Positions 1 through 60,825 of a stretch of DNA of 60,825 bases are shown piece after piece. The notes beneath the pieces were generated by a model. It did no database searches. It was given only the letters and a program-made list of their open reading frames with translations, and was not told where the DNA came from. Source of the stretch: Bacteroidales bacterium (GTDB lineage: Bacteria > Bacteroidota > Bacteroidia > Bacteroidales > JAAYJT01); the NCBI GenBank assembly GCA_012522795.1, contig JAAYJT010000054.1:1-60825 (forward strand), written 5' to 3'. Every line of letters starts with the position of its first letter. Within the stretch, counting starts at the first letter, position 1. The translations under genes and the position numbers were made by a program.

Positions 1-5
1 AAAAT

Positions 6-2597
6 ATGAATCTTAATAATTTCACATTAAAATCGCAGGAAGCAATTCAGAAAGCACAGGAAATCGCTGCCGGAATGCAACATCAGGCAATTGAAAATGT
101 GCATTTACTGAAAGGCATTCTGAATATTGACGATAACGTTACGCCTTATCTTTTTAAAAAGTTAAGTGCCAATATTGATCGTATTAACCAGAAGGTCGAA
201 ACACTACTCAGAAGTTTTCCCAGAGTAAGTGAAGGAAATCAATATCTGAGCAATGACACTCACAGTGTTCTTACTAAAGCAGGTAGTTTTCTGAAAGAAT
301 TCAATGATGATTTCATTGCTATTGAGCATATCTTGCTGGCATTAGTTCAGGGAAATGACAGTGCGGCAAGTATACTCAAAGAGGAAGGAATAACCGTAAA
401 AGCTATGAAAGAAGCCATAAAGCAATTGCGTCAGGGAAGTACAGTGAAAAGTCAAAGTGCGGAAGACAACTATAATGCTTTAAACCGTTATGCCCGTAAC
501 CTTAATGAACTTGCAAGACAAGGGAAGCTGGATCCGGTAATCGGACGTGATGATGAGATCCGCAGGGTTTTACAGATTCTTACACGTAGAACCAAGAACA
601 ATCCTATCCTGATAGGTGAACCTGGTGTGGGTAAAACTGCAATAGCTGAGGGTTTAGCTCACAGGATCATAAACGGGGATGTACCAGAAAATTTAAAGAG
701 TAAAAGAATATTTTCCCTCGACATGGGAGCTTTAATTGCAGGCGCAAAATACAAGGGAGAATTTGAGGAGAGATTAAAAAGTGTTGTAAAAGAAGTAATT
801 GCATCAGATGGCGAAGTTATCCTGTTCATTGATGAAATACACACACTGGTAGGTGCCGGAGCAAGTGAAGGTGCTATGGATGCTGCCAATATCCTTAAAC
901 CCACCCTTGCCCGTGGTGAACTTCGTGCTGTCGGAGCAACAACTTTAAAAGAATATCAGAAATATTTTGAAAAGGATAAAGCCCTTGAACGCAGGTTCCA
1001 GATAGTAATGATCAATGAACCTGATACCATGGATGCTATTTCAATTTTACGCGGACTGAAAGAACGTTATGAAACCCATCATCAGGTGCGTATCAGAGAT
1101 GAGGCTATTATTTCGGCGGTGGAGCTTTCACAAAGATATATTACTGACCGCTTCCTGCCCGATAAAGCAATTGACCTTATTGACGAAGCTGCTGCCAAAC
1201 TCAGGCTGGAAATAAATTCAGTACCTGAAGCACTGGATGAAACCGACCGCAAGATAAGACAACTGGAAATTGAACGTGAAGCTATCAAACGGGAAAATGA
1301 CAAGGAAAAACTGGAACAGCTCAACAGAGATCTTGCAAATCTGAATGAAACACATAATAGTTTGCAAGCTAAATGGAAGTCAGAAAAAGCTGTGGTTGAA
1401 GAAATTCAGCAGCAAAAAAAGAATATTGAAGACTATAAACTTGAAGCTGAACAGGCTGAGCGTGAAGGTAACTATGGAAAAGTTGCCGAACTGCGTTACG
1501 GGCGTATCAAGGAATCAGAAAACAAGCTCGAAGAACTAAATCTTAAACTCCGTAACATTCAGGGTGATGACCCAATGGTGAACGAAGAAATTGGTTCGGA
1601 AGAAATTGCCGAAATAGTTTCCCGCTGGACAGGTATCCCTGTAAGCAGAATGCTTCAAAATGAAAGAGATAAACTGTTGAATCTTGAAAACGAACTTCAT
1701 AAAAGAGTTGTAGGACAAGACGAAGCTATAGAAGCATTAGCCGATGCCATCAGAAGAAGTCGGGCCGGATTGCAGGATGCAAAACGTCCGGTTGGTTCAT
1801 TTATATTCATGGGTACTACAGGTGTTGGAAAAACAGAACTGGCAAAGGCTCTTGCTGAGTTTTTGTTCAACGATGAAAATGCAATGATACGTATTGATAT
1901 GTCGGAGTATCAGGAACGACATACTGTTTCAAGGCTTATCGGTGCGCCTCCGGGTTATGTAGGATATGATGAAGGCGGACAGCTTACTGAAAAAGTCAGA
2001 CGTCGTCCCTACTCTGTGGTATTGTTGGATGAAATAGAGAAAGCCCATCCCGATGTGTTTAATATTTTACTCCAGGTTCTTGACGATGGACGCCTTACTG
2101 ATAATAAAGGCAGAACAGCCGATTTTCGTAACAGCATTATTATCATGACGTCAAATATAGGTTCGCACCTGATACAGGAACGATTTGAAAATATGAATGA
2201 AAATAACAGAGAGGAACAAATTGAAAAAGCCCGTCAGGAAGTTTTTGAATTGCTCAAGCGAACTATAAGACCCGAGTTTCTTAACCGGATTGATGAGATC
2301 ATAATGTTCTGTCCTCTTACAAAGGAAGAAATCAGAGAGATTGTTGTAATGCAGATCAATACGGTCGTTAACATGCTTTCATCTCAGGGAATAGCATTTG
2401 AATACAAAGAAGATGCAATAAATCTGCTTACCGAAATGGGATTCGATCCTCAATATGGTGCACGACCACTGAAAAGGGTTATACAACGGGAAGTACTGAA
2501 TAATATATCGAAGCAAATATTGGCAGGTAATATTGTAAAGGAGAATAAAATAGTTATGAAAACTCAAAATGGTGAAATCAGATTTGAACAAAATTAA
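6..2597 (+). CDS. clpB: ClpB ATP-dependent protein disaggregase
   Basis: Hsp104/ClpB-type AAA+ disaggregase, which works with DnaK to pull proteins out of aggregates in the cytoplasm. The 863-residue length is normal for the family. In order one sees a Clp_N repeat domain (about 1-145), a first nucleotide-binding domain with Walker A GEPGVGKT at 204-211 and Walker B FIDEIH, a long charged middle coiled coil (about 400-530) that separates ClpB from ClpA/ClpC, and a second AAA+ domain with Walker A GTTGVGKT at 603-610 and LLDEIEKAH. The second P-loop has Thr where GPTGVGKT is usual. The gene is complete, but its promoter lies outside the window. Confidence 0.97.
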
Positions 2598-2630
2598 AAT
2601 CAGCCTGCTTTAGCCATTTTTTAGCCGCGG

Positions 2631-3095
2631 TTAGATAAAGGTCATATTATCCTTTGCTGTTATGCGTTCGCAATAATGACATTGTAAACGCAGGTTCCTC
2701 TTATCAACCACCGTAAAACGGGTCTTAACTTTTTCCTGATTGGTTATACAGTTTGGATTAAAACATTTTACAATCCTAAAAACTTCGTCAGGTATAGTAA
2801 CATTGCTTTTTTCAATAATATGAAAATCCTTTATCACAATAATTGTGGCCGTTGGTGCCACAAGTGCTATTTTATTAATTTCCTCGCTTTTGAAAAACTT
2901 GTTACTTAATTTAAGTATTCCCTTTTTACCATACTTCTGACTATCTAGATTAGCACCAATAAGTATTTGATTATCAAGATCTTCGAGATTTAATATCCGA
3001 ACTACCTGAAACAGACTTTTTGAGGGAATATGATCTATAACAGTTCCATTTTCTATTGCTGATACCTTTAATTCTCTTCTTAACATTTTAGTCAT
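2631..3095 (-). CDS. pyrI: Aspartate carbamoyltransferase regulatory subunit PyrI
   Basis: Regulatory chain of aspartate carbamoyltransferase, which binds nucleotides and holds catalytic trimers together in the ATCase holoenzyme of pyrimidine synthesis. The 154 residues match the family. The N-terminal allosteric domain starts near residue 7 and the C-terminal zinc domain keeps all four cysteines (CFNPNC followed about 25 residues later by CHYC). It lies 27 nt downstream of pyrB, so the two are surely cotranscribed as pyrBI. The gene converges on clpB with only 33 nt between the stops and no clear terminator there. Confidence 0.94.
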   Translation of the reverse strand: MTKMLRRELKVSAIENGTVIDHIPSKSLFQVVRILNLEDLDNQILIGANLDSQKYGKKGILKLSNKFFKSEEINKIALVAPTATIIVIKDFHIIEKSNVTIPDEVFRIVKCFNPNCITNQEKVKTRFTVVDKRNLRLQCHYCERITAKDNMTFI

Positions 3096-3122
3096 TATCC
3101 TGATTCTTTAGATATTACAAAA

Positions 3123-4028
3123 TCAAACACCCAATATATTTGCCAGCAATGCCTGACGAACATAAATACCATTGATCGCCTGATTGAAATAATATGCCTG
3201 GGGCAACTCATCAACATCTTCGCTGATCTCATTTATGCGTGGCAATGGATGTAGCACCTTCATATCAGGCTTGATTGTGTATAGCATTTCGGCAGTCAGA
3301 ATATAGCTGTTTTTTACTTTTTCATATTCTATTGGATCTGAGAATCTCTCTTTCTGGATCCGGGTCATATAGATGATATCAGCTTTAGGAATAGCTTCCA
3401 CAATATCAGTATATTGATAATATTTTAGGTTTTTATCTTTGATATGGACCTTTACCGAACCCGGCAATTTCAATTCGGTCGGTGAAACAAGATGAAAAGT
3501 TGTATTAAAATGACACATGGCAATAACAAGCGAATGCACTGTACGACCATACTTTAAATCGCCAACCATCATAATGTTCAGATCATCAAGTCGTTTCTGT
3601 GTTTTAAAAATTGAATAAAGATCAAGAAGGCATTGTGTAGGATGCTGATTTGCTCCATCACCGGCGTTTATGACCGGAACCGATGCCACTTCAGACGCAA
3701 AACGTGCACTGCCTTCCCGCGGATGACGCATAACAATCAAATCGCTGTAACTGCATACTGTTTTGATTGTATCTTTCAGAGACTCACCTTTTTGCACACT
3801 TGAGGTCATGGAATCGGTAAAACTAATGATCTTCCCTCCCAGCCTGCTAACAGCACTTTCAAAGCTAAGGCGGGTACGTGTTGATGGTTCGAAAAATAAT
3901 GTGGCTATAACATAATTCTCAAGGATCCTTTGTATAGGTTCTTTTTCAAACTCTTTTGCACGATCCAGTAACTGAAGTATCTCTTCTTTACTAAAATCGC
4001 TAATGGATATTAAACTCTTGCTTTTCAT
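3123..4028 (-). CDS. pyrB: Aspartate carbamoyltransferase catalytic subunit PyrB
   Basis: Catalytic subunit of aspartate carbamoyltransferase: carbamoyl phosphate plus L-aspartate gives N-carbamoyl-L-aspartate, the committed step of de novo pyrimidine synthesis. The carbamoyl-phosphate motif STRTRLSFE, the HPTQ motif and the HPLPR motif of the aspartate side are all present; 301 residues is normal. The ATG is followed by a typical N-terminus (MKSKSLISISDFSKEEI). It is first in the pyrBI operon. A strong terminator just upstream (4068-4100) isolates it from the preceding GTPase gene, so a pyrB promoter must sit in the roughly 40 bases between them, but no consensus element is visible there. 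Confidence 0.97.
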   Translation of the reverse strand: MKSKSLISISDFSKEEILQLLDRAKEFEKEPIQRILENYVIATLFFEPSTRTRLSFESAVSRLGGKIISFTDSMTSSVQKGESLKDTIKTVCSYSDLIVMRHPREGSARFASEVASVPVINAGDGANQHPTQCLLDLYSIFKTQKRLDDLNIMMVGDLKYGRTVHSLVIAMCHFNTTFHLVSPTELKLPGSVKVHIKDKNLKYYQYTDIVEAIPKADIIYMTRIQKERFSDPIEYEKVKNSYILTAEMLYTIKPDMKVLHPLPRINEISEDVDELPQAYYFNQAINGIYVRQALLANILGV

Positions 4029-4067
4029 TGATGAATGAAATATTAAAATTTGATTGATTAGAGTTCG

Positions 4068-4100
4068 AAAAAAAAGGCGATTCCGTCGGAATCGCCTTTT
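4068..4100 (-). terminator. Rho-independent terminator of the CPGS-like GTPase gene
   Basis: Perfect 13-bp inverted repeat (AAAAGGCGATTCC at 4072-4084 against 4088-4100) with a 3-nt loop. Read on the minus strand it is followed by a run of eight T. It begins 8 nt after the stop of the minus-strand gene at 4108-5448 and lies before pyrB. Confidence 0.92.
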
Positions 4101-4107
4101 AAATCTT

Positions 4108-5448
4108 TTATTTTAAATTATGTGCTTTTATAAAATCAGCTATTACTTCTTTAAACGTAGGAAGCCCAATTTCCTGCAACTCATAGTTTACACGTGTATT
4201 TGGCTTGTTGATTTTAATTACACGATTAAGATCAATAGGAGTACCAATGATCACAGTATCGCAATCAGTATTGGCAATGGTAGTTTCCAGATCTTTTATT
4301 TGCTGTTCGCCATATCCCATTGCTGGTAGAAGAGCGCCGATATGGGTATATGTTTTAAGAACGTCAGCAAGACTACCTACAGCATAAGGACGTGGATCTA
4401 CAAGCTCAGCGGCACCAAATTTAAGTGCAGCAACGGTTCCGGCACCTAATTTCATCTCACCATGAGTAAGAGTTGGACCATCTTCTACAACCAAAACACG
4501 CTTTCCGTGTATCATTGAAATATCATCAACAGTAATTGGCGAAGCACCATCAATAACAATTGCATTTGGATTTACCTTGGCAATATTCTCACGAACAGTC
4601 TGAATATCTTCAGGACCTGAGGTATCAATCTTGTTTATAACCACTACGTCAGCAATACGTAAAGTTACCTCACCGGGATAATAGCTCAGCTCATGTCCGG
4701 CACGATGCGGGTCGGCAACTGTAACCATAAGATCGGGCTTATAAAATGCGAAATCGTTATTTCCACCATCCCAAATTATAACATCACAGCCATCAGGATC
4801 ATTCTCGGCAGCGTCTAAAATAGCTTGATAATCAACTCCGGCATAAATAGCATTACCACGAACTACGTGAGGTTCGTACTCTTCCATTTCTTCAATTGTA
4901 CAATTATGCAGTTTCAAATCCTCAACAGTAGCAAAACGCTGAACTTTCTGCTTTACAAGATCGCCGTAGGGCATTGGGTGCCTTACAACTACAACCTTAA
5001 GTCCTTGTTGCATAAGCAGTTCAATAATGGTACGTGAAGTCTGGCTTTTACCACATCCTGTACGGGTAGCGCCAACAGCAATAACAGGTTTTTTACTTTT
5101 TAAATAGGTATCGTTTGGCCCTAAAAGTACAAAATTGGCACCGGCAGCATTAACTTGAGCACTAACACCCATTATCTCATTATATGATACATCACTGTAT
5201 GCAAAAACACAATCATTTACATTGTGTTCCTTGATCAGATCTTCAAGAATATCTTGTGAATAAATTGGAATTCCATCAGGATAAAGATCCTTACCAGCCA
5301 GTTCAGCCGGATATTTTCTATCATCAATGTCAGGTATCTGTGCAGCAGTGAAAGCTACTACCTCGTAAGCAGGGTTACCCCGGAAATAAACATTGAAATT
5401 GTGGAAATCTCTTCCGGCAGCACCAATAATAATTACTTTTTTCTTCAT
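4108..5448 (-). CDS. Cyclic 2,3-diphosphoglycerate synthetase-like GTPase
   Basis: Resembles the family named after archaeal cyclic 2,3-diphosphoglycerate synthetase, whose bacterial members have no settled function. At 446 residues it has an N-terminal Rossmann-like half starting VIIIGAAGRDFHNFN, then a P-loop NTPase half with GATRTGCGKS as Walker A, a WDGGNND segment and VVINKID, which resembles an NKxD guanine-specificity motif. Cytosolic, no signal peptide. It has its own consensus promoter (5593-5622) and a terminator, so it is monocistronic. Whether it makes a cyclic phosphoglycerate or is simply a metabolic GTPase cannot be told from sequence; adjacency to pyrB, a carbamoyl-phosphate enzyme, may be chance. 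Confidence 0.8.
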   Translation of the reverse strand: MKKKVIIIGAAGRDFHNFNVYFRGNPAYEVVAFTAAQIPDIDDRKYPAELAGKDLYPDGIPIYSQDILEDLIKEHNVNDCVFAYSDVSYNEIMGVSAQVNAAGANFVLLGPNDTYLKSKKPVIAVGATRTGCGKSQTSRTIIELLMQQGLKVVVVRHPMPYGDLVKQKVQRFATVEDLKLHNCTIEEMEEYEPHVVRGNAIYAGVDYQAILDAAENDPDGCDVIIWDGGNNDFAFYKPDLMVTVADPHRAGHELSYYPGEVTLRIADVVVINKIDTSGPEDIQTVRENIAKVNPNAIVIDGASPITVDDISMIHGKRVLVVEDGPTLTHGEMKLGAGTVAALKFGAAELVDPRPYAVGSLADVLKTYTHIGALLPAMGYGEQQIKDLETTIANTDCDTVIIGTPIDLNRVIKINKPNTRVNYELQEIGLPTFKEVIADFIKAHNLK

Positions 5449-5592
5449 AAAAACATAGAATTATTTAGAGTTAATAAATTGTTGTCCAAAGGGATACAGA
5501 ATAAAATAATGGAAATAACAGAATGCTTGAATTGCTCTGAATTAAACCTTCCCCTCCCATAAAAATAAATTCATTCAAAATATAGTAATTTG

Positions 5593-5622
5593 CAAAGATA
5601 GACTTTTAAGTAATTTTGCAAA
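5593..5622 (-). promoter_or_regulatory. Bacteroidota-type promoter for the CPGS-like GTPase
   Basis: On the minus strand TTTG is followed by 18 bases and TATCTTTG, matching the Bacteroidota primary-sigma consensus (TTTG, about 19, TAnnTTTG). The implied leader is about 140 nt. Confidence 0.75.
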
Positions 5623-5744
5623 TGATTGAATGTTAAAATTTTATAAACAAAAAAATAACAGGCAAATTATTTTGTAAGAAAAACACGCATAACACGCTGT
5701 TATTCAAATTATTACAAAAACAATAGAAAATATTATAAAAGCTG

Positions 5745-5752
5745 TAATTTTG
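5745..5752 (+). promoter_or_regulatory. -7 element upstream of argS
   Basis: TAATTTTG matches the TAnnTTTG -7 consensus and sits 20 bases before the argS start. No good TTG element is seen at the -33 position, so this is a partial promoter match. Confidence 0.5.
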
Positions 5753-5772
5753 CGGCTCATAATTTAACTGTA

Positions 5773-7575
5773 ATGATTCACGATATTCTACCTGATTTAA
5801 CCCGAAAAGCTATTGAAAACCTTTACGGGTTGGATATTTCCGATAAAACTATTCAGATCCAGAAAACAAAAAAGGAGTTTGAAGGAGATTTTACAATTGT
5901 GCTTTTTGGTTTGACAAAACTTGCAAGTAAATCGCCTGAAAAGCTCGGCCACGAGATTGGTGAACACCTGCTGATTTCATATCCTGATATTATAAATCGC
6001 TACAATGTGATAAAAGGTTTTCTAAACCTGAATTTAACTGATAATTTTTGGAACTCATTTTTTATTGAAGCCCTGAATAACGGCGAATATGGATTTCAAC
6101 TCCAAACAGATGAGCCGCCGGTATTAATAGAATTTTCATCACCCAACACTAATAAACCTTTGCATCTTGGACATATTCGCAACAATCTGCTTGGGTTTTC
6201 GCTTGCCGAGATCCTGAAAGCCAATGGAAAGGAAGTTATTAAAATCAATCTGGTGAATGATAGGGGGATACATATAAGTAAATCAATGCTGGCGTGGAAA
6301 CTATGGGGCAACAATGAAAACCCTGTTACCGCAGGTATGAAAGGCGATCATCTTGTAGGGAAATATTATGTATTGTTTGAAAAACAGTATCAGACTGAAC
6401 TTCAGAATCTAATGCAACGAGGTTTATCGCAGGAAGAAGCAGAAAATAATTCAACATTAATGGCTCAGGCGCGTGAAATGCTTCGTAAATGGGAAAATGC
6501 AGACGAAGAAATACGAAATATGTGGAAGATAATGAATGGATGGGTGTATGAAGGGTTCGACAAAACATATAATAGGCTTGGGATCACTTTCGACGCTATT
6601 GATTATGAATCAGATACCTACCTTGATGGAAAAGAAATTGCAGCAAAAGGAGTAAAACAGGGATATCTTAATGAAAAATCTGACGGTTCGATATGGGCAG
6701 ACCTAAGTGATTATCAGCTTGATGAGAAATTACTTTTACGTGCTGATGGTACTTCGGTTTATATGACTCAGGATCTGGGCACTGCATGCAGCAGGTATGA
6801 AAACTATCAGCCGCAAAAAATGATATATGTTGTTGGAAATGAGCAAAATTATCATTTTAAAGTTTTAAAAATAATTCTCAATCAGTTAGGATATTCATGG
6901 GCTGACAAATTACATCACCTCTCCTATGGTATGGTTGAACTTCCACACGGAAAAATGAAATCAAGAGAAGGCACGGTGGTTGATGCTGACGATCTGATAC
7001 AGGAAATGTATGACACAGCAAAACAAACTACAATGGAACTGGGCAAGACTGAGGGGTTTTCAGAAGAGGAACTGGACAAATTGTTTAATATTCTCGGATT
7101 GGGTGCACTGAAATATTTCATTTTAAAAGTTGACCCACGAAAAACAATGATGTTCAACCCCAAAGAATCTATTGATTTCAACGGAAACACAGGACCATTC
7201 ATACAGTATACCCATGCCCGTATAAGATCTGTAGCCCGCAAAGCAGTTGAGAATGGCATTGATATTCAGGATTTACCTTTTCTGATTGCTGAAGCACCAA
7301 AACCAATTCCCGATAAGGAAAAAGACCTGTTGCGCTTATTGTATGAATTCCCTGGTGTAGTGCAGGAAGCTGGTGATTCATACAGTCCGGCAACTATAGC
7401 TAATTATGTTTACGAACTCGCCAAAGAATTCAACCAGTTTTATCATGAATTTTCAATTTTGCACGAACCTGATCCTGTTCTTGCAAGATTCAGGCTTGCA
7501 CTTTCGTTATTCACAGGACAGGTTGTAAAAAAATCAATGGCTCTGCTTGGAATTGAAGTTCCGGAAAAAATGTAG
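5773..7575 (+). CDS. argS: Arginyl-tRNA synthetase
   Basis: Class I aminoacyl-tRNA synthetase that charges tRNA-Arg with arginine. It has an N-terminal additional domain (about 1-110), the HIGH motif as HLGH at 131-134, a KMSKS-like loop written KMKSR at 394-398, and a C-terminal DALR anticodon-binding domain with the expected SPATIANYVYELAKEFNQFYHE pattern. The 600-residue length is typical for Bacteroidota. The ATG follows a -7 element by about 20 nt. The window also carries a tRNA-Arg(ACG), a substrate of this enzyme, 46 kb away. Confidence 0.97.
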   Translation: MIHDILPDLTRKAIENLYGLDISDKTIQIQKTKKEFEGDFTIVLFGLTKLASKSPEKLGHEIGEHLLISYPDIINRYNVIKGFLNLNLTDNFWNSFFIEALNNGEYGFQLQTDEPPVLIEFSSPNTNKPLHLGHIRNNLLGFSLAEILKANGKEVIKINLVNDRGIHISKSMLAWKLWGNNENPVTAGMKGDHLVGKYYVLFEKQYQTELQNLMQRGLSQEEAENNSTLMAQAREMLRKWENADEEIRNMWKIMNGWVYEGFDKTYNRLGITFDAIDYESDTYLDGKEIAAKGVKQGYLNEKSDGSIWADLSDYQLDEKLLLRADGTSVYMTQDLGTACSRYENYQPQKMIYVVGNEQNYHFKVLKIILNQLGYSWADKLHHLSYGMVELPHGKMKSREGTVVDADDLIQEMYDTAKQTTMELGKTEGFSEEELDKLFNILGLGALKYFILKVDPRKTMMFNPKESIDFNGNTGPFIQYTHARIRSVARKAVENGIDIQDLPFLIAEAPKPIPDKEKDLLRLLYEFPGVVQEAGDSYSPATIANYVYELAKEFNQFYHEFSILHEPDPVLARFRLALSLFTGQVVKKSMALLGIEVPEKM

Positions 7576-7649
7576 CCGTATAGGTGATTGATTAATAATC
7601 CGACTGATTGTAGTTTCACAGAATTACATTAAGGAAGTGTTAAATATCT

Positions 7650-7657
7650 TATTTTTG
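7650..7657 (+). promoter_or_regulatory. -7 element for the DUF4834/YfhO/glycosyltransferase cluster
   Basis: TATTTTTG fits TAnnTTTG and lies 17 bases before the DUF4834 start. The -33 element is not convincing. Confidence 0.45.
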
Positions 7658-7674
7658 CCTGAAAATATATTTCT

Positions 7675-7923
7675 ATGCTTAAATTTATTGCAATAATTTT
7701 ATTGGTTTCGCTACTAATAAGGCTGTTTCTACGATATTTTCTGTCACGAAAATTCAAATCGTGGATGCATAAACAGCAACAAAATTATCATGTGAAGCAA
7801 GATCCGGCAAAACCGGAAGGAAGTATTCATATCACATATCAGAAAAAGTCCGGCGCTTCGGGGAACAAACCTGATAAGGAAGGCGAATATGTTAATTTCG
7901 TAGAAATTAATGACAACAATTAA
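7675..7923 (+). CDS. DUF4834 family small membrane protein
   Basis: 82-residue protein of the DUF4834 type common in Bacteroidota. It has one N-terminal hydrophobic helix (about 3-18, LKFIAIILLVSLLIRLFLRY), a short basic stretch and a hydrophilic tail that ends with a conserved-looking EYVNFVEI motif. The single helix followed by positive charges suggests an inner-membrane protein with its tail in the cytoplasm. It is 20 nt upstream of the yfhO-like gene and probably cotranscribed with it. The function is unknown; the assignment rests on its size, pattern and location. Confidence 0.7.
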   Translation: MLKFIAIILLVSLLIRLFLRYFLSRKFKSWMHKQQQNYHVKQDPAKPEGSIHITYQKKSGASGNKPDKEGEYVNFVEINDNN

Positions 7924-7943
7924 CTCAATTATACCTTATTAAT

Positions 7944-10394
7944 ATGATCCGGGAAATAATAAAAAAATCTGTACCTCATATTGCAGCAATAGTCATTTTC
8001 ATTGTTTTATCAATTGCCTATGTTTCACCGGTTCTGGAAGGGAAAAAGATATATCAGCCTGATATAATGAATCATACCGGTATGTCGAAAGAGATAAGTG
8101 ATTTCAGGGCAAAAACCGGTGAAGAACCTTTATGGACTAATTCAATGTTTGGAGGTATGCCGGCTTATCAGATATCCACACTGTTTAAAAATAATATTTC
8201 AAATCTATTTCATAAAATCATGACTCTTGGGCTACCCCGTCCTGCCGACATGATATTTCTTTATTTCATTGGATTCTATATACTTATGCTGGTGCTCGGT
8301 GTTAGTCCATGGCTCTCAATAGTAGGAGCATTAGCTTTTACCTTATCATCATACCATTTTATTATTATAGGCGCCGGACATAATTCAAAAGCAGTTGCAA
8401 TAGCTTATATGGCTCCTGTGCTGGCTGGTATTATTTTAACATTACGGGGGAAACTCCTCAGTGGCGGTTTACTGTCAGCCATTTTTCTTTCACTGGAAAT
8501 TAATGCCAATCATTTTCAGATAACTTATTATCTATTGTTTTTAGTTCTTGCAATTGGCATTGCGTGGCTGGTTTATGCAATCATAAATAAGCAATTACTC
8601 TCATTTTTTTCAGGTATCGGGGTGCTGGTTCTATCTCTTATTCTTGCTGTAACAGTTAATATCACCAATATGTTAACCACCTGGGAATATTCGAAGTACA
8701 CAATACGAGGTGGTTCAGAATTAGCTGACACTGAAGGGATTCAAACAGCCACCGGACTTGACAGGGATTATGCTACCCGCTGGAGCTATGGAATAGGAGA
8801 AACTTTTTCTCTTTTTATTCCTAATATTAAGGGTGGTGCAACCCAATCAATCTTTGAAAATGAAAATGCACTTAAGAAAACGGAAAGGCAATACCAGGAA
8901 TGGGTTGGAAGTCAGAATCATTACTGGGGTGAGCAGCCTTTTACTTCCGGCCCGGTTTATCTGGGAGCCATAATATTTTTTCTGTTCGTGCTGGGAGTGT
9001 TCATAGTAAAAGGACATCTTAAATGGGGTTTGTTAGCTGCATTCATATTATCAGTGTTGCTCGCATGGGGTCATAACTTTATGGCTTTCAGCAACTTTTT
9101 CCTCAACCATGTTCCTGGATATAATAAATTCAGAGCCGTATCAATGACCTTGGTAATTGCAGAGCTATGTGTACCGTTACTGGCATTTCTTGCAATTAAG
9201 GAAATAATTAGCAATCCTTCGATAATCAAAGAGAAGATTAGTGAATTCATTATTGCATTAACTGTCACGGGTGGACTGGCATTGATATTTTACTTACTCC
9301 CCGGAATGTTTTTCAAATTCACAACACCCCAGGAAATGGCAGGCTTTCAGGATATTAAGAACAGCCAGCCCGAACTGGCTGCTACTGTTGATATGTTCGC
9401 AAATCAGCTTAAAATTATAAGAATATCAATTTTAAAAGCCGATGCATTGCGTAGTTTTGCTTTCATCCTTGCCGCAGCAGCATTGATGATTGTTTTTTAT
9501 TTTAGGAAATTAAAACCACATATTTTCATTCTTATCCTTGCAGCTTTGATTCTTGCAGACATGTGGACAATTGACCGCCGTTACCTGAATAATGATGCTT
9601 TTGTCAACCGCAGATTAGTAGAAAAACCATTTCAGCCCAATGTTGCCGATGAGATAATTCTTAAGGATGTAGACCCTTATTTTCGTGTTCTTAATCTGGC
9701 TTCAAACACATTTAACGAAGTTTCAACCAGTTATTTCCATAAATCAATAGGTGGTTATCATGGAGCAAAACTTCAAAGATATCAGGATCTCATTGATCAT
9801 CATATTAGTAAAGGCAATGAGGCAGTATTGAACATACTGAATACCAAGTATATAATCACAACTGATCAGAACAAGCAGCCGGTTGCACAGATAAATCTCC
9901 AGGCTATGGGAAATGCCTGGTTAGTGAGTCGCTATAAAGAAGTTGAGAATGCTGATGCGGAAATAGCAGCATTAAATAATTTCGAACCTGAACTGTATGT
10001 AATAATAGATAAAAGATTTAGCGACAATTACAAAAATGTAACACTGGAGCATGACCCAGAGGCAAATATTGAACTTATATCCTACGCTCCTAACAAGCTG
10101 ACTTACAAAGCATCGTCAGAAACCAGCCAGATCGCTGTTTTTTCGGATATTTATTATGATAAAGGCTGGAATGCCTTTCTTGACGGGAATCCAGTTCCAC
10201 ATTTCAGGGTTAATTATATTCTGCGGGCTATTGTTTTACCGCCGGGTGAACATGATATAGAATTCAGGTTCGAACCTAAATCATACTATACCGGTGAGAA
10301 AATATCACTGGCCGGGTCGGTACTGATGGCCTTACTTATTCTGGGATTTATTGCTGTTGAGATTAAAAGAAAGCTCAACTCGCGCCTTTCCTGA
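7944..10394 (+). CDS. YfhO family polytopic membrane protein
   Basis: 816-residue integral membrane protein of the YfhO/GT-C-like family, members of which are thought to glycosylate envelope polymers using lipid-linked sugars. The first 500 residues hold about a dozen hydrophobic segments. An early extracytoplasmic loop contains the family-like stretch QPDIMNHTGMSKEI, followed later by a long soluble region (about 560-770) and a final membrane helix near 790-808. It lies between DUF4834 and a glycosyltransferase and overlaps neither. Substrate unknown; a role in cell-surface glycosylation is inferred from family and neighbours. Confidence 0.88.
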   Translation: MIREIIKKSVPHIAAIVIFIVLSIAYVSPVLEGKKIYQPDIMNHTGMSKEISDFRAKTGEEPLWTNSMFGGMPAYQISTLFKNNISNLFHKIMTLGLPRPADMIFLYFIGFYILMLVLGVSPWLSIVGALAFTLSSYHFIIIGAGHNSKAVAIAYMAPVLAGIILTLRGKLLSGGLLSAIFLSLEINANHFQITYYLLFLVLAIGIAWLVYAIINKQLLSFFSGIGVLVLSLILAVTVNITNMLTTWEYSKYTIRGGSELADTEGIQTATGLDRDYATRWSYGIGETFSLFIPNIKGGATQSIFENENALKKTERQYQEWVGSQNHYWGEQPFTSGPVYLGAIIFFLFVLGVFIVKGHLKWGLLAAFILSVLLAWGHNFMAFSNFFLNHVPGYNKFRAVSMTLVIAELCVPLLAFLAIKEIISNPSIIKEKISEFIIALTVTGGLALIFYLLPGMFFKFTTPQEMAGFQDIKNSQPELAATVDMFANQLKIIRISILKADALRSFAFILAAAALMIVFYFRKLKPHIFILILAALILADMWTIDRRYLNNDAFVNRRLVEKPFQPNVADEIILKDVDPYFRVLNLASNTFNEVSTSYFHKSIGGYHGAKLQRYQDLIDHHISKGNEAVLNILNTKYIITTDQNKQPVAQINLQAMGNAWLVSRYKEVENADAEIAALNNFEPELYVIIDKRFSDNYKNVTLEHDPEANIELISYAPNKLTYKASSETSQIAVFSDIYYDKGWNAFLDGNPVPHFRVNYILRAIVLPPGEHDIEFRFEPKSYYTGEKISLAGSVLMALLILGFIAVEIKRKLNSRLS

Positions 10395-10410
10395 AATTAA
10401 GCTAAACATC

Positions 10411-11709
10411 ATGAAGAAGGTGCTAATAATAACATATTACTGGCCGCCAAGCGGAGGTGCAGGCGTACAGCGATGGCTGAAACTTTCAAAATTTCTGCAC
10501 CTCCATAATTGTGAACCTGTAATTTACACTCCTGAAAATCCCGAACCACCTGATTTTGATGAAACTCTTCTAAATGATATACCGGAAAATCTGACAGTAA
10601 TAAAAACACCTGTTTGGGAACCATATCATATCTACAAGAAGCTTACAGGTAAGAAAAAAGATGCCAGAATAACACATGGATTCCTAAAAGAAGAAAAAAG
10701 CAAAGGCTTTTTGGAAAAACTCTCTGTATGGGTTAGAGGTAATTTTTTTATTCCTGACGCCAGGTGTTTCTGGGTCAAACCATCAATAAGATTTCTAAGC
10801 AAATACCTGCAAAAAAAACCTGTTGATCTGATAATTTCGTCAGGACCACCACATTCAATGCACCTTATTGCTTTGGGATTAAAGAAAAAACTCAATATAC
10901 CCTGGCTAGCTGACTTCCGTGACCCATGGACAGAAATTGATTTTTATGATAAGTTAAGACTTACCCGATTAGCTGACCGCAAACATAAAATACTGGAAAA
11001 GGAAGTGCTTTCCAAAGCCGATTCTGTTATAACCGTTGGCGGACATCTTGCAGGGAGGCTTAAATTTCTCGGTGCATCAAATGTAGAAATAATTCCAAAT
11101 GGTTTTGATGAGGATGATTTCACTTTTCTTCCTGTTGTACCTGATAAACATTTCACTGTTACCCATATTGGTAGTATAAATAGCGATCGTAACCCTGAAA
11201 CTCTCTGGAAAGCCATTTCCTGTCTTTTAGAAAAAAACCACAGTATCAAAGAAGCCCTTCGTTTGCAATTTGTAGGGAAAACCGATTATAGTGTTATGGA
11301 GAACCTCAAAAAATACAATCTTGAAGCTTACGCAGAATTTATATTATACCTGCCTCATATTGAAGCCTTAAGAATTGCTGCTTCATCATCGGCATTACTG
11401 CTGTTGATAAATCAAACACCTAACCGACAAGGTATAGTAACGGGCAAACTTTTTGAATACCTTGCCACAGGGCGCCCGGTAATATGTATAGGACCTGTTG
11501 ACGGTGAAGCTGCTCTGATATTAAATGAAACTAAGAGAGGCAGAACATTTGAATACGACGACCTCAAATCAATGACTCAATGGCTGGAGGCTCTGTATAA
11601 TGAAAATTTAGCTGAGAAGCTGCAATCAAAACAACTTACAAATGTCTTAAAGTACAGCCGCCAGGCACAAGCCAAACAACTCGCAGCCCTGATACACTCC
11701 TTAGTATAA
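10411..11709 (+). CDS. Glycosyltransferase, GT-B fold (GT4-like)
   Basis: 432-residue glycosyltransferase with two Rossmann-like halves. The N-terminus MKKVLIITYYWPPSGGAGV is typical of GT4-like enzymes that start with a glycine-rich loop, and the C-terminal half has GKLFEYLATGRPVI, the usual nucleotide-sugar-binding E-x7-E-type region. I chose the ATG at 10411, 16 nt after the yfhO-like stop; the in-frame upstream start at 10351 would overlap the yfhO-like gene by 44 nt and adds a sequence without family resemblance. Probable role in surface polysaccharide or glycolipid synthesis together with the YfhO protein. The exact donor and acceptor are unknown. Confidence 0.87.
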   Translation: MKKVLIITYYWPPSGGAGVQRWLKLSKFLHLHNCEPVIYTPENPEPPDFDETLLNDIPENLTVIKTPVWEPYHIYKKLTGKKKDARITHGFLKEEKSKGFLEKLSVWVRGNFFIPDARCFWVKPSIRFLSKYLQKKPVDLIISSGPPHSMHLIALGLKKKLNIPWLADFRDPWTEIDFYDKLRLTRLADRKHKILEKEVLSKADSVITVGGHLAGRLKFLGASNVEIIPNGFDEDDFTFLPVVPDKHFTVTHIGSINSDRNPETLWKAISCLLEKNHSIKEALRLQFVGKTDYSVMENLKKYNLEAYAEFILYLPHIEALRIAASSSALLLLINQTPNRQGIVTGKLFEYLATGRPVICIGPVDGEAALILNETKRGRTFEYDDLKSMTQWLEALYNENLAEKLQSKQLTNVLKYSRQAQAKQLAALIHSLV

Positions 11710-12010
11710 TGAAATCATGTTTTTCCCTTAGGATAACTAAAAGAACTAACTGAGAAGCAGAAGGCACAAATATACTTTGCGACCAGAAGAATCCAATAAA
11801 TATCGTACTGAATGCAATAAAGTCAACAAATCACAATCTGTACCAAACACTGTGCTTCAGATGTACGTGTAGCTTAAGATTCAACAAGTAAAACTACTAT
11901 GTGCCTGCTAAGGCATTAAAACATAGATCAATGCACTATTCTGTATCACAATTCCTGTATCTGAATTTTCAATAATTCAGATACACTCTTTATTTCATCA
12001 TCTATTTGGC
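11710..12010. other. Intergenic region between two convergent genes
   Basis: 301 bases between the ends of the glycosyltransferase gene and gcvP. I see no reading frame worth calling. The only structure is a perfect inverted repeat at 11957-11984. Confidence 0.6.
11957..11984. terminator. Perfect hairpin downstream of gcvP, possible terminator
   Basis: GTATCTGAATT (11957-11967) and its exact complement (11974-11984) form an 11-bp stem with a 6-nt loop, 26 nt past the gcvP stop. There is no clean T tract on either strand, so termination is plausible but not certain. Confidence 0.4.
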
Positions 12011-14872
12011 TTACTCTAAAGTACAAACCAGGTTTCTATCGCCAAAAGCTTCGTCAATCCTTGTAACCGAAGGCCAGTATTTATCCTTTTTAAGATACGG
12101 TGCAGGGAAAGCTGCTTTTTCGCGGGAGTAGGAATACTTCCACTCATCTGTTACTACCATTTCGCAGGTGTGAGGAGCATTTTTCACTACACTGTCCTTA
12201 ATAGCGATCTTACCTTCTTCAATTTCACGTATCTCATCACGAATGATCAGCATGGCTTCGCAAAAACGATCAAGTTCGAATAAAGATTCACTTTCGGTAG
12301 GCTCAACCATTAAAGTCCCTACAACCGGGAAAGCAACTGTAGGCGCATGAAAGCCAAAATCCATCAAACGTTTTGCAATATCAATAGCACCTGCTCCGCT
12401 TGTGCGGCCAAAAGTATTGCAATCAATAATCATCTCGTGTGCAACCCAGCCTTCTTTGCCTGTATAAAGGATCTTATAATCTTTTTCAAGCCGTGCTTTA
12501 AGATAATTTGCATTTAGCATTGCATATTTGGTAGCTTCAGTTAAGCCTTTGCCACCCAATAATTTAATATAGGCGTATGAAATAGTCAGGATCATTGCAC
12601 TACCATAAGGTGCTGCAGCAACTACCAGATCGCTCTTATCACCACCGGTTTTTACCAGAGGATGACCCGGCAAAAACGGAACCAGATGTTTTGCAACCCC
12701 TATTGGTCCAACACCGGGTCCACCGCCACCATGAGGTATGGCAAAAGTTTTATGCAGATTTAAATGACATACATCAGCGCCAATAATTCCAGGGTTGGTA
12801 AGTCCAACCATGGCATTCATATTAGCTCCGTCCATGTATACCTGTCCGCCATTATCATGAATGATTTTTATGGCTTCAAGAATGCCCTCTTCATACACCC
12901 CATGTGTGGAAGGATAGGTAATCATGGCAGCAGCAAGGTTTTCACGATATTTCTCAGCTTTTTCTTTAAGATCAGCCAAATCAATATTTCCATCGGGATC
13001 AGTTTTTACAACAACCACATTCAACCCTGCCATGACGCTACTTGCCGGATTTGTTCCATGAGCGGATGCAGGAATGAGACAGATATTGCGCTGTTCCTGT
13101 CCTATACTTCTCAGATATTCTCTTATCACAAGCAAACCGGTGTATTCACCTGATGCTCCTGAATTAGGTTGAAACGAGATACGTTCAAATCCTGTGATCT
13201 CACTCAAATCTTTATCAAGCTGCTCAATAAGTTTTAGATAACCCTGAGTCTGATCAGCTGGAGCAAACGGATGAATTGCACCAAACTCCTGCCAGCTCAA
13301 TGCAAACATTTCAGTGGCTGCATTCAGTTTCATAGTACATGAGCCAAGCGGTATCATTGTTCGGTTAAGTGCAAGGTCGCGATTCTCAAGCTTTTTCATG
13401 AAACGCATCATCTCAGTTTCACTATGATATGCATTAAAGCTTTCGTGCTGCAAATAAGTACTTTTACGAATGAATTCAGGTGCAAAGGTTTGTATCTTAC
13501 CGCATTCAATCGGATCGCATACAAAAGAAGTATATTTTTTACCTTTAACTTCAGCAAATATTCTGAGAATCACATTTATATCTTCAAGAGATGTAACTTC
13601 GTCAATGCTTATGCCTAACAGCCTGTCGTCAATATATCTGAAATTTATTTTATTTCTGAGAGCAAGTTTTTTGATCTCACTCATTCCAACTTTGTCGGGC
13701 AGCTCAAAACAAAGTGTATCGAAGAAATTCTCATTATGCTGTTTGAATCCCAGAGCCTTTGCCTCCTGGTTCAAAACACCGGTAAGAATATTAATATGAC
13801 GTGCAATTTCATAAATCCCCTTAGGCCCATGATATGCAGCCCAGAATCCTGACATGATGGCTAAAAGAGCCTGTGCAGTACAGATATTTGATGTAGCTCT
13901 TTCGCGCTTGATATGTTGTTCACGGGTTTGCAATGCCATTCTCAAAGCTCTGTTTCCCTTTGCGTCAACTGAAACGCCTATAATTCTACCAGGGATAAAA
14001 CGTTTGTATTCATCTTTTGAAGCGAAATAACCTGAATGAGGTCCACCAAATCCCATTGGCAAACCAAATCTTTGGGTTGAACCGAGAACTACATCGGCAC
14101 CCCATTCACCTGGAGGTGTAAGTAAAGCAAGACTTAACAAATCGGCAGCTACAGCAACAGGAACACCTGAAGCTGAAAACTTTTCAACCAGTTTCCGGTA
14201 ATCATGAATGGCTCCACGTTCATCAGGATATTGTACCATTATTCCAAACACCTTATCGCTGACCTCAAATTTCTGATAGTCACCAACCTTAATTTCAATA
14301 CCAAGAGGGTTTGCACGTGTTTGCAGAACAGCAAGAGTTTGAGGGAACATACGTTCTGAAACCAGGAAAATATTGGCATTCAATTTAACCTTATCGCGCG
14401 AACGTGCATTAAAAAACATAATCATAGCTTCAGCAGCAGCCGTGCCTTCATCAAGAAGCGAAGCATTAACAAGTGGCAAACCGGTCATATCAGCTATCAT
14501 AGTCTGATACATAAGCAAGGCTTCAAGTCTGCCCTGAGAAATTTCAGCCTGATAAGGTGTATAAGATGTGTACCAACCGGGATTTTCAAGGATATTACGC
14601 TGAATCACGCCCGGCATGATCGTACTATAATATCCAAGCCCGATAAAAGACTTAACAATCTGGTTTTGCGAACCTAATTCCTTTAAGTGCTGAATTAATT
14701 CATATTCGTTAAGCCCGTTGGGAAGATCCAATTCCTTTTTCATTCTTATAGATTCAGGAACTATCTGGTCAACTAATTCATCCAATGAGTTAACACCCAC
14801 ATACTCAAGCATGCGGGCTGTCTGATCCTTATCAGGACCATTGTGTCGTTTTACGAAATTGTTTGTTAGCAT
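12011..14872 (-). CDS. gcvP: Glycine dehydrogenase (decarboxylating), P-protein
   Basis: P-protein of the glycine cleavage system: PLP-dependent decarboxylation of glycine, passing the aminomethyl group to the lipoyl arm of GcvH. This is the fused form (953 residues) in which N- and C-terminal halves correspond to the split P1 and P2 subunits. The Schiff-base lysine is K708 in NLHKTF, next to a glycine-rich loop (PHGGGGPGVGP). It starts 29 nt after hppA on the same strand, so it is probably read from the hppA promoter. No gcvT or gcvH is in the window and there is no leader long enough for a glycine riboswitch. Confidence 0.97.
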   Translation of the reverse strand: MLTNNFVKRHNGPDKDQTARMLEYVGVNSLDELVDQIVPESIRMKKELDLPNGLNEYELIQHLKELGSQNQIVKSFIGLGYYSTIMPGVIQRNILENPGWYTSYTPYQAEISQGRLEALLMYQTMIADMTGLPLVNASLLDEGTAAAEAMIMFFNARSRDKVKLNANIFLVSERMFPQTLAVLQTRANPLGIEIKVGDYQKFEVSDKVFGIMVQYPDERGAIHDYRKLVEKFSASGVPVAVAADLLSLALLTPPGEWGADVVLGSTQRFGLPMGFGGPHSGYFASKDEYKRFIPGRIIGVSVDAKGNRALRMALQTREQHIKRERATSNICTAQALLAIMSGFWAAYHGPKGIYEIARHINILTGVLNQEAKALGFKQHNENFFDTLCFELPDKVGMSEIKKLALRNKINFRYIDDRLLGISIDEVTSLEDINVILRIFAEVKGKKYTSFVCDPIECGKIQTFAPEFIRKSTYLQHESFNAYHSETEMMRFMKKLENRDLALNRTMIPLGSCTMKLNAATEMFALSWQEFGAIHPFAPADQTQGYLKLIEQLDKDLSEITGFERISFQPNSGASGEYTGLLVIREYLRSIGQEQRNICLIPASAHGTNPASSVMAGLNVVVVKTDPDGNIDLADLKEKAEKYRENLAAAMITYPSTHGVYEEGILEAIKIIHDNGGQVYMDGANMNAMVGLTNPGIIGADVCHLNLHKTFAIPHGGGGPGVGPIGVAKHLVPFLPGHPLVKTGGDKSDLVVAAAPYGSAMILTISYAYIKLLGGKGLTEATKYAMLNANYLKARLEKDYKILYTGKEGWVAHEMIIDCNTFGRTSGAGAIDIAKRLMDFGFHAPTVAFPVVGTLMVEPTESESLFELDRFCEAMLIIRDEIREIEEGKIAIKDSVVKNAPHTCEMVVTDEWKYSYSREKAAFPAPYLKKDKYWPSVTRIDEAFGDRNLVCTLE

Positions 14873-14901
14873 TTTAAGTGATTATGATTTATTTATGATT
14901 A

Positions 14902-17214
14902 TTATCCAAAAATACTTTGTATCAGGGCAATGAGTAATTTATTCAAACCAATAGTGGTTCCGACAAAAACAATACTTACCATGCTCATAAGCTTGATGAG
15001 GATATTAATACTTGGGCCTGATGTATCCTTAAAAGGGTCGCCAACTGTATCTCCAACAATAGCAGCTTTGTGAGCATCGCTTCCTTTTCCGCCAAACTTA
15101 CCACTTTCCACATATTTCTTTGCATTATCCCATGCACCACCTGAATTTGCCATCATAATAGCCAGCACAAATCCACTAGTTAATGCACCAGCTAATAAAG
15201 CAATTACAGCAGCGGGGCCGAATAATATTCCTACTACAACAGGGGCAACAACTGCCAATATTGAAGGAGTTATCATTTCGCGCTGAGCGCCTCTGGTACT
15301 AATTTCCACACAACGTGCATAATCAGGCTTATCTTTGCCAAGCAAAATGCCGGGAAATTCTCTGAACTGACGTCTAACTTCCTCAACCATAGCCTGAGCC
15401 GCTCTACCAACAGCACCCATTGACATTGCAGTAAAAAGGAAGGGCAAGCCTGCTCCTATAAATAACCCGATAAGAACAAGAGGATCGAGTAAATTAACTG
15501 AAAGATGCCATAAATTGTCGATCTGAACAAGGAAACTATCATATCCTGAACTTTCAGCACTTGCAAAAGCTTCTTTCCACTGGCTTATATTAAGTGTATC
15601 AAGTTTAAGGGTTTCAATTATCTTATTGCCATATTCAGCTAAAAGAGCCAATGCTGTAAGAGCAGCACTACCAATAGCAAAACCTTTACCTGTGGCTGCT
15701 GTGGTGTTACCAAGTGCATCAAGGGCATCGGTGCGCTTACGAACCTGAGGATCCATTTTCGACATTTCAGCAATACCACCAGCATTATCAGCTACCGGAC
15801 CATAAGCGTCAGTAGCAAGAGTAATTCCAAGTGTACTCAACATACCCACTGCTGCAAGTCCAATTCCATATAAACCGAACAAGCCACCGCCGGCAAAAAA
15901 GTAAGCACCAAGAGTAGCAATTACAATAGTAAGAACCGGAATAGCAGTAGATTTCATACCAAGAGCAATGCCACCAATGATCACGGTTGCTGGACCGGTT
16001 TGTGCTGTAGAAGCAAGGTTCTGAGTTGGTTTATAATTATCAGAAGTATAATATTCAGTAAAATAACCTATTACGTTTCCTGCAATTAAACCTACCATCA
16101 TTGAGCCCCACAATCCAATCTTTTCCATTCCAACAAGCCACCATACAATGAAAAATGAAGCTATCGAAATTATAGCAGTAGCAGTATATATCCCTGCTCT
16201 TAAAGCTCTAAGTAAAGTTTTCTGAGTAGCATTATCATCAGCTTTTACTAAAAAGGTTCCAAAGATAGAAGCTAAAACGGCAACTACTGCTATCATACCG
16301 GGTAATTCAATATAACGGAATGCAAGTTCCTCATAACCACTGGCAATTGCACCAACAGCTCCAAGTGCCATAGTAGCAACGATCGATCCTACATAGCTTT
16401 CGTAAAGGTCAGCTCCCATACCAGCTACATCACCTACGTTATCGCCTACGTTATCTGCAATTGTAGCAGGATTACGCGGGTCGTCCTCAGGAATTCCGGC
16501 TTCTATTTTACCAACAAGGTCGGCTCCAACATCAGCAGCTTTAGTAAAAATACCCCCTCCAAGACGTGCAAAAAGAGCCATTGAAGATGCACCCATACCA
16601 AAAGTAATCATAATAGGAGGAATCTCACCAATTGGAACAACAAATACATATCGTAGTAATAAATACCATAAAGCCAGGTCAAGCAGTCCAAGTCCCACAA
16701 CGGTCATTCCCATCACAGTTCCACTATCAAAAGCAACCCTGAGTCCTGAATTCAAGCTTTCGCTTGAAGCCATAGCTGTACGGGCGTTGGCTTTGGTAGC
16801 CACTCTCATTCCAACATATCCGGCAAGACCTGAAAAGAAACCACCGGTAATAAATGCTACAGGAACAAATTCAGAGAGCCATTTCTCTCCGGTAATAAAA
16901 GGCAATACCCATGCTATAAAACCCAGTAAGAGAAAAAGTGCAATAAAAAATATTCCAACCACCTTATACTGTTGCCTCAGGTAAGCCATAGCACCTTCCT
17001 GAATATATCCCGATATTTCTTTCATCCTCTCAGTTCCGGAACTTTTTTTATTAATTTGTTTGGTTAAATACCATGCAAATACCAGTGCAGCAATTGATCC
17101 AAGAGCAATAAGATACATTAAATCAAAATCTGACTTTCCACCGGTTGATTGGGCATTAGCGATAAAAGGCAGCAATGCCGTAAGAACGGATAGTACAAGT
17201 TGTTTTCTTCTCAT
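14902..17214 (-). CDS. hppA: Membrane-bound ion-pumping pyrophosphatase
   Basis: Membrane pyrophosphatase that couples PPi hydrolysis to export of H+ and/or Na+. The 770 residues carry about 16 hydrophobic helices and the substrate-site signatures DVGADLVGK, DNVGDNVGDVAGMGADLYE and the C-terminal GDTVGDPFKDTSGPS. The GNTTAATGKG segment has Ala at the position that is Lys in K+-independent enzymes, which predicts a K+-dependent, possibly Na+-pumping type. The first about 20 residues look like a cleavable signal sequence (ALLPFIANAQS), unusual outside Bacteroidota-like enzymes. Likely cotranscribed with gcvP. Confidence 0.96.
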   Translation of the reverse strand: MRRKQLVLSVLTALLPFIANAQSTGGKSDFDLMYLIALGSIAALVFAWYLTKQINKKSSGTERMKEISGYIQEGAMAYLRQQYKVVGIFFIALFLLLGFIAWVLPFITGEKWLSEFVPVAFITGGFFSGLAGYVGMRVATKANARTAMASSESLNSGLRVAFDSGTVMGMTVVGLGLLDLALWYLLLRYVFVVPIGEIPPIMITFGMGASSMALFARLGGGIFTKAADVGADLVGKIEAGIPEDDPRNPATIADNVGDNVGDVAGMGADLYESYVGSIVATMALGAVGAIASGYEELAFRYIELPGMIAVVAVLASIFGTFLVKADDNATQKTLLRALRAGIYTATAIISIASFFIVWWLVGMEKIGLWGSMMVGLIAGNVIGYFTEYYTSDNYKPTQNLASTAQTGPATVIIGGIALGMKSTAIPVLTIVIATLGAYFFAGGGLFGLYGIGLAAVGMLSTLGITLATDAYGPVADNAGGIAEMSKMDPQVRKRTDALDALGNTTAATGKGFAIGSAALTALALLAEYGNKIIETLKLDTLNISQWKEAFASAESSGYDSFLVQIDNLWHLSVNLLDPLVLIGLFIGAGLPFLFTAMSMGAVGRAAQAMVEEVRRQFREFPGILLGKDKPDYARCVEISTRGAQREMITPSILAVVAPVVVGILFGPAAVIALLAGALTSGFVLAIMMANSGGAWDNAKKYVESGKFGGKGSDAHKAAIVGDTVGDPFKDTSGPSINILIKLMSMVSIVFVGTTIGLNKLLIALIQSIFG

Positions 17215-17799
17215 AAATGTTTATATTAAAAAGTTTAAAGTTGATGGATAAATGTTTAAAGTCGTTTTTTGTTCAATAATAACATCTTTACTATGGGAAT
17301 ATTTGAAAATTAGTCTGTAATTAGCCGGCAAAAATAGCAAAGTAAATTTAAAATGGAGGCAGTATTATTAATATAAAGAGAAAAACATCGGAAGTGCCTG
17401 CTATTGCCTATCTGCCATACCAGTTTTATAGTAACCAGTTGGGAAAAAAATAAAATTCAATGATTATTCAGCAGAATATCCCTGTTTAATTAAGCAGCAA
17501 ATTATTCTTTCATGAAAAAACCTCATGGCACGACATAATATATCTCATTATAAAAACTAATAAATTATCAACAAAAGTGACTGTTAATCAATTAAATAAC
17601 TTAATTAATAAGCCAGTAAGCTTAAAACTTTAAATAAAAATCATAGTCATATTAAAAACGAAGTACGCTGTTCATTTGTTAATTATGTTGTATTTTTACA
17701 AGCCTGAAAAATGAATGCATCGTTTAATAACTGCAATTAGAATATTATTTTGTTTTAACATGGCGATCTGAAACAGGCAAAATTGATAAATAAAAGAAA
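17215..17799. other. Divergent intergenic region, hppA / DUF151 gene
   Basis: 585 bases, the longest gap in the window and very AT-rich. A -7-like element for hppA (TATTTTTG on the minus strand) sits at 17329-17336. I see no consensus promoter facing the DUF151 gene, no RNA-gene structure and no convincing short gene. Confidence 0.55.
17329..17336 (-). promoter_or_regulatory. -7 element upstream of hppA
   Basis: Minus-strand TATTTTTG matches TAnnTTTG, about 115 nt before the hppA start. The -33 element is poor. Confidence 0.4.
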
Positions 17800-18390
17800 A
17801 TGAAAAAGATTCAATTAGAAGTAAGGGCAATGTCATACAGCCAATCTCAGTCAAATGCATATGCTCTCATCTTAGGAGAAATTGATGGGAAGCGTCGTTT
17901 GCCAATCATCATTGGTGCTTTTGAAGCTCATGCCATTGCAATAGAAATTGAAAAAATCAGACCTGCCAGACCCTTAACCCATGATCTTTTTAAAACTTTT
18001 GCAACTGCTTTTCAAATACAACTCCTGGAAGTAGTGATAAATAAGTTTATAAGTGGTGTTTTTCATGCCGAATTGGTTTGCCATGATGGAAATAGTGAAA
18101 TTAGAATTGATTCCCGTACTTCTGACGCAATAGCACTTGCAATACGCTTTAAGTGCCCGATCTTTACTTCAGAAAATATTTTAGATGAAGCTGGTATTGT
18201 AGTTGAAGAAGAATCAGCTGAAACGAAAAAAAAGACTGAAAAAGAACAAACGAAGAAAATAAAAGACTTGCCACAACTTGATCTTGGTGAATTAAAAATC
18301 TTGCTGCAGGAGGCTATAGAGACTGAAAATTATGAAAAAGCTTCTTTGATCCGTGATGAAATTAAAAAGCGTAAAGGCGAAGAAACTTAA
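17800..18390 (+). CDS. Bifunctional nuclease (DUF151) domain protein with a UVR motif
   Basis: 196 residues. The N-terminal about 130 residues are the DUF151/bifunctional nuclease domain (MKKIQLEVRAMSYSQSQSNAY, LPIIIGAFEAHAIA, RTSDAIALAIRF). After a lysine-rich linker the C-terminus has a UvrB/UvrC-type helical motif (LLQEAIETENYEKASLIRDE, about 165-185), which in UvrB, UvrC and ClpC mediates protein pairing. The combination is common in Bacteroidota. Plant members have nuclease activity in vitro; the bacterial role is not established. Cytosolic. It precedes a nucleoside transporter gene by 82 nt with a possible separate promoter between. Confidence 0.88.
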   Translation: MKKIQLEVRAMSYSQSQSNAYALILGEIDGKRRLPIIIGAFEAHAIAIEIEKIRPARPLTHDLFKTFATAFQIQLLEVVINKFISGVFHAELVCHDGNSEIRIDSRTSDAIALAIRFKCPIFTSENILDEAGIVVEEESAETKKKTEKEQTKKIKDLPQLDLGELKILLQEAIETENYEKASLIRDEIKKRKGEET

Positions 18391-18423
18391 ATTAATTTAA
18401 AAAACTCAGGTAAACAATAATTG

Positions 18424-18431
18424 TATTTTTG
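18424..18431 (+). promoter_or_regulatory. -7 element upstream of the nucleoside transporter
   Basis: TATTTTTG fits TAnnTTTG, 41 nt before the start at 18473. No clear -33 element. Confidence 0.4.
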
Positions 18432-18472
18432 ATAAACAATTTATACTCAATCATTTATCTCTCGGTGCTCTT

Positions 18473-19957
18473 ATGAAACATTTAATCAAATTATTGCTGC
18501 CGGTAATCTTCACTACATTATTATTCTCAGTAAATTGTTATGCTCAGCAACAAGGCAGCATTGTAAACATCAATGACACAATCATCCAGACTGAAATAGT
18601 TAAACAAACTGAAACCTCAGCTTCATCATCACTGCTACTGACGGATGCCGAAAAAGGTACCGGGATTACATTCATAGCTATTTTACGTGGTTTATTCGGG
18701 TTATTGGTTTTACTTTTTGTTGCTTATCTGCTAAGTTCAAACCGTAAGGCAATTTCCTGGAAAGTTGTTGGAATAGGATTATCAATTCAGATATTGCTTG
18801 CCATTGGGGTGCTTAAAGTACCTTTTATAATGGCAACTTTTGAATTTGTCGGAAAAATATTTGTACGCATTCTTGACTTTACAAGAGAAGGCAGTATATT
18901 CCTGCTGGGCGATTTAATGAATCCCGATGCATATGGATTTATTTTTGCTTTTCAGGTATTACCTACCATAATATTTTTCTCAGCACTTACAAGTCTTTTA
19001 TTTTATTTGGGAATAATACAAAAGATAGTTTATGCACTCGCCTGGCTCATGACCAAAGCTATGCGCTTATCAGGTGCTGAAAGTCTATCGGTTGCAGGAA
19101 ATATTTTTCTTGGTCAGACTGAGGCACCATTGCTTGTTAAAGCCTATCTGTCGAAAATGACAAAAAGCGAGATCCTGCTGGTAATGGTAGGTGGTATGGC
19201 AACTATGGCAGGAGGCGTGCTGGCAGCTTATATAAGTTTTCTTGGCGGGACTGACCCAGTTCAAAAACTTTTATTTGCCAAGCATCTTATCACAGCATCG
19301 GTAATGGCTGCACCAGGTGCGATAATCGTATCAAAGATCCTTGTTCCACAAACCGAAGATATTGACAAAACTATTGAAGTTACTAAAGATAAAATTGGAA
19401 GTAATATCCTTGATGCAATTTCAAACGGCACCGGCGAAGGATTAAGATTAGCTATTAATGTTGCAGCTATGTTATTGGTTTTCATAGCTTTCATTGCAAT
19501 GACAAATTTTATCTTAATGAAAACAGGAAGTCTTACCGGCTTGAACCCGATAATAGCTGATTTTAGTAACGGGCAATATAATGGGCTTTCATTACAGTTT
19601 ATTCTGGGCTATCTCTTTGCACCTTTAATGTGGTTGCTTGGTATTGCAACCCCTGATATTGCACTTGTAGGCAGACTATTGGGAGAAAAAGTCATCATGA
19701 CTGAATTTATAGGTTATGTTAGCCTGGCTGAATTAAAAGAAGCCGGAGCTTTTGTGTCAGGGAAATCAATAATTATGTCTACCTATATATTATGCGGATT
19801 TGCAAATTTCGCATCTATAGGTATCCAAATAGGAGGAATTGGGTCGCTGGCTCCAAATCAGCGGGTACAGCTTTCGAAGTATGGCATTAAAGCCCTGATA
19901 GGAGGAACTCTGGCATCATTGTTTTCGGCAACCATTATTGGTGTGATACTAGGTTAA
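18473..19957 (+). CDS. CNT family nucleoside transporter (NupC-like)
   Basis: Concentrative nucleoside transporter that brings nucleosides in with Na+ or H+. At 494 residues it is longer than NupC (about 400) because of an N-terminal extension with a signal-peptide-like start (about 1-24, ending CYAQQQ) and a short polar stretch before the first core helix near residue 66. The transport core has the family motif GQTEAPL with the preceding GNIFLG loop, gate residues in the second Na+/nucleoside repeat, and about ten helices. Followed at 43 nt by comEC. Cation specificity is not readable from the sequence. Confidence 0.9.
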   Translation: MKHLIKLLLPVIFTTLLFSVNCYAQQQGSIVNINDTIIQTEIVKQTETSASSSLLLTDAEKGTGITFIAILRGLFGLLVLLFVAYLLSSNRKAISWKVVGIGLSIQILLAIGVLKVPFIMATFEFVGKIFVRILDFTREGSIFLLGDLMNPDAYGFIFAFQVLPTIIFFSALTSLLFYLGIIQKIVYALAWLMTKAMRLSGAESLSVAGNIFLGQTEAPLLVKAYLSKMTKSEILLVMVGGMATMAGGVLAAYISFLGGTDPVQKLLFAKHLITASVMAAPGAIIVSKILVPQTEDIDKTIEVTKDKIGSNILDAISNGTGEGLRLAINVAAMLLVFIAFIAMTNFILMKTGSLTGLNPIIADFSNGQYNGLSLQFILGYLFAPLMWLLGIATPDIALVGRLLGEKVIMTEFIGYVSLAELKEAGAFVSGKSIIMSTYILCGFANFASIGIQIGGIGSLAPNQRVQLSKYGIKALIGGTLASLFSATIIGVILG

Positions 19958-20000
19958 AAAAAACAAATCCGGAAATAAAACAATTTTTATAAGCTAATTC

Positions 20001-22121
20001 ATGAACCGGTGGAATCAGCACACTCTGTTTCGTTTACTTGTTTTTTATGTATTGGGGATACTGTTGCAACTTAATCTAAACCGACAGATCTCAATTCATT
20101 ACAGTATTTTCCCTGTCTTGTTTTTCTTAATACTTGTTTCGCAAATTTTCATAACCAGATCAAAAATATACAAACTTCGATGGTTACCCGGTATTCTCCT
20201 GGCTATGATAATGGTTGCCACAGGATTTGAATATAGCCGGATGTATGACAAACGAAACAACCCTCTGCATTTATTACATTCATATACTGGTACTGAACCC
20301 TTACTGGTTCAAATAAAATGGCAACCAGAAATAAGGGCAAATTCATACAAAGCACTTGCCGAAATAATAGCCATTGAAAGCGACAGCTCATGGGTAAAAG
20401 CAACCGGCAATGCATTGCTTTATTTTCCGAAAGAAAGCAATGAAGAAAGAATTGCATACGGCGATAAATTAATTGTGTATGCTTCGCTTCGTGAGCCAGA
20501 CCCACCTGCAAATCCTCACGAATTTGATTATCGTCGGTTTTTACACCTAAAAAACATTCAGTATCAGGGCTTTGTCAGAAGCAATGAATGGGTAACCCTG
20601 GGAAATAATTATGGTAATCCGGTTATAATGTTTGCATTGAAGCTTCGAAAGGGATTTATCAACATTTTTGAAAATCAGGGAATCTCAGGACGAAACTTTG
20701 CTGTAGTCACTGCCCTGGTGCTGGGCATGGACGATTATCTTGATAACGATACCCGAAAAGAATTCTCATCGGCAGGTGCCATACATATTCTTTGTGTATC
20801 AGGCTTGCATGTAGGAGTTATTTATATGGTGCTTAATGCCATGCTTTTCTTTCTTAAACGAAATAAATATGCACAGGTACTCCGAAGTATAATTTTACTT
20901 TCCGGGATCTGGTTCTACGCCATGCTTACAGGTCTAGCACCAGCTGTATTACGGGCAGCAACCATGTTCAGTTTTGTGATCATAGGTACCGGGATAAAGC
21001 GAAAAGCCGGTGTTTTCAATAGCCTTACCGTATCTGCGTTCTTATTGCTTCTCTTCAACCCCTTCCTTATTTATAATGTAGGGTTTCAGTTATCATACGC
21101 AGCAGTAATAGCAATAGTAGCAATTCAGCCCACAATTTATCAGCTTTGGCGACCAAAAAATAAAATTGCTGACAATATTTGGGGGATCATTACAGTTTCT
21201 GTTGCTGCTCAATTAGGAACAGCACCTTTGGGGTTATTCTACTTTCATCAGTTCCCGAACTATTTCATTATTACAAACCTTATTGCTATTCCTCTTGCAA
21301 CCTTGATTTTATATGCCGGTTTCCTTAGCGTGATATTTTCTTCGCTCACTATTGTTGCAAAATGGATTACATGGTTTCTGACATTAATGCTTAAAGTACT
21401 AAACCAAAGTGTAACTTTTATTGATAACCTCCCCTATTCAGTTACAACGGGGCTATTCATCAATCTTGCTGAGACATTAATTCTGTTCCTGATTATTTTT
21501 GCTGTTTTCAGAGCTTTCTTATCAAGAAAACCAATTTTCTTACATTTTTCTTTATTACTCCTTATCTTATTTGCTGTTTCCGGAACAATAAAACAATACC
21601 AGCGTTCAACCCAAAAACGACTTACTGTTTATTCAATCAACCGTTATTCAGTTGTTGATCTGATAGCAGGCCGTAATAGCATTTTACTTGCTGATTCATT
21701 GGTTTTAAAAGATCCTGCTTCAATTGAGTTTCAGGTTTCAAACCATCATGTACATAAAGGAATTAACCAGGAACAAATAATTACGTTTAATGACTGCTTT
21801 TTTAAGGAACAAGCTTTATCTGAAAACATACCTGCTAAAATTAATTGTCCTTTAATTCAGTTTGACAATCGCCATATTTTGCTTGTTGACAAAAATCTCC
21901 CTACATGGAATGGCGATTCAGCGTATAATCTTGATTTATTGATACTTATTGACAATAATAATGATGCTGAAAGGATTCTGACAAACTTTAAATGCACCCA
22001 TGTGGTAATCAGTAGTAAAGTGTCGCCCCGGGTAGTTCAAATCTGGAAAGAAAAATGCACTGAGGCAGGGATATCATGTCATGCAGTGAAGGAACAGGGA
22101 GCCTTTATTTGGGATTTGTAA
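20001..22121 (+). CDS. ComEC/Rec2 family DNA-uptake channel protein
   Basis: Inner-membrane protein of the ComEC/Rec2 family, the channel for single-stranded DNA in natural transformation. It has N-terminal helices, a soluble OB-like DUF4131 region (about 80-195), then a competence membrane domain with the hallmark CVSGLHVGV near residue 267. The C-terminal soluble part (about 530-706) occupies the place of the beta-lactamase-like nuclease but lacks a metal-binding HxHxDH motif, as in many Bacteroidota homologues. The 706 residues are normal for this group. Whether this organism is transformable is unknown; no other competence genes are nearby. Confidence 0.9.
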   Translation: MNRWNQHTLFRLLVFYVLGILLQLNLNRQISIHYSIFPVLFFLILVSQIFITRSKIYKLRWLPGILLAMIMVATGFEYSRMYDKRNNPLHLLHSYTGTEPLLVQIKWQPEIRANSYKALAEIIAIESDSSWVKATGNALLYFPKESNEERIAYGDKLIVYASLREPDPPANPHEFDYRRFLHLKNIQYQGFVRSNEWVTLGNNYGNPVIMFALKLRKGFINIFENQGISGRNFAVVTALVLGMDDYLDNDTRKEFSSAGAIHILCVSGLHVGVIYMVLNAMLFFLKRNKYAQVLRSIILLSGIWFYAMLTGLAPAVLRAATMFSFVIIGTGIKRKAGVFNSLTVSAFLLLLFNPFLIYNVGFQLSYAAVIAIVAIQPTIYQLWRPKNKIADNIWGIITVSVAAQLGTAPLGLFYFHQFPNYFIITNLIAIPLATLILYAGFLSVIFSSLTIVAKWITWFLTLMLKVLNQSVTFIDNLPYSVTTGLFINLAETLILFLIIFAVFRAFLSRKPIFLHFSLLLLILFAVSGTIKQYQRSTQKRLTVYSINRYSVVDLIAGRNSILLADSLVLKDPASIEFQVSNHHVHKGINQEQIITFNDCFFKEQALSENIPAKINCPLIQFDNRHILLVDKNLPTWNGDSAYNLDLLILIDNNNDAERILTNFKCTHVVISSKVSPRVVQIWKEKCTEAGISCHAVKEQGAFIWDL

Positions 22122-22213
22122 AAAGAAAGAAATTCTAAAAAGATCAGCCTTAATACACAATTAGCTGTATATCAAATGTATACATGGTTATCTATAAAAC
22201 TGAATTGTTACTT

Positions 22214-22708
22214 TTAGCCTTCTGAGTCATCATTTATTAATTGATTTATTTCGCTGGAAGGCATAAGTTTAGCAGTTTGAGCAGGCGATAATAAAAAATA
22301 ATGCATCAGGCATTCAGCACCTAATTCGTTTTTTCCATCGTAAAGAAATGCTTCAATTACCAAAATACTCCGGCGTATGTCTTTTATCCTTCCTTTAAGA
22401 GTTATTTCTCCATCACTTATATACACAGGTTTAATAAATTTTATTTCGAGTTTTGAAGTAACAGCCACTCCGCCTTTTTTTGAATAAGCTACCCAGCTTC
22501 CTAATTCATCAAGCAGTGCTGATTGAATTCCTCCATGCAATATATCATGCCAGCCTTCATATTCAGAACCCGGTTTCCAGGTTGATACAACCCATTCTTT
22601 ATCTTCATAAAAATCAAGTTTCAAACCTATGGGATTCCGGGGTGAACATCCAAAACAGTAATGCTCATCATAGCCAAGATAAGGGTTTTTAATCTTTTTC
22701 ATTGACAT
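22214..22708 (-). CDS. PaaI-type hotdog-fold acyl-CoA thioesterase
   Basis: 164-residue single hotdog domain of the PaaI/4HBT superfamily, hydrolysing acyl-CoA thioesters in the cytoplasm. The central helix motif HGGIQSALLDELGSW is intact, including the HGG and the acidic residue used in catalysis. An N-terminal CFGCSPRNPIGL segment is typical of this subfamily. Two ATGs compete, at 22708 and 22702, differing by two residues. It lies on the same strand as rimO and 56 nt beyond its upstream neighbour's direction, so it is a separate unit, converging with comEC. Substrate unknown. Confidence 0.85.
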   Translation of the reverse strand: MSMKKIKNPYLGYDEHYCFGCSPRNPIGLKLDFYEDKEWVVSTWKPGSEYEGWHDILHGGIQSALLDELGSWVAYSKKGGVAVTSKLEIKFIKPVYISDGEITLKGRIKDIRRSILVIEAFLYDGKNELGAECLMHYFLLSPAQTAKLMPSSEINQLINDDSEG

Positions 22709-22764
22709 AGTATTTTTTTAACGAACTCATTATCACCGGTTTGTTGAATAACCGTATTAAAACG

Positions 22765-24084
22765 TTATATATTATCCGTCACTTCTCCGTAAAGATCAAA
22801 TTCGGCAGAATCTTTAATCAATACATTATAAAATGATCCGATTTCAAGTTCAGAACCGGCCGCATGTATCAATACCTCATTATCAATCTCAGGTGAGTCG
22901 TATTGGGTTCTACCAAAATAATACTCTCCTTCATTTCCATCAATAATGGTATTAAATACTTTACCAATTTTTGCATTGTTTATTTCAGCAGAAATTTCCT
23001 GTTGTAACATCATGATTTGATCAGCTCTCTCCTGTTTCACCAGTTTCGGAATATTATTCTTCAATGACGCTGCCTTTGTACCTTCTTCTTCAGAATATAT
23101 AAATACACCAAGCCTCTCAAAACGCACATTGCAAACAAAATCCATCAATTCCTGAAAATGCATTTTAGTTTCACCCGGGTAGCCAACCATTAATGAAGTA
23201 CGCAAAGCAATACCGGGGATTTTATTCCGGATGGTTTCAATCAGATCATAAGTTTCCTTTTTCGTTATTCCCCTTCTCATCGCTGTGAGTAACTCACCAT
23301 TAATATGCTGAAAAGGTATGTCGAGATACTTACAAATCTTTGGTTCTGAAGCCATAACATCCAGAACATCAACAGGGAAAGCTGCCGGATAGGTATAATG
23401 TAATCTTATCCATTCGATGCCATTGATTTTAACAAGGTCAGAAAGTAAAGGTGCCAGCATCCTTTTTCTGTAAATATCCAGACCATACCATGTAAGATCC
23501 TGAGCAATAAGAATAAGCTCCTTTACACCACGTGCTGCCAAATTCTTAGCTTCCTGTAATAAACTCTCAACGCTTCTTGAAATGTTTTTTCCACGTATCA
23601 GCGGGATGGCACAAAAAGAACAGGTGCGATCGCAGCCTTCAGCGATTTTCAAATACGCATAATGATCTGGAGTTGTAAGCAGTCGTTCTCCATAGAGTTC
23701 ATGCCTGGATTCAAAATTAAGATCATTGATAATTTCTTTCAGATCATTAACTCCATAGAATTTATCAACTTCGGGGATTTCTTTTTGCAAATCAGAAGCA
23801 TAGCGTTGCGACAAACAGCCCATAACCAAAACTTTCTGAACTCTGCCATGTTTTTTATGTTCAATAGCTTCAAGAATAGCGCCTATTGATTCTTCCTTTG
23901 CATCCTGAATGAAACCACAGGTATTTATTATCAGAATATCAGCTTTGCGCGAATATCCATGCTGAACATTCATATCAGCAGCTTTGAGAACGCCCATAAG
24001 GTTTTCAGAATCAACGAGATTCTTTGGACATCCGAGAGTAACAACAGCGATCAGAGGTTTATGCAAGCGGGTTTTTGAACTCAT
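22765..24084 (-). CDS. rimO: Ribosomal protein S12 methylthiotransferase RimO
   Basis: Radical-SAM enzyme that methylthiolates an aspartate of ribosomal protein S12. It has the UPF0004 domain beginning with VTLGCPKNLVDSE, a feature that separates RimO from MiaB, then the radical-SAM cluster motif CDRTCSFC with cysteines 151, 155 and 158, and a C-terminal TRAM domain. I chose the ATG at 24084 (439 residues); the in-frame TTG at 24102 adds only six residues of poor quality. The gene follows ftsY by 39 nt and is probably in the same transcript, an arrangement usual in Bacteroidota. Confidence 0.95.
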   Translation of the reverse strand: MSSKTRLHKPLIAVVTLGCPKNLVDSENLMGVLKAADMNVQHGYSRKADILIINTCGFIQDAKEESIGAILEAIEHKKHGRVQKVLVMGCLSQRYASDLQKEIPEVDKFYGVNDLKEIINDLNFESRHELYGERLLTTPDHYAYLKIAEGCDRTCSFCAIPLIRGKNISRSVESLLQEAKNLAARGVKELILIAQDLTWYGLDIYRKRMLAPLLSDLVKINGIEWIRLHYTYPAAFPVDVLDVMASEPKICKYLDIPFQHINGELLTAMRRGITKKETYDLIETIRNKIPGIALRTSLMVGYPGETKMHFQELMDFVCNVRFERLGVFIYSEEEGTKAASLKNNIPKLVKQERADQIMMLQQEISAEINNAKIGKVFNTIIDGNEGEYYFGRTQYDSPEIDNEVLIHAAGSELEIGSFYNVLIKDSAEFDLYGEVTDNI

Positions 24085-24123
24085 TAATAATACATAATAC
24101 AATGGTAGTTTTTTCTTAACCTT

Positions 24124-25083
24124 TTATTCAGTATCGCCAAACAGGGAATCAACAAATGCCCGCCTATCGAAAATTTGAAGATGCTCAAGTTTTTCACCTA
24201 TCCCAATATATTTCACAGGTATTTTAAACTGATCGGAAATACCAATTACAACCCCGCCTTTTGCAGTTCCATCAAGTTTGGTAAGAGCAAGTGCTGTTAC
24301 TTCAGTTGCTGAAGTAAATTGTTTTGCCTGTTCAATTGCATTCTGTCCTGTTGAGGCATCAAGGATAAGAAGAACCTCATGAGGAGCATCGGGGATTACC
24401 TTTTGCATGACACGTTTAATCTTACTTAGCTCATTCATTAGATTTACCTTGTTATGCAAACGTCCGGCAGTGTCTATGATTGCCACATCAAAATTCTTTT
24501 CTTTTGCTACCTGCAAAGTTTCAAAAGCGACACTCGCCGGGTCTGAACCCATAGTTTGACTTACAATTGGAACACCCACTCTGTCAGCCCATATCTGTAA
24601 CTGGCTTATGGCAGCAGCCCTGAATGTATCAGCAGCACCAAGAACTACAGTTTTACCAGCTTGTTTGAAATTATATGCCAATTTACCGATAGTTGTTGTC
24701 TTTCCTACCCCATTTACGCCTACAACCATTATTACATACGGTTCCGGACGTTTAGAAAAATCAAACCTGACTTCCTCATTATTATTACTTTCATCAAGCA
24801 AACTAATGATCTCGTCCCTGAGTATATTGTTTAATTCTTTAGTATTGAGGAATTTATCACTTGCCACACGTTTCTCCAGTCTCTCAATAATCTTCAAAGT
24901 TGTTTCAACTCCCACATCACTTGTAACAAGTATTTCCTCCAGGTCATCCAGAAAACTATCATCAACTTTTGAACGACCTGCTATGGCACGAGTCAATTTA
25001 TCAAAAACACTGGATTTTGTCTTTTCAAGTCCTTTATCCAGTTGTTCTTTTTTCTCACGAGAAAAAAACGAAAATAATCCCAT
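24124..25083 (-). CDS. ftsY: Signal recognition particle receptor FtsY
   Basis: Membrane-associated SRP receptor GTPase that docks translating ribosomes at the Sec translocon. The NG domain is complete: Walker A GVNGVGKTT at 122-130, DTAGRLHN, and TKLDGTAKGG for guanine recognition. At 319 residues it is the short form lacking the acidic A domain of E. coli, and begins with a short amphipathic MGLFSFFSREKKEQLDK membrane-contact helix. It has its own -7 element (25114-25121) after the rpmG/DUF4295 terminator, so it is transcribed separately from those genes and likely with rimO. Confidence 0.96.
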   Translation of the reverse strand: MGLFSFFSREKKEQLDKGLEKTKSSVFDKLTRAIAGRSKVDDSFLDDLEEILVTSDVGVETTLKIIERLEKRVASDKFLNTKELNNILRDEIISLLDESNNNEEVRFDFSKRPEPYVIMVVGVNGVGKTTTIGKLAYNFKQAGKTVVLGAADTFRAAAISQLQIWADRVGVPIVSQTMGSDPASVAFETLQVAKEKNFDVAIIDTAGRLHNKVNLMNELSKIKRVMQKVIPDAPHEVLLILDASTGQNAIEQAKQFTSATEVTALALTKLDGTAKGGVVIGISDQFKIPVKYIGIGEKLEHLQIFDRRAFVDSLFGDTE

Positions 25084-25113
25084 ATTACTGAATTTATATT
25101 GTATGTATTATCT

Positions 25114-25121
25114 CAAAGTTA
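25114..25121 (-). promoter_or_regulatory. -7 element upstream of ftsY
   Basis: Minus-strand TAACTTTG fits TAnnTTTG, about 31 nt before the ftsY start. It lies downstream of the DUF4295 terminator, which fits separate ftsY transcription. The -33 element is weak. Confidence 0.5.
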
Positions 25122-25235
25122 AAAACCTCATAAATATCCTGATAATTAAGAACAACGTCATAATCTGGATTAATTATTGAAGCTGAAACCCTATAAAAGA
25201 ACCTGTATGGTGCTATTTACGTTGGCTATTAGCAA

Positions 25236-25271
25236 ATAAAAAAGGCTCTTCTCTGTCAGGAAAAGAGCCTT
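25236..25271 (-). terminator. Rho-independent terminator of rpmG-DUF4295
   Basis: On the minus strand AAGGCTCTT pairs with AAGAGCCTT (25263-25271 with 25242-25250) around a 12-nt loop and is followed by TTTTTATTT. It lies 21 nt after the DUF4295 stop. Confidence 0.9.
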
Positions 25272-25292
25272 GCTGAATCTTAATATAAAGAT

Positions 25293-25448
25293 TTATTTTT
25301 TTGCCAGGAATTCTTTTACCTGATCATTCGGAACAATAGTTTCCTTAAAAACATAGGCACCAGTTTTTGGCGATCTTTCCATACGGATTACTTTCGCAAA
25401 ATCTCTACCAGTAGCCGTTCTTAACGTTGCAACAGATTTCTTTGCCAT
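25293..25448 (-). CDS. DUF4295 family protein (51 residues)
   Basis: Short basic protein starting MAKKSVATLRTATGRDFAKV and ending EFLAKK, typical of DUF4295, a Bacteroidota family nearly always found after rpmG. Only 8 nt separate it from the rpmG stop, so the two share one transcript that ends at the terminator just downstream. Its size, charge and constant position beside ribosomal protein L33 suggest a ribosome-associated protein, but no function has been shown as far as I know. It is too short for most length cut-offs and easily missed. Confidence 0.9.
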   Translation of the reverse strand: MAKKSVATLRTATGRDFAKVIRMERSPKTGAYVFKETIVPNDQVKEFLAKK

Positions 25449-25456
25449 AATATTAT

Positions 25457-25645
25457 TTATTTAATTTCTTTATGAATAGTCTTTCTTTTCAGAATAGGAT
25501 TGTATTTTTTTAACTCAAGCCTTTCTGGTGTGTTCTTTTTACTTTTGGTAGTTATATACCTTGATGTACCAGGTAAACCACTTTCCTTATGCTCAGTACA
25601 TTCCATAATAACCTGAATTCGAGCATCTTTTACTTTCTTTGCCAT
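25457..25645 (-). CDS. rpmG: 50S ribosomal protein L33
   Basis: 62-residue ribosomal protein L33, recognisable by [20 protein letters not shown] and the [14 protein letters not shown] core. It lacks the paired CxxC zinc-binding cysteines of the C+ form (only one cysteine), so it is the zinc-independent type usual in Bacteroidota. It is the first gene of a short operon with DUF4295. In many Bacteroidota rpmB (L28) comes immediately before rpmG; here rpmG has a full promoter and no rpmB. Confidence 0.96.
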
Positions 25646-25677
25646 CTTTTTAAACTACTTTTATTTTATAAGGGCTG

Positions 25678-25707
25678 CAAAATTAGTTATTTTTGTCAGA
25701 TAAACAA
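25678..25707 (-). promoter_or_regulatory. Consensus promoter of rpmG-DUF4295
   Basis: Minus-strand TTG, exactly 19 bases, then TAATTTTG: a perfect match to the Bacteroidota -33/-7 consensus. The implied start leaves a leader of about 26 nt before the rpmG ATG. Confidence 0.85.
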
Positions 25708-25775
25708 GCTAATAGAAAGAAATTATATCCGACTTAAAACTTTTTACCTTTCTCTATGAAAACTATTTAATTATT

Positions 25776-25783
25776 TAACTTTG
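25776..25783 (+). promoter_or_regulatory. -7 element upstream of the dockerin protein gene
   Basis: TAACTTTG fits TAnnTTTG, 57 nt before the start at 25840. The -33 region is weak. Confidence 0.5.
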
Positions 25784-25839
25784 CATTTCAAATGCATAAA
25801 TCCTAATTAATATTTATATCACCTTAAATTATTTAATCT

Positions 25840-27918
25840 ATGAAAACAAAAGCTTTCAATTATTTATCAATTGCTATGATTATGATTGCATTACTGGCAA
25901 ATCATGTTATAGCTCAACCTGTTGTTATCACACAATGGAATTTCGACGATGAAACACTTGAGCCAAACATTGGCAGTGGAACAGCCACCAATATTGGTGG
26001 CACATCTTTTACCTGGGCTACTGGCTATAGTCCGGCGCCAAACAGAGCCTGGAACACATCCACTTATCCTGCACAGGGAACAAATCCGGGTACCGCCGGC
26101 GTTGAGTTTATGTTGAGCACGCTTGGATATGAGGATATTACATTGGATTATTATCATAGGGCATCGGGAACAGCCTCGCGGTGGGCTCAGATTGAATATA
26201 CCCTTGATGGAGGAAGCACATGGATAGCTCATGATAATAATAATGGCGGCATCAGTCCTCATGATACCTTTTATGAGTTCTCATTTGATCTGAGTTCAGT
26301 GACAGGGGCAAACAATAATGCTAATTTTGGGATCCGTATAGTATCCATTTTTTCGCCTTTTGCTTTTGATCAGAATGAAACATTAACATACGGACCAAAT
26401 GAGGCTTACCAACGCGCAAATGCTCAGTCGGGACCTCCGGGAACAGGAACAGGTACAGGGGATTATGGTCAAGCAGGCACTTGGCGTTTTGACGATGTTA
26501 CTGTCTCAGGAGTAGAAATTTCTACTTCAGAACCGGTTCAACTTGCAATAACAAGTATTAACGGAGGAGCTGCTGTTCAGGTAAATGTTCCTTTTTATTT
26601 AACAGTTCAGGCTCTTGATGTTAACGGTGTTCCTTCAAACGTAAACCAAAATACCCTGATAAATATTGCAAAGCAAACAGGAACAGGAACATTGGAAGGG
26701 GAACTTACTGCAACCATTCCTGCTGGTAGCAATACTGCAACTTTACACGAGCTTATCTATAATGTTGCTGAGGAAGGGGTAAGCATTACTGCATCTGTTA
26801 CCTCCGGAATGTCACTTTCACCAGGCACCAGTGCTGTTTTCCAGGTTTTATCTGGAGCTGACCACATGGAATTCAATAACTTCCCTGAAAATGGAACTGT
26901 AAATCAGACCATTGCTGCTTTTACCGTTCATGCTCTGCGCAACGACAATTCAATTGATGAATATTTTAATGGACTTATAACCCTAGCCAAAGCAAGCGGA
27001 CCAGGAGAAGTTTTAGGAACGCTATCAACCGTTGCAGTAGATGGAGTAGCAACTTTCAACGACATTATTTTCAATATAGCAGGTGATTACACTTTATCAG
27101 CATCAAGCTCAGGACTTACTCCGGCAGAAAGTGAAATTATTTCAATAGAAAGCCTTCCTGAAGGTTTAATATGTTACTGGGATTTCAATGATGAAACTCT
27201 TGAGCCTATTGTAGGAACAGGTACTGCTACCAATGTGGGCGGCACTACAACTGCTTGGGCTGCAGGAGTTCCAGGTAATCCTGATCGGGGTTGGAATACA
27301 TCAAACTATCCCGAACAAGCTACTGATTCAAAAACAGCAGGAGTTAAGTTCTTAACTAGTACAAGCGGATACCAGAATATTCAGGTTTCATATTTTCATC
27401 GTAATTCAGGAACTGCTTCCCGCCATGTAGTAATGCAATACACTGTGGATGGAGTAAACTGGAATGATTTTGAAACATATGCCAATATGCCATATGATAC
27501 TTTTATAGAACACAATTTTGATCTAAGCTCAATAGATGGTGTAAATAATAATCCGGATTTTGGTTTTAGAGTCCTTTCAATCTTTTCTCCGGAACCTTTC
27601 ACTGACCCACAGTCTCCTAACACGCAATGGGAAGCAAACACAGCATATCAAGGTACCCGCGATGACAGAAACTACACTATTTCAGGAACATGGAGATTTG
27701 ATGAAGTAATGATTATGGGTGATTCATTTGGAATATTACTGGGCGATGCCAACTGCGACGGAGTTGTGAATATTATTGATGTTATTACAACTACAAATTA
27801 TTTACTCGGGATGGAGCCACAACCTTTCTGCTTTGAAAATGCCGATATCAATGGTGATGGTGTAATTGATATACTTGATTGTGTAGGAATTGTCAATCTT
27901 ATATTGAGTAATGATTGA
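25840..27918 (+). CDS. Secreted dockerin-domain protein with a duplicated beta-rich domain
   Basis: 692-residue exported protein. A signal peptide (about 1-25, ending NHVIA-Q) is followed by domain A (about 31-225, starting with QWNFDDETLEP), two Ig-like modules (about 230-440), domain B (about 445-628, starting with YWDFNDETLEP) and a C-terminal type-I dockerin (635-692) with two calcium loops, GDANCDG and ADINGDGVID. Domains A and B are clear copies: both share ETLEP, GTATN, AWNTS/GWNTS, GTASR and GTWRFDE/DDV landmarks. There is no type IX sorting domain, and no cohesin protein is in the window. It is monocistronic with its own terminator. Function unknown; an adhesive or carbohydrate-related role is guesswork. 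Confidence 0.82.
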   Translation: MKTKAFNYLSIAMIMIALLANHVIAQPVVITQWNFDDETLEPNIGSGTATNIGGTSFTWATGYSPAPNRAWNTSTYPAQGTNPGTAGVEFMLSTLGYEDITLDYYHRASGTASRWAQIEYTLDGGSTWIAHDNNNGGISPHDTFYEFSFDLSSVTGANNNANFGIRIVSIFSPFAFDQNETLTYGPNEAYQRANAQSGPPGTGTGTGDYGQAGTWRFDDVTVSGVEISTSEPVQLAITSINGGAAVQVNVPFYLTVQALDVNGVPSNVNQNTLINIAKQTGTGTLEGELTATIPAGSNTATLHELIYNVAEEGVSITASVTSGMSLSPGTSAVFQVLSGADHMEFNNFPENGTVNQTIAAFTVHALRNDNSIDEYFNGLITLAKASGPGEVLGTLSTVAVDGVATFNDIIFNIAGDYTLSASSSGLTPAESEIISIESLPEGLICYWDFNDETLEPIVGTGTATNVGGTTTAWAAGVPGNPDRGWNTSNYPEQATDSKTAGVKFLTSTSGYQNIQVSYFHRNSGTASRHVVMQYTVDGVNWNDFETYANMPYDTFIEHNFDLSSIDGVNNNPDFGFRVLSIFSPEPFTDPQSPNTQWEANTAYQGTRDDRNYTISGTWRFDEVMIMGDSFGILLGDANCDGVVNIIDVITTTNYLLGMEPQPFCFENADINGDGVIDILDCVGIVNLILSND

Positions 27919-28230
27919 CTACAATAAATAGCTGTTTCATTTAGTTTTTTTCTTGCAATATTAAGCAGTGTTCTGATTTTGTACTAAATCGAACACTGCT
28001 TTTTATATAAAACAAAACACAATTTATATTACTCAGTGTCAACTATGTTTTTATCCGTTATCCATTAATACAAACACCTTAATAATTATAATTTCAGTTT
28101 TTTAAGATTACTGCTCCATTATTTAAATTGTTTACAAATAGTACAAATCAGCCCTGAATGGTTTATTACTCGGATTTTTTTATGAACTTTGTAGCCCAAA
28201 TTGTTCAACAAAATCATTTCTCATAAAGTT
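27919..28230. other. Intergenic region, dockerin gene / class V aminotransferase
   Basis: 312 bases holding the dockerin gene terminator (27963-28006) and a near-consensus -7 sequence (GAACTTTG at 28184-28191) for the next gene. Nothing else is recognisable. Confidence 0.55.
27963..28006 (+). terminator. Rho-independent terminator of the dockerin protein gene
   Basis: AAGCAGTGTTC (27963-27973) pairs exactly with 27991-28001 around a 17-nt loop, followed by TTTATAT. It lies 45 nt after the stop. Confidence 0.85.
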
Positions 28231-29727
28231 ATGATTACTAAAGAATTTACTCTTGAAAAATATTTCGAAAAATTTCGAAAAAAAGTAGTAGGAATTGATC
28301 AGACGTTCAATTCTCCTTATGGGCAACAAAAACTGATTTATGCAGATTGGATTGCAAGCGGTAGGCTCTACTCCCCTATTGAAGAAAGACTTTTTCGGGA
28401 CATTGGGCCTTTTATTGGTAATACACATACTGAAACCAGTGAAACCGGAACAATGATGACCAAAGCCTATCATCATGCCCATCAGCGAATAAAGCAACAT
28501 GTAAATGCAGGCAAGAATGATATACTTATCAATACCGGGTTTGGGATGACAGGTGCATTGGTTAAATTTCAGCGTATTCTGGGACTTAAATACTGTGGAC
28601 AGCTCTTAAATGGTGACTGTCTTCACAATTCAGACAGACCGGTAGTGTTCATTACTCATATGGAGCATCATTCCAATCATACTTCATGGTTTGAAACCAT
28701 AGCCGATACCGTTGTGCTGGCTCCAGATGATAATCTTTTAGTTAACCCTGAAGAATTAAAGAAGAAATTAGATGAATATAAAGATCGAAAAATTAAGATC
28801 GGATCATTCACAGCATGTTCAAATGTTACCGGTATTCACACCCCGTACCGAACATTAGCGCGTATAATGCATGAACACGGAGGCTTTTGCTTTATTGATT
28901 TTGCAGCTTCAGCACCATACTGTGATATCGATATGAACCCTGCAGATCCACTTGAAAAGCTTGATGCCATATTTTTCTCACCCCATAAATTTCTTGGTGG
29001 TCCCGGAGCTTCAGGTGTTTTAATATTTGATAGGAGCATGTATCGTAATACTGTGCCTGATCAACCCGGTGGAGGCACTGTTGACTGGACAAATCCATGG
29101 GGAGAATACAAATATGTTGACGATATCGAAGCAAGAGAAGATGGTGGAACTCCTGGGTTCCTTCAGGCTATGAAAACCGCTTTGGCTATTGATCTTAAAG
29201 AACAGATGGGAACAGACAATATTTGCAATAGAGAAGACGAACTAATGCATAAATTGTTTGATGGGCTGGAAAAAATACCAGGAATGAATATTCTGGCAAA
29301 TAACGACAGAAATCGAATTGGTGTCATATCGTTTTATATCAATGATATACATTATAATTTAATTGTAAAACTTCTGAACGATAGATATGGAATTCAGGCC
29401 CGCGGAGGATGTGCATGTGCTGGCACCTATGGTCATTTTCTTCTTGATGTTTCATACGAAAAATCAAAAGTAATAACTGATAAAATAACTTCCGGTGATC
29501 TTTCGGAGAAACCCGGATGGGTTAGACTATCAATACATCCGGTAATGACTGATAATGAAATAGAATCAATAGTTGGAGCTGTTGATGAAATTGCCAGAAA
29601 CCATAAAAAGCTGGAACAGGAATACATTTACGACAGGCATAAAAACGAGTTCAGACATGTAAATGAAAATAACCGCATAGACCAGATTGTAAAAAAATGG
29701 TTCAGTCTTAACCATGATCAGGGTTGA
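28231..29727 (+). CDS. Class V aminotransferase-fold PLP enzyme, cysteine-desulfurase-like
   Basis: 498-residue PLP enzyme of the SufS/CsdA-like class V group. The Schiff-base lysine is K253 in SPHKFLGGPGASG, the ring-stacking histidine is in MEHHSNHTSW, and a cysteine sits in RGGCACAGTYG at the place of the SufS persulfide loop, although the loop is altered from the usual RxGHHCAQP. It is about 90 residues longer than SufS. I chose the ATG at 28231; an in-frame TTG at 28201 adds ten residues without support. No suf or isc genes are nearby, so it is probably a specialised cysteine desulfurase or selenocysteine-lyase-like enzyme. A Crp/Fnr regulator follows 207 nt later. Confidence 0.83.
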   Translation: MITKEFTLEKYFEKFRKKVVGIDQTFNSPYGQQKLIYADWIASGRLYSPIEERLFRDIGPFIGNTHTETSETGTMMTKAYHHAHQRIKQHVNAGKNDILINTGFGMTGALVKFQRILGLKYCGQLLNGDCLHNSDRPVVFITHMEHHSNHTSWFETIADTVVLAPDDNLLVNPEELKKKLDEYKDRKIKIGSFTACSNVTGIHTPYRTLARIMHEHGGFCFIDFAASAPYCDIDMNPADPLEKLDAIFFSPHKFLGGPGASGVLIFDRSMYRNTVPDQPGGGTVDWTNPWGEYKYVDDIEAREDGGTPGFLQAMKTALAIDLKEQMGTDNICNREDELMHKLFDGLEKIPGMNILANNDRNRIGVISFYINDIHYNLIVKLLNDRYGIQARGGCACAGTYGHFLLDVSYEKSKVITDKITSGDLSEKPGWVRLSIHPVMTDNEIESIVGAVDEIARNHKKLEQEYIYDRHKNEFRHVNENNRIDQIVKKWFSLNHDQG

Positions 29728-29828
29728 GCCTGAAGGTGTTTTCTACTAATGTATAATAGAACAGTAAAAAGCAGCGATATCTACATTCCATTATTCTACT
29801 GCGCGACTGAGTTTTCTGATTTTCTTTG

Positions 29829-29836
29829 TACTTTTG
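29829..29836 (+). promoter_or_regulatory. -7 element of the Crp/Fnr regulator gene
   Basis: TACTTTTG fits TAnnTTTG; transcription would begin near 29843, about 90 nt before the coding start. No good -33 TTG is visible, which would fit an activated promoter. Confidence 0.5.
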
Positions 29837-29847
29837 TACTTACTATC

Positions 29848-29858
29848 TTGTGACACAA
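29848..29858. promoter_or_regulatory. Palindrome TTGTGACACAA, candidate Crp/Fnr operator
   Basis: Perfect 11-base palindrome placed just downstream of the -7 element of the Crp/Fnr regulator gene. Its TTGTGA half resembles Crp/Fnr half-sites, and its position at the transcription start would suit negative autoregulation. Binding is inferred. Confidence 0.45.
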
Positions 29859-29934
29859 ATATTGTTTTATTTTTAAGAAAGCATTATTTGATTGATTTTG
29901 GAGAGTGTATAATAATAATTAACACATTGAATTA

Positions 29935-30633
29935 ATGTCGGTTCTGCCTCACAACTCACATGATTGTTTAGGGTGTGAATTTCAATCTCCCTTATTTTCT
30001 CATTTGTCAAATGAGGAACTTGGCACTGTCAGAGAAAACAGGCTATCTGTAGTCTTTAATAAAGGCGAGATCATTCGTAAACAAGGCACCCATCTGTCGC
30101 ATATTATTGTAATAAGCACCGGACTGGCAAAGGTTTATATTGAAGGCAGCAACGGAAAAAACTCTATTATAAACATTGTGAAACCTGTTACTTTTGTTGG
30201 CGGTCCGGGTATCTTCCTTGATCAGATCCATCATTATTCAATTGCGGCTCTTATTGATACCAGAGTTTGTTTTATTGATATCAATGTTTTCAAACATCTT
30301 ATTGATACAAACAAGCAATTTGCAAACAACATATTGAAAAATTTCAGTCAAATGATGCTCAACATATATAATCGTCTGATTAACCTTACTCAAAAGCAAA
30401 TGGCGGGGCGTATGGCTGATGCATTGATCTATCTGTTTGATGATATATTTGTATCCTCAAAAATAGATTCCTCAATATCAAAACAAGATCTGGCTGAATT
30501 GTCAGGTATGGCAAAAGAGAGTGCTGTTAAAATTCTCAGAGACTTTCATAATGCCGGATATATTAGTATTTCGGATAATGAAATTTTACTTTTAAATAGT
30601 GAAGTATTAAAAAGAGTAAGCCGTACAGGCTAA
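29935..30633 (+). CDS. Crp/Fnr family transcriptional regulator
   Basis: 232-residue regulator with an N-terminal cyclic-nucleotide-binding-like beta barrel (about 20-140) and a C-terminal winged helix-turn-helix (ISKQDLAELSGMAKESAVKI at about 183-202). The sensor lacks the conserved RxS phosphate cassette of true cAMP binders. The N-terminus has a CLGC pair near residue 13, but not the four-cysteine set of Fnr, so an iron-sulfur cluster cannot be claimed. Such regulators in Bacteroidota often respond to redox or nitrosative stress. A palindrome at its promoter suggests autoregulation. Confidence 0.87.
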   Translation: MSVLPHNSHDCLGCEFQSPLFSHLSNEELGTVRENRLSVVFNKGEIIRKQGTHLSHIIVISTGLAKVYIEGSNGKNSIINIVKPVTFVGGPGIFLDQIHHYSIAALIDTRVCFIDINVFKHLIDTNKQFANNILKNFSQMMLNIYNRLINLTQKQMAGRMADALIYLFDDIFVSSKIDSSISKQDLAELSGMAKESAVKILRDFHNAGYISISDNEILLLNSEVLKRVSRTG

Positions 30634-30782
30634 ATCTATTAAAAGTCAGTTCATACCTAATATGAGCACAAAACGCTATCTAACAAAACTCAACGCGACT
30701 CATTCAATTAACATCAAATTCATTAAACTCAATTCATAAATACTTTTTCAACTAATCAATTTTTTAAACTCATAAATTACAA

Positions 30783-32195
30783 ATGACATTAATCCGATCA
30801 ATATCTGGCATACGTGGTACAATTGGTGGAAATCCGGGAGATGGACTTACTCCGGTAGATATTGTTAACTACACCTCAGCTTTTGCTACTTTAATAAAAA
30901 AACAAGATCCTGATAAAAAAACAAGCATAGTGATAGGACGCGATGCACGTATTTCTGGTACTATGGTTGAACATCTGGTAACAGGCACTTTGCTTGCAAT
31001 GGGCGTTGACGTTATCAATCTTGAACTTTCAACAACGCCAACCGTGGAAATAGCGGTTGTTGATCTGAATGCTGACGGAGGCATCATTATAACTGCAAGC
31101 CATAATCCCAGACAATGGAATGCTTTGAAACTTCTGAATAACAAGGGTGAATTTATCAGTGCTGCACAGGGAAATGAGCTTATTGAGCTTGCAGAATCAA
31201 AGAATATATCTTTTGCTGAAGTGAATCAATTGGGCCAGTACCGTATTGAAGAAAACTATATTCAGAAACATATTGATAAAATCCTTGCACTTCCGTTAGT
31301 AGATATTAATGCTATAAAAAATGCAGATTTCAGAATTGTTGTTGATGCAGTGAATTCAACTGGTGGCATTGCTTTACCTCCATTATTACAACAATTGGGA
31401 GTAAAGGAAGTAATTGAATTATACTGCGAAGCCAACGGAAATTTTCCTCATGACCCTGAACCATTGCCGCAAAATCTTTCAGAAATATCAGACAAGGTAT
31501 CAAAATCCGATGCTCATCTGGGGCTTGTTGTTGACCCCGATGTTGACCGTCTTGCTATTATTGATGAAAACGGCAATATGTTTGGCGAAGAGTACACTCT
31601 GGTTGCAGTGGCAGACTATGTATTGCAGCACACCAAAGGCAATACGGTATCAAATCTTAGTTCCAGTAAAGCTTTGCAGATTGTAACCGAAAAGCATGGG
31701 GGAAAATATTATGCTTCGGCTGTTGGTGAGGTTAATGTGGTTGAAATGATGAAGTTAAAGCAAGCAGTTATTGGAGGCGAAGGTAACGGAGGGGTTATTT
31801 ATCCCGGGCTACATTACGGACGTGATGCTTTGACGGGAACTGCCCTGTTTCTCACCCATCTGGCAAAATCAGGTAAAAGCTGTTCGGCATTGAGAGCTAC
31901 TTACCCTGATTTACATATCTCAAAAAATAAAATTCAGCTCTCACCTGAAATTAACATTGACGAAATCCTTAACAAAATAAGGCAGCAATATGCCAAACAT
32001 CCTATCAATACAGTTGACGGAATTAAAATTGAACTTGAAAACGATTGGGTACATTTGCGAAAATCAAATACCGAGCCGGTTATCCGCATTTATGCTGAGA
32101 GCGATTCACCTCATAAAGCTGATGTTATTGCCCGAAAGCTTCTGGACGATATACGCAAAATCATAAAAGAAGAATCTGACACAACACTAAATTAA
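30783..32195 (+). CDS. glmM: Phosphoglucosamine mutase
   Basis: Converts glucosamine-6-phosphate to glucosamine-1-phosphate on the way to UDP-GlcNAc, for peptidoglycan and lipid A. The phosphoserine is S106 in TASHNP, the metal-binding loop is DPDVDR, the sugar-binding loop is GEGNGG and the C-terminal phosphate loop is RKSNTEPVIRIY. At 470 residues it is typical of the Bacteroidota enzyme annotated GlmM; a phosphomannomutase or phosphoglucomutase activity cannot be excluded from sequence alone. A small gene follows after 11 nt and is probably cotranscribed. Confidence 0.9.
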   Translation: MTLIRSISGIRGTIGGNPGDGLTPVDIVNYTSAFATLIKKQDPDKKTSIVIGRDARISGTMVEHLVTGTLLAMGVDVINLELSTTPTVEIAVVDLNADGGIIITASHNPRQWNALKLLNNKGEFISAAQGNELIELAESKNISFAEVNQLGQYRIEENYIQKHIDKILALPLVDINAIKNADFRIVVDAVNSTGGIALPPLLQQLGVKEVIELYCEANGNFPHDPEPLPQNLSEISDKVSKSDAHLGLVVDPDVDRLAIIDENGNMFGEEYTLVAVADYVLQHTKGNTVSNLSSSKALQIVTEKHGGKYYASAVGEVNVVEMMKLKQAVIGGEGNGGVIYPGLHYGRDALTGTALFLTHLAKSGKSCSALRATYPDLHISKNKIQLSPEINIDEILNKIRQQYAKHPINTVDGIKIELENDWVHLRKSNTEPVIRIYAESDSPHKADVIARKLLDDIRKIIKEESDTTLN

Positions 32196-32206
32196 CTCGG
32201 AAAGAA

Positions 32207-32446
32207 ATGGCACAAAAACTAAGTAAATCTCGAAGAAAAAAAGTCAAATACAAGTCATTGAGTTTTAAATTAAGTAACAAAGAATATAACCGCATAGCAC
32301 GCTATTGCAAAAAACACAAACTTACTCCCAACAAGCTGATAAAGAAATCATTAAGAACCTATGTCAGTCATATTGGACCTATTATTGACCAGGAAGAACT
32401 GCCTGTGAGTGAGAACCAGTTAACTATTTTTGATTTTGGTGCATAG
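32207..32446 (+). CDS. Small basic protein, ribbon-helix-helix-like
   Basis: 79-residue protein with a very basic start (KSRRKKVKYK), then a strand-helix-helix pattern (SLSFKLSNKEYNRIARYCKK, LTPNKLIKKSLRTYV) that looks like a ribbon-helix-helix DNA-binding fold, and a short acidic tail ending in NQLTIFDFGA. It starts 11 nt after glmM and so is almost certainly read with it. The fold is inferred from the pattern only; the target and role are unknown. It converges with recR. Confidence 0.65.
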   Translation: MAQKLSKSRRKKVKYKSLSFKLSNKEYNRIARYCKKHKLTPNKLIKKSLRTYVSHIGPIIDQEELPVSENQLTIFDFGA

Positions 32447-32489
32447 GAAAGCAATGAACCATATCCTGAATCAATAAAATATTTTGGTA

Positions 32490-33116
32490 TTATTTTTTCT
32501 GACCAATTGTACCTTCAAAAGGCATACGATTCAGAATTGAGCGGCCAAGTGTTATTTCATCAGCAAATTCCAGATCATCGCCAACAGCAATTCCACGGGC
32601 AATCGTGGTAACAAGTATTCCCAGGGTACTAATCTTTTTGTATATATAATAATTAGTTGTATCGCCTTCAATAGTAGCTGGCAAAGCCATTATTAATTCC
32701 CGGGTTTTTTCTGATTCAATCCGCCTGAGAAGTGAATCAATAGTAAGGTCTCCGGGACCTATCCCCTCAATTGGTGAAATAATTCCTCCCAAAACATGAT
32801 ATCGTCCACGAAACTGAGATGTGTTTTCAATAGCCATTACATCCCTGATATCAGCAACCACACAGATAGTTTCAGGATCACGTCGCAAATCAAGGCATAT
32901 CTTACAGGTGTTACCGTCCGATATATTATGGCAAATATCACAATAACAAATTTCTTCACGCAGTTTAATCAGTGCTTCGCCTAATTGCTGTGCTTCTCCA
33001 TTTTCGGATTTTAAAATATGCAAACATAAACGTAAAGCCGTTTTCCTACCAATTCCCGGCAATCTTGATAGCTGATTTACAGCCTCTTCTAATAATTTTG
33101 ATGAATATTCAGCCAC
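32490..33116 (-). CDS. recR: Recombination mediator RecR
   Basis: RecR of the RecFOR pathway, which helps load RecA onto gapped single-stranded DNA. At 208 residues it has an N-terminal helix-hairpin-helix (QLSRLPGIGRKTALRL), a four-cysteine zinc finger (CDICHNISDGNTCKIC), a Toprim domain starting ICVVADIRDV, and the usual GRYHVLGGIISPIEGIGP region. All expected parts are present. Monocistronic as far as can be seen. Confidence 0.96.
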   Translation of the reverse strand: MAEYSSKLLEEAVNQLSRLPGIGRKTALRLCLHILKSENGEAQQLGEALIKLREEICYCDICHNISDGNTCKICLDLRRDPETICVVADIRDVMAIENTSQFRGRYHVLGGIISPIEGIGPGDLTIDSLLRRIESEKTRELIMALPATIEGDTTNYYIYKKISTLGILVTTIARGIAVGDDLEFADEITLGRSILNRMPFEGTIGQKK

Positions 33117-33483
33117 AACAATAAATTGAAAGTTAACACCAGTTACTAAACCCAGATATACTCATAATGAGTTCTTTAGCAACTCTATGCATCAGTAACC
33201 GGTCATTAGTAAAAAATTCTTTTATCATGCCAAAATTACAATTAATTCCTGATTTCACACTGTCCTCCACTCTGTTTTATTAGTTACAAAGGTTTGATCA
33301 ATATTACTTTTCCGGTCAGAATAGCATTTTGTTGACACCTCAATTTTTCAATGTAGTATCTGGTATTTAATTTGATGCTACATCGTAAAACAGCCCGAAA
33401 ATCATTATCTTTGCATCTACTATTACTGTTAGGTAAATTTATGTAAACCGTTAACAAACACCACAAACAAGTATTTTATAAAG
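33117..33483. other. Divergent intergenic region, recR / GWxTD gene
   Basis: 367 bases. It contains a -7-like TATCTTTG at 33406-33413 facing the GWxTD gene. I find no clear promoter for recR and no convincing gene. Confidence 0.55.
33406..33413 (+). promoter_or_regulatory. -7 element upstream of the GWxTD gene
   Basis: TATCTTTG fits TAnnTTTG, 70 nt before the start codon. The -33 element is weak. Confidence 0.5.
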
Positions 33484-34962
33484 ATGTCAGTCATGAAAAG
33501 ATTTTTATACTTATCCTTTGTTGTTCCGTTATTGATCTTATCTGCACAACCAACGACTGCCGCACCCCGGGCAATGTTTTCATACGGAACATTCTATTCA
33601 CCCGACATAGGATCTTTTATTGAAACATATCTGAATTTTGATGCTTCAAGTTTATATTTTATTGAAACCGAAAGTTATGAATATCAGGCAACTGTTGAGA
33701 TCCTTTTGGTTTTTAAACAAGACAGTGTTATTCGTGAGTTCAGAAAATACGAACTCAGAAGCCCTGCAATTCAGGACACTGTGGAAAACAGGTTCAGTTT
33801 TGCCGATCAGCAGAGATTTCTTTTGCCAGGCGGTGACTACAGACTTGAAATTTATTTAAAAGATGCAAATCTTGAAGAAAGTAAGCTAACTTACTTTGAA
33901 GACATCTCAATAAGTTTTGAACCCGACCAAATTAATTTTTCAACCATTCAACTGGCTGAGCGAATTGAAAAAGCAGATACACCAGGGCCACTGACAAAAA
34001 GCGGATATGATATTTATCCTTATGTTGATTATCTCTATCCGTCAAACATTAACATTATTACATATTATGCTGAAATTTATGATGCAGCCAATGTTTTAGG
34101 GCAGGATGAAAATGTGCTTATAACATGCTCAATTGAAGCTTTTGAAACTAAAACTATAGTGCAAAACTTCAACCGTTTTAAACGTGATGTTGCAAAACAG
34201 GTAAATATTGTCCTTAATACTTTTGATATTGCCGAATTACCTTCGGGAAATTACTTTCTTGTCATTAGCATGAAGGATCGTAATAACAATACTCTTGCTT
34301 CAAACAGGGTGTTTTTTCAGCGTTCGAACCCGGAGTTAAAATTAAACTCTGAAGCTTTTGAACACGTTAGTATTACCAATACCTTCGCCACACAAATAGT
34401 TAATATTGACAGTCTTTCGTATTTTATAAAAGCTCTTGATCCAATCTCAAATTATACAGAAAGAGAATTAGCAAATAATTTGGCTTCAGGCAGAAATCTG
34501 GAGCTAATGCAGCGTTATTTCTATAATTTCTGGCTTCAGCGTGACTATTTGAACCCTCAGGAAGCCTGGAAAAACTATTATATTGAAATGTGCCGTGCCG
34601 ATGCAAATTTCAAAACTCTAAGAAAGCGAGGATATGATACTGATCGCGGAAGGGTATATCTGCAGTACGGACCTCCTAATTCCATTACTCAGAACTATAA
34701 CGAACCACATTCATATCCATACGAAATATGGCATTATTATGAAATAAATGGTCAACGGAATAAGCGTTTTGTATTTTACAGCCAGGATATTGTCACAAAC
34801 AATTTTGAACTGCTCCATTCGGATGTGATAGGTGAGCTTTCAAACCCGCGCTGGAACCTGTTTTTGAACAGTCGCAGTTCAAGAGGCTGGGATGTAGATA
34901 CTGAGAATGCACCCGAACATTGGGGAGGCAAATCAAGAGATTATTTTGATCGCCCTCGTTGA
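33484..34962 (+). CDS. GWxTD domain-containing exported protein
   Basis: 492-residue protein with an N-terminal signal peptide (about 4-26) and a C-terminal GWxTD domain (about 340-460). The name-giving motif is here GYDTDRGRVYLQYGPP, with Tyr in place of Trp, followed by the family's PYEIWHYYEING. The N-terminal two thirds are beta-rich without a known domain. The family occurs in Bacteroidota and Acidobacteria; I know of no demonstrated function. An alternative start, MKRFLYL at 33493, would shorten it by three residues. It precedes an acyltransferase gene by 87 nt. Confidence 0.85.
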   Translation: MSVMKRFLYLSFVVPLLILSAQPTTAAPRAMFSYGTFYSPDIGSFIETYLNFDASSLYFIETESYEYQATVEILLVFKQDSVIREFRKYELRSPAIQDTVENRFSFADQQRFLLPGGDYRLEIYLKDANLEESKLTYFEDISISFEPDQINFSTIQLAERIEKADTPGPLTKSGYDIYPYVDYLYPSNINIITYYAEIYDAANVLGQDENVLITCSIEAFETKTIVQNFNRFKRDVAKQVNIVLNTFDIAELPSGNYFLVISMKDRNNNTLASNRVFFQRSNPELKLNSEAFEHVSITNTFATQIVNIDSLSYFIKALDPISNYTERELANNLASGRNLELMQRYFYNFWLQRDYLNPQEAWKNYYIEMCRADANFKTLRKRGYDTDRGRVYLQYGPPNSITQNYNEPHSYPYEIWHYYEINGQRNKRFVFYSQDIVTNNFELLHSDVIGELSNPRWNLFLNSRSSRGWDVDTENAPEHWGGKSRDYFDRPR

Positions 34963-35020
34963 TTTTTAAACAAAAAGTCTTTTTATAATTATAAATGCAC
35001 TTTTATCCGGCCCGAGAAAT

Positions 35021-35028
35021 TAACTTTG
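35021..35028 (+). promoter_or_regulatory. -7 element upstream of the LpxL-like gene
   Basis: TAACTTTG fits TAnnTTTG, 21 nt before the start codon at 35050. No clear -33 element. Confidence 0.5.
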
Positions 35029-35049
35029 CAGGGAATTAATCATAACTAA

Positions 35050-35937
35050 ATGCGCTTACTGTTTATTCTGTTTCAGGGACTGGCGTGGGTAATATCCAAA
35101 ATGTCGGACAGATGCCTGTATGCAATGTCTTCGTTTACCAGTTTTATATTAAAGCACATTATTCGCTACCGTACTAAAATAGTTAAAGACAACCTGAAAA
35201 AGAGTTTTCCGGAGTTTGATAAAAAAAACATTAGCAGCATTGCAAATCAATATTATAAACATTTAGGAGATCTTATAGTAGAGGTTTTGAAAACACCGGG
35301 GCTTTCAGCTAACCAGATTAAAAACAGATTTTCTTTTAAAAACCAGGAATTATTAGAGAATTTTGCTAAAGAAGGCAGAAGCATTATGGTCTTAATTGCT
35401 CATATGGGCAATTGGGAATGGTTAGGACCAGGACTGCAGCTTAATTTTCCCAATTTTGAAGGTTCAGCGGTGGTTAAGCCATTAAGTAATCCGTATTTCA
35501 ACAAATACATAAATGATTTACGTATGTTACACAGAAAAGACAGTGTTATTCCATTTAAACAGACTCTTCGGATCATGCTGAAAAATAAAGAAAAACTAAC
35601 ACTGACTTTGCTTGCTGCTGATCAAACCCCGCATAAAAGTGAAATAGTGTTCAATACTTCTTTTCTGAACCGTTTGACACCTTTCTTTACAGGATTCGAA
35701 AAAATAGCTAAAATGCTGGATCAGCCTGTGGTATTTGCTAATGTGTTCAGAACCACTAGAGGACATTATGAAGTAGATTTTGAACTAATTACCAACGAAC
35801 CTAAAAACACTGCTGAGCAAGAGATAACTCTGGCTTATGTAAGCATGCTTGAGAAAGCAATAAAAAGCCGGCCATATAACTGGCTATGGTCACACAGGCG
35901 CTGGAAATACGTGCCAACAGAAGAAAAAGAACAATAA
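35050..35937 (+). CDS. LpxL/HtrB-like lipid A acyltransferase
   Basis: 295-residue member of the lysophospholipid/lipid A late acyltransferase family, which adds a secondary acyl chain at the inner membrane. It has one N-terminal membrane-associating segment (LLFILFQGLAWVISKM) and the catalytic HX4E motif in LIAHMGNWEWLG, followed by AADQTP and NTSFLNRLTPFFTGFEKIAK, the region that holds the second block of conserved residues. The following glycosyltransferase is 11 nt downstream, so both probably serve surface glycolipid synthesis. Confidence 0.9.
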   Translation: MRLLFILFQGLAWVISKMSDRCLYAMSSFTSFILKHIIRYRTKIVKDNLKKSFPEFDKKNISSIANQYYKHLGDLIVEVLKTPGLSANQIKNRFSFKNQELLENFAKEGRSIMVLIAHMGNWEWLGPGLQLNFPNFEGSAVVKPLSNPYFNKYINDLRMLHRKDSVIPFKQTLRIMLKNKEKLTLTLLAADQTPHKSEIVFNTSFLNRLTPFFTGFEKIAKMLDQPVVFANVFRTTRGHYEVDFELITNEPKNTAEQEITLAYVSMLEKAIKSRPYNWLWSHRRWKYVPTEEKEQ

Positions 35938-35948
35938 AACAAACAATA

Positions 35949-36971
35949 TTGAAAAAAGTAGCTATTGTCATATTAAACTGGAATGGAAAGAAGTTTCTTG
36001 AAAAATTTCTGCCGTCTGTAGTTGCAAATTGTAATGAATACTCGGAAATTATAATTGCCGACAATGATTCAAAAGATGACTCAGTAGAGTTCATTGAAAA
36101 AGAATATCCAGATATCCGGATCATTAAACACACTTTTAACCATGGCTTTGCGAAAGGATATAACGATGCATTGTCGAAAATTGAAAGTGAGTACTATATT
36201 CTGCTGAACTCAGATATAGAGGTCACGCCAAACTGGATTGAACCCGTAATAAAACTGATGGATTCCGATCGCCGGATTGCAACCTGTCAGCCAAAACTTC
36301 GTTCATACCACAGTACTGAATATTTTGAATATGCCGGTGCTGCCGGTGGATTTATTGATCATTTTGGATATCCGTTTTGCCGTGGACGTATTTTTCAGGA
36401 AATAGAGAAAGATGAAGGGCAGTATGACCAGATTTCAGAGATCTTCTGGGCAACAGGAGCCTGCCTTTTTGTAAGAGCTGAATTGTTTCATCGTTTTGGT
36501 GGTTTCGATGATGATTTCTTTGCTCACATGGAAGAAATTGACTTTTGCTGGAGACTGAAAAACGCCGGATATAAAATAATGTATTGTCCTGATTCAGTAG
36601 TTTATCATGTTGGAGGCGGCACACTACCAAAAAAATCATCGCTGAAAACTTATCTGAATTTCAGAAATAACCTTATCCTGATCTTTAAGAATATCCCTTC
36701 TGAACGTATTATTTATGTTTTTCTAACAAGATGGTTTCTTGACTTCATTGCAGCATTAAAATTCCTTAGCCAGGGAGGCATTGCAGATTTTGCTGCAGTT
36801 ATCAGAGCTCAATATTATTTTTTAAGGCATTACAAAACGCAAATCAAGAAGCGCCGAAAAATCTTTCAGGTAAAGGTTTCAGGAATTTATAATCACAATA
36901 TTGTGATAGAACATTTTATACGCAGGAAAAAGAAATTCAGCGACTTGCAGCAGTCAGACTTTACACATTAG
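35949..36971 (+). CDS. Family 2 glycosyltransferase (rhamnosyltransferase-like)
   Basis: 340-residue GT-A enzyme. It begins KKVAIVILNWNGKKFLEKFL, has the nucleotide-sugar-binding ADNDSKDDS and LLNSDIEV (DxD-like) motifs, and the acceptor-side FFAHMEEIDFCWR typical of dTDP-rhamnosyl-type GT2 enzymes. A membrane-associated hydrophobic segment follows near residue 255. I placed the start at the TTG at 35949, 11 nt after the acyltransferase stop, because family similarity starts exactly there; the upstream in-frame ATG at 35886 would lie inside the acyltransferase gene. The stop overlaps the convergent aroQ gene by 11 nt. Confidence 0.85.
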   Translation: MKKVAIVILNWNGKKFLEKFLPSVVANCNEYSEIIIADNDSKDDSVEFIEKEYPDIRIIKHTFNHGFAKGYNDALSKIESEYYILLNSDIEVTPNWIEPVIKLMDSDRRIATCQPKLRSYHSTEYFEYAGAAGGFIDHFGYPFCRGRIFQEIEKDEGQYDQISEIFWATGACLFVRAELFHRFGGFDDDFFAHMEEIDFCWRLKNAGYKIMYCPDSVVYHVGGGTLPKKSSLKTYLNFRNNLILIFKNIPSERIIYVFLTRWFLDFIAALKFLSQGGIADFAAVIRAQYYFLRHYKTQIKKRRKIFQVKVSGIYNHNIVIEHFIRRKKKFSDLQQSDFTH

Positions 36972-37404
36972 TCGGCGGTAACTGAAAATTCCTGATCAGA
37001 CTTTCAGCAGCAAGCATATAGCCATATAAGCCAAATCCGCAGATATAACCTTTAACCCATGGCGAAATATGCGATACATGTCTGTATGATTCCCGTGCAA
37101 AAACATTGCTTAAATGAACTTCAATAACCGGAGCTTTTATTGCTCTGACGGCATCGCCCAATGCTACAGAAGTGTGAGAGTAAGCGCCTGCATTAAAAAT
37201 GATTCCGGCAGCAGAAAACCCAAACTCATGTAATTTATCAATCAGCTCACCTTCAATATTGCTTTGATAGTAAACAAATTCCACATCGGGATAGGCAGAT
37301 TGAAGGGACCTGAGCAGTTCGCCGAATGTTGAAACCCCATAGATACTGGTTTCTCTGATACCAGTGAGATTTAGATTAGGACCATTTAAAATCAGAATTG
37401 TCAT
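36961..37404 (-). CDS. aroQ: Type II 3-dehydroquinate dehydratase
   Basis: Dehydrates 3-dehydroquinate to 3-dehydroshikimate in the shikimate pathway. The 147 residues show the type II hallmarks: NGPNLNL at the start, the IYG tyrosine loop, FNAGAYSHTSVALGDA, and EVHLSNVFAREYR-type substrate loop (here EVHLSNVFARESYRH). The lid is NLTGIRETSIYG, with Thr where NLLGxREP is common. The 3' end overlaps the convergent glycosyltransferase gene by 11 nt, so there is no room for an intergenic terminator. Confidence 0.94.
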   Translation of the reverse strand: MTILILNGPNLNLTGIRETSIYGVSTFGELLRSLQSAYPDVEFVYYQSNIEGELIDKLHEFGFSAAGIIFNAGAYSHTSVALGDAVRAIKAPVIEVHLSNVFARESYRHVSHISPWVKGYICGFGLYGYMLAAESLIRNFQLPPTNV

Positions 37405-37741
37405 ACTGCAAACCGGTTAAAAAAGGGCACAAATTTAATGAATTGATTTAACAAATAGGTTTAGAGTAGCTTATTGGCACATGAGAAATATTGTTTTGCA
37501 TAATTTTCTTCACGTACGAACCAGACAAATCAGAATTTATTTTTACAGATCCATGAGTTTTCAGAACCTAAAAATGCTTACAACACTGCTTTTTATTAGT
37601 TGGGTTTATACATAACCACTACTATCAAACTCCTATACATCACTTATTCAATCACTTATAAGTTAATAACTTTTTTCTTAGAAATCATTGTATTTTAAAT
37701 TATTATAATATCTTTGCGATATCATTTTAATATCATAAATT
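37405..37741. other. Divergent intergenic region, aroQ / SPFH gene
   Basis: 337 bases, AT-rich. The only recognised element is the two-part promoter for the SPFH operon at 37688-37716. Confidence 0.55.
37688..37716 (+). promoter_or_regulatory. Promoter of the SPFH-Arc-GPP34 operon
   Basis: TTG (37688-37690), 18 bases, then TATCTTTG (37709-37716), close to the Bacteroidota consensus. The coding start follows 25 nt later. Confidence 0.75.
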
Positions 37742-38593
37742 ATGGAAAAGGAAAAAAATTTATTTCATTTAGGGGGATATCTTGGAGTAATCATATCCAT
37801 TGCTTTACCCATTTTAGCCTTCTGGTTAGCTTTCTCAACTAACTGTTTTGCCTGGCCTCTTCTATTGATAGTTGACATTTTTTGCTGGAGAGGGCTTTTA
37901 ATTCTTAATCCTAACGAAGCCTGTGTACTTGTTTTATTTGGCAGTTACCACGGAACACTGAAGAAAAATGGATTTTACTGGATAAATCCTTTTTACAAAC
38001 GTAAGAGAATTTCGTTGCGCGCCCGCAACCTCAACAGCGATCCTATCAAAGTTAATGACAAGATTGGGAATCCGATCATGATAGGGATAGTTTTGGTTTG
38101 GAAGGTTGAAAATACCTACAAAGCAGCTTTTGAAGTTGATGATTATATCCGTTTTGTGGATATCCAGAGCGAGGCAGCTATACGTAAACTTGCGGGTGCT
38201 TATCCTTACGACAATTTTGAAGATGAGCAATCAGAAATTTCATTGCGTTCGAGCGGAGAGGAAGTCAATCAGCAACTTGAAGAAGAACTTAGTGAAAGGC
38301 TTGAGATTGCAGGGATACATGTAATTGAAGCACGTATTGCATATCTGGCTTATGCATCGGAAATTGCCAATGCAATGCTTCGTCGCCAACAGGCTACTGC
38401 AATTATTGCTGCACGGCAAAAAATCGTGGAAGGTGCTGTAAGTATGGTTGAAATGGCTCTTGAACAGTTATCTGAAAAAGAGATCCTTGAACTTGATGAG
38501 GAAAAGAAAGCAACCATGGTCAGCAATCTGATGGTAGTGTTATGTTCTGACAAAGATGTCAGTCCTGTAGTTAATACAGGTTCTATATATTAA
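37742..38593 (+). CDS. SPFH (flotillin/stomatin-like) membrane protein
   Basis: 283-residue SPFH-domain protein. Two adjacent hydrophobic segments (about 12-32 and 35-55) anchor it in the inner membrane. The SPFH/Band-7 domain follows (about 58-230: NPNEACVLVLFGSYHGTLKKNG, then IMIGIVLVWKVEN and the Y-x-F-DIQSEAAIRKLAG region), ending in a helical, probably oligomerising tail rich in Glu and Lys. Family members form ring-like or cage-like assemblies and organise membrane microdomains. It is followed after 9 nt by an Arc-like gene and then a GPP34 gene, an unusual trio. Confidence 0.9.
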   Translation: MEKEKNLFHLGGYLGVIISIALPILAFWLAFSTNCFAWPLLLIVDIFCWRGLLILNPNEACVLVLFGSYHGTLKKNGFYWINPFYKRKRISLRARNLNSDPIKVNDKIGNPIMIGIVLVWKVENTYKAAFEVDDYIRFVDIQSEAAIRKLAGAYPYDNFEDEQSEISLRSSGEEVNQQLEEELSERLEIAGIHVIEARIAYLAYASEIANAMLRRQQATAIIAARQKIVEGAVSMVEMALEQLSEKEILELDEEKKATMVSNLMVVLCSDKDVSPVVNTGSIY

Positions 38594-38602
38594 TAAAACG
38601 GA

Positions 38603-38788
38603 ATGGATAAAAAGAAACCTTTTGTGCTAAGGCTTCATCCTGAAATGATGAAAAGGCTTGAGAAATGGGCTTCAGATGAATTTCGAAGCATCAATGGGCA
38701 GATTGAATGGATTTTACATCAGGCTCTTAAAAAATCCGGAAGACTAAAAAAAACCGAAAAAGATAAAGAAAATAAAGAGCCTGATTAA
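38603..38788 (+). CDS. Arc-like ribbon-helix-helix protein
   Basis: 61-residue protein with the Arc/MetJ pattern: a short strand (KKPFVLRLHPEM), then two helices (MKRLEKWASDEF and SINGQIEWILHQALKKS), and a charged C-terminal tail. Proteins of this kind bind DNA as dimers in operator half-sites. Sited 9 nt after the SPFH gene and 33 nt before the GPP34 gene, it is cotranscribed with both. In many bacteria an Arc-like gene follows SPFH genes. Whether it regulates this operon or works on the SPFH protein is unknown. Confidence 0.82.
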   Translation: MDKKKPFVLRLHPEMMKRLEKWASDEFRSINGQIEWILHQALKKSGRLKKTEKDKENKEPD

Positions 38789-38821
38789 TAAGATCAGACC
38801 CAATAAAACAATTTTATAAAT

Positions 38822-39499
38822 ATGGAACCCCTAAAAATCAAAGATTTGTTAATCCTGTTAATTATCCATCCTCAAAATGGAAGGGTAAGAAGCAGGAATA
38901 TTGCAGACTCCGTGCTTGTGGCAGCAGCCCTCATTGATCTTGTTTTGTTAGGGTGTCTACGTATAAATAACGGAAAGATCGAAGCAACAGGAAATGATAC
39001 CGGAGATCCTGTACTGAATAATTTACTGGAAATGTTTGTTAAAAATAATGGTAAAAGTTTCCATTGGATGGTAAACCGGTTATCAAAATCCAGAATCAAG
39101 ATTTATCGAATGCAGCTCGAACATCTTATCAAGATACGGATAATTACTGCCGAACAGGCTTATTTCCTTGGTATGACCTTATTTAATCGTTATCGCTTAA
39201 CTCGTTCTGACAGTCTGAAACCCGTATTTATTGCTTTGGAAAGAGTATTAATATACGGAAGAAAACCGAATCTGGAATTACGCCTGCTAATTGAATTTCT
39301 GAGAATGACAAATGTGATCAAGAGTTTTTATCCTGGTCAGGAATATAAAATGATAGCAAAAAAACGATCGTATGAATTATCGAAAATAAAATTTGAAGTT
39401 TATAATGAAAGCTTTCAAATAATTTTCAAAACATTTAAGCGTATAATCAGGATGAACCAATTTTCAGAAAACCTACATTTTAATATCATAACTCATTGA
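38822..39499 (+). CDS. GPP34 (Golgi phosphoprotein 3-like) family protein
   Basis: 225-residue protein that I assign to the GPP34 family (eukaryotic GOLPH3). The pattern fits along most of the length: LKIKDLLILLIIHPQNGRVR, then a hydrophobic helix VAAALIDLVLLGCLRINNGK, TGDPVLNNLL, a Trp-containing helix (SFHWMVNRLSKSR), and LIEFLRMTNVIKSFYP. GOLPH3 is a peripheral membrane protein that binds phosphatidylinositol 4-phosphate and retains Golgi glycosyltransferases; bacterial members have no known role. The protein is basic towards the C-terminus, which would favour membrane contact. Last gene of the SPFH operon; the IS lies 210 nt downstream. Confidence 0.72.
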   Translation: MEPLKIKDLLILLIIHPQNGRVRSRNIADSVLVAAALIDLVLLGCLRINNGKIEATGNDTGDPVLNNLLEMFVKNNGKSFHWMVNRLSKSRIKIYRMQLEHLIKIRIITAEQAYFLGMTLFNRYRLTRSDSLKPVFIALERVLIYGRKPNLELRLLIEFLRMTNVIKSFYPGQEYKMIAKKRSYELSKIKFEVYNESFQIIFKTFKRIIRMNQFSENLHFNIITH

Positions 39500-39725
39500 A
39501 TTATAATCAATGAAGAATATCATTTGTTTAGAATATAATTTTTCTACTATCTATCCACACTATACAGTCATTTTCAATCCATCACATGGCTGAGCATAGA
39601 TACTTAATCAGTTAATGCCTTTTCCCTCTGTTTAAAATGATATTACAGGCAGGTTTGAAGTAATTTACGCTTTTCTAGTCCAAAACATACTCTCACTTCC
39701 AACTCTTGTCTTCCGCATACTTTTC

Positions 39726-39791
39726 GGACACCCAAATTAAATACTTAATAATCAATAATATATCAAATTGTTTTTCTATTTTTGGGTGTCC
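39726..39791. repeat. Inverted repeat at the left IS end, before the transposase start
   Basis: GGACACCCAAA (39726-39736) and its exact complement (39781-39791) flank 44 AT-rich bases. The second copy ends 13 nt before the transposase ATG, so a transcript entering from outside could fold over the translation start. Confidence 0.6.
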
Positions 39792-39804
39792 CAAAATATT
39801 TTTC

Positions 39805-41350
39805 ATGAATATAAGAGAAAAGAAAAACAGATCCGGAAGTGTTAGTATTCAGATTATTAGTAAGGCTCGTGGTCAATATAAGGTTGTTAAAACAATAGGA
39901 AGTGGCGCAGAGCGTCACAAAATTGAAGAGCTTAAAAAAATAGCCAAATAAGAAATAGAAGATTTTAAAAAAACAGCATCTCTGTTTCAACCCAGTGTCG
40001 ATAATCTTGTTGAAGAGGTATTAAGCTCTTTGAGTAATTCTCATATCCGCACTGTTGGACCGGAGTTGATTTTTGGCAAAATCTTCGATTTTATCGGCTT
40101 TGGAGCAATCCGAGGGTCTCATTTCCGACACTTGGTTATAGCTCGTTTGGCCTACCCTTTAAGTAAATTAAAGACAAGTGAATATCTTTATCGTTTTCAA
40201 GGAATTTCTATCGGCACAGGTAAGATTTACCATTTTTTAGACAGGCTTAACAGCCGAGATAAAGAGCAAATTGAACAGAACTCTTTTGCCCATACCAAAG
40301 GTGTATTAAAAGATCGCATCAGTGTTGTATTTTATGATATGACTACGCTTTACTTTGAGGCAAGTGATGAGGATAATTTGTGAAAAACAGGATTTAACAA
40401 AGATGGCAAACACAGTAAGTCTCAAATCATAATTGGGTTATTGGTGGGCTTGAGCGGCTATGCTATCGGCTACGATATTTTTGAAGGCAATACCTATGAG
40501 GGATATACTTTAATTCCTTTTCTTGAAAAAATACAAAATAAGTTTGACATCAGAAAACCAATTGTTATTGTCGATTCCGGGCTTTTATCCAATGATAATT
40601 CACAGGCACTGGAGGACAATGGTTACCAGTATATTATCGGTGCCAGATTGAAAAACGAGAGTCAGTCTATTCAACAGCAAATCATTGCTCAAAATTACCG
40701 ACAAAAGAGTTTTTACAGCTTAAGAAAGAAGGTTAAAATTAATGACCGAACCAGGATAACGCGCCTGATTGCTCATTACTCGGAGAAAAGGGCACGAAAA
40801 GATGTCTACAATCGTAAAAAGGGATTGGAACGTCTGGAAAAGCGTCTTAAATCAGAGAAACTTACAAAATCCAACATCAATAACAGAGGCTACAACAAAT
40901 ATCTCGAAAAAAAAGGCGATATTGAAATAAGTAACAATTATCAAAAATACGAAAAAGATAACCTTTGTGACGGGTTAAAAGGATACATTACTAACAGTAA
41001 ACTTTCTTCAGCTATAGTTTTGAATAATTACGGACAGCTATGACATATCGAGAAGGCATTCCGTATATTAAAGACAGATTTAAGGTCACGTCACATTTAT
41101 AACAGGTTCAGACATCGGATTGAAGCACATTTGTGTATTACATTCACAGCATATGTTGTTTATAAGGAATTTGAAAGAGTATTGAAAAAATGAAGACTCT
41201 GACTTGTCGGCACAAAAAGCAAGTGAAATAACACTTGATATGTATCAACTTACATATCAGCTTCCTGACTCAGGTGAAATTAAAACCTAACTGCTTGAAA
41301 TGGACCAGCAATAGAAAGAACTTTACGAAATTATTAATAGAAATTTTTAG
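39805..41350 (+). pseudogene. IS1634-family DDE transposase, inactivated
   Basis: Begins MNIREKKNRSGSVSIQII and reads through in one frame to position 41184. Catalytic residues can still be seen: D in FYDMTTLYFE, D in IVDSGLLSN and E in HIEKAFRILK. In-frame stops occur at 39949 (TAA), 40381 (TGA), 41041 (TGA), and, after a one-base shift in a run of six A (41185-41190), at 41288 (TAA) and 41312 (TAG); the natural stop is 41348. Each stop can be explained by a single C-to-T or G-to-A change (for example CAA to TAA). The rest is well conserved, so decay seems recent. The element cannot make its own transposase. Confidence 0.85.
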
Positions 41351-41417
41351 GATGTCCCAATGCGGAAGACAGAAGCATAAACAGCTGATACTCAGTTGAT
41401 TTTTTGTTTTCATTTTT

Positions 41418-41460
41418 AAGACTGTTTGCAAAAACCATGGTATAAACAGTCTTTTTTTTC
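41418..41460 (+). terminator. Rho-independent terminator after the IS
   Basis: AAGACTGTTT (41418-41427) pairs exactly with 41444-41453 around a 16-nt loop and is followed by seven more T. It may originally have belonged to the SPFH-Arc-GPP34 operon now cut off by the insertion sequence. Confidence 0.85.
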
Positions 41461-41652
41461 ATTTGTGGCATATTTTTTTCTTTGCCACATCACAATTATT
41501 GATCTGCTGAACAACTATAATTGCTGAAATTCAATTTACAATAAGCAATACAGCTTTCTCGTTAAGATATGCAAAAAGGTTGAACAAGCTTAAATATTTA
41601 ACCCTGAATATAAATTTTAACAAACAAACTATTCCACTTAATCCAAAAAAAG

Positions 41653-42375
41653 ATGAATTGGGAAAAATTTAAATCCAAATCTGTATCGCAGCGTAAAAAC
41701 CTGAAATCGTTGCTGTTTGTGAACAAACTTCTCATTATTGCAATTGCAGGTGTTTTTACATTAGGTACAACCTCATGCTCAAGCCAGAAAAAACTGGCAA
41801 AAAAACATGCCAAAGAAGCACGTCTGGCGCAAATTGAACAGGCTAAAGCCGACCTTCATGAGATAATAAATGATGACGGATATATTGCTTTAGACGTAAA
41901 AGAACAGAAGCTTCAAAAAGTCAAAGATCTGAATCTTGATGATAAGGAAATCAAGGCACTGATACCCAAAGCAGAAGAAAAGCTTGCACGTGACAGGGCT
42001 GCATATCAGAAAAAATTAGAAGAAGACAGGCAACGTGCCGAAGCAGAAAGGCTTGAAAAAGAAAGGCTGGAGAAAGAGAAAACCACTAAAACAGTTCCTT
42101 TACAACAAGCTTTGATTGATATTGCCAATGCACCAAATTTACGTGAGGCAAACGAAAGAATTGCTGAAACTCTTAAACTGTTTGAATCTCCCAATGTAAC
42201 CGTGCTGATCCTTATCAATGTTGAAGGTGATTCAAGAGATTACGACCGTCCTACAACAATCCAGAAATATCTTGAGTTGCTCAAAGATCAGAAAAGATAT
42301 AATAACGACATTGAGAATATAAGATATAATGCTGCCGGAAAAATTACAGAACTTGAATTAAAAACAAGATATTAA
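41653..42375 (+). CDS. Exported protein with coiled coil, first gene of a four-gene operon
   Basis: 240 residues, not recognised. Residues 25-42 are a hydrophobic export signal followed by SCSS, a possible though atypical lipidation site. Then comes a highly charged helical region (about 45-145, KLAKKHAKEARLAQIEQAK and LEKERLEKEK) likely to be a coiled coil. The C-terminal 95 residues form a small domain: EANERIAETLKLF at 165-177 matches EANRVIERTLELF of the next gene (61-73), and the spacing to IQKYLELL / VRQYLERL is similar. It probably sits in the periplasm. It leads an operon with the next three genes; the gap to the next is 11 nt. Confidence 0.7.
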   Translation: MNWEKFKSKSVSQRKNLKSLLFVNKLLIIAIAGVFTLGTTSCSSQKKLAKKHAKEARLAQIEQAKADLHEIINDDGYIALDVKEQKLQKVKDLNLDDKEIKALIPKAEEKLARDRAAYQKKLEEDRQRAEAERLEKERLEKEKTTKTVPLQQALIDIANAPNLREANERIAETLKLFESPNVTVLILINVEGDSRDYDRPTTIQKYLELLKDQKRYNNDIENIRYNAAGKITELELKTRY

Positions 42376-42386
42376 AACTGAACACA

Positions 42387-42962
42387 ATGAGAAGCAAAAT
42401 ATTTTTAATAGTTTTCCTGCTGGCATCATTACCGGTGGTTTTGAATGCCCAGAACAATGACATCAGTCCTGCCCGCAAACAGGCAATTGATTCACTGGCT
42501 CTTGAAAAAGTCCGCGATCTGAGCAAATATATTTCTATCATAGGTAGTAAGAACACCCCCTGGGCTGAAGCCAACCGGGTAATTGAACGCACCCTTGAAT
42601 TATTTGCTGAAGGAAGTCAAATGGGTGTTTCATCGCTTTATCGCCCTGAAATTGCTTATTATGGCGTAAGGCAATATCTTGAAAGACTTATGGCCTTGAA
42701 TTACGACAGGGTTAAAATAGAATGGTACGACATTCATTATATCAGCGATCTGGTTCGTCAGCCCGATGGTAGATATGTTGGTGTGATAACAATATACCAG
42801 AAATTTGAGGGTATTGTTGGCGAAAAAATGGTTTACCGCGACACCACCAGAAAAGATATTACTGTGTATGTCGAACGCAAGGAAACTCAGATAGGCGGAC
42901 GGCTTATTGGCTTTTGGGATGTACTTCTCGGCGATATCAGGGTTACTGAAACTACTCCATGA
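42387..42962 (+). CDS. Exported protein of unknown function, second gene of the operon
   Basis: 191 residues: a signal peptide (about 1-20, ending VVLNAQ) and one alpha-beta domain that has an NTF2-like look (two helices, then strands VKIEWYDIHY and GVITIYQKF). Residues 94-165 resemble residues 105-180 of the leucine-rich-repeat protein encoded two genes on: VRQYLERL against VQAYLKDI, IHYISDLV against IDYNINNL, and MVYRDTTRKDITVYV against TIYNNLTRYIEINL. The stop overlaps the start of the next gene (ATGA). No known domain name can be assigned by eye. Confidence 0.72.
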   Translation: MRSKIFLIVFLLASLPVVLNAQNNDISPARKQAIDSLALEKVRDLSKYISIIGSKNTPWAEANRVIERTLELFAEGSQMGVSSLYRPEIAYYGVRQYLERLMALNYDRVKIEWYDIHYISDLVRQPDGRYVGVITIYQKFEGIVGEKMVYRDTTRKDITVYVERKETQIGGRLIGFWDVLLGDIRVTETTP

Positions 42963-43786
42963 TACGTTCAAAATTATTTCTGATCATACTTCTATTCTGC
43001 GCTGCATCATCATGGGCGCAGAGTTTTGAGCATTATCTCGGCGATGAGGCTTCATTATTTGCTCAAACCAAACAGATAAACCAATTTTTCAGACGGTTCA
43101 ACGGTGAAGAAAGCGTTTCGGGAGTCAGATTTCCTGCTAACGATCCAAACTACCGAAATATCACTGTCAGAAAAAACTATCTGCAGATGATATTTGATCT
43201 TGAAAGTCAGTTTATTGATAAGGAGCAGAAAAACGAATTCATTTACAATATAACTAAGAATGAAGAACCCATTTTTCTCGATTTTCATAACGGAGACTGG
43301 TTTGCAGAAGTATCAACAGAATTTTTGTATTACGGAGAAAAAACCAGAGCAACTTTATTTCTGAAACTGGAAGAAGAAAATCAGGGATATAAATGGGTCA
43401 TTACCAATGTTTTCTTTAAACCCTTCAGAGAGTTGTTTTCTGATGAGAACGACGGTAAGCTCAGGTTCATTCATCCCCTGAGTCATGAACTCGATTTCAT
43501 GAACCTTATAAAAATCTTCAAGGAAACCGGAAAGGTCACCCAATACACTTCGCAAAGTTATAAACCCGATTATCTTTCGGTTTTCCTTTACGAAGTAAAA
43601 AAGCAAAATCTTATTTTTCAAAATGTCAGTGGTGTAAAATTTCATTTCTTTCAGGTTCCGGGATGGTATTTTGAGCTTTCTGAAATTCGTCGTAGTGGAG
43701 CTAACTCCGGCTGGCTGATCACAGGTTTGATTGATTTTGATGAATCAAAGAAAGGTGAGTTGCTGAAGTATATTTATTATGAATAG
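42959..43786 (+). CDS. Exported protein of unknown function, third gene of the operon
   Basis: 275 residues: signal peptide (about 1-20, ending SSWAQS), then a mixed alpha-beta protein. Its middle (about 70-145: VRKNYLQMIFDLE, EPIFLDFHNGDWFAEVSTEF) follows the same helix-then-strands order as the domain in the neighbours, but with weaker identity, so relatedness is possible and not shown. A second beta-rich half follows, with VKFHFFQVPGWYFELSEIRR and a final SGWLITGLIDFD. The start overlaps the previous stop by 4 nt and the stop overlaps the next start by 8 nt, so the genes are translationally linked. Confidence 0.7.
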   Translation: MIRSKLFLIILLFCAASSWAQSFEHYLGDEASLFAQTKQINQFFRRFNGEESVSGVRFPANDPNYRNITVRKNYLQMIFDLESQFIDKEQKNEFIYNITKNEEPIFLDFHNGDWFAEVSTEFLYYGEKTRATLFLKLEEENQGYKWVITNVFFKPFRELFSDENDGKLRFIHPLSHELDFMNLIKIFKETGKVTQYTSQSYKPDYLSVFLYEVKKQNLIFQNVSGVKFHFFQVPGWYFELSEIRRSGANSGWLITGLIDFDESKKGELLKYIYYE

Positions 43787-46433
43787 AACGAGCTTTTCCA
43801 GCATATTCATCAGTACTATGATGCTGATACTTTTTCCTTTTGTATCACAGGGACAAGGAAATAATATGCGCAGCTCACTTTCACAAAAAGATATCGAGGA
43901 TTTCAAACAACAAAGTGAGCAGCTTGTGAAGTTCATGGAATTCTCATTTAATTCTCTTGGGAACTCCAAAATAAGCGCAAGAGAAAAAGAAGTTATCATA
44001 AATGAAAGTTATCTGAAGTTTTTTGCTTCGGACAAAGTACAGATCGAAGATGATCTGATTGAGGGGCGATTTACCGTAACAAATAAAAATGTTCAGGCAT
44101 ATCTGAAAGATATTGATTTCTTTTTCAGGCAAGCTGTTTTTACTTTTACGATTGAAGCTATAGATTACAATATTAATAATCTTGGCAATAATTATTTTCT
44201 TGTAACCACCACCCGCAACCTGAAAGGAATTGGTACTGAAGGCGATACCATTTATAATAACTTAACCCGCTATATTGAAATCAATCTTGACCCGGACAAA
44301 CGCGACCTGAAAATTGCAAGTATCTACACCAATAAGCTGAATGAGAAAGAAGATATGCACAATTGGTGGATCAGCCTGAGTTCTGACTGGCGTTCATATT
44401 TTGCAAAAGATATTTTTATAAATAATGAATACCAGCTTAGAAACATAACCGATTTCAGTGATAAATGGTTGGCAGTTGAGCGCTATAAGGTTTCAGTGAT
44501 TGATGATCTGGTAATGGAATATCGCAAAGCTGATACCATTATGGCAAATACAAGGCAGATCTATCAGGAAATAAGTAGGATATGGAAAACCGAATCAGTT
44601 GATATTTCAAATCAGGCTGTTTTTACTGATATTAAGCCTTTAAGTAAATTAACTGAGTTAAGGTCAGTGAACTTAAGCGGGAACCCTATTGATGACCTTA
44701 CACCAATACGTAACCTGACAAGACTGGAAAGTATTCTGATAGACGGTACTGCCGTTACCCGTCTTGATCCTTTACGTCATTCAGTCAGTCTGAAATTCCT
44801 TGATGCAAGTAACACAGCAATAAGCGATTTAAGCTTGATACCCTCGTTCACCTCGCTTGAAAGGCTTTATTTGTCAAACACAAATATTACTGGTCTTGAT
44901 GCACTGTCAGGCTTGAATTCTTTACGGGATCTGAAGGTAAACGGAACCCTGATATTAAGCCTCGCTCCTCTTGAAAATATTCAGAACCTGAATATCCTCG
45001 ACATTTCCAATACCATGATCTTTCAGCTTGAGGATGTGGGAAAGCTTAAATTACTCAAAAGCCTTTATGCTGACAACACCAAAATTGCTGATCTTGAGCC
45101 GCTTGCTTCGCTGAACGACCTGCAGTATTTGTTCATTGAAGGTACAAATATCAGCAACATACAAATGCTGGTGAACCTGCCCTCTTTAAAAAGAATTTAT
45201 TGCGACAGAACCAAAATAAAACGAGAACAGGCTAATAAGTTTATGCAGGACAATCCCGATGTTCTGGTTATTTATGAATCGCAAACACTCACTGACTGGT
45301 GGACGACACTACCGCAAATATGGAAAGATATTTTCAGGGAAATTGTACTCCTCTCCGATGAACCTACCCGTGAAGAATTACATGAGGTTGCAAATATCAG
45401 CAAAATAGATATTAATAGTCGTATTGAAATATTTGATCTTACTCCTTTGAACCAACTGCCAAGGCTACGGATACTGAATGCATCAAATACAGGCATTTCA
45501 AATATCGAAGCATTAAGGGAAAACATTGAACTAACAGAACTTGACATATCTGCCACAGGAGTTTCAGATATTTCGGTTTTAACAGGACATAGATCAATTG
45601 AGATCCTGAATATTTCAGATACTCCTGTTGAAAGCATCTTACCGCTTGGTACGGCTCAGCGGTTGAAATATGTGGATATGGACCGCACTCCTGTTAAATC
45701 ATTAAAGCCACTTAATTCACTTAATAATCTTGAAACGGTTTTATGTGATAATACAGGTATTGATAGATCGGAAATTTCAGGAGTTTATGAATCTAATCCT
45801 GATGTTACAATTGTATTTCAAACAGATAGCTTAACAGCATGGTGGCATTCATTGCCTTCTATCTGGAAGAATATTTTTGAGAAGTATGTAGCAGGCGGAT
45901 ATGAGCCTTCGCGTATTGAACTTCATAAACTAACCGATATCAAAGAATTGGATTTAAATAAAATTCGCGGCATTCAAAATCTCGATCCTTTGATCTATTT
46001 CCATTGTTTACAGGTACTAAAAATGAGTGACCTGGCTATTAACGATATTTCGGTTCTGGAAAACTTTAAAAACCTAAGGGAACTGGATTGCTCAAACAAT
46101 CCTATAAACAATATCAAATCTCTCGGCAAACTGTTTGAACTGACGATCCTTGACTGCTCGAACACTTTGATAAGAAATCTAAATGATCTTAAAAATCTGA
46201 GAAATCTGGAAATATTAAATATTGCCGGCACCCAGGTCTCTGCCCTGAAACCTCTTGGTAATCACACTTCGCTGAGGCAACTGGATTGTAACAATACAAA
46301 AATAATAAGTCTGCGTCCTTTGGAAAATCTTAAGGAGCTTGAACTGCTGAGATGTTATAACACAAGGGTTATCAGGTTTTTTGTAAACCGCTTTAAATCT
46401 GCTGTTCCCGGCTGTGAAGTTGTGTATTATTAG
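43779..46433 (+). CDS. Exported leucine-rich-repeat protein with three WW-LRR modules
   Basis: 884 residues, signal peptide about 1-26. Residues about 30-190 form a domain shared with the second gene of the operon. The rest is built of three modules. Each opens with a tryptophan segment, NWWISLSSDWRSYF (W196-W197), DWWTTLPQIWKDIF (W507-W508) and AWWHSLPSIWKNIF (W688-W689), followed by a helical link and a run of 22-residue leucine-rich repeats of the SDS22/internalin type (LERLYLSNTNITGLDALSGL). Each run ends with a similar cap (CDRTKIKREQ..NPDV, CDNTGIDRSE..NPDV, CYNTRVIRFF). Periplasmic or surface binding protein by inference; no sorting domain. Last gene, with a terminator 33 nt on. Confidence 0.8.
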   Translation: MNRTSFSSIFISTMMLILFPFVSQGQGNNMRSSLSQKDIEDFKQQSEQLVKFMEFSFNSLGNSKISAREKEVIINESYLKFFASDKVQIEDDLIEGRFTVTNKNVQAYLKDIDFFFRQAVFTFTIEAIDYNINNLGNNYFLVTTTRNLKGIGTEGDTIYNNLTRYIEINLDPDKRDLKIASIYTNKLNEKEDMHNWWISLSSDWRSYFAKDIFINNEYQLRNITDFSDKWLAVERYKVSVIDDLVMEYRKADTIMANTRQIYQEISRIWKTESVDISNQAVFTDIKPLSKLTELRSVNLSGNPIDDLTPIRNLTRLESILIDGTAVTRLDPLRHSVSLKFLDASNTAISDLSLIPSFTSLERLYLSNTNITGLDALSGLNSLRDLKVNGTLILSLAPLENIQNLNILDISNTMIFQLEDVGKLKLLKSLYADNTKIADLEPLASLNDLQYLFIEGTNISNIQMLVNLPSLKRIYCDRTKIKREQANKFMQDNPDVLVIYESQTLTDWWTTLPQIWKDIFREIVLLSDEPTREELHEVANISKIDINSRIEIFDLTPLNQLPRLRILNASNTGISNIEALRENIELTELDISATGVSDISVLTGHRSIEILNISDTPVESILPLGTAQRLKYVDMDRTPVKSLKPLNSLNNLETVLCDNTGIDRSEISGVYESNPDVTIVFQTDSLTAWWHSLPSIWKNIFEKYVAGGYEPSRIELHKLTDIKELDLNKIRGIQNLDPLIYFHCLQVLKMSDLAINDISVLENFKNLRELDCSNNPINNIKSLGKLFELTILDCSNTLIRNLNDLKNLRNLEILNIAGTQVSALKPLGNHTSLRQLDCNNTKIISLRPLENLKELELLRCYNTRVIRFFVNRFKSAVPGCEVVYY

Positions 46434-46465
46434 CACTTTTCCTCACATCGTTTCCCCAAATTGTG

Positions 46466-46512
46466 GAAAAAATCAACAGCTAAATCAGAACTGATGATTT
46501 TTTCTTTTTTTT
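46466..46512 (+). terminator. Rho-independent terminator of the four-gene operon
   Basis: GAAAAAATCA (46466-46475) pairs exactly with 46495-46504 around a 19-nt loop and is followed by eight T. It starts 33 nt after the LRR gene stop. Confidence 0.78.
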
Positions 46513-46626
46513 CTTAATTATATCCCACTGATATTCAAGACTATAAAAATTCATTCAAAGATCTTAGTTTGTGGCAAGGTTTTTACAACTATACCATGTG
46601 TTGACTAATTATAAATACACAAGGTT

Positions 46627-46833
46627 ATGTTTGAATTATCAAAATATATTTTGCAGCAATACAGCTTTGATGAAACGTTGTTTGGTAAGGAATTACGGAA
46701 AATTCTCATGTGGATGGGTGAAGGAAAAAAGGAAGAAAAACTTAAACTTCGTAACTGGTGTGAAGAAAATTTTGGCAACCACTATGGAAAAACAATACGC
46801 CGTAGTTTTCGTAAATCGTTAATTCAAGCATAA
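46627..46833 (+). CDS. Small conserved hypothetical protein (68 residues)
   Basis: Predicted helical protein starting MFELSKYILQQYSFDETLFG and containing LRNWCEENFGNHYG. I recall similar short proteins in Bacteroidota (an MF-x-SK-x-ILQ-x-VSFD-type start with a later WC), but no function. The reading frame starting at 46571 covers the same bases but gives an unlikely composition, so I prefer this one. It has its own terminator and faces the S24 repressor gene tail to tail. Confidence 0.6.
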   Translation: MFELSKYILQQYSFDETLFGKELRKILMWMGEGKKEEKLKLRNWCEENFGNHYGKTIRRSFRKSLIQA

Positions 46834-46878
46834 TTTAATAAATTAAGAAACTGCTTTTTTCTGTTTTGTTCTCCTTTT

Positions 46879-46914
46879 GCAGCAGATGATGGGGTGATTA
46901 TCTGCTGCTTTTTT
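46879..46914 (+). terminator. Rho-independent terminator of the 68-residue gene
   Basis: GCAGCAGAT (46879-46887) pairs exactly with 46900-46908 around a 12-nt loop, followed by six T. Confidence 0.88.
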
Positions 46915-46942
46915 ATGTCCGGACTTATTTAAGGCTCGGATT

Positions 46943-47773
46943 CTATTTGTCAGGAAAAGGCAATACCTGTGATTTAAAGCTGATCTCACGCTTAATCAGA
47001 TCTACATCCTTTTTCAATTGCAATACTGTATCCTCAAGTGCATCTCTGGTTAAATTGGGCGGTGGTATCTCCGAACTTATATAATGAACAAATCTCCAAA
47101 CTTCTCTTACATCCTTTCCTTCAATATCATAGGGTTCGAACAAAGGGTTAAGGGAAAAAGCCCGCAATTTACCCTCGGTTTCCAGAAAATTATGCAGAAT
47201 CTTGAAAACAAGTCCGTCAGCAATTGTAAGTACTATGTATGCGTGACCATCGCGTATAGTGCTCCAGTTTTGTACAAACTCTCCTGTTACCAGCGAACCA
47301 TCAGGAATTGGCAACATTGAATCGCCGCTGATCTGAAAGGTACGGTATTTCTTTTGTTTTGAAAGAAAAGGCAACTGAAATGTAGGCAGTATCCTTATAT
47401 ACTCAGGATCAGCAAAACCGGTAGTATAACCGGCAGTAGCTTTTTCATTAACCAGCTCAATATTTTCCTCATTTTTGGAGTCAATGGTTGTAGCCAGCAC
47501 CCTAAGGGTCTCACCCGAGTAGAACATATCATATCCTCTTTCAAGCTGAGAAAGTTCACTTGGCCGTAGTTTCGACAAATCAACCTTCAGCAGCGTGTCA
47601 ATTGATATTTTATAATATTGCGACAGAGCAATAAGAGCTTCAGCGCCAGGCTCAGCTACTCTGTTTTCATAACCACTGAGGGTGGAACGCTTCATATTCA
47701 AGGCAAAAGCCACATCATCCTGAGTACGACTGCGACGTTTGCGCAATAATTTTATGTTACCTGCTAAATACAT
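46943..47773 (-). CDS. XRE-HTH / S24 peptidase repressor (LexA- or CI-like)
   Basis: 276-residue two-domain repressor. Residues 5-60 are an XRE helix-turn-helix (TQDDVAFALNMKRSTLSGYE). The C-terminal S24 domain has a likely self-cleavage site A114-G115 (KATAGY), a nucleophile S152 in SGDSMLP and a base K191 in FKILHNF, the full set for RecA-stimulated autoproteolysis. A C-terminal tail (about 235-276) with a coiled-coil segment (LEDTVLQLKKDVDLIKRE) is an addition. It is divergent from dinB, with palindromes between, and so is probably its repressor and its own. Cytosolic. Confidence 0.88.
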   Translation of the reverse strand: MYLAGNIKLLRKRRSRTQDDVAFALNMKRSTLSGYENRVAEPGAEALIALSQYYKISIDTLLKVDLSKLRPSELSQLERGYDMFYSGETLRVLATTIDSKNEENIELVNEKATAGYTTGFADPEYIRILPTFQLPFLSKQKKYRTFQISGDSMLPIPDGSLVTGEFVQNWSTIRDGHAYIVLTIADGLVFKILHNFLETEGKLRAFSLNPLFEPYDIEGKDVREVWRFVHYISSEIPPPNLTRDALEDTVLQLKKDVDLIKREISFKSQVLPFPDK

Positions 47774-47801
47774 GACTGAGATCTTTTATAGTGAAACAAA
47801 A

Positions 47802-47812
47802 TTGTAATACAA
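47802..47812. promoter_or_regulatory. Palindrome TTGTAATACAA, candidate repressor operator
   Basis: Perfect 11-base palindrome 29-39 nt before the S24 repressor start, overlapping a near-consensus -7 element of that gene on the minus strand. A TACAA half-site recurs at 47898-47902, nearer dinB. Binding is inferred. Confidence 0.4.
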
Positions 47813-47900
47813 CATAAACCCGCTGAACAACACCTGTATAAACTCCTCATTTTCATTAGAATATCATATTGTTAAAAAAATTTAACTTCATTTATGATAC

Positions 47901-47920
47901 AATCAATAAATAAATTGATT
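47901..47920. promoter_or_regulatory. Inverted repeat AATCAAT-N6-ATTGATT upstream of dinB
   Basis: Seven-base arms with a 6-base spacer, about 90 nt before the preferred dinB start. An additional repeat GTTAAA-N4-TTTAAC lies at 47871-47886. Either could be an operator; both are AT-rich, so chance is possible. Confidence 0.3.
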
Positions 47921-48006
47921 ATATTATCGCCGCTTAAATGATTAAATATTCGTCAAAGGTAATACATTTTTTGATAATATGTCCTTCAGCCCGGATTTTT
48001 TCAGAA

Positions 48007-49167
48007 ATGAAAAACATAATTGATAATACCGAACGCCGTACTATTGTCCACATGGACCTCGACACTTTTTTTGTATCGGTCGAGCGGCTTCACAACAGCC
48101 GTTTGAATGGTGTGCCGGTTGTAATTGGCGGTATGTCAGACCGTGGTGTAGTAGCCGGCTGCAGCTACGAAGCCAGACGTTTTGGTGTACATTCGGCAAT
48201 GCCCGTAAAAATGGCACGTGTTCTTTGTCCTGATGCAGTTTATATACGTGGCGACATGGAAAGTTATTCGCGTTATTCACGTATGGTTACTGAGATAATT
48301 GCCGAAAAAGCTCCTGTGTTCGAAAAAGCATCCATTGATGAACACTATCTTGACATTACCGGCATGGATCGTTTTTTTGGTTCCATGAAATGGACACAGG
48401 AACTCCGTCAGAATATTATAAAGAATACAGGACTTCCAATATCGGTAGGCTTATCTGTTAATAAAACCGTATCAAAAATTGCTACCGGTATAGCCAAACC
48501 CAACGGAGAATTACAAATACCACTTATGAATGTCAGATCATTTCTCGATCCGCTATCAATAAGCAAAATACCGATGATAGGTCAGAAAACCTATAATTTA
48601 TTACGTTCTATGGGTATTGCCACCATTCGTACATTAAGAAGCATGCCCCCCGAAATGGTTGAGAAGGTGTTAGGGAAAAACGGAATTGTAATGTGGAAAA
48701 AAGCCAATGGTATTGACCCTACGCCTGTAGAACCATGGTCGGAACGCAAATCGGTAAGTACAGAAACTACTTTTGAGACTGATACCACCGATATTGCCAT
48801 GATCAGTGACCTGCTTGTCAGAATGACGGAAAAGCTTGCCTATCAGCTTCGTGGAAAGCAAAAACTCACTTCATGTATTACAGTTAAGGTAAGGTATTCC
48901 AATTTCGACACCCATACAATGCAGCAGCGTATCCCGTACACATCGCTCGACCATTTGCTGATACCGGTCGTAAAATCACTGTTTACCCGTGTGTATCAGC
49001 GCCGTATGCTGATACGTCTGATAGGTGTCAGATTCAGCCATCTGGTGTCAGGTATGCAGCAGATCAGCATGTTCGACGATACGCCCGAAATGGTAAACCT
49101 TTATCAGGCTATGGATCGTATCAGGCTTAAATACGGCAAACAGGCAATAGGAAGAGCAGTTTACTGA
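48007..49167 (+). CDS. dinB: DNA polymerase IV (DinB, Y family)
   Basis: Error-prone Y-family polymerase for translesion synthesis. Catalytic acidic residues are in HMDLDTFFVSVER and SIDEHYLDIT; the steric-gate and nucleotide-binding segment GCSYEARRFGVHSAMP follows, then a helix-hairpin-helix thumb region and a little-finger domain. No beta-clamp motif can be called with certainty at the C-terminus (ends KQAIGRAVY). I prefer the ATG at 48007 (386 residues); the ATG at 47938 would add 23 poorly conserved residues. Probably damage-inducible through the divergent S24 repressor. Confidence 0.92.
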   Translation: MKNIIDNTERRTIVHMDLDTFFVSVERLHNSRLNGVPVVIGGMSDRGVVAGCSYEARRFGVHSAMPVKMARVLCPDAVYIRGDMESYSRYSRMVTEIIAEKAPVFEKASIDEHYLDITGMDRFFGSMKWTQELRQNIIKNTGLPISVGLSVNKTVSKIATGIAKPNGELQIPLMNVRSFLDPLSISKIPMIGQKTYNLLRSMGIATIRTLRSMPPEMVEKVLGKNGIVMWKKANGIDPTPVEPWSERKSVSTETTFETDTTDIAMISDLLVRMTEKLAYQLRGKQKLTSCITVKVRYSNFDTHTMQQRIPYTSLDHLLIPVVKSLFTRVYQRRMLIRLIGVRFSHLVSGMQQISMFDDTPEMVNLYQAMDRIRLKYGKQAIGRAVY

Positions 49168-49184
49168 AAAACCTGCAATTCACC

Positions 49185-49229
49185 TGCAGAACAATAATTT
49201 CAGTTCTGCAATAAAACCTCGCTGGTTTT
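49185..49229. terminator. Hairpins between convergent dinB and pepE
   Basis: TGCAGAAC (49185-49192) pairs with 49203-49210, and AAAACC (49213-49218) pairs with GGTTTT (49224-49229). No long T tract follows either, so a terminator role is uncertain. Confidence 0.35.
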
Positions 49230-49242
49230 CAAAAAACCGGTT

Positions 49243-49989
49243 TTAGCTAAGGCTCTTGAATAAAAACCCGATATCGTCTCCGGGCTGGAACTCAACAGGT
49301 TCATGCCCATAATTGAACAAGCGCATAGGGCGGGTTCCAACCAGATCTATTTTACCTTTTTCGATCCATAAAGCAGTGGCTTCGCGTAATCCAACCACTA
49401 TGACTTCACGGTTAATGGCTAAAAGCTCATTTATACGCTGCTCCCTTGTTTCACCGCCATGCCCCTGAGGATTTGCATCAAGGTAATGAGGATTTATCTG
49501 GAACGGGATCACATCAAAGCACTCAAAACTTGCAGGCTGAATTATGGGCATATCGTTGGTGGTTCGCAAAGTAGGACAGGCTACATTGGCACCGGCACTC
49601 CATCCCATATATGGCATTCCGTCAAAAATACGCTGCCTTACGGCATTAATGATCCCGGTTTTATGCATCATATAAACCAAATGAAAGGTGTTGCCCCCTC
49701 CTACTGCAATGGCTTTAGCCTCATTCACAGCTTTTACAGGATCTTTCTCCTTATGAATAGAATAAATTTCCATACCAAGAAGACGGAACACATTATTTAC
49801 TCTTTCTTCATAAATATCAAATGAAGCATTCAATCCTTCATCCGAAAGATTAACTCCTGCCCAGGGAATGAACAACAACTTTTTTATTCCGGTATCTGAC
49901 ATAAAATCAACAATATGCTTACGTGGCCAGCCCAGATATTCTTCCCCGGCATTGGTGGAATTGCTGATGAGTAAAAGTTTTCTTTTCAT
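49243..49989 (-). CDS. pepE: Dipeptidase E (alpha-aspartyl dipeptidase)
   Basis: Serine peptidase of family S51 that hydrolyses dipeptides with an N-terminal aspartate. The nucleophile is S131 in GWSAGANV; the histidine of the triad is in QINPHYLD, and VGGGNTFHL precedes the nucleophile as in PepE. The 248 residues fit, no signal peptide, so cytosolic. It lies 167 nt after ackA on the same strand; whether it is read with the pta operon is not clear. Confidence 0.9.
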   Translation of the reverse strand: MKRKLLLISNSTNAGEEYLGWPRKHIVDFMSDTGIKKLLFIPWAGVNLSDEGLNASFDIYEERVNNVFRLLGMEIYSIHKEKDPVKAVNEAKAIAVGGGNTFHLVYMMHKTGIINAVRQRIFDGMPYMGWSAGANVACPTLRTTNDMPIIQPASFECFDVIPFQINPHYLDANPQGHGGETREQRINELLAINREVIVVGLREATALWIEKGKIDLVGTRPMRLFNYGHEPVEFQPGDDIGFLFKSLS

Positions 49990-50156
49990 GTGTATAATAT
50001 ATTATTGGTAAAATATCAAAAATTATCAGTTTGCTACAAGTATAATATTTTTTACAGCAACCTGCTTATATCAACAAATCAGGACTTATCCTGCAAAATT
50101 TAAAAACAATTGGTTTCAGCTTATAAGCCACTGAATCCCGGATCAACTCATAAATA

Positions 50157-51359
50157 TCAGTTATTTATAACAATATCGTATGTATCCTTTGCTATCACCA
50201 GTTCCTCATTTGTAGGAACTACCATAACCCTGACCTTTGACTTGTCAGTGGACAAAATAACTTCTTTTGCCCTTAGTCCGTGGTTAAGGTCCTTATCATA
50301 TTCAAGTCCGAGGAAGCTAAGGTTATCCAGTATCTCACTACGGGTTTCATAATCATTTTCTCCGATACCACCGGTAAAAATAATGATATCCAGTCCATTC
50401 ATAGCAGCGGCATATGCACCTATATACTTAATTACCCTGTAGCGATACATTTGTAATGCAACTTTTGCCCGCTGATTTCCTTCTACAGCAGCTTTTTCAA
50501 TATCGCGCATATCTGACGAGATACCAGAAATTCCCAGCATACCACTATGCTTGTTAAGCAATGTGTTTACGGTTGACAGCCCAATATCTTCTTTATTGGC
50601 AATATGCAACACTGCACCCACATCAAGGTCGCCACAACGTGTGCCCATTATCAATCCTTCAAGCGGGGTCATGCCCATACTGGTATCAATAGATTGTCCG
50701 TTTTTAATAGCAGCAATCGAAGCACCATTTCCAAGATGACAGGTTATGATCTTCTGGGTGTTAATATCCACATTCAGCATTTCGCATGCACGCTGTGAAA
50801 CATAACGATGGCTTGAGCCGTGAAAACCATAGCGGCGTATCCTGTATTTATCATATAAAGAATAAGGTATTCCATAAAGATAAATGTAATCGGGCATAGT
50901 TTGATGGTAGGCTGTATCAAACACTCCAACCTGCGGAATATGAGGCAGAAGCCTTGTTATTGAATAAATACCTTCAAGATTTGGCGGATTATGAAGCGGC
51001 GCCAGATCAATACATTCTTCAAGGGCTGACACTACTTCAGGAGTTATCGCAACGCTGCCTCCAAATTTCTCGCCGGCGTGAACCACGCGATGACCAACAG
51101 CATCTATTTCGTTTACATTTTTTATTGAGCCATATTTCTCACTCACCAACACTCCAAGCAGATATTCAATACCTGACTGATGGTCAAGGATTTCACCTTC
51201 GAGTTTTACTTCAACGCCATCGTTGCGCTGATGCTTAATAAGCGAACCCTTCAATCCGATCTTATCTACCAAACCCTTTGCCAGCACAGCTTGCGAGGGC
51301 ATTTCAAAAAGTTGATATTTAATAGATGAGCTACCACAATTCAATACAATAATTTTCAT
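50157..51359 (-). CDS. ackA: Acetate kinase
   Basis: Interconverts acetyl phosphate + ADP and acetate + ATP, the last step of acetate fermentation. The 400 residues begin with the N-terminal motif NCGSSSIKYQL; GHRVVHAGEKFGG, GFHGSSHRYVS and the GGIGEN end motif are in place. It is third in the pta-hbd-like-ackA group; its start lies 44 nt after the dehydrogenase stop. Cytosolic. Confidence 0.97.
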   Translation of the reverse strand: MKIIVLNCGSSSIKYQLFEMPSQAVLAKGLVDKIGLKGSLIKHQRNDGVEVKLEGEILDHQSGIEYLLGVLVSEKYGSIKNVNEIDAVGHRVVHAGEKFGGSVAITPEVVSALEECIDLAPLHNPPNLEGIYSITRLLPHIPQVGVFDTAYHQTMPDYIYLYGIPYSLYDKYRIRRYGFHGSSHRYVSQRACEMLNVDINTQKIITCHLGNGASIAAIKNGQSIDTSMGMTPLEGLIMGTRCGDLDVGAVLHIANKEDIGLSTVNTLLNKHSGMLGISGISSDMRDIEKAAVEGNQRAKVALQMYRYRVIKYIGAYAAAMNGLDIIIFTGGIGENDYETRSEILDNLSFLGLEYDKDLNHGLRAKEVILSTDKSKVRVMVVPTNEELVIAKDTYDIVINN

Positions 51360-51403
51360 AGTCTTTTGGGATTATCTGATAATAAGTTTTTAACAAGAAC
51401 CAA

Positions 51404-52372
51404 CTATTCGCGCCCTAATTTATGGATAGAGCCGCCTTTAACATCTTTCTTTCCATCTGTATATTTATAAAAACCCTCGCCGGTACGTCTTCCCATCATA
51501 TTGGCTCTGACCAGACGCTTAATAATTGGCGATGGTTTGTATTTCTGATCACCGAATTCGGCATACAGATTCTCCATCCATTTCAGGACTTTGTCTAATC
51601 CAATAGAATCGGCCATTTCAAAAGGTCCTTTCATTAAACCGGCAGTTTCCTTCATAATTTCATCTACATCACTAACTGTGGCAACGCCTTCCATTAATAT
51701 TTCGCAAGCTTCATTTATTATTGGAACCAGCATTCTGGTGCTTACATTGCCCGATGATTCATTCACATGTATAAGCTTCCTGCCTATCATCATAGTAAAT
51801 TTTTGTATCAGCTCAACGGTTTTATCGTTTGTAAAAACACTTCTGACCATTTCAATAATCTTAACCCTGTTTACTGAGCCAAAGAAATGAAGTCCTATAG
51901 CTCTTTCGGGATGTTTTAACACCGATGCTATTTCGCTTATCATCAAAGTTGCGGTATTTGATGCTATAACAGTTTCTTCAGATACAACTTCTTCAATGTT
52001 CCTGAATATCTGCTGGCGAAGTTCAAGACTTGTACCTTTCTTCTTGGTATTCACCGTTTCGAGCACTATATCACTGTCACTGATAGCATTATAATCAGTA
52101 GAACCTTTGATTCGTGAAAGTATCAGTTTCTTTTCATTATTGGTCAGACCCCATTTATTGATGCGCTCGTCAAGCAAGCGGTTCATTCTTTCAAATACTT
52201 CATCAATACGTTCCTGGCTGATATCAATAAAAGCTACTTCAATACCCGACTGACTGATGAGTATTGAGATTTCCTGACCCATTGCCCCGCATCCGACTAT
52301 ACCAACTTTTTGAAGAGTTTTTTTGGGCTTGATAGTTCTGCTAAGGCTAAAATCTTCTAATCTGTCATTCAT
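51404..52372 (-). CDS. 3-hydroxyacyl-CoA dehydrogenase family protein
   Basis: 322 residues with an N-terminal NAD-binding fold (VGIVGCGAMGQEISILISQSG at about 23-43) and a C-terminal 3HCDH domain. The best guess is a 3-hydroxybutyryl-CoA-type dehydrogenase. The catalytic-histidine segment GLHFFGSVNRVKIIE keeps the His but has Gly-Ser where Asn-Pro (HFFNPV) is near-invariant, and an insertion-like NR follows; the substrate may therefore differ. It sits between pta and ackA (43 and 44 nt gaps), so it is probably coexpressed with acetate-forming enzymes. Enzyme activity is not proven by the sequence. Confidence 0.82.
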   Translation of the reverse strand: MNDRLEDFSLSRTIKPKKTLQKVGIVGCGAMGQEISILISQSGIEVAFIDISQERIDEVFERMNRLLDERINKWGLTNNEKKLILSRIKGSTDYNAISDSDIVLETVNTKKKGTSLELRQQIFRNIEEVVSEETVIASNTATLMISEIASVLKHPERAIGLHFFGSVNRVKIIEMVRSVFTNDKTVELIQKFTMMIGRKLIHVNESSGNVSTRMLVPIINEACEILMEGVATVSDVDEIMKETAGLMKGPFEMADSIGLDKVLKWMENLYAEFGDQKYKPSPIIKRLVRANMMGRRTGEGFYKYTDGKKDVKGGSIHKLGRE

Positions 52373-52415
52373 ACATTATAAAGTTTAAGAGTTGAATTAT
52401 TATTCATTAATTGGT

Positions 52416-53411
52416 TTAAACAGCCTGAGTGGCAGTTATTGCAACAAGATTTACAATATCACTTACCGAACATCCCCTGCTGAGGTCATTGATAGGAGCT
52501 GCAAGTCCCTGCAATACAGGACCAACGGCTTCAGCACCGGCTAAACGCTGAACCAGTTTGTAAGCAATATTCCCCGATTGAAGATCAGGGAATATCAATA
52601 CATTTGCCCTGCCTGCTATGCTGCTTCCGGGTGCTTTACTTTTTCCGATTGCCTCCACAATGGCTGTATCAGCCTGAAGTTCGCCATCAATCTGAAGCGA
52701 TGGCTCCATCTGTTTTGCAATATTGGTAGCATTTATGACCTTGTCGCATAGCTTGTGTTTTGCTGAACCTTTGGTTGAGAAACTAAGCATGGCAACACGT
52801 GGTTCAATACCTACAATATTACGGGCGGTAGCTGCTGTACTTACTGCTATCTGTGCAAGTTCCTCATCGGTGGGATCGGGATGAACAGCGCAATCGGCAA
52901 ATATCAGCAAGCCATCAGGAACATGCTTGTTGTTTTCAAGAACCATGATGAATGCTCCTGACACAACGCCAATTCCAGGTAAGGTCTTTATTATCTGAAA
53001 TGCAGGACGAAGCACATCGGCTGTGTTGTTGCCTGCTCCGGCAACTTCGCCATCAGCTTCTTTGTTTTTTATTAATAAAGTAGAAAGATATAGGGGATCT
53101 TCCACCAGCTTTTCAGCAGCTTCAATAGTTAAGCCTTTGTTTTTTCTGATCTCATAAAGCATCGCAGCATAATCATGCTTGCGCGGATTGTTCTGAGGAT
53201 CAATAATGGTAGCCTTTGATATATTGTTGAGACCAAAGTCTTTTGCCAGTGATTGAATTTTTTCTTTGTTTCCGAGCAGAATTATTTTTGCAATCTCCTC
53301 ATTTAATAGAATATCAGCAGCTTTTAATGTTCTTTCTTCAGTTCCTTCAGGTAGCACAATTCGTTTTCCGGCTTTCTTTGCCTTGCTCCTGATAGTTTCC
53401 ATTAGACTCAT
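52416..53411 (-). CDS. pta: Phosphate acetyltransferase (short form)
   Basis: Makes acetyl phosphate from acetyl-CoA and phosphate, feeding acetate kinase. At 331 residues it is the short, single-domain form without the N-terminal regulatory DRTGG domains of E. coli Pta. PTA_PTB landmarks include VLPEGTEERTLKAA, EVAGAGNNTADVLRPAFQIIKT and the C-terminal NVLIFPDLQSGNIAYKLVQR with AVGPVLQGLAAPINDLSRG. It is first in a three-gene unit whose -7 element (53467-53474) is TACCTTTG. Confidence 0.94.
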   Translation of the reverse strand: MSLMETIRSKAKKAGKRIVLPEGTEERTLKAADILLNEEIAKIILLGNKEKIQSLAKDFGLNNISKATIIDPQNNPRKHDYAAMLYEIRKNKGLTIEAAEKLVEDPLYLSTLLIKNKEADGEVAGAGNNTADVLRPAFQIIKTLPGIGVVSGAFIMVLENNKHVPDGLLIFADCAVHPDPTDEELAQIAVSTAATARNIVGIEPRVAMLSFSTKGSAKHKLCDKVINATNIAKQMEPSLQIDGELQADTAIVEAIGKSKAPGSSIAGRANVLIFPDLQSGNIAYKLVQRLAGAEAVGPVLQGLAAPINDLSRGCSVSDIVNLVAITATQAV

Positions 53412-53466
53412 ATACTCAGTGTTTCAATTAGTTAGTAAAGTTTTTAAAAATTGTAGTATCAGTGCG

Positions 53467-53474
53467 CAAAGGTA
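53467..53474 (-). promoter_or_regulatory. -7 element of the pta operon
   Basis: Minus-strand TACCTTTG fits TAnnTTTG, 56 nt before the pta start. The -33 element is weak. Confidence 0.5.
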
Positions 53475-53723
53475 CATTTTATTCTATTGATAAATGAAGA
53501 GATCTTAACCTTTGTTTAACATATTGGCCTAACAGTGTTCTTCTCCGGCTAAAGTCAGTGGCAATTCAATATTACATCATTATGAATAGGAACTGGCTTC
53601 AGCCCGTTTAACAAATGAAATCCAATCAAAACAGGCGCTTTAGCCCAAATCTGAAACCTGACATATTCAAACTCAAATATTTTTAAAATTTGAATCCCGT
53701 CACGAAAAAACAATTCGAAGTTT

Positions 53724-53753
53724 TTGCTGTATTATTCAAATAATGTATCTTTG
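53724..53753 (+). promoter_or_regulatory. Consensus promoter of tRNA-Arg
   Basis: TTG (53724-53726, preceded by T residues), exactly 19 bases, then TATCTTTG (53746-53753). It is a perfect match to the Bacteroidota consensus, 52 nt before the tRNA. Confidence 0.85.
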
Positions 53754-53805
53754 CACACGCAAATAACACCGATTGAAAAAATATAATAGACCAATCTTAT
53801 AAAAT

Positions 53806-53879
53806 GGCTCCGTAGCTCAATTGAATAGAGCATCTGACTACGGATCAGAAGGTTACAGGTTTGAATCCTGTCGGAGTCA
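53806..53879 (+). tRNA. tRNA-Arg (anticodon ACG)
   Basis: 74-nt cloverleaf: acceptor stem GGCTCCG / CGGAGTC with one G-U pair, D arm GCTC..GAGC, anticodon stem TCTGA / TCAGA with loop CTACGGA (anticodon ACG at 53840-53842), T arm ACAGG TTTGAAT CCTGT, discriminator A. The CCA end is not encoded (CAC follows directly), so it must be added after transcription. The A34 would need deamination to inosine by TadA to read all CGN arginine codons in part. It has its own promoter and terminator. Confidence 0.95.
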
Positions 53880-53885
53880 CAAAAA

Positions 53886-53926
53886 GAAAAGCCACTGACA
53901 AACTAATGTCAGTGGCTTTTCTTTTT
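53886..53926. terminator. Bidirectional terminator after tRNA-Arg
   Basis: GAAAAGCCACTGACA (53886-53900) pairs exactly with 53907-53921 around a 6-nt loop: a 15-bp perfect stem. T-rich tails follow on both strands, so it can end both the tRNA transcript and the minus-strand outer-membrane protein gene. Confidence 0.92.
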
Positions 53927-53981
53927 ATTAGGGATATCTAACACAATTTTCAGCCGTCCGGCTAGGGGTTGAAAACAGCCT

Positions 53982-55409
53982 TTAAAAACTGATTTTGCAT
54001 TTCAGTAACACATGATCCTTATCTTTTAACTTCCCAAACATGGTTGAACCTGTGCCATTAATAATACGTGCACCGGCAGTTAATTCCACGCCTCCGGCAG
54101 GCTGATAGGTAACTTCAGGAAGAAGTATCCATGCATATTCATTACTCAGGTCCGACCAGTCGTTAACCTGAATACAGAAGTTAAAAGGAGATATCTTAAG
54201 CTTTTCCTGAAAGACTTTCCAGTCGGCAGCCAGTACAAAATAATCGTTTAGTCCAGCGGTTCCGTTTTCATGGAAAAAACCGTGCAGATACTGGAAATTG
54301 GCATAAATATTATGAGGAAAAGTATAATCAAGCCCCAGCACATATTTAAGGTAGGGTTTGTTATCAATTACTGTTGAATCCATTACCCTTATATTTAGTC
54401 CCATATACCTCATATCCACAGCCATCTGGATTATCTCAGGAAAAAACAAAGCTGCTTCACCCCATACCCCTACTGTTGCCAGCGAGCCGGCAAAATCAAA
54501 TCCCAGAATATTCATACGAGGATATTTAAGCTCTACATCAAGGTTGTAACTCAGAATATTTTTGTCCTGAACACGCTCAACATCGGTAAGATGCGCTTTA
54601 GACGGCGAAGGCATTACATCAAAGCTATGGGCAAAACTAGCTGAAAGATTGAAACTGCCAATATTTAAGCCAGTTCTCAGTCCCATGGTTGATGATTTTT
54701 TAATAGTCTTATCGGGCATCAGGAGAAAATCATCAAAACTTTTATTAATGAGTTTATAGTTTATGCCGTTAAAATCATATTCGTCCGGCATGCTGAACTC
54801 CGGCATAAATGCACTCATCCATTCCATATCCGGTGCCGCCGAAGGAGAAAAAGCAGGTACAAATACTCCCGACACATAGAAATTATTTTTATAGTAGGTA
54901 AGTTTAGCACTATTCGACGAAAGATGCCTGCCAAAATCCCAGATATCTTCAAGGTCGTAAGGGTTTATATTATCCGTGGGGTTTAAACGATCGGCAGTAC
55001 CCCATGCAATACGCTGCTTCCCTATCCTCAGATCTAAACCTTTTGCAAAAATATCATACACTTCAAACCATGCTTCACGAAGTTCCACATCAGTGAGAAA
55101 TGTCTTTTTTCTGTCGCTTAGCTGGGTGTACGATGTAATGCTCCCTCCCGGCATGCTCCTGACCCATATTTCGCTGCTGAATGCAGTTCTTCTTGTTTTT
55201 ACCGAAGGTTTAAGTGACAGGCGATACTCCTGAAACATCATCTTTTTATTTGGCGATGTAACTCCAAAACGATCATCGGAATAAAAATATCCATCCCAAT
55301 TCAGGTTTTCAAGCACTGAACCAAAGTAGTCGCTAGCGCCACCGTATTCCTGAGCAAAACCAAAGATTTGCAAACCAAGCCACAGCAGTAGTAAAAATAT
55401 TCTTTTCAT
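53982..55409 (-). CDS. DUF1302-like outer-membrane beta-barrel protein
   Basis: 475 residues: signal peptide (about 1-19, ending IFGFAQ), then alternating amphipathic strands ending with an aromatic-rich C-terminus (LLKCKISF, terminal Phe), as expected of an outer-membrane barrel. The segment LREAWFEVYDIFAKGLDLRI..GKQRIAWGTADRLNPTDNINPYD is typical of DUF1302-type proteins that accompany MMPL/RND transporters. It is the last gene of the tetR-RND-LolA-like unit; a gap of 124 nt precedes it. Probable outer-membrane exit or acceptor of the exported substrate. Confidence 0.8.
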   Translation of the reverse strand: MKRIFLLLLWLGLQIFGFAQEYGGASDYFGSVLENLNWDGYFYSDDRFGVTSPNKKMMFQEYRLSLKPSVKTRRTAFSSEIWVRSMPGGSITSYTQLSDRKKTFLTDVELREAWFEVYDIFAKGLDLRIGKQRIAWGTADRLNPTDNINPYDLEDIWDFGRHLSSNSAKLTYYKNNFYVSGVFVPAFSPSAAPDMEWMSAFMPEFSMPDEYDFNGINYKLINKSFDDFLLMPDKTIKKSSTMGLRTGLNIGSFNLSASFAHSFDVMPSPSKAHLTDVERVQDKNILSYNLDVELKYPRMNILGFDFAGSLATVGVWGEAALFFPEIIQMAVDMRYMGLNIRVMDSTVIDNKPYLKYVLGLDYTFPHNIYANFQYLHGFFHENGTAGLNDYFVLAADWKVFQEKLKISPFNFCIQVNDWSDLSNEYAWILLPEVTYQPAGGVELTAGARIINGTGSTMFGKLKDKDHVLLKCKISF

Positions 55410-55533
55410 TTTATTTTTGCTTTAATATTACGAACACAAAACTCTACCTTGATATATATAATATGCTTCAAGAAATCATAATATAGTTTGTATAACTATC
55501 TAAATATTCAAATTCGTAACATATCAATATGCT

Positions 55534-56277
55534 TTAACGCATTAGATAACGTTCAGTGAAAACATCATCATTAATGCCTATATCGAATTTCACATTAGTG
55601 ATCTCCATTTTTGTAGATGTTTTGGTTTTAAGGTCGGTCATCTTAGTTTGACGTGCGAGCCAATATTCACCTGTTTTCTGAATATTACTGCTTTCAAGGG
55701 TTTTAACCATTACTCCGGCCTTATCAAAATATGCGATCTTAACCGGATAATTATCGCTGCGGCGTATTGTCATATGCAGTTTGGTATAATCTGTTCTGAT
55801 CCCGTCTTTCGGAATAAGTTCCAATACCCAGTTATCGTTATTGGTTTCAATAAGCTCGGGGTCATATCTCTCTGTATAGCGTTTTGCTTCCATATCTTCG
55901 TAGGTATAGTCAGTTCCGGCAAATTTTGTATTTTTGACATGCCCTCCCACCTTACGAGTTTTACGATAGGCAGGCATATACAAAGTAAGATTATCGCCTG
56001 GTAGCGATAAGAATCCTATTCCTTTCTGATCCGCAGGAGCCAGAAACTTAACTATACGCTTATCACTACCTTTCTGTAGCATGGTAAGTTCACGTGTGCT
56101 TTCATTTCCTCTGCGGTCAACAATATAGGTTACCACAGTAAGACTCTGATCTTTTGGTGCATTAAGCATATTGTCAACATTTTGCAAAATTTGCATTGCA
56201 TCTTTCTGACCCATTGTAACACCATGGATCATTATAAACACAAGAATCAAGGATGATAAAACAAGGTTCTTTTTCAT
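55534..56277 (-). CDS. LolA-like outer membrane lipoprotein-sorting protein
   Basis: 247 residues: signal peptide (about 1-23, ending HGVTMGQ), then a LolA-like unclosed beta barrel with DQSLTVVTYIVDRRGNE, a GSDKRIVKFLAPADQKGIGFL lid region and KFAGTDYTYEDME. Relatives annotated as outer membrane lipoprotein-sorting proteins are usually encoded with RND/MMPL exporters and probably carry a hydrophobic molecule across the periplasm. It starts 24 nt after the transporter stop, so both are in one transcript. Confidence 0.88.
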   Translation of the reverse strand: MKKNLVLSSLILVFIMIHGVTMGQKDAMQILQNVDNMLNAPKDQSLTVVTYIVDRRGNESTRELTMLQKGSDKRIVKFLAPADQKGIGFLSLPGDNLTLYMPAYRKTRKVGGHVKNTKFAGTDYTYEDMEAKRYTERYDPELIETNNDNWVLELIPKDGIRTDYTKLHMTIRRSDNYPVKIAYFDKAGVMVKTLESSNIQKTGEYWLARQTKMTDLKTKTSTKMEITNVKFDIGINDDVFTERYLMR

Positions 56278-56301
56278 TTCTTCTAAGATTTTAAATGGTT
56301 A

Positions 56302-58533
56302 TTAACTATTTTTCTTTGGTTTATTATTCACTCTGAAAATTTTTATTAATACAGGAAGTAGTGTAAGAGCACTTATGCCGGCGCAAAGCATACTTACTGA
56401 AAATAGGATGCCAAACTGCTGCAATGGGATCAGGTTTGCAAAAAGCAATACCAAAAATCCTGCAATGATCGTAACTACATTTATCACTATAGCCTTACCT
56501 GAAGTGGCAAGGGTTTTTGATACAGCTTCTTCATAAGTGGCTCCCTGACTTATGAACCTTTTATATGCAGTGGTAAAATGTATGCTGTAGTCAATTCCAA
56601 TACCTATTGTTATTCCGGCTATCAGTAATGTTGCGATATCAAGCGCGATCCCTGTATATCCCATAAGGCCAAAAACCATAAGCATTGAGAAAAACAGAGT
56701 ACTGAAACCTGCGATGGCTCCTTTTACTGAACCAATCAGGAATATCATGGTGGTAAACACAAAAATAAATGCAAGCAACATACTCTGCAGCAGGTTGTTC
56801 ATCATGCTGTCGCCCAGCTTTGAATAAATAGCCTGCATACCTGTAGCCTGCATTTTACCCGGATACTGTTTTACATAATATTCAATTTTATCATAGATAT
56901 CATGCATTGATCTTGCATCCATATTTTTCATGCTTGCATACACAACAACTTCATCCATTTCGTAATTCACCATCTGCTGCATCATTTCCTCCCCTTCGAG
57001 CATAAACCAAAGATTCTGTATTTTCTCTCTCGAATCGGGGATTTGTTTCCCCTCGCCCATTGCTTCGTTAAGGCGCATAATATATTCTGCCAGCGATCTT
57101 GAATTTGACAGCCCATCAATTGATTCAAGAAATGTTGCGGCTTCATTTGCCAGCAACAGGGTTGAAGGGTCAAAGACATCTCCGCTTATCCTTATCATTA
57201 CAGGCAATGAACCACCAAAACTTTTATTCATGATATTTGAAGACTGCCTCAGTGATGATGAAGGTTTGAAATATTCAAGAATATCCACCTTACGTTCTAT
57301 TTTCGGGATTCCGGTAAAAGCTGCTATTGATAATATAATACTCAGAGTAAGAATAATTCCCGGACGCTTAATTATTAAATTCCTGAATGGGTTAGTTATC
57401 AGCTCAGGGAGTTCGCTCTCGCTGGTTTTACCCGGGAACTTCTTAAAAAAAGAAGCCCATGCAGGAATAAAGGTAATAGATAAAACCAGAATTATCAGAA
57501 CACCTGCTGCTGCAAAAATCCCAAAATCCCGGATAATAGTAAGATAAGAGCTGAAGACGAACGAGAGAAACCCTGCAAAAGTAGTTACTCCGGCAAGTAT
57601 AACTGCCAGAGAAATATCTTTAACCGCATTTATAAGCGCTTCTCTGGTATTTTCTTTTCCGGGGACATTAAGCCGTATGGCATTTACCACATGTATTCCA
57701 TATGCACTGCCAACAGCAAAAAGTACTACCGGAAGTGCGTCGGAGATGGGCGTAAGTGCAATGCCGCTGAAACTCATCAGAGCCATCATCCATGTTATGC
57801 CTATACCAACAGTAACCAGTGGTAAAACAACCCATTTAAAAGAGCGGAATCCAATATACAGCATTATTAGAATCACAATAATAATAAGAGGAGTAAGTAA
57901 TAGCAGATCCTGAACTATAAAATCCATTATGGATAATACCTGAAAAGGAATTCCCTCAAAATATACTTTCTGAGATATATCAAAATTCTTTACCAGATCC
58001 TTTATTTCTCTGGCTATCGAGTTTTTGTCATAGTCAGCGCTTATCTGGCATACTATTAATGTATGTTTACTGTCTTCTGAAACCAGATGCTTATAAAGTT
58101 TCTGACCCAAAACGTATTGTTTCAGTTGTTCAAGTTCTTCATTGGTTGAGGGCAATTCGTACTCATCAATCAGTCGTCCAATTTCAAAACCAAATTCATC
58201 TGTTCGTATATCCAGAATATTTGTAAGGCTAACAACATAATCAATGCCTTCAAGCCTTTGTAGTTCCTGACTTAACAAACTTATCTCCTCAAGATTTTCT
58301 TTGGTAAAAACTTCAAGACTTTCAAGTATCAGTACAGCTGTCCAGCTTGATGAATATTCCTGGCTTATATCGTTGAACAACTTCACCGAAGGGTCATCGG
58401 CAGGCAGATAGGTAGTTACATCACTGTTGATCTCAATTTTGCGCAGCTCCCAGGCTGAGATCAAAGTGAGTATTATAGTTATTACTATAACCGCAATTCG
58501 GTGTTTTAGAATAAATGTAGTAAGCTTTTTCAT
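56302..58533 (-). CDS. RND superfamily (MMPL-type) transporter
   Basis: 743-residue inner-membrane exporter with the doubled RND layout: a helix, a large periplasmic loop (about 35-215), five helices, a second half starting with a helix near 390 and a second loop, and five more helices. The ILILVLSI and GIGIDYSIHFTTAYKRF segments are typical of MMPL/HpnN-like sterol- and lipid-exporting RND proteins. I chose the ATG at 58533; the start at 58566 lies upstream of the -7 element at 58552-58559 and gives a leader peptide without family support. No membrane-fusion protein is present; the LolA-like protein may play that role. Confidence 0.9.
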   Translation of the reverse strand: MKKLTTFILKHRIAVIVITIILTLISAWELRKIEINSDVTTYLPADDPSVKLFNDISQEYSSSWTAVLILESLEVFTKENLEEISLLSQELQRLEGIDYVVSLTNILDIRTDEFGFEIGRLIDEYELPSTNEELEQLKQYVLGQKLYKHLVSEDSKHTLIVCQISADYDKNSIAREIKDLVKNFDISQKVYFEGIPFQVLSIMDFIVQDLLLLTPLIIIVILIMLYIGFRSFKWVVLPLVTVGIGITWMMALMSFSGIALTPISDALPVVLFAVGSAYGIHVVNAIRLNVPGKENTREALINAVKDISLAVILAGVTTFAGFLSFVFSSYLTIIRDFGIFAAAGVLIILVLSITFIPAWASFFKKFPGKTSESELPELITNPFRNLIIKRPGIILTLSIILSIAAFTGIPKIERKVDILEYFKPSSSLRQSSNIMNKSFGGSLPVMIRISGDVFDPSTLLLANEAATFLESIDGLSNSRSLAEYIMRLNEAMGEGKQIPDSREKIQNLWFMLEGEEMMQQMVNYEMDEVVVYASMKNMDARSMHDIYDKIEYYVKQYPGKMQATGMQAIYSKLGDSMMNNLLQSMLLAFIFVFTTMIFLIGSVKGAIAGFSTLFFSMLMVFGLMGYTGIALDIATLLIAGITIGIGIDYSIHFTTAYKRFISQGATYEEAVSKTLATSGKAIVINVVTIIAGFLVLLFANLIPLQQFGILFSVSMLCAGISALTLLPVLIKIFRVNNKPKKNS

Positions 58534-58551
58534 ATCATCAGAAATTGACAG

Positions 58552-58559
58552 CAAAAATA
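58552..58559 (-). promoter_or_regulatory. -7 element of the RND transporter operon
   Basis: Minus-strand TATTTTTG fits TAnnTTTG; transcription would start near 58545, about 12 nt before the ATG. The candidate operator at 58567-58591 covers its -33 region. Confidence 0.5.
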
Positions 58560-58566
58560 ATACCAT

Positions 58567-58591
58567 TTGACCAAAATAGATTAATGGTCAA
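58567..58591. promoter_or_regulatory. Candidate TetR operator TTGACCA-N11-TGGTCAA
   Basis: Seven-base perfect inverted repeat with an 11-base spacer placed over the presumed -33 region of the RND operon, directly between it and tetR. A related site, TTTGAC-N10-GTCAAA, lies before tetR at 59339-59360. Repression by the TetR protein is inferred. Confidence 0.45.
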
Positions 58592-58608
58592 TAAAATAAT
58601 TTAAAAAA

Positions 58609-58632
58609 AATGTTAAATAGCTATTTAACATT
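58609..58632. promoter_or_regulatory. 24-bp perfect palindrome between tetR and the RND gene
   Basis: AATGTTAAATAG followed at once by its exact complement. On the minus strand it lies 28 nt after the tetR stop and is followed by a T run, so it could be a weak tetR terminator; being a perfect dyad in a regulator-target gap, it could equally be an operator. Confidence 0.5.
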
Positions 58633-58660
58633 CAATTCTCAGGCTGATAAATTCTCGGGA

Positions 58661-59260
58661 CTATCTTTTATTTATGCCGTTTAGAATGATTTGAAGAAAG
58701 AAATCAATTTTTTTCTCAGTTTTCTTTACATCGGCTTCCAAAGTCCACTGGTATTCAAACCCTTTTATTGCCAGCAATAAACCACTTGCAGCAAGCGAAG
58801 CATCTTCAATCTCGAAAATCTCTTTTTCAATCCCATAGTCCAGAATGGCAGTTATCATGTTAATTTCTTCTTTATCATATCTTTCGCGAAATTGCATTAA
58901 AAAGGCATAATGCTCATAATATTCTTTCTGGAAAGCTGTATAAAAATTTGCCAGATGCTGAAAAAGACCAATACGTGTTAATACGTATGATTTGAGCTTT
59001 GCTGCTGGCGCAGTTTGTTTATTAACAGCATTTATCAGTTCATTTCTGAAAATATCAGCTTCATCTTCTATAACTGCTTCATAAATCTCTTCTTTACTGC
59101 TGAAATAATAATAAAGTGCGCTTTTAGCTTTATTAATTCTTTTGGCAATATCATTCATTGTGGTCTTTTTCAAACCATATTGCCTGAAGACTTCACGGGC
59201 ACTTTCAATTATAAGTGGCTTTAAATCTTTTCCCTGTTTCTCTGAACTATCTTTTTTCAT
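58661..59260 (-). CDS. TetR family transcriptional regulator
   Basis: 199 residues. The N-terminal helix-turn-helix is clear (GLKKTTMNDIAKRINKAKSALYYYFSSKEEIYEAV, about 28-62), followed by a helical ligand-binding domain rich in aromatic residues (LANFYTAFQKEYYEHYAFL), which would suit a hydrophobic ligand. It lies just upstream of the RND operon on the same strand, separated by 127 nt that contain two candidate operators, so it is probably the regulator of the export system, perhaps sensing its substrate. Confidence 0.9.
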   Translation of the reverse strand: MKKDSSEKQGKDLKPLIIESAREVFRQYGLKKTTMNDIAKRINKAKSALYYYFSSKEEIYEAVIEDEADIFRNELINAVNKQTAPAAKLKSYVLTRIGLFQHLANFYTAFQKEYYEHYAFLMQFRERYDKEEINMITAILDYGIEKEIFEIEDASLAASGLLLAIKGFEYQWTLEADVKKTEKKIDFFLQIILNGINKR

Positions 59261-59338
59261 ATCTAATTATTATTCAGCAATCTAATCTGCAGTAAACCTG
59301 TTGTTCCTATTTTATTAAATTTTATCCAACAATTATCG

Positions 59339-59360
59339 TTTGACCACATCCTCAGTCAAA
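59339..59360. promoter_or_regulatory. Inverted repeat TTTGAC-N10-GTCAAA upstream of tetR
   Basis: Perfect six-base arms. The left arm context TTTGACCA is identical to that of the candidate operator before the RND gene (58566-58573), so it may be a second TetR site for autoregulation. Spacer lengths differ. Confidence 0.35.
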
Positions 59361-59727
59361 TCTGAATCAGGTTAATGTGGTTTCACATAATCTGTATTTC
59401 CAGTCGTTTCAGTTATTTATATTCTACAAAGTAAACTAAAATCAAATTCATTAAATCATGTAATTCAAGCCAAAAATAAATTATTTTTCAATATTCAAAA
59501 CACACATAACTGTAAACCCTGCTGTATTTAACTGTATTTCAGATACTTGCGAACTAATTAACATTTTATTTATTTTTATTAAAAGTTCAAAACCTAGTAA
59601 TTCCCAATTCCCACATTAAAATAAAAAGAATTTTCTCATTTTGCTCCTGAGGGATATATTCTGAAATAAAACGACAAAATCTTCCACATTACATAAGTTC
59701 AAAAAGTAGTATCAGCCAATAAAAATG

Positions 59728-59735
59728 TACATTTG
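59728..59735 (+). promoter_or_regulatory. -7 element next to the rhomboid gene start
   Basis: TACATTTG fits TAnnTTTG. It ends only 8 bases before the ATG at 59744, so the transcript would start at or near the codon; this favours either a very short leader or the later ATG at 59756. Confidence 0.4.
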
Positions 59736-59743
59736 TCAGCTTA

Positions 59744-60514
59744 ATGCTGATATGCATGCATAATTATAACCATAGCGAAAAAGCAATTGAAAAATCACTG
59801 ATTTTACGAAGTCTGATTTGGCCTGCTATTTTTGTGGCTATCATCTGGCTGGTAAAAGTAGTTGAAACTCTGACAGATACAAGTTTCGCTCAATATGGTA
59901 TGAAGCCAAAAGAATGGCGAGGACTTATTGGTATTTTCACCTATCCTTTTCTTCATAAAGATTTCAGTCATCTGAGTTCCAATTCCCTTCCATTGCTATT
60001 TCTGGGAGTTGCTTTGTTTTATTTTTACCGTAAAACCAGTTTTATTATCTTTATTCAGTTATTCATTATTTCAGGATTCTGGCTCTGGCTTTTAGGAGAA
60101 TATAGTAGCATTCATATTGGAGCCAGCGGTTTGGTATACGGACTAACAGCCTTTCATATCACTGCAGGACTAATAAAGAAAAACAAGAATCTACTGGCTT
60201 TTGCACTACTTGTGTTATTTCTTTATGGAAGTATGGTATGGGGGCTTTTTCCTGATTTTTTTCCAAAACAGAAAATTTCATGGGAAGGTCATCTTATGGG
60301 AATGCTGGCCGGTATTGCCCTGGCATGGTATCATCGTGATAAAGGACCACAGCGTGATCGCTACCAGTGGGAATGGGATGAACTTGAGGAAGCCGATGAG
60401 GATGATGACTCAGATATAAATCCAGATGGCAGCACTGGAACTTATTACTACTCAAACACCACTGCCATAGATCCGGATAAGAATACTGATACTAATCCGC
60501 ATTCAAACCTGTAA
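59744..60514 (+). CDS. Rhomboid family intramembrane serine protease
   Basis: 256 residues with about six membrane helices. The rhomboid active site is intact: S128 in GASGLVYG, H183 in EGHLMGMLAG, and the HxxxN pair H76-N80 in SHLSSNSLPL that stabilises the oxyanion. It therefore looks catalytically competent and would cleave single-pass membrane proteins within the bilayer. After the last helix there is an acidic tail of about 50 residues (EEADEDDDSDINPDG) with no known domain. An alternative start is the ATG at 59756. It stands alone; substrates are unknown. Confidence 0.9.
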   Translation: MLICMHNYNHSEKAIEKSLILRSLIWPAIFVAIIWLVKVVETLTDTSFAQYGMKPKEWRGLIGIFTYPFLHKDFSHLSSNSLPLLFLGVALFYFYRKTSFIIFIQLFIISGFWLWLLGEYSSIHIGASGLVYGLTAFHITAGLIKKNKNLLAFALLVLFLYGSMVWGLFPDFFPKQKISWEGHLMGMLAGIALAWYHRDKGPQRDRYQWEWDELEEADEDDDSDINPDGSTGTYYYSNTTAIDPDKNTDTNPHSNL

Positions 60515-60825
60515 GCTGCGCACAAATTTATTGCTATCAACAAAAAACAAAAGGCACCGCTTTGTTTTACCCCATAAATCATGAGTAAATAAAGTGATGC
60601 CATGTAGGCACTTTCAGAAAATAGAATAATTTCTACTTTTTGGGATTAAAAACAGCTTTCAACAATCTCTCTTTGGATAAAAATACCCAAAGGGAGATTT
60701 TTTTTTATCCTAGAAATCATGTGTGGAAGAATTTTTTTCGAAAAAAAGTTAGTTTTGGCAGGTTGCAGCCATAGTGGTTCTAGCTCTTTAATAATAAAAA
60801 GCTGTTTCATCTTAATGTTTTCTGT
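60515..60825. other. Intergenic end of window
   Basis: 311 bases after the rhomboid gene. They contain the terminator at 60665-60708. A short frame beginning at 60719 is not convincing as a gene. Confidence 0.5.
60665..60708 (+). terminator. Rho-independent terminator downstream of the rhomboid gene
   Basis: AATCTCTCTTTGG (60665-60677) pairs with 60688-60700 with one G-T wobble and a 10-nt loop, followed by a run of T. It is 150 nt after the rhomboid stop. Confidence 0.8.

Follow-up and report, generated by a model that had tools for sequence, protein, structure and literature searches.

Four genes on the minus strand of the window (the whole stretch of 60,825 nucleotides analyzed here) are likely to encode an export line, under the control of TetR, that carries a hydrophobic and probably acylated lipid. 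A preliminary description had placed four genes at the positions given below, and the list of open reading frames and Pfam bear this out. The features of the locus are as follows.

59339..59360, upstream of tetR: second dyad, TTTGAC-N10-GTCAAA, weak
59260-58661, minus strand: TetR-family regulator, 199 aa (Pfam TetR_N, 1.5e-16)
58609..58632, minus strand: 24-bp perfect palindrome with a run of T after it, a possible tetR terminator
58567..58591: putative TetR operator, a 25-bp dyad (TTGACCA-N11-TGGTCAA) located 34-58 bp ahead of the likely start of the pump gene
58566-56302, minus strand: MMPL/RND inner-membrane pump, nearest HAE3 (Pfam MMPL, 1.5e-47)
56277-55534, minus strand: LolA-fold periplasmic carrier, 247 aa (Pfam LolA_like, PF17131, 1.7e-50)
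55409-53982, minus strand: outer-membrane beta-barrel of the DUF1302 family, porin/AlgE-like (Pfam DUF1302, 1.1e-6)
53806-53880: tRNA-Arg, bounding the cassette beyond the barrel gene

The genes are separated by gaps of 94 bp (TetR-RND), 24 bp (RND-LolA) and 124 bp (LolA-barrel). Between the TetR gene and tRNA-Arg, open reading frames and Pfam gave no membrane-fusion protein and no TolC, as the preliminary description had stated for this unit, and the feature of HAE1 tripartite drug pumps, a membrane-fusion protein with a TolC-type channel, is absent from it. The same two sources gave no LolCDE or LolB partner genes in the unit, and no further same-strand gene of at least 80 aa that could encode an AmeC-type second periplasmic protein lies between the TetR gene and the tRNA.

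The cassette is more than a chance array, since LolA, TetR and barrel genes recur in the same-strand run of the pump in 80 related loci, which are the best 80 by score and not a random sample. A LolA gene was found in 73 of these 80 runs, a TetR gene in 65 and a barrel gene in 58, many contigs ending early; among the 38 uncut runs, the numbers were 35, 32 and 34, respectively. These counts, the neighbor families and the pump tree described below include three loci (L148, L164 and L176) at which the focal gene is a second, neighboring RND gene. Both the composition and the order of the cassette recur across phyla.

In the pump, the Pfam MMPL match falls in two stretches, and the best NCBIfam model is TIGR00921 (HAE3), with 282.7 bits, below the cut-off of 351.9. 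Translation probably starts at codon 12 (base 58533) rather than at 58566; in an alignment of 95 rows, 67 start at the position of codon 12 and 26 start further upstream. Asp659 in the second half of the pump is kept in 93 of the 95 rows; in the first half, the equivalent position is Ala in 87. Natural fusions of pump and carrier were found in two genomes (L056 and L114), suggesting that an RND pump is able to pass cargo directly to a LolA-fold shuttle.

The carrier has a hydrophobic N-terminal segment, and the best fold matches of its structure model (pLDDT 92.7) are Porphyromonas gingivalis LolA3 (9tp6), 3bk5 and the DUF1329 protein 4z48; no Pfam match to DUF1329 was found in it at E up to 1. 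The DUF1302 match of the barrel reaches 28.4 bits against a cut-off of 23.2 and covers about 60 of the 541 profile positions. The barrel, which ends in Phe, is predicted to have a porin-like fold (pLDDT 81.5), with Z of about 20-22 against MOMP, chitoporin, OprD-family porins and AlgE; FadL- and LptD-type barrels were not among the best 50 matches listed per fold search, which does not exclude them. The likeness of the barrel to porins for water-soluble molecules was counted against lipid export, as was the role in monoterpene tolerance of AmeABCD, a system of Castellaniella defragrans.

Small hydrophobic molecules are common ligands of TetR regulators. Of 82 loci, 24 (including the window) have a 25-bp dyad of the same spacing where a TetR or pump gene starts, and 29 of 33 exact dyad sites coincide with such a start or lie shortly before it, while TTGAC dyads with other spacings were found at 0 or 1 locus each. 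The dyad upstream of tetR is considered weak because its spacing is unlike the conserved one. The 24-bp palindrome was not picked up by a terminator scan, which requires G-C pairs. A search for an operator regulon across the genome gave 4 places versus 5 for a reversed control pattern, and a promoter scan gave 20 matches versus 23 in shuffles, neither count exceeding its control. The conserved dyad provides a motif for locating further copies of the cassette.

In the export line that we favor, a hydrophobic inducer would free TetR from the 25-bp dyad seen before the pump gene, and the proton-driven, HAE3-like RND pump, which could use the Asp-Tyr pair seen in its second half, would take the lipid from the inner membrane. 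The pump would then pass its cargo straight on to the LolA-fold carrier, a hand-over suggested by the natural fusions. The carrier, standing in for a membrane-fusion protein, would bring the lipid to the DUF1302 barrel, which resembles a porin, and there it would be released into the outer membrane or through it. Relatives combine the same line with differing lipid-synthesis genes.

A survey for lipid-synthesis genes near the related loci, a check that had been named in the preliminary description, was positive for 35-37 of the 80 loci. Genes of a strict lipid set (acyltransferase, ketosynthase, serine-palmitoyltransferase [SPT] and patatin-like) were found in the same-strand run of the pump at 35 of the 80 loci, and the set accounts for 75 of 257 non-core genes inside the run versus 10 of 523 outside. 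The L180 "SPT", which proved to be Kbl on family scoring, was left out of this strict count. For nine lipid families, named from one scored representative each, no member was found in the run of 43 of the 80 loci, a count in which the L180 "SPT" is still included. Patatin-like genes were found at 31 loci. On the pump tree, where labels were assigned to L103-L182 only and 13 added rows and the window were scored "none" (L048, with an acyltransferase remnant, and L053, with ether-lipid genes, are among the rows so scored), the lipid label requires 20 changes, at least 18 of which are forced by well-supported branches, and therefore does not reflect one inherited cluster. In this tree, the window pump is not part of the main lipid-linked clade.

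Family scores suggest that single relatives carry lipid-type genes for sphingolipid, sulfonolipid, dialkylresorcinol and ether-lipid. At L140, an SPT (676 bits, cut-off 640) is accompanied by KAS III, an acyltransferase, a CDP-alcohol transferase and an SDR that is best matched by the 3-ketodihydrosphingosine reductase family (321 bits, below the cut-off of 400). In the unit of Marinilabilia salmonicolor (L137), GNAT, SDR, acyltransferase, patatin and GT2 genes are present. Other scores over cut-off were obtained for a cysteate synthase at L178 (487 versus 324.9 bits), a StlD/DarB-type synthase in Tannerella (L150; 527 versus 450), a GGGP synthase and a GG reductase at L053 (213 versus 161.6 and 194 versus 158.8) and a GlsA-type acyltransferase at L118 (261.5 versus 260).

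The earlier proposal of a path for a hydrophobic molecule or lipid thus stands in part; it is supported by the lipid enzymes in the runs of relatives, whereas no lipid gene adjoins the window copy and association at the level of genomes was null. None of the nine lipid families was found beside the window copy or its closest relatives, L103 and L104 (the latter a 3.6-kb contig), in agreement with the preliminary description, which had assigned no cargo. Of 29 loci in relatives that encode SPT or cysteate synthase, none has the cassette within about 10 kb. In favor of a lipid cargo, GNAT and SDR genes of the cassette type also adjoin SPT where relatives have no cassette (5/17 and 6/17). Among 60 genomes, including that of the organism itself, the pump showed no association with cysteate synthase (4/11 versus 9/49), with SPT over cut-off (1/11 versus 15/49) or with GGGPS (9/11 versus 31/49), with p values of 0.23-0.31.

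The genome has no SPT over cut-off, and an SPT-made sphingolipid was rejected for this organism; its two SPT-like matches are Kbl (632.5 bits, cut-off 460) and an unassigned AONS-type enzyme. A second cassette in the genome includes a PLA1-like outer-membrane protein (match below cut-off), which was counted in favor of lipid export, and a carrier that matches DUF1329 (43.9 bits, cut-off 23.1).

Inducible efflux of toxic hydrophobic compounds such as terpenes, bile-like acids or foreign fatty acids, with TetR sensing the toxin, is a rather unlikely explanation. It would fit the ligands that TetR regulators commonly sense, the isolation of the window copy from synthesis genes and the presence of a gene of the SBF (bile-acid symporter) family on the same strand at L053. 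AmeABCD, which combines an HAE3 pump with a DUF1302 protein in the outer membrane and a carrier of the LolA superfamily, provides a precedent, as its deletion has been reported to lower growth and tolerance on monoterpenes (accessible text of PMC6394551). Repeated acyltransferases, ketosynthases and SPT in the units of relatives would be unexpected for a detoxifier, however, and the unit has no AmeC-like gene. Lipoprotein sorting along a Lol-like route, with the RND pump replacing LolCDE, is very unlikely. While the LolA fold, the LolA3 match and the PF17131 label "outer membrane lipoprotein-sorting protein" point in that direction, the carrier scores 20.4 of 83 bits as a LolA3 equivalog, under the family cut-off, the unit has no LolCDE or LolB gene, and neither an RND partner nor the inserted lipid-enzyme genes suit such a route; moreover, the LolA3-LolB interaction in P. 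gingivalis is only very weak, and a LolA3 deletion in Flavobacterium johnsoniae is reported to have no phenotype (accessible text of PMC11885536). Lipid uptake or retrograde transport is similarly improbable, since the synthesis genes in relatives' units suggest an outward direction and AmeABCD and HpnN are both described as moving substrate outward (PMC6394551, in part), even though the barrel is porin-like, patatin-like genes recur and the PLA1-like protein of the sister cassette could free acyl chains at the outer membrane.

For the favored lipid export line, sulfonolipid is one candidate cargo in this organism. A broader reading, offered tentatively as a possibility, sees in the TetR-RND-LolA-DUF1302 line a general, cargo-swappable path by which the unusual lipids of Bacteroidota and further diderm phyla (sphingolipids, sulfonolipids, glycine or glycolipids, dialkylresorcinols and isoprenoid ether lipids) would travel between the inner and the outer membrane, toward the latter; the cargo of this organism, whose genome encodes a cysteate synthase, would then be a sulfonolipid-like lipid. 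The carriers of bacterial sphingolipids between membranes have been reported as not known (PMC11087976, in part), and the accessible text of PMC11324152 describes the same gap and suggests an Lpt-like set for Caulobacter. The cassette, which is compact, includes a regulator of its own and in relatives adjoins SPT, 3-ketosphinganine-reductase-like, cysteate-synthase and DarB-type genes, represents a concrete, deletable candidate in Bacteroidota. If the cargo-swappable reading is true, the line would be the kind of transport step that, for bacterial sphingolipids, the literature describes as not identified.

No description of the cassette together with lipid genes was found in the literature searched, outside of which lay preprints and most subscription papers. 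The preliminary description had likened the layout to the sterol and hopanoid systems HpnN and BstABC, a likeness that the results do not support. HpnN, like the window pump, belongs to the RND superfamily and has a suggested lipid-moving role, and is stated in the accessible text of PMC6394551 to operate without co-transcribed periplasmic or outer-membrane partners. The window pump is far under the cut-offs of the HpnN family profiles (140.9 bits against 751.85, and 81 against 1100) and of BstA (56.5 of 1400 bits), and the genome, 97% complete, has no squalene/hopene-cyclase match (PF13243); a hopanoid or sterol cargo in this genome is not supported by these results. BstABC of Methylococcus capsulatus similarly combines an inner-membrane RND protein with periplasmic and outer-membrane-associated components beside synthesis genes, but BstC has a helical, TPR-like substructure where the window unit has a barrel (PMC10942540, in part); the word LolA is absent from that paper.

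In F. johnsoniae, LolA2 and LolB2 lie in the flexirubin locus, where carriage of pigment or of lipoproteins of the locus has been proposed (PMC11885536, in part). LolA2 is thus also a LolA-fold protein in a lipid-pigment locus, but it was found as a homolog of Escherichia coli LolA, whereas the window carrier belongs to PF17131. By description, P. gingivalis PG1175-81 and operons of Prevotella intermedia are alike in having TetR, an MMPL pump and a LolA-like gene, and differ in including ABC ATP-binding proteins and in being strongly raised under iron scarcity (PMC10434189, in part). The bile pump BT2792-95 was also considered as a relative and set aside, since the text consulted names no protein families for it.

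The closest characterized system, absent from the preliminary description, is AmeABCD, which, as far as described in the accessible text of PMC6394551, likewise has a DUF1302 protein in the outer membrane and a carrier of the LolA superfamily, with no classical membrane-fusion protein or TolC in the cassette; its RND pump is of the HAE3 type, the family to which the window pump comes nearest, below cut-off. Its AmeB is a DUF1329 protein of 451 aa, whereas the window carrier is a PF17131 protein of 247 aa, although the model of the latter is predicted to share its fold with the DUF1329 structure 4z48. AmeABCD has an AmeC-type protein, which the window unit is without; the window cassette further differs from AmeABCD by its TetR gene with the conserved dyad and by the lipid enzymes encoded in relatives.

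The four-gene minus-strand cassette probably exports a lipid or lipid-like molecule. The genome that carries it spans 2.88 Mb on 100 contigs (97% complete), and Bacteroidales records are the closest named matches of the window among the matches listed.

Features of the cassette and its surroundings
53806-53880, strand opposite to the cassette: tRNA-Arg, downstream boundary of the unit
53982-59260, minus strand: the cassette, with its genes in the next four lines
first gene of the row, minus strand: TetR, 199 aa
minus strand: RND pump, 754 aa (MMPL, 1.5e-47)
minus strand: LolA-like carrier, 247 aa (PF17131, 1.7e-50)
minus strand: barrel, 475 aa (DUF1302, 1.1e-6)
58567-58591: putative TetR operator dyad
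58609-58632: perfect palindrome with a T run
from 59744, divergent: rhomboid-family gene, upstream of the unit

Beyond the tRNA gene lie pta, a 3-hydroxyacyl-CoA dehydrogenase gene and ackA. These three genes (50157-53411) share one strand, adjoin the cassette and resemble an acid-fermentation set. Elsewhere in the window, a short open frame (40441-41040) resembles a transposase fragment by eye.

The RND pump more likely starts at codon 12 (58533), since 67 of the 95 aligned pump rows begin there. Among NCBIfam families it fits HAE3 (TIGR00921) best, at a score below the cut-off. The layout had been likened in the preliminary description to sterol or hopanoid traffic; the pump scores far below the cut-offs of both the HpnN and BstA NCBIfam profiles, and its own genome (97% complete) has no squalene/hopene-cyclase match. 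An Asp-Tyr pair is kept in the second half of the pump (Asp659 in 93/95 rows) and Ala stands at the matching place in the first half (87/95), which would suggest a one-sided proton relay.

A profile built from nine pumps and searched in named genomes yielded at least 574 confirmed stretches, of which the best 80 were kept. These best 80 of at least 574 loci are mostly from MAGs of Bacteroidales or other Bacteroidota, the remainder being from Spirochaetales, Pelobacter, another deltaproteobacterial record, Cloacimonadota, WOR-3, Marinimicrobia, Latescibacterota and Chlorobiota, with some records labelled Bacillota. In their same-strand pump runs (gaps up to 300 bp), LolA was found in 73/80, TetR in 65/80 and the barrel in 58/80. 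A joint action of pump and carrier is best supported by fusions in two distant genomes, one of 1026 aa (L056:1962-5039; RND at 9-744, LolA at 777-1023) and one of 1044 aa (L114:9941-13072; RND at 30-765, LolA at 814-1042).

The carrier model (pLDDT 92.7) matches P. gingivalis LolA3 (9tp6), 3bk5, the DUF1329 protein 4z48 and NE2245 (3buu) with query TM-scores of 0.75-0.84; the same list gives 0.39-0.47 for canonical LolA entries and 0.59 for P. gingivalis LolB. LolA3 of P. gingivalis is described as having a hydrophobic groove and a very weak interaction with LolB. The barrel model (pLDDT 81.5) resembles MOMP, chitoporin, OprD-family porins and the alginate exporter AlgE (Z about 20-22 over about 280-340 residues), a predicted porin fold that says little about cargo.

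For a putative TetR operator, all five-base dyads in 65 TetR promoters and following gaps were counted, with 30 mononucleotide shuffles as control. TTGAC-N15-GTCAA reaches 11 loci and TGTAC-N15-GTACA 9, against a top count of 6 for any dyad across the shuffles; T/A-run dyads, for which such shuffles do not control, match or exceed these counts (22 loci for TTTTT-N16, 11 for TTTTA-N14). At 16 other spacings, the TTGAC dyad is found in 0 or 1 locus. Exact matches of the putative operator number 33 over 82 loci (1.25 Mb); 29 (24 loci) lie at the start of a TetR or pump gene or no more than 112 bp ahead of it, and 4 lie inside genes. The palindrome may be the end of the tetR transcript.

The lipid reading draws on neighbouring genes in related units, with families named, after reclustering, from one representative each by Pfam and NCBIfam. 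Anywhere in the best 80 loci, patatin-like genes recur in 31, PlsC-like acyltransferase in 28, GT2 in 20, SDR in 13, GNAT in 11, KAS III in 9, and GlsA-type acyltransferase and methyltransferase in 7 each. A strict set (PlsC, GlsA-type, KAS III, serine palmitoyltransferase (SPT) and patatin) makes up 75/257 non-core genes inside the pump run vs 10/523 outside, and all nine lipid-type families 124/257 vs 17/523; as the loci are related to each other, p-values are a guide only. At least one of the nine families is present in the run of 37/80 loci, at least two families in 28/80 and at least three in 24/80. Placing the lipid-gene label on a quick pump tree (95 rows) takes 20 changes, no fewer than 18 of them forced by well-supported branches, vs 29.4 for shuffled labels; it is clustered, yet was gained or lost many times.

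Single relatives suggest particular chemistries. SPT exceeds its cut-off (640) at L140 (676) and L146 (658) and falls below it at L106 (553); L140 also holds a CDP-alcohol phosphatidyltransferase, a UppS-family gene and an SDR closest to 3-ketodihydrosphingosine reductase (321, below the cut-off of 400). Among 17 SPT loci without the cassette, cassette-type GNAT genes lie next to SPT in 5 and cassette-type SDR genes in 6, which supports their tie to sphingolipid loci. Cysteate synthase follows RND-LolA at L178 (487, cut-off 324.9). In Tannerella forsythia (L150:7383-14399), the row reads TetR, a gene for which Pfam and NCBIfam gave no match at the thresholds applied, DarB-type ketosynthase, RND, LolA-like and barrel; the synthase scores 527 vs 450 for the StlD/DarB subfamily and 548.3 vs 550, thus below, for DarB itself, and a link to dialkylresorcinol export is possible. 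At L053:825-12107 (same order), archaeal-type ether-lipid genes stand beside RND and LolA, with GGGP synthase, geranylgeranyl reductase and a UbiA-type prenyltransferase (189, below the cut-off of 269) on their strand, which also bears an acyl-CoA ligase and an SBF-family transporter.

For the window copy, export of a lipid or lipid-like molecule is the favoured reading, and its main competitor, efflux of toxic hydrophobes, is considerably less probable. The lipid-gene links above come from relatives; among the neighbouring genes in the window, no lipid-synthesis gene touches the cassette. The window pump lies outside the main lipid-linked clade, grouping with L103, L104 and, on a long branch, the Tannerella locus, and none of the nine families occurs near L103 or L104 (a 3.6-kb contig). 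None of 17 SPT genes and 12 cysteate-synthase genes from relatives, several of them on short contigs, has a pump, carrier or barrel gene closer than about 10 kb, and co-occurrence of the pump with cysteate synthase, SPT or GGGPS across 60 genomes was null. The own genome (97% complete) has no SPT over the cut-off; it has a cysteate synthase (464, cut-off 324.9), one AONS-type enzyme without family assignment and a PlsC-like homolog of 39% identity (C55), all on contigs other than that of the cassette.

A second cassette in the same genome (C87, L014:196-6272) encodes TetR, RND, a PLA1-like outer-membrane protein, LolA-like and DUF1302 barrel. The PLA1-like protein, between pump and carrier, has an EHHSNG stretch and scores 22.5 bits (9.4e-5), short of the cut-off of 27. 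A third MMPL gene, on C53, has no cassette partners. Some pump match was found in 43 of 60 genomes (own and 59 relatives), with the best match above 350 bits in 11, own included. In a cassette resembling the C87 one, TetR and pump are separated by a small cupin gene (L063:2329-2664, Pfam checked), and L062 and L066 have small genes similar by eye; a DUF2141 protein lies within the unit at L168:12987-13430 (Pfam checked), with L054, L056 and L065 gene models alike by eye.

TetR/MMPL/LolA-like operons of oral Bacteroidota are reported to be strongly iron-regulated (PMC10434189), an unexplained angle. The nearest characterised system is AmeABCD of Castellaniella defragrans, which has the same three component kinds and AmeC in addition, and whose deletion reduces growth and tolerance on monoterpenes (PMC6394551). 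Its authors have already set apart a lineage of HAE3 pumps that have AmeABCD-like partners, so the kind of system is known; the present analysis adds a carrier of the PF17131 family, a TetR gene accompanied by a conserved dyad, the pump-carrier fusions and the lipid-gene links.
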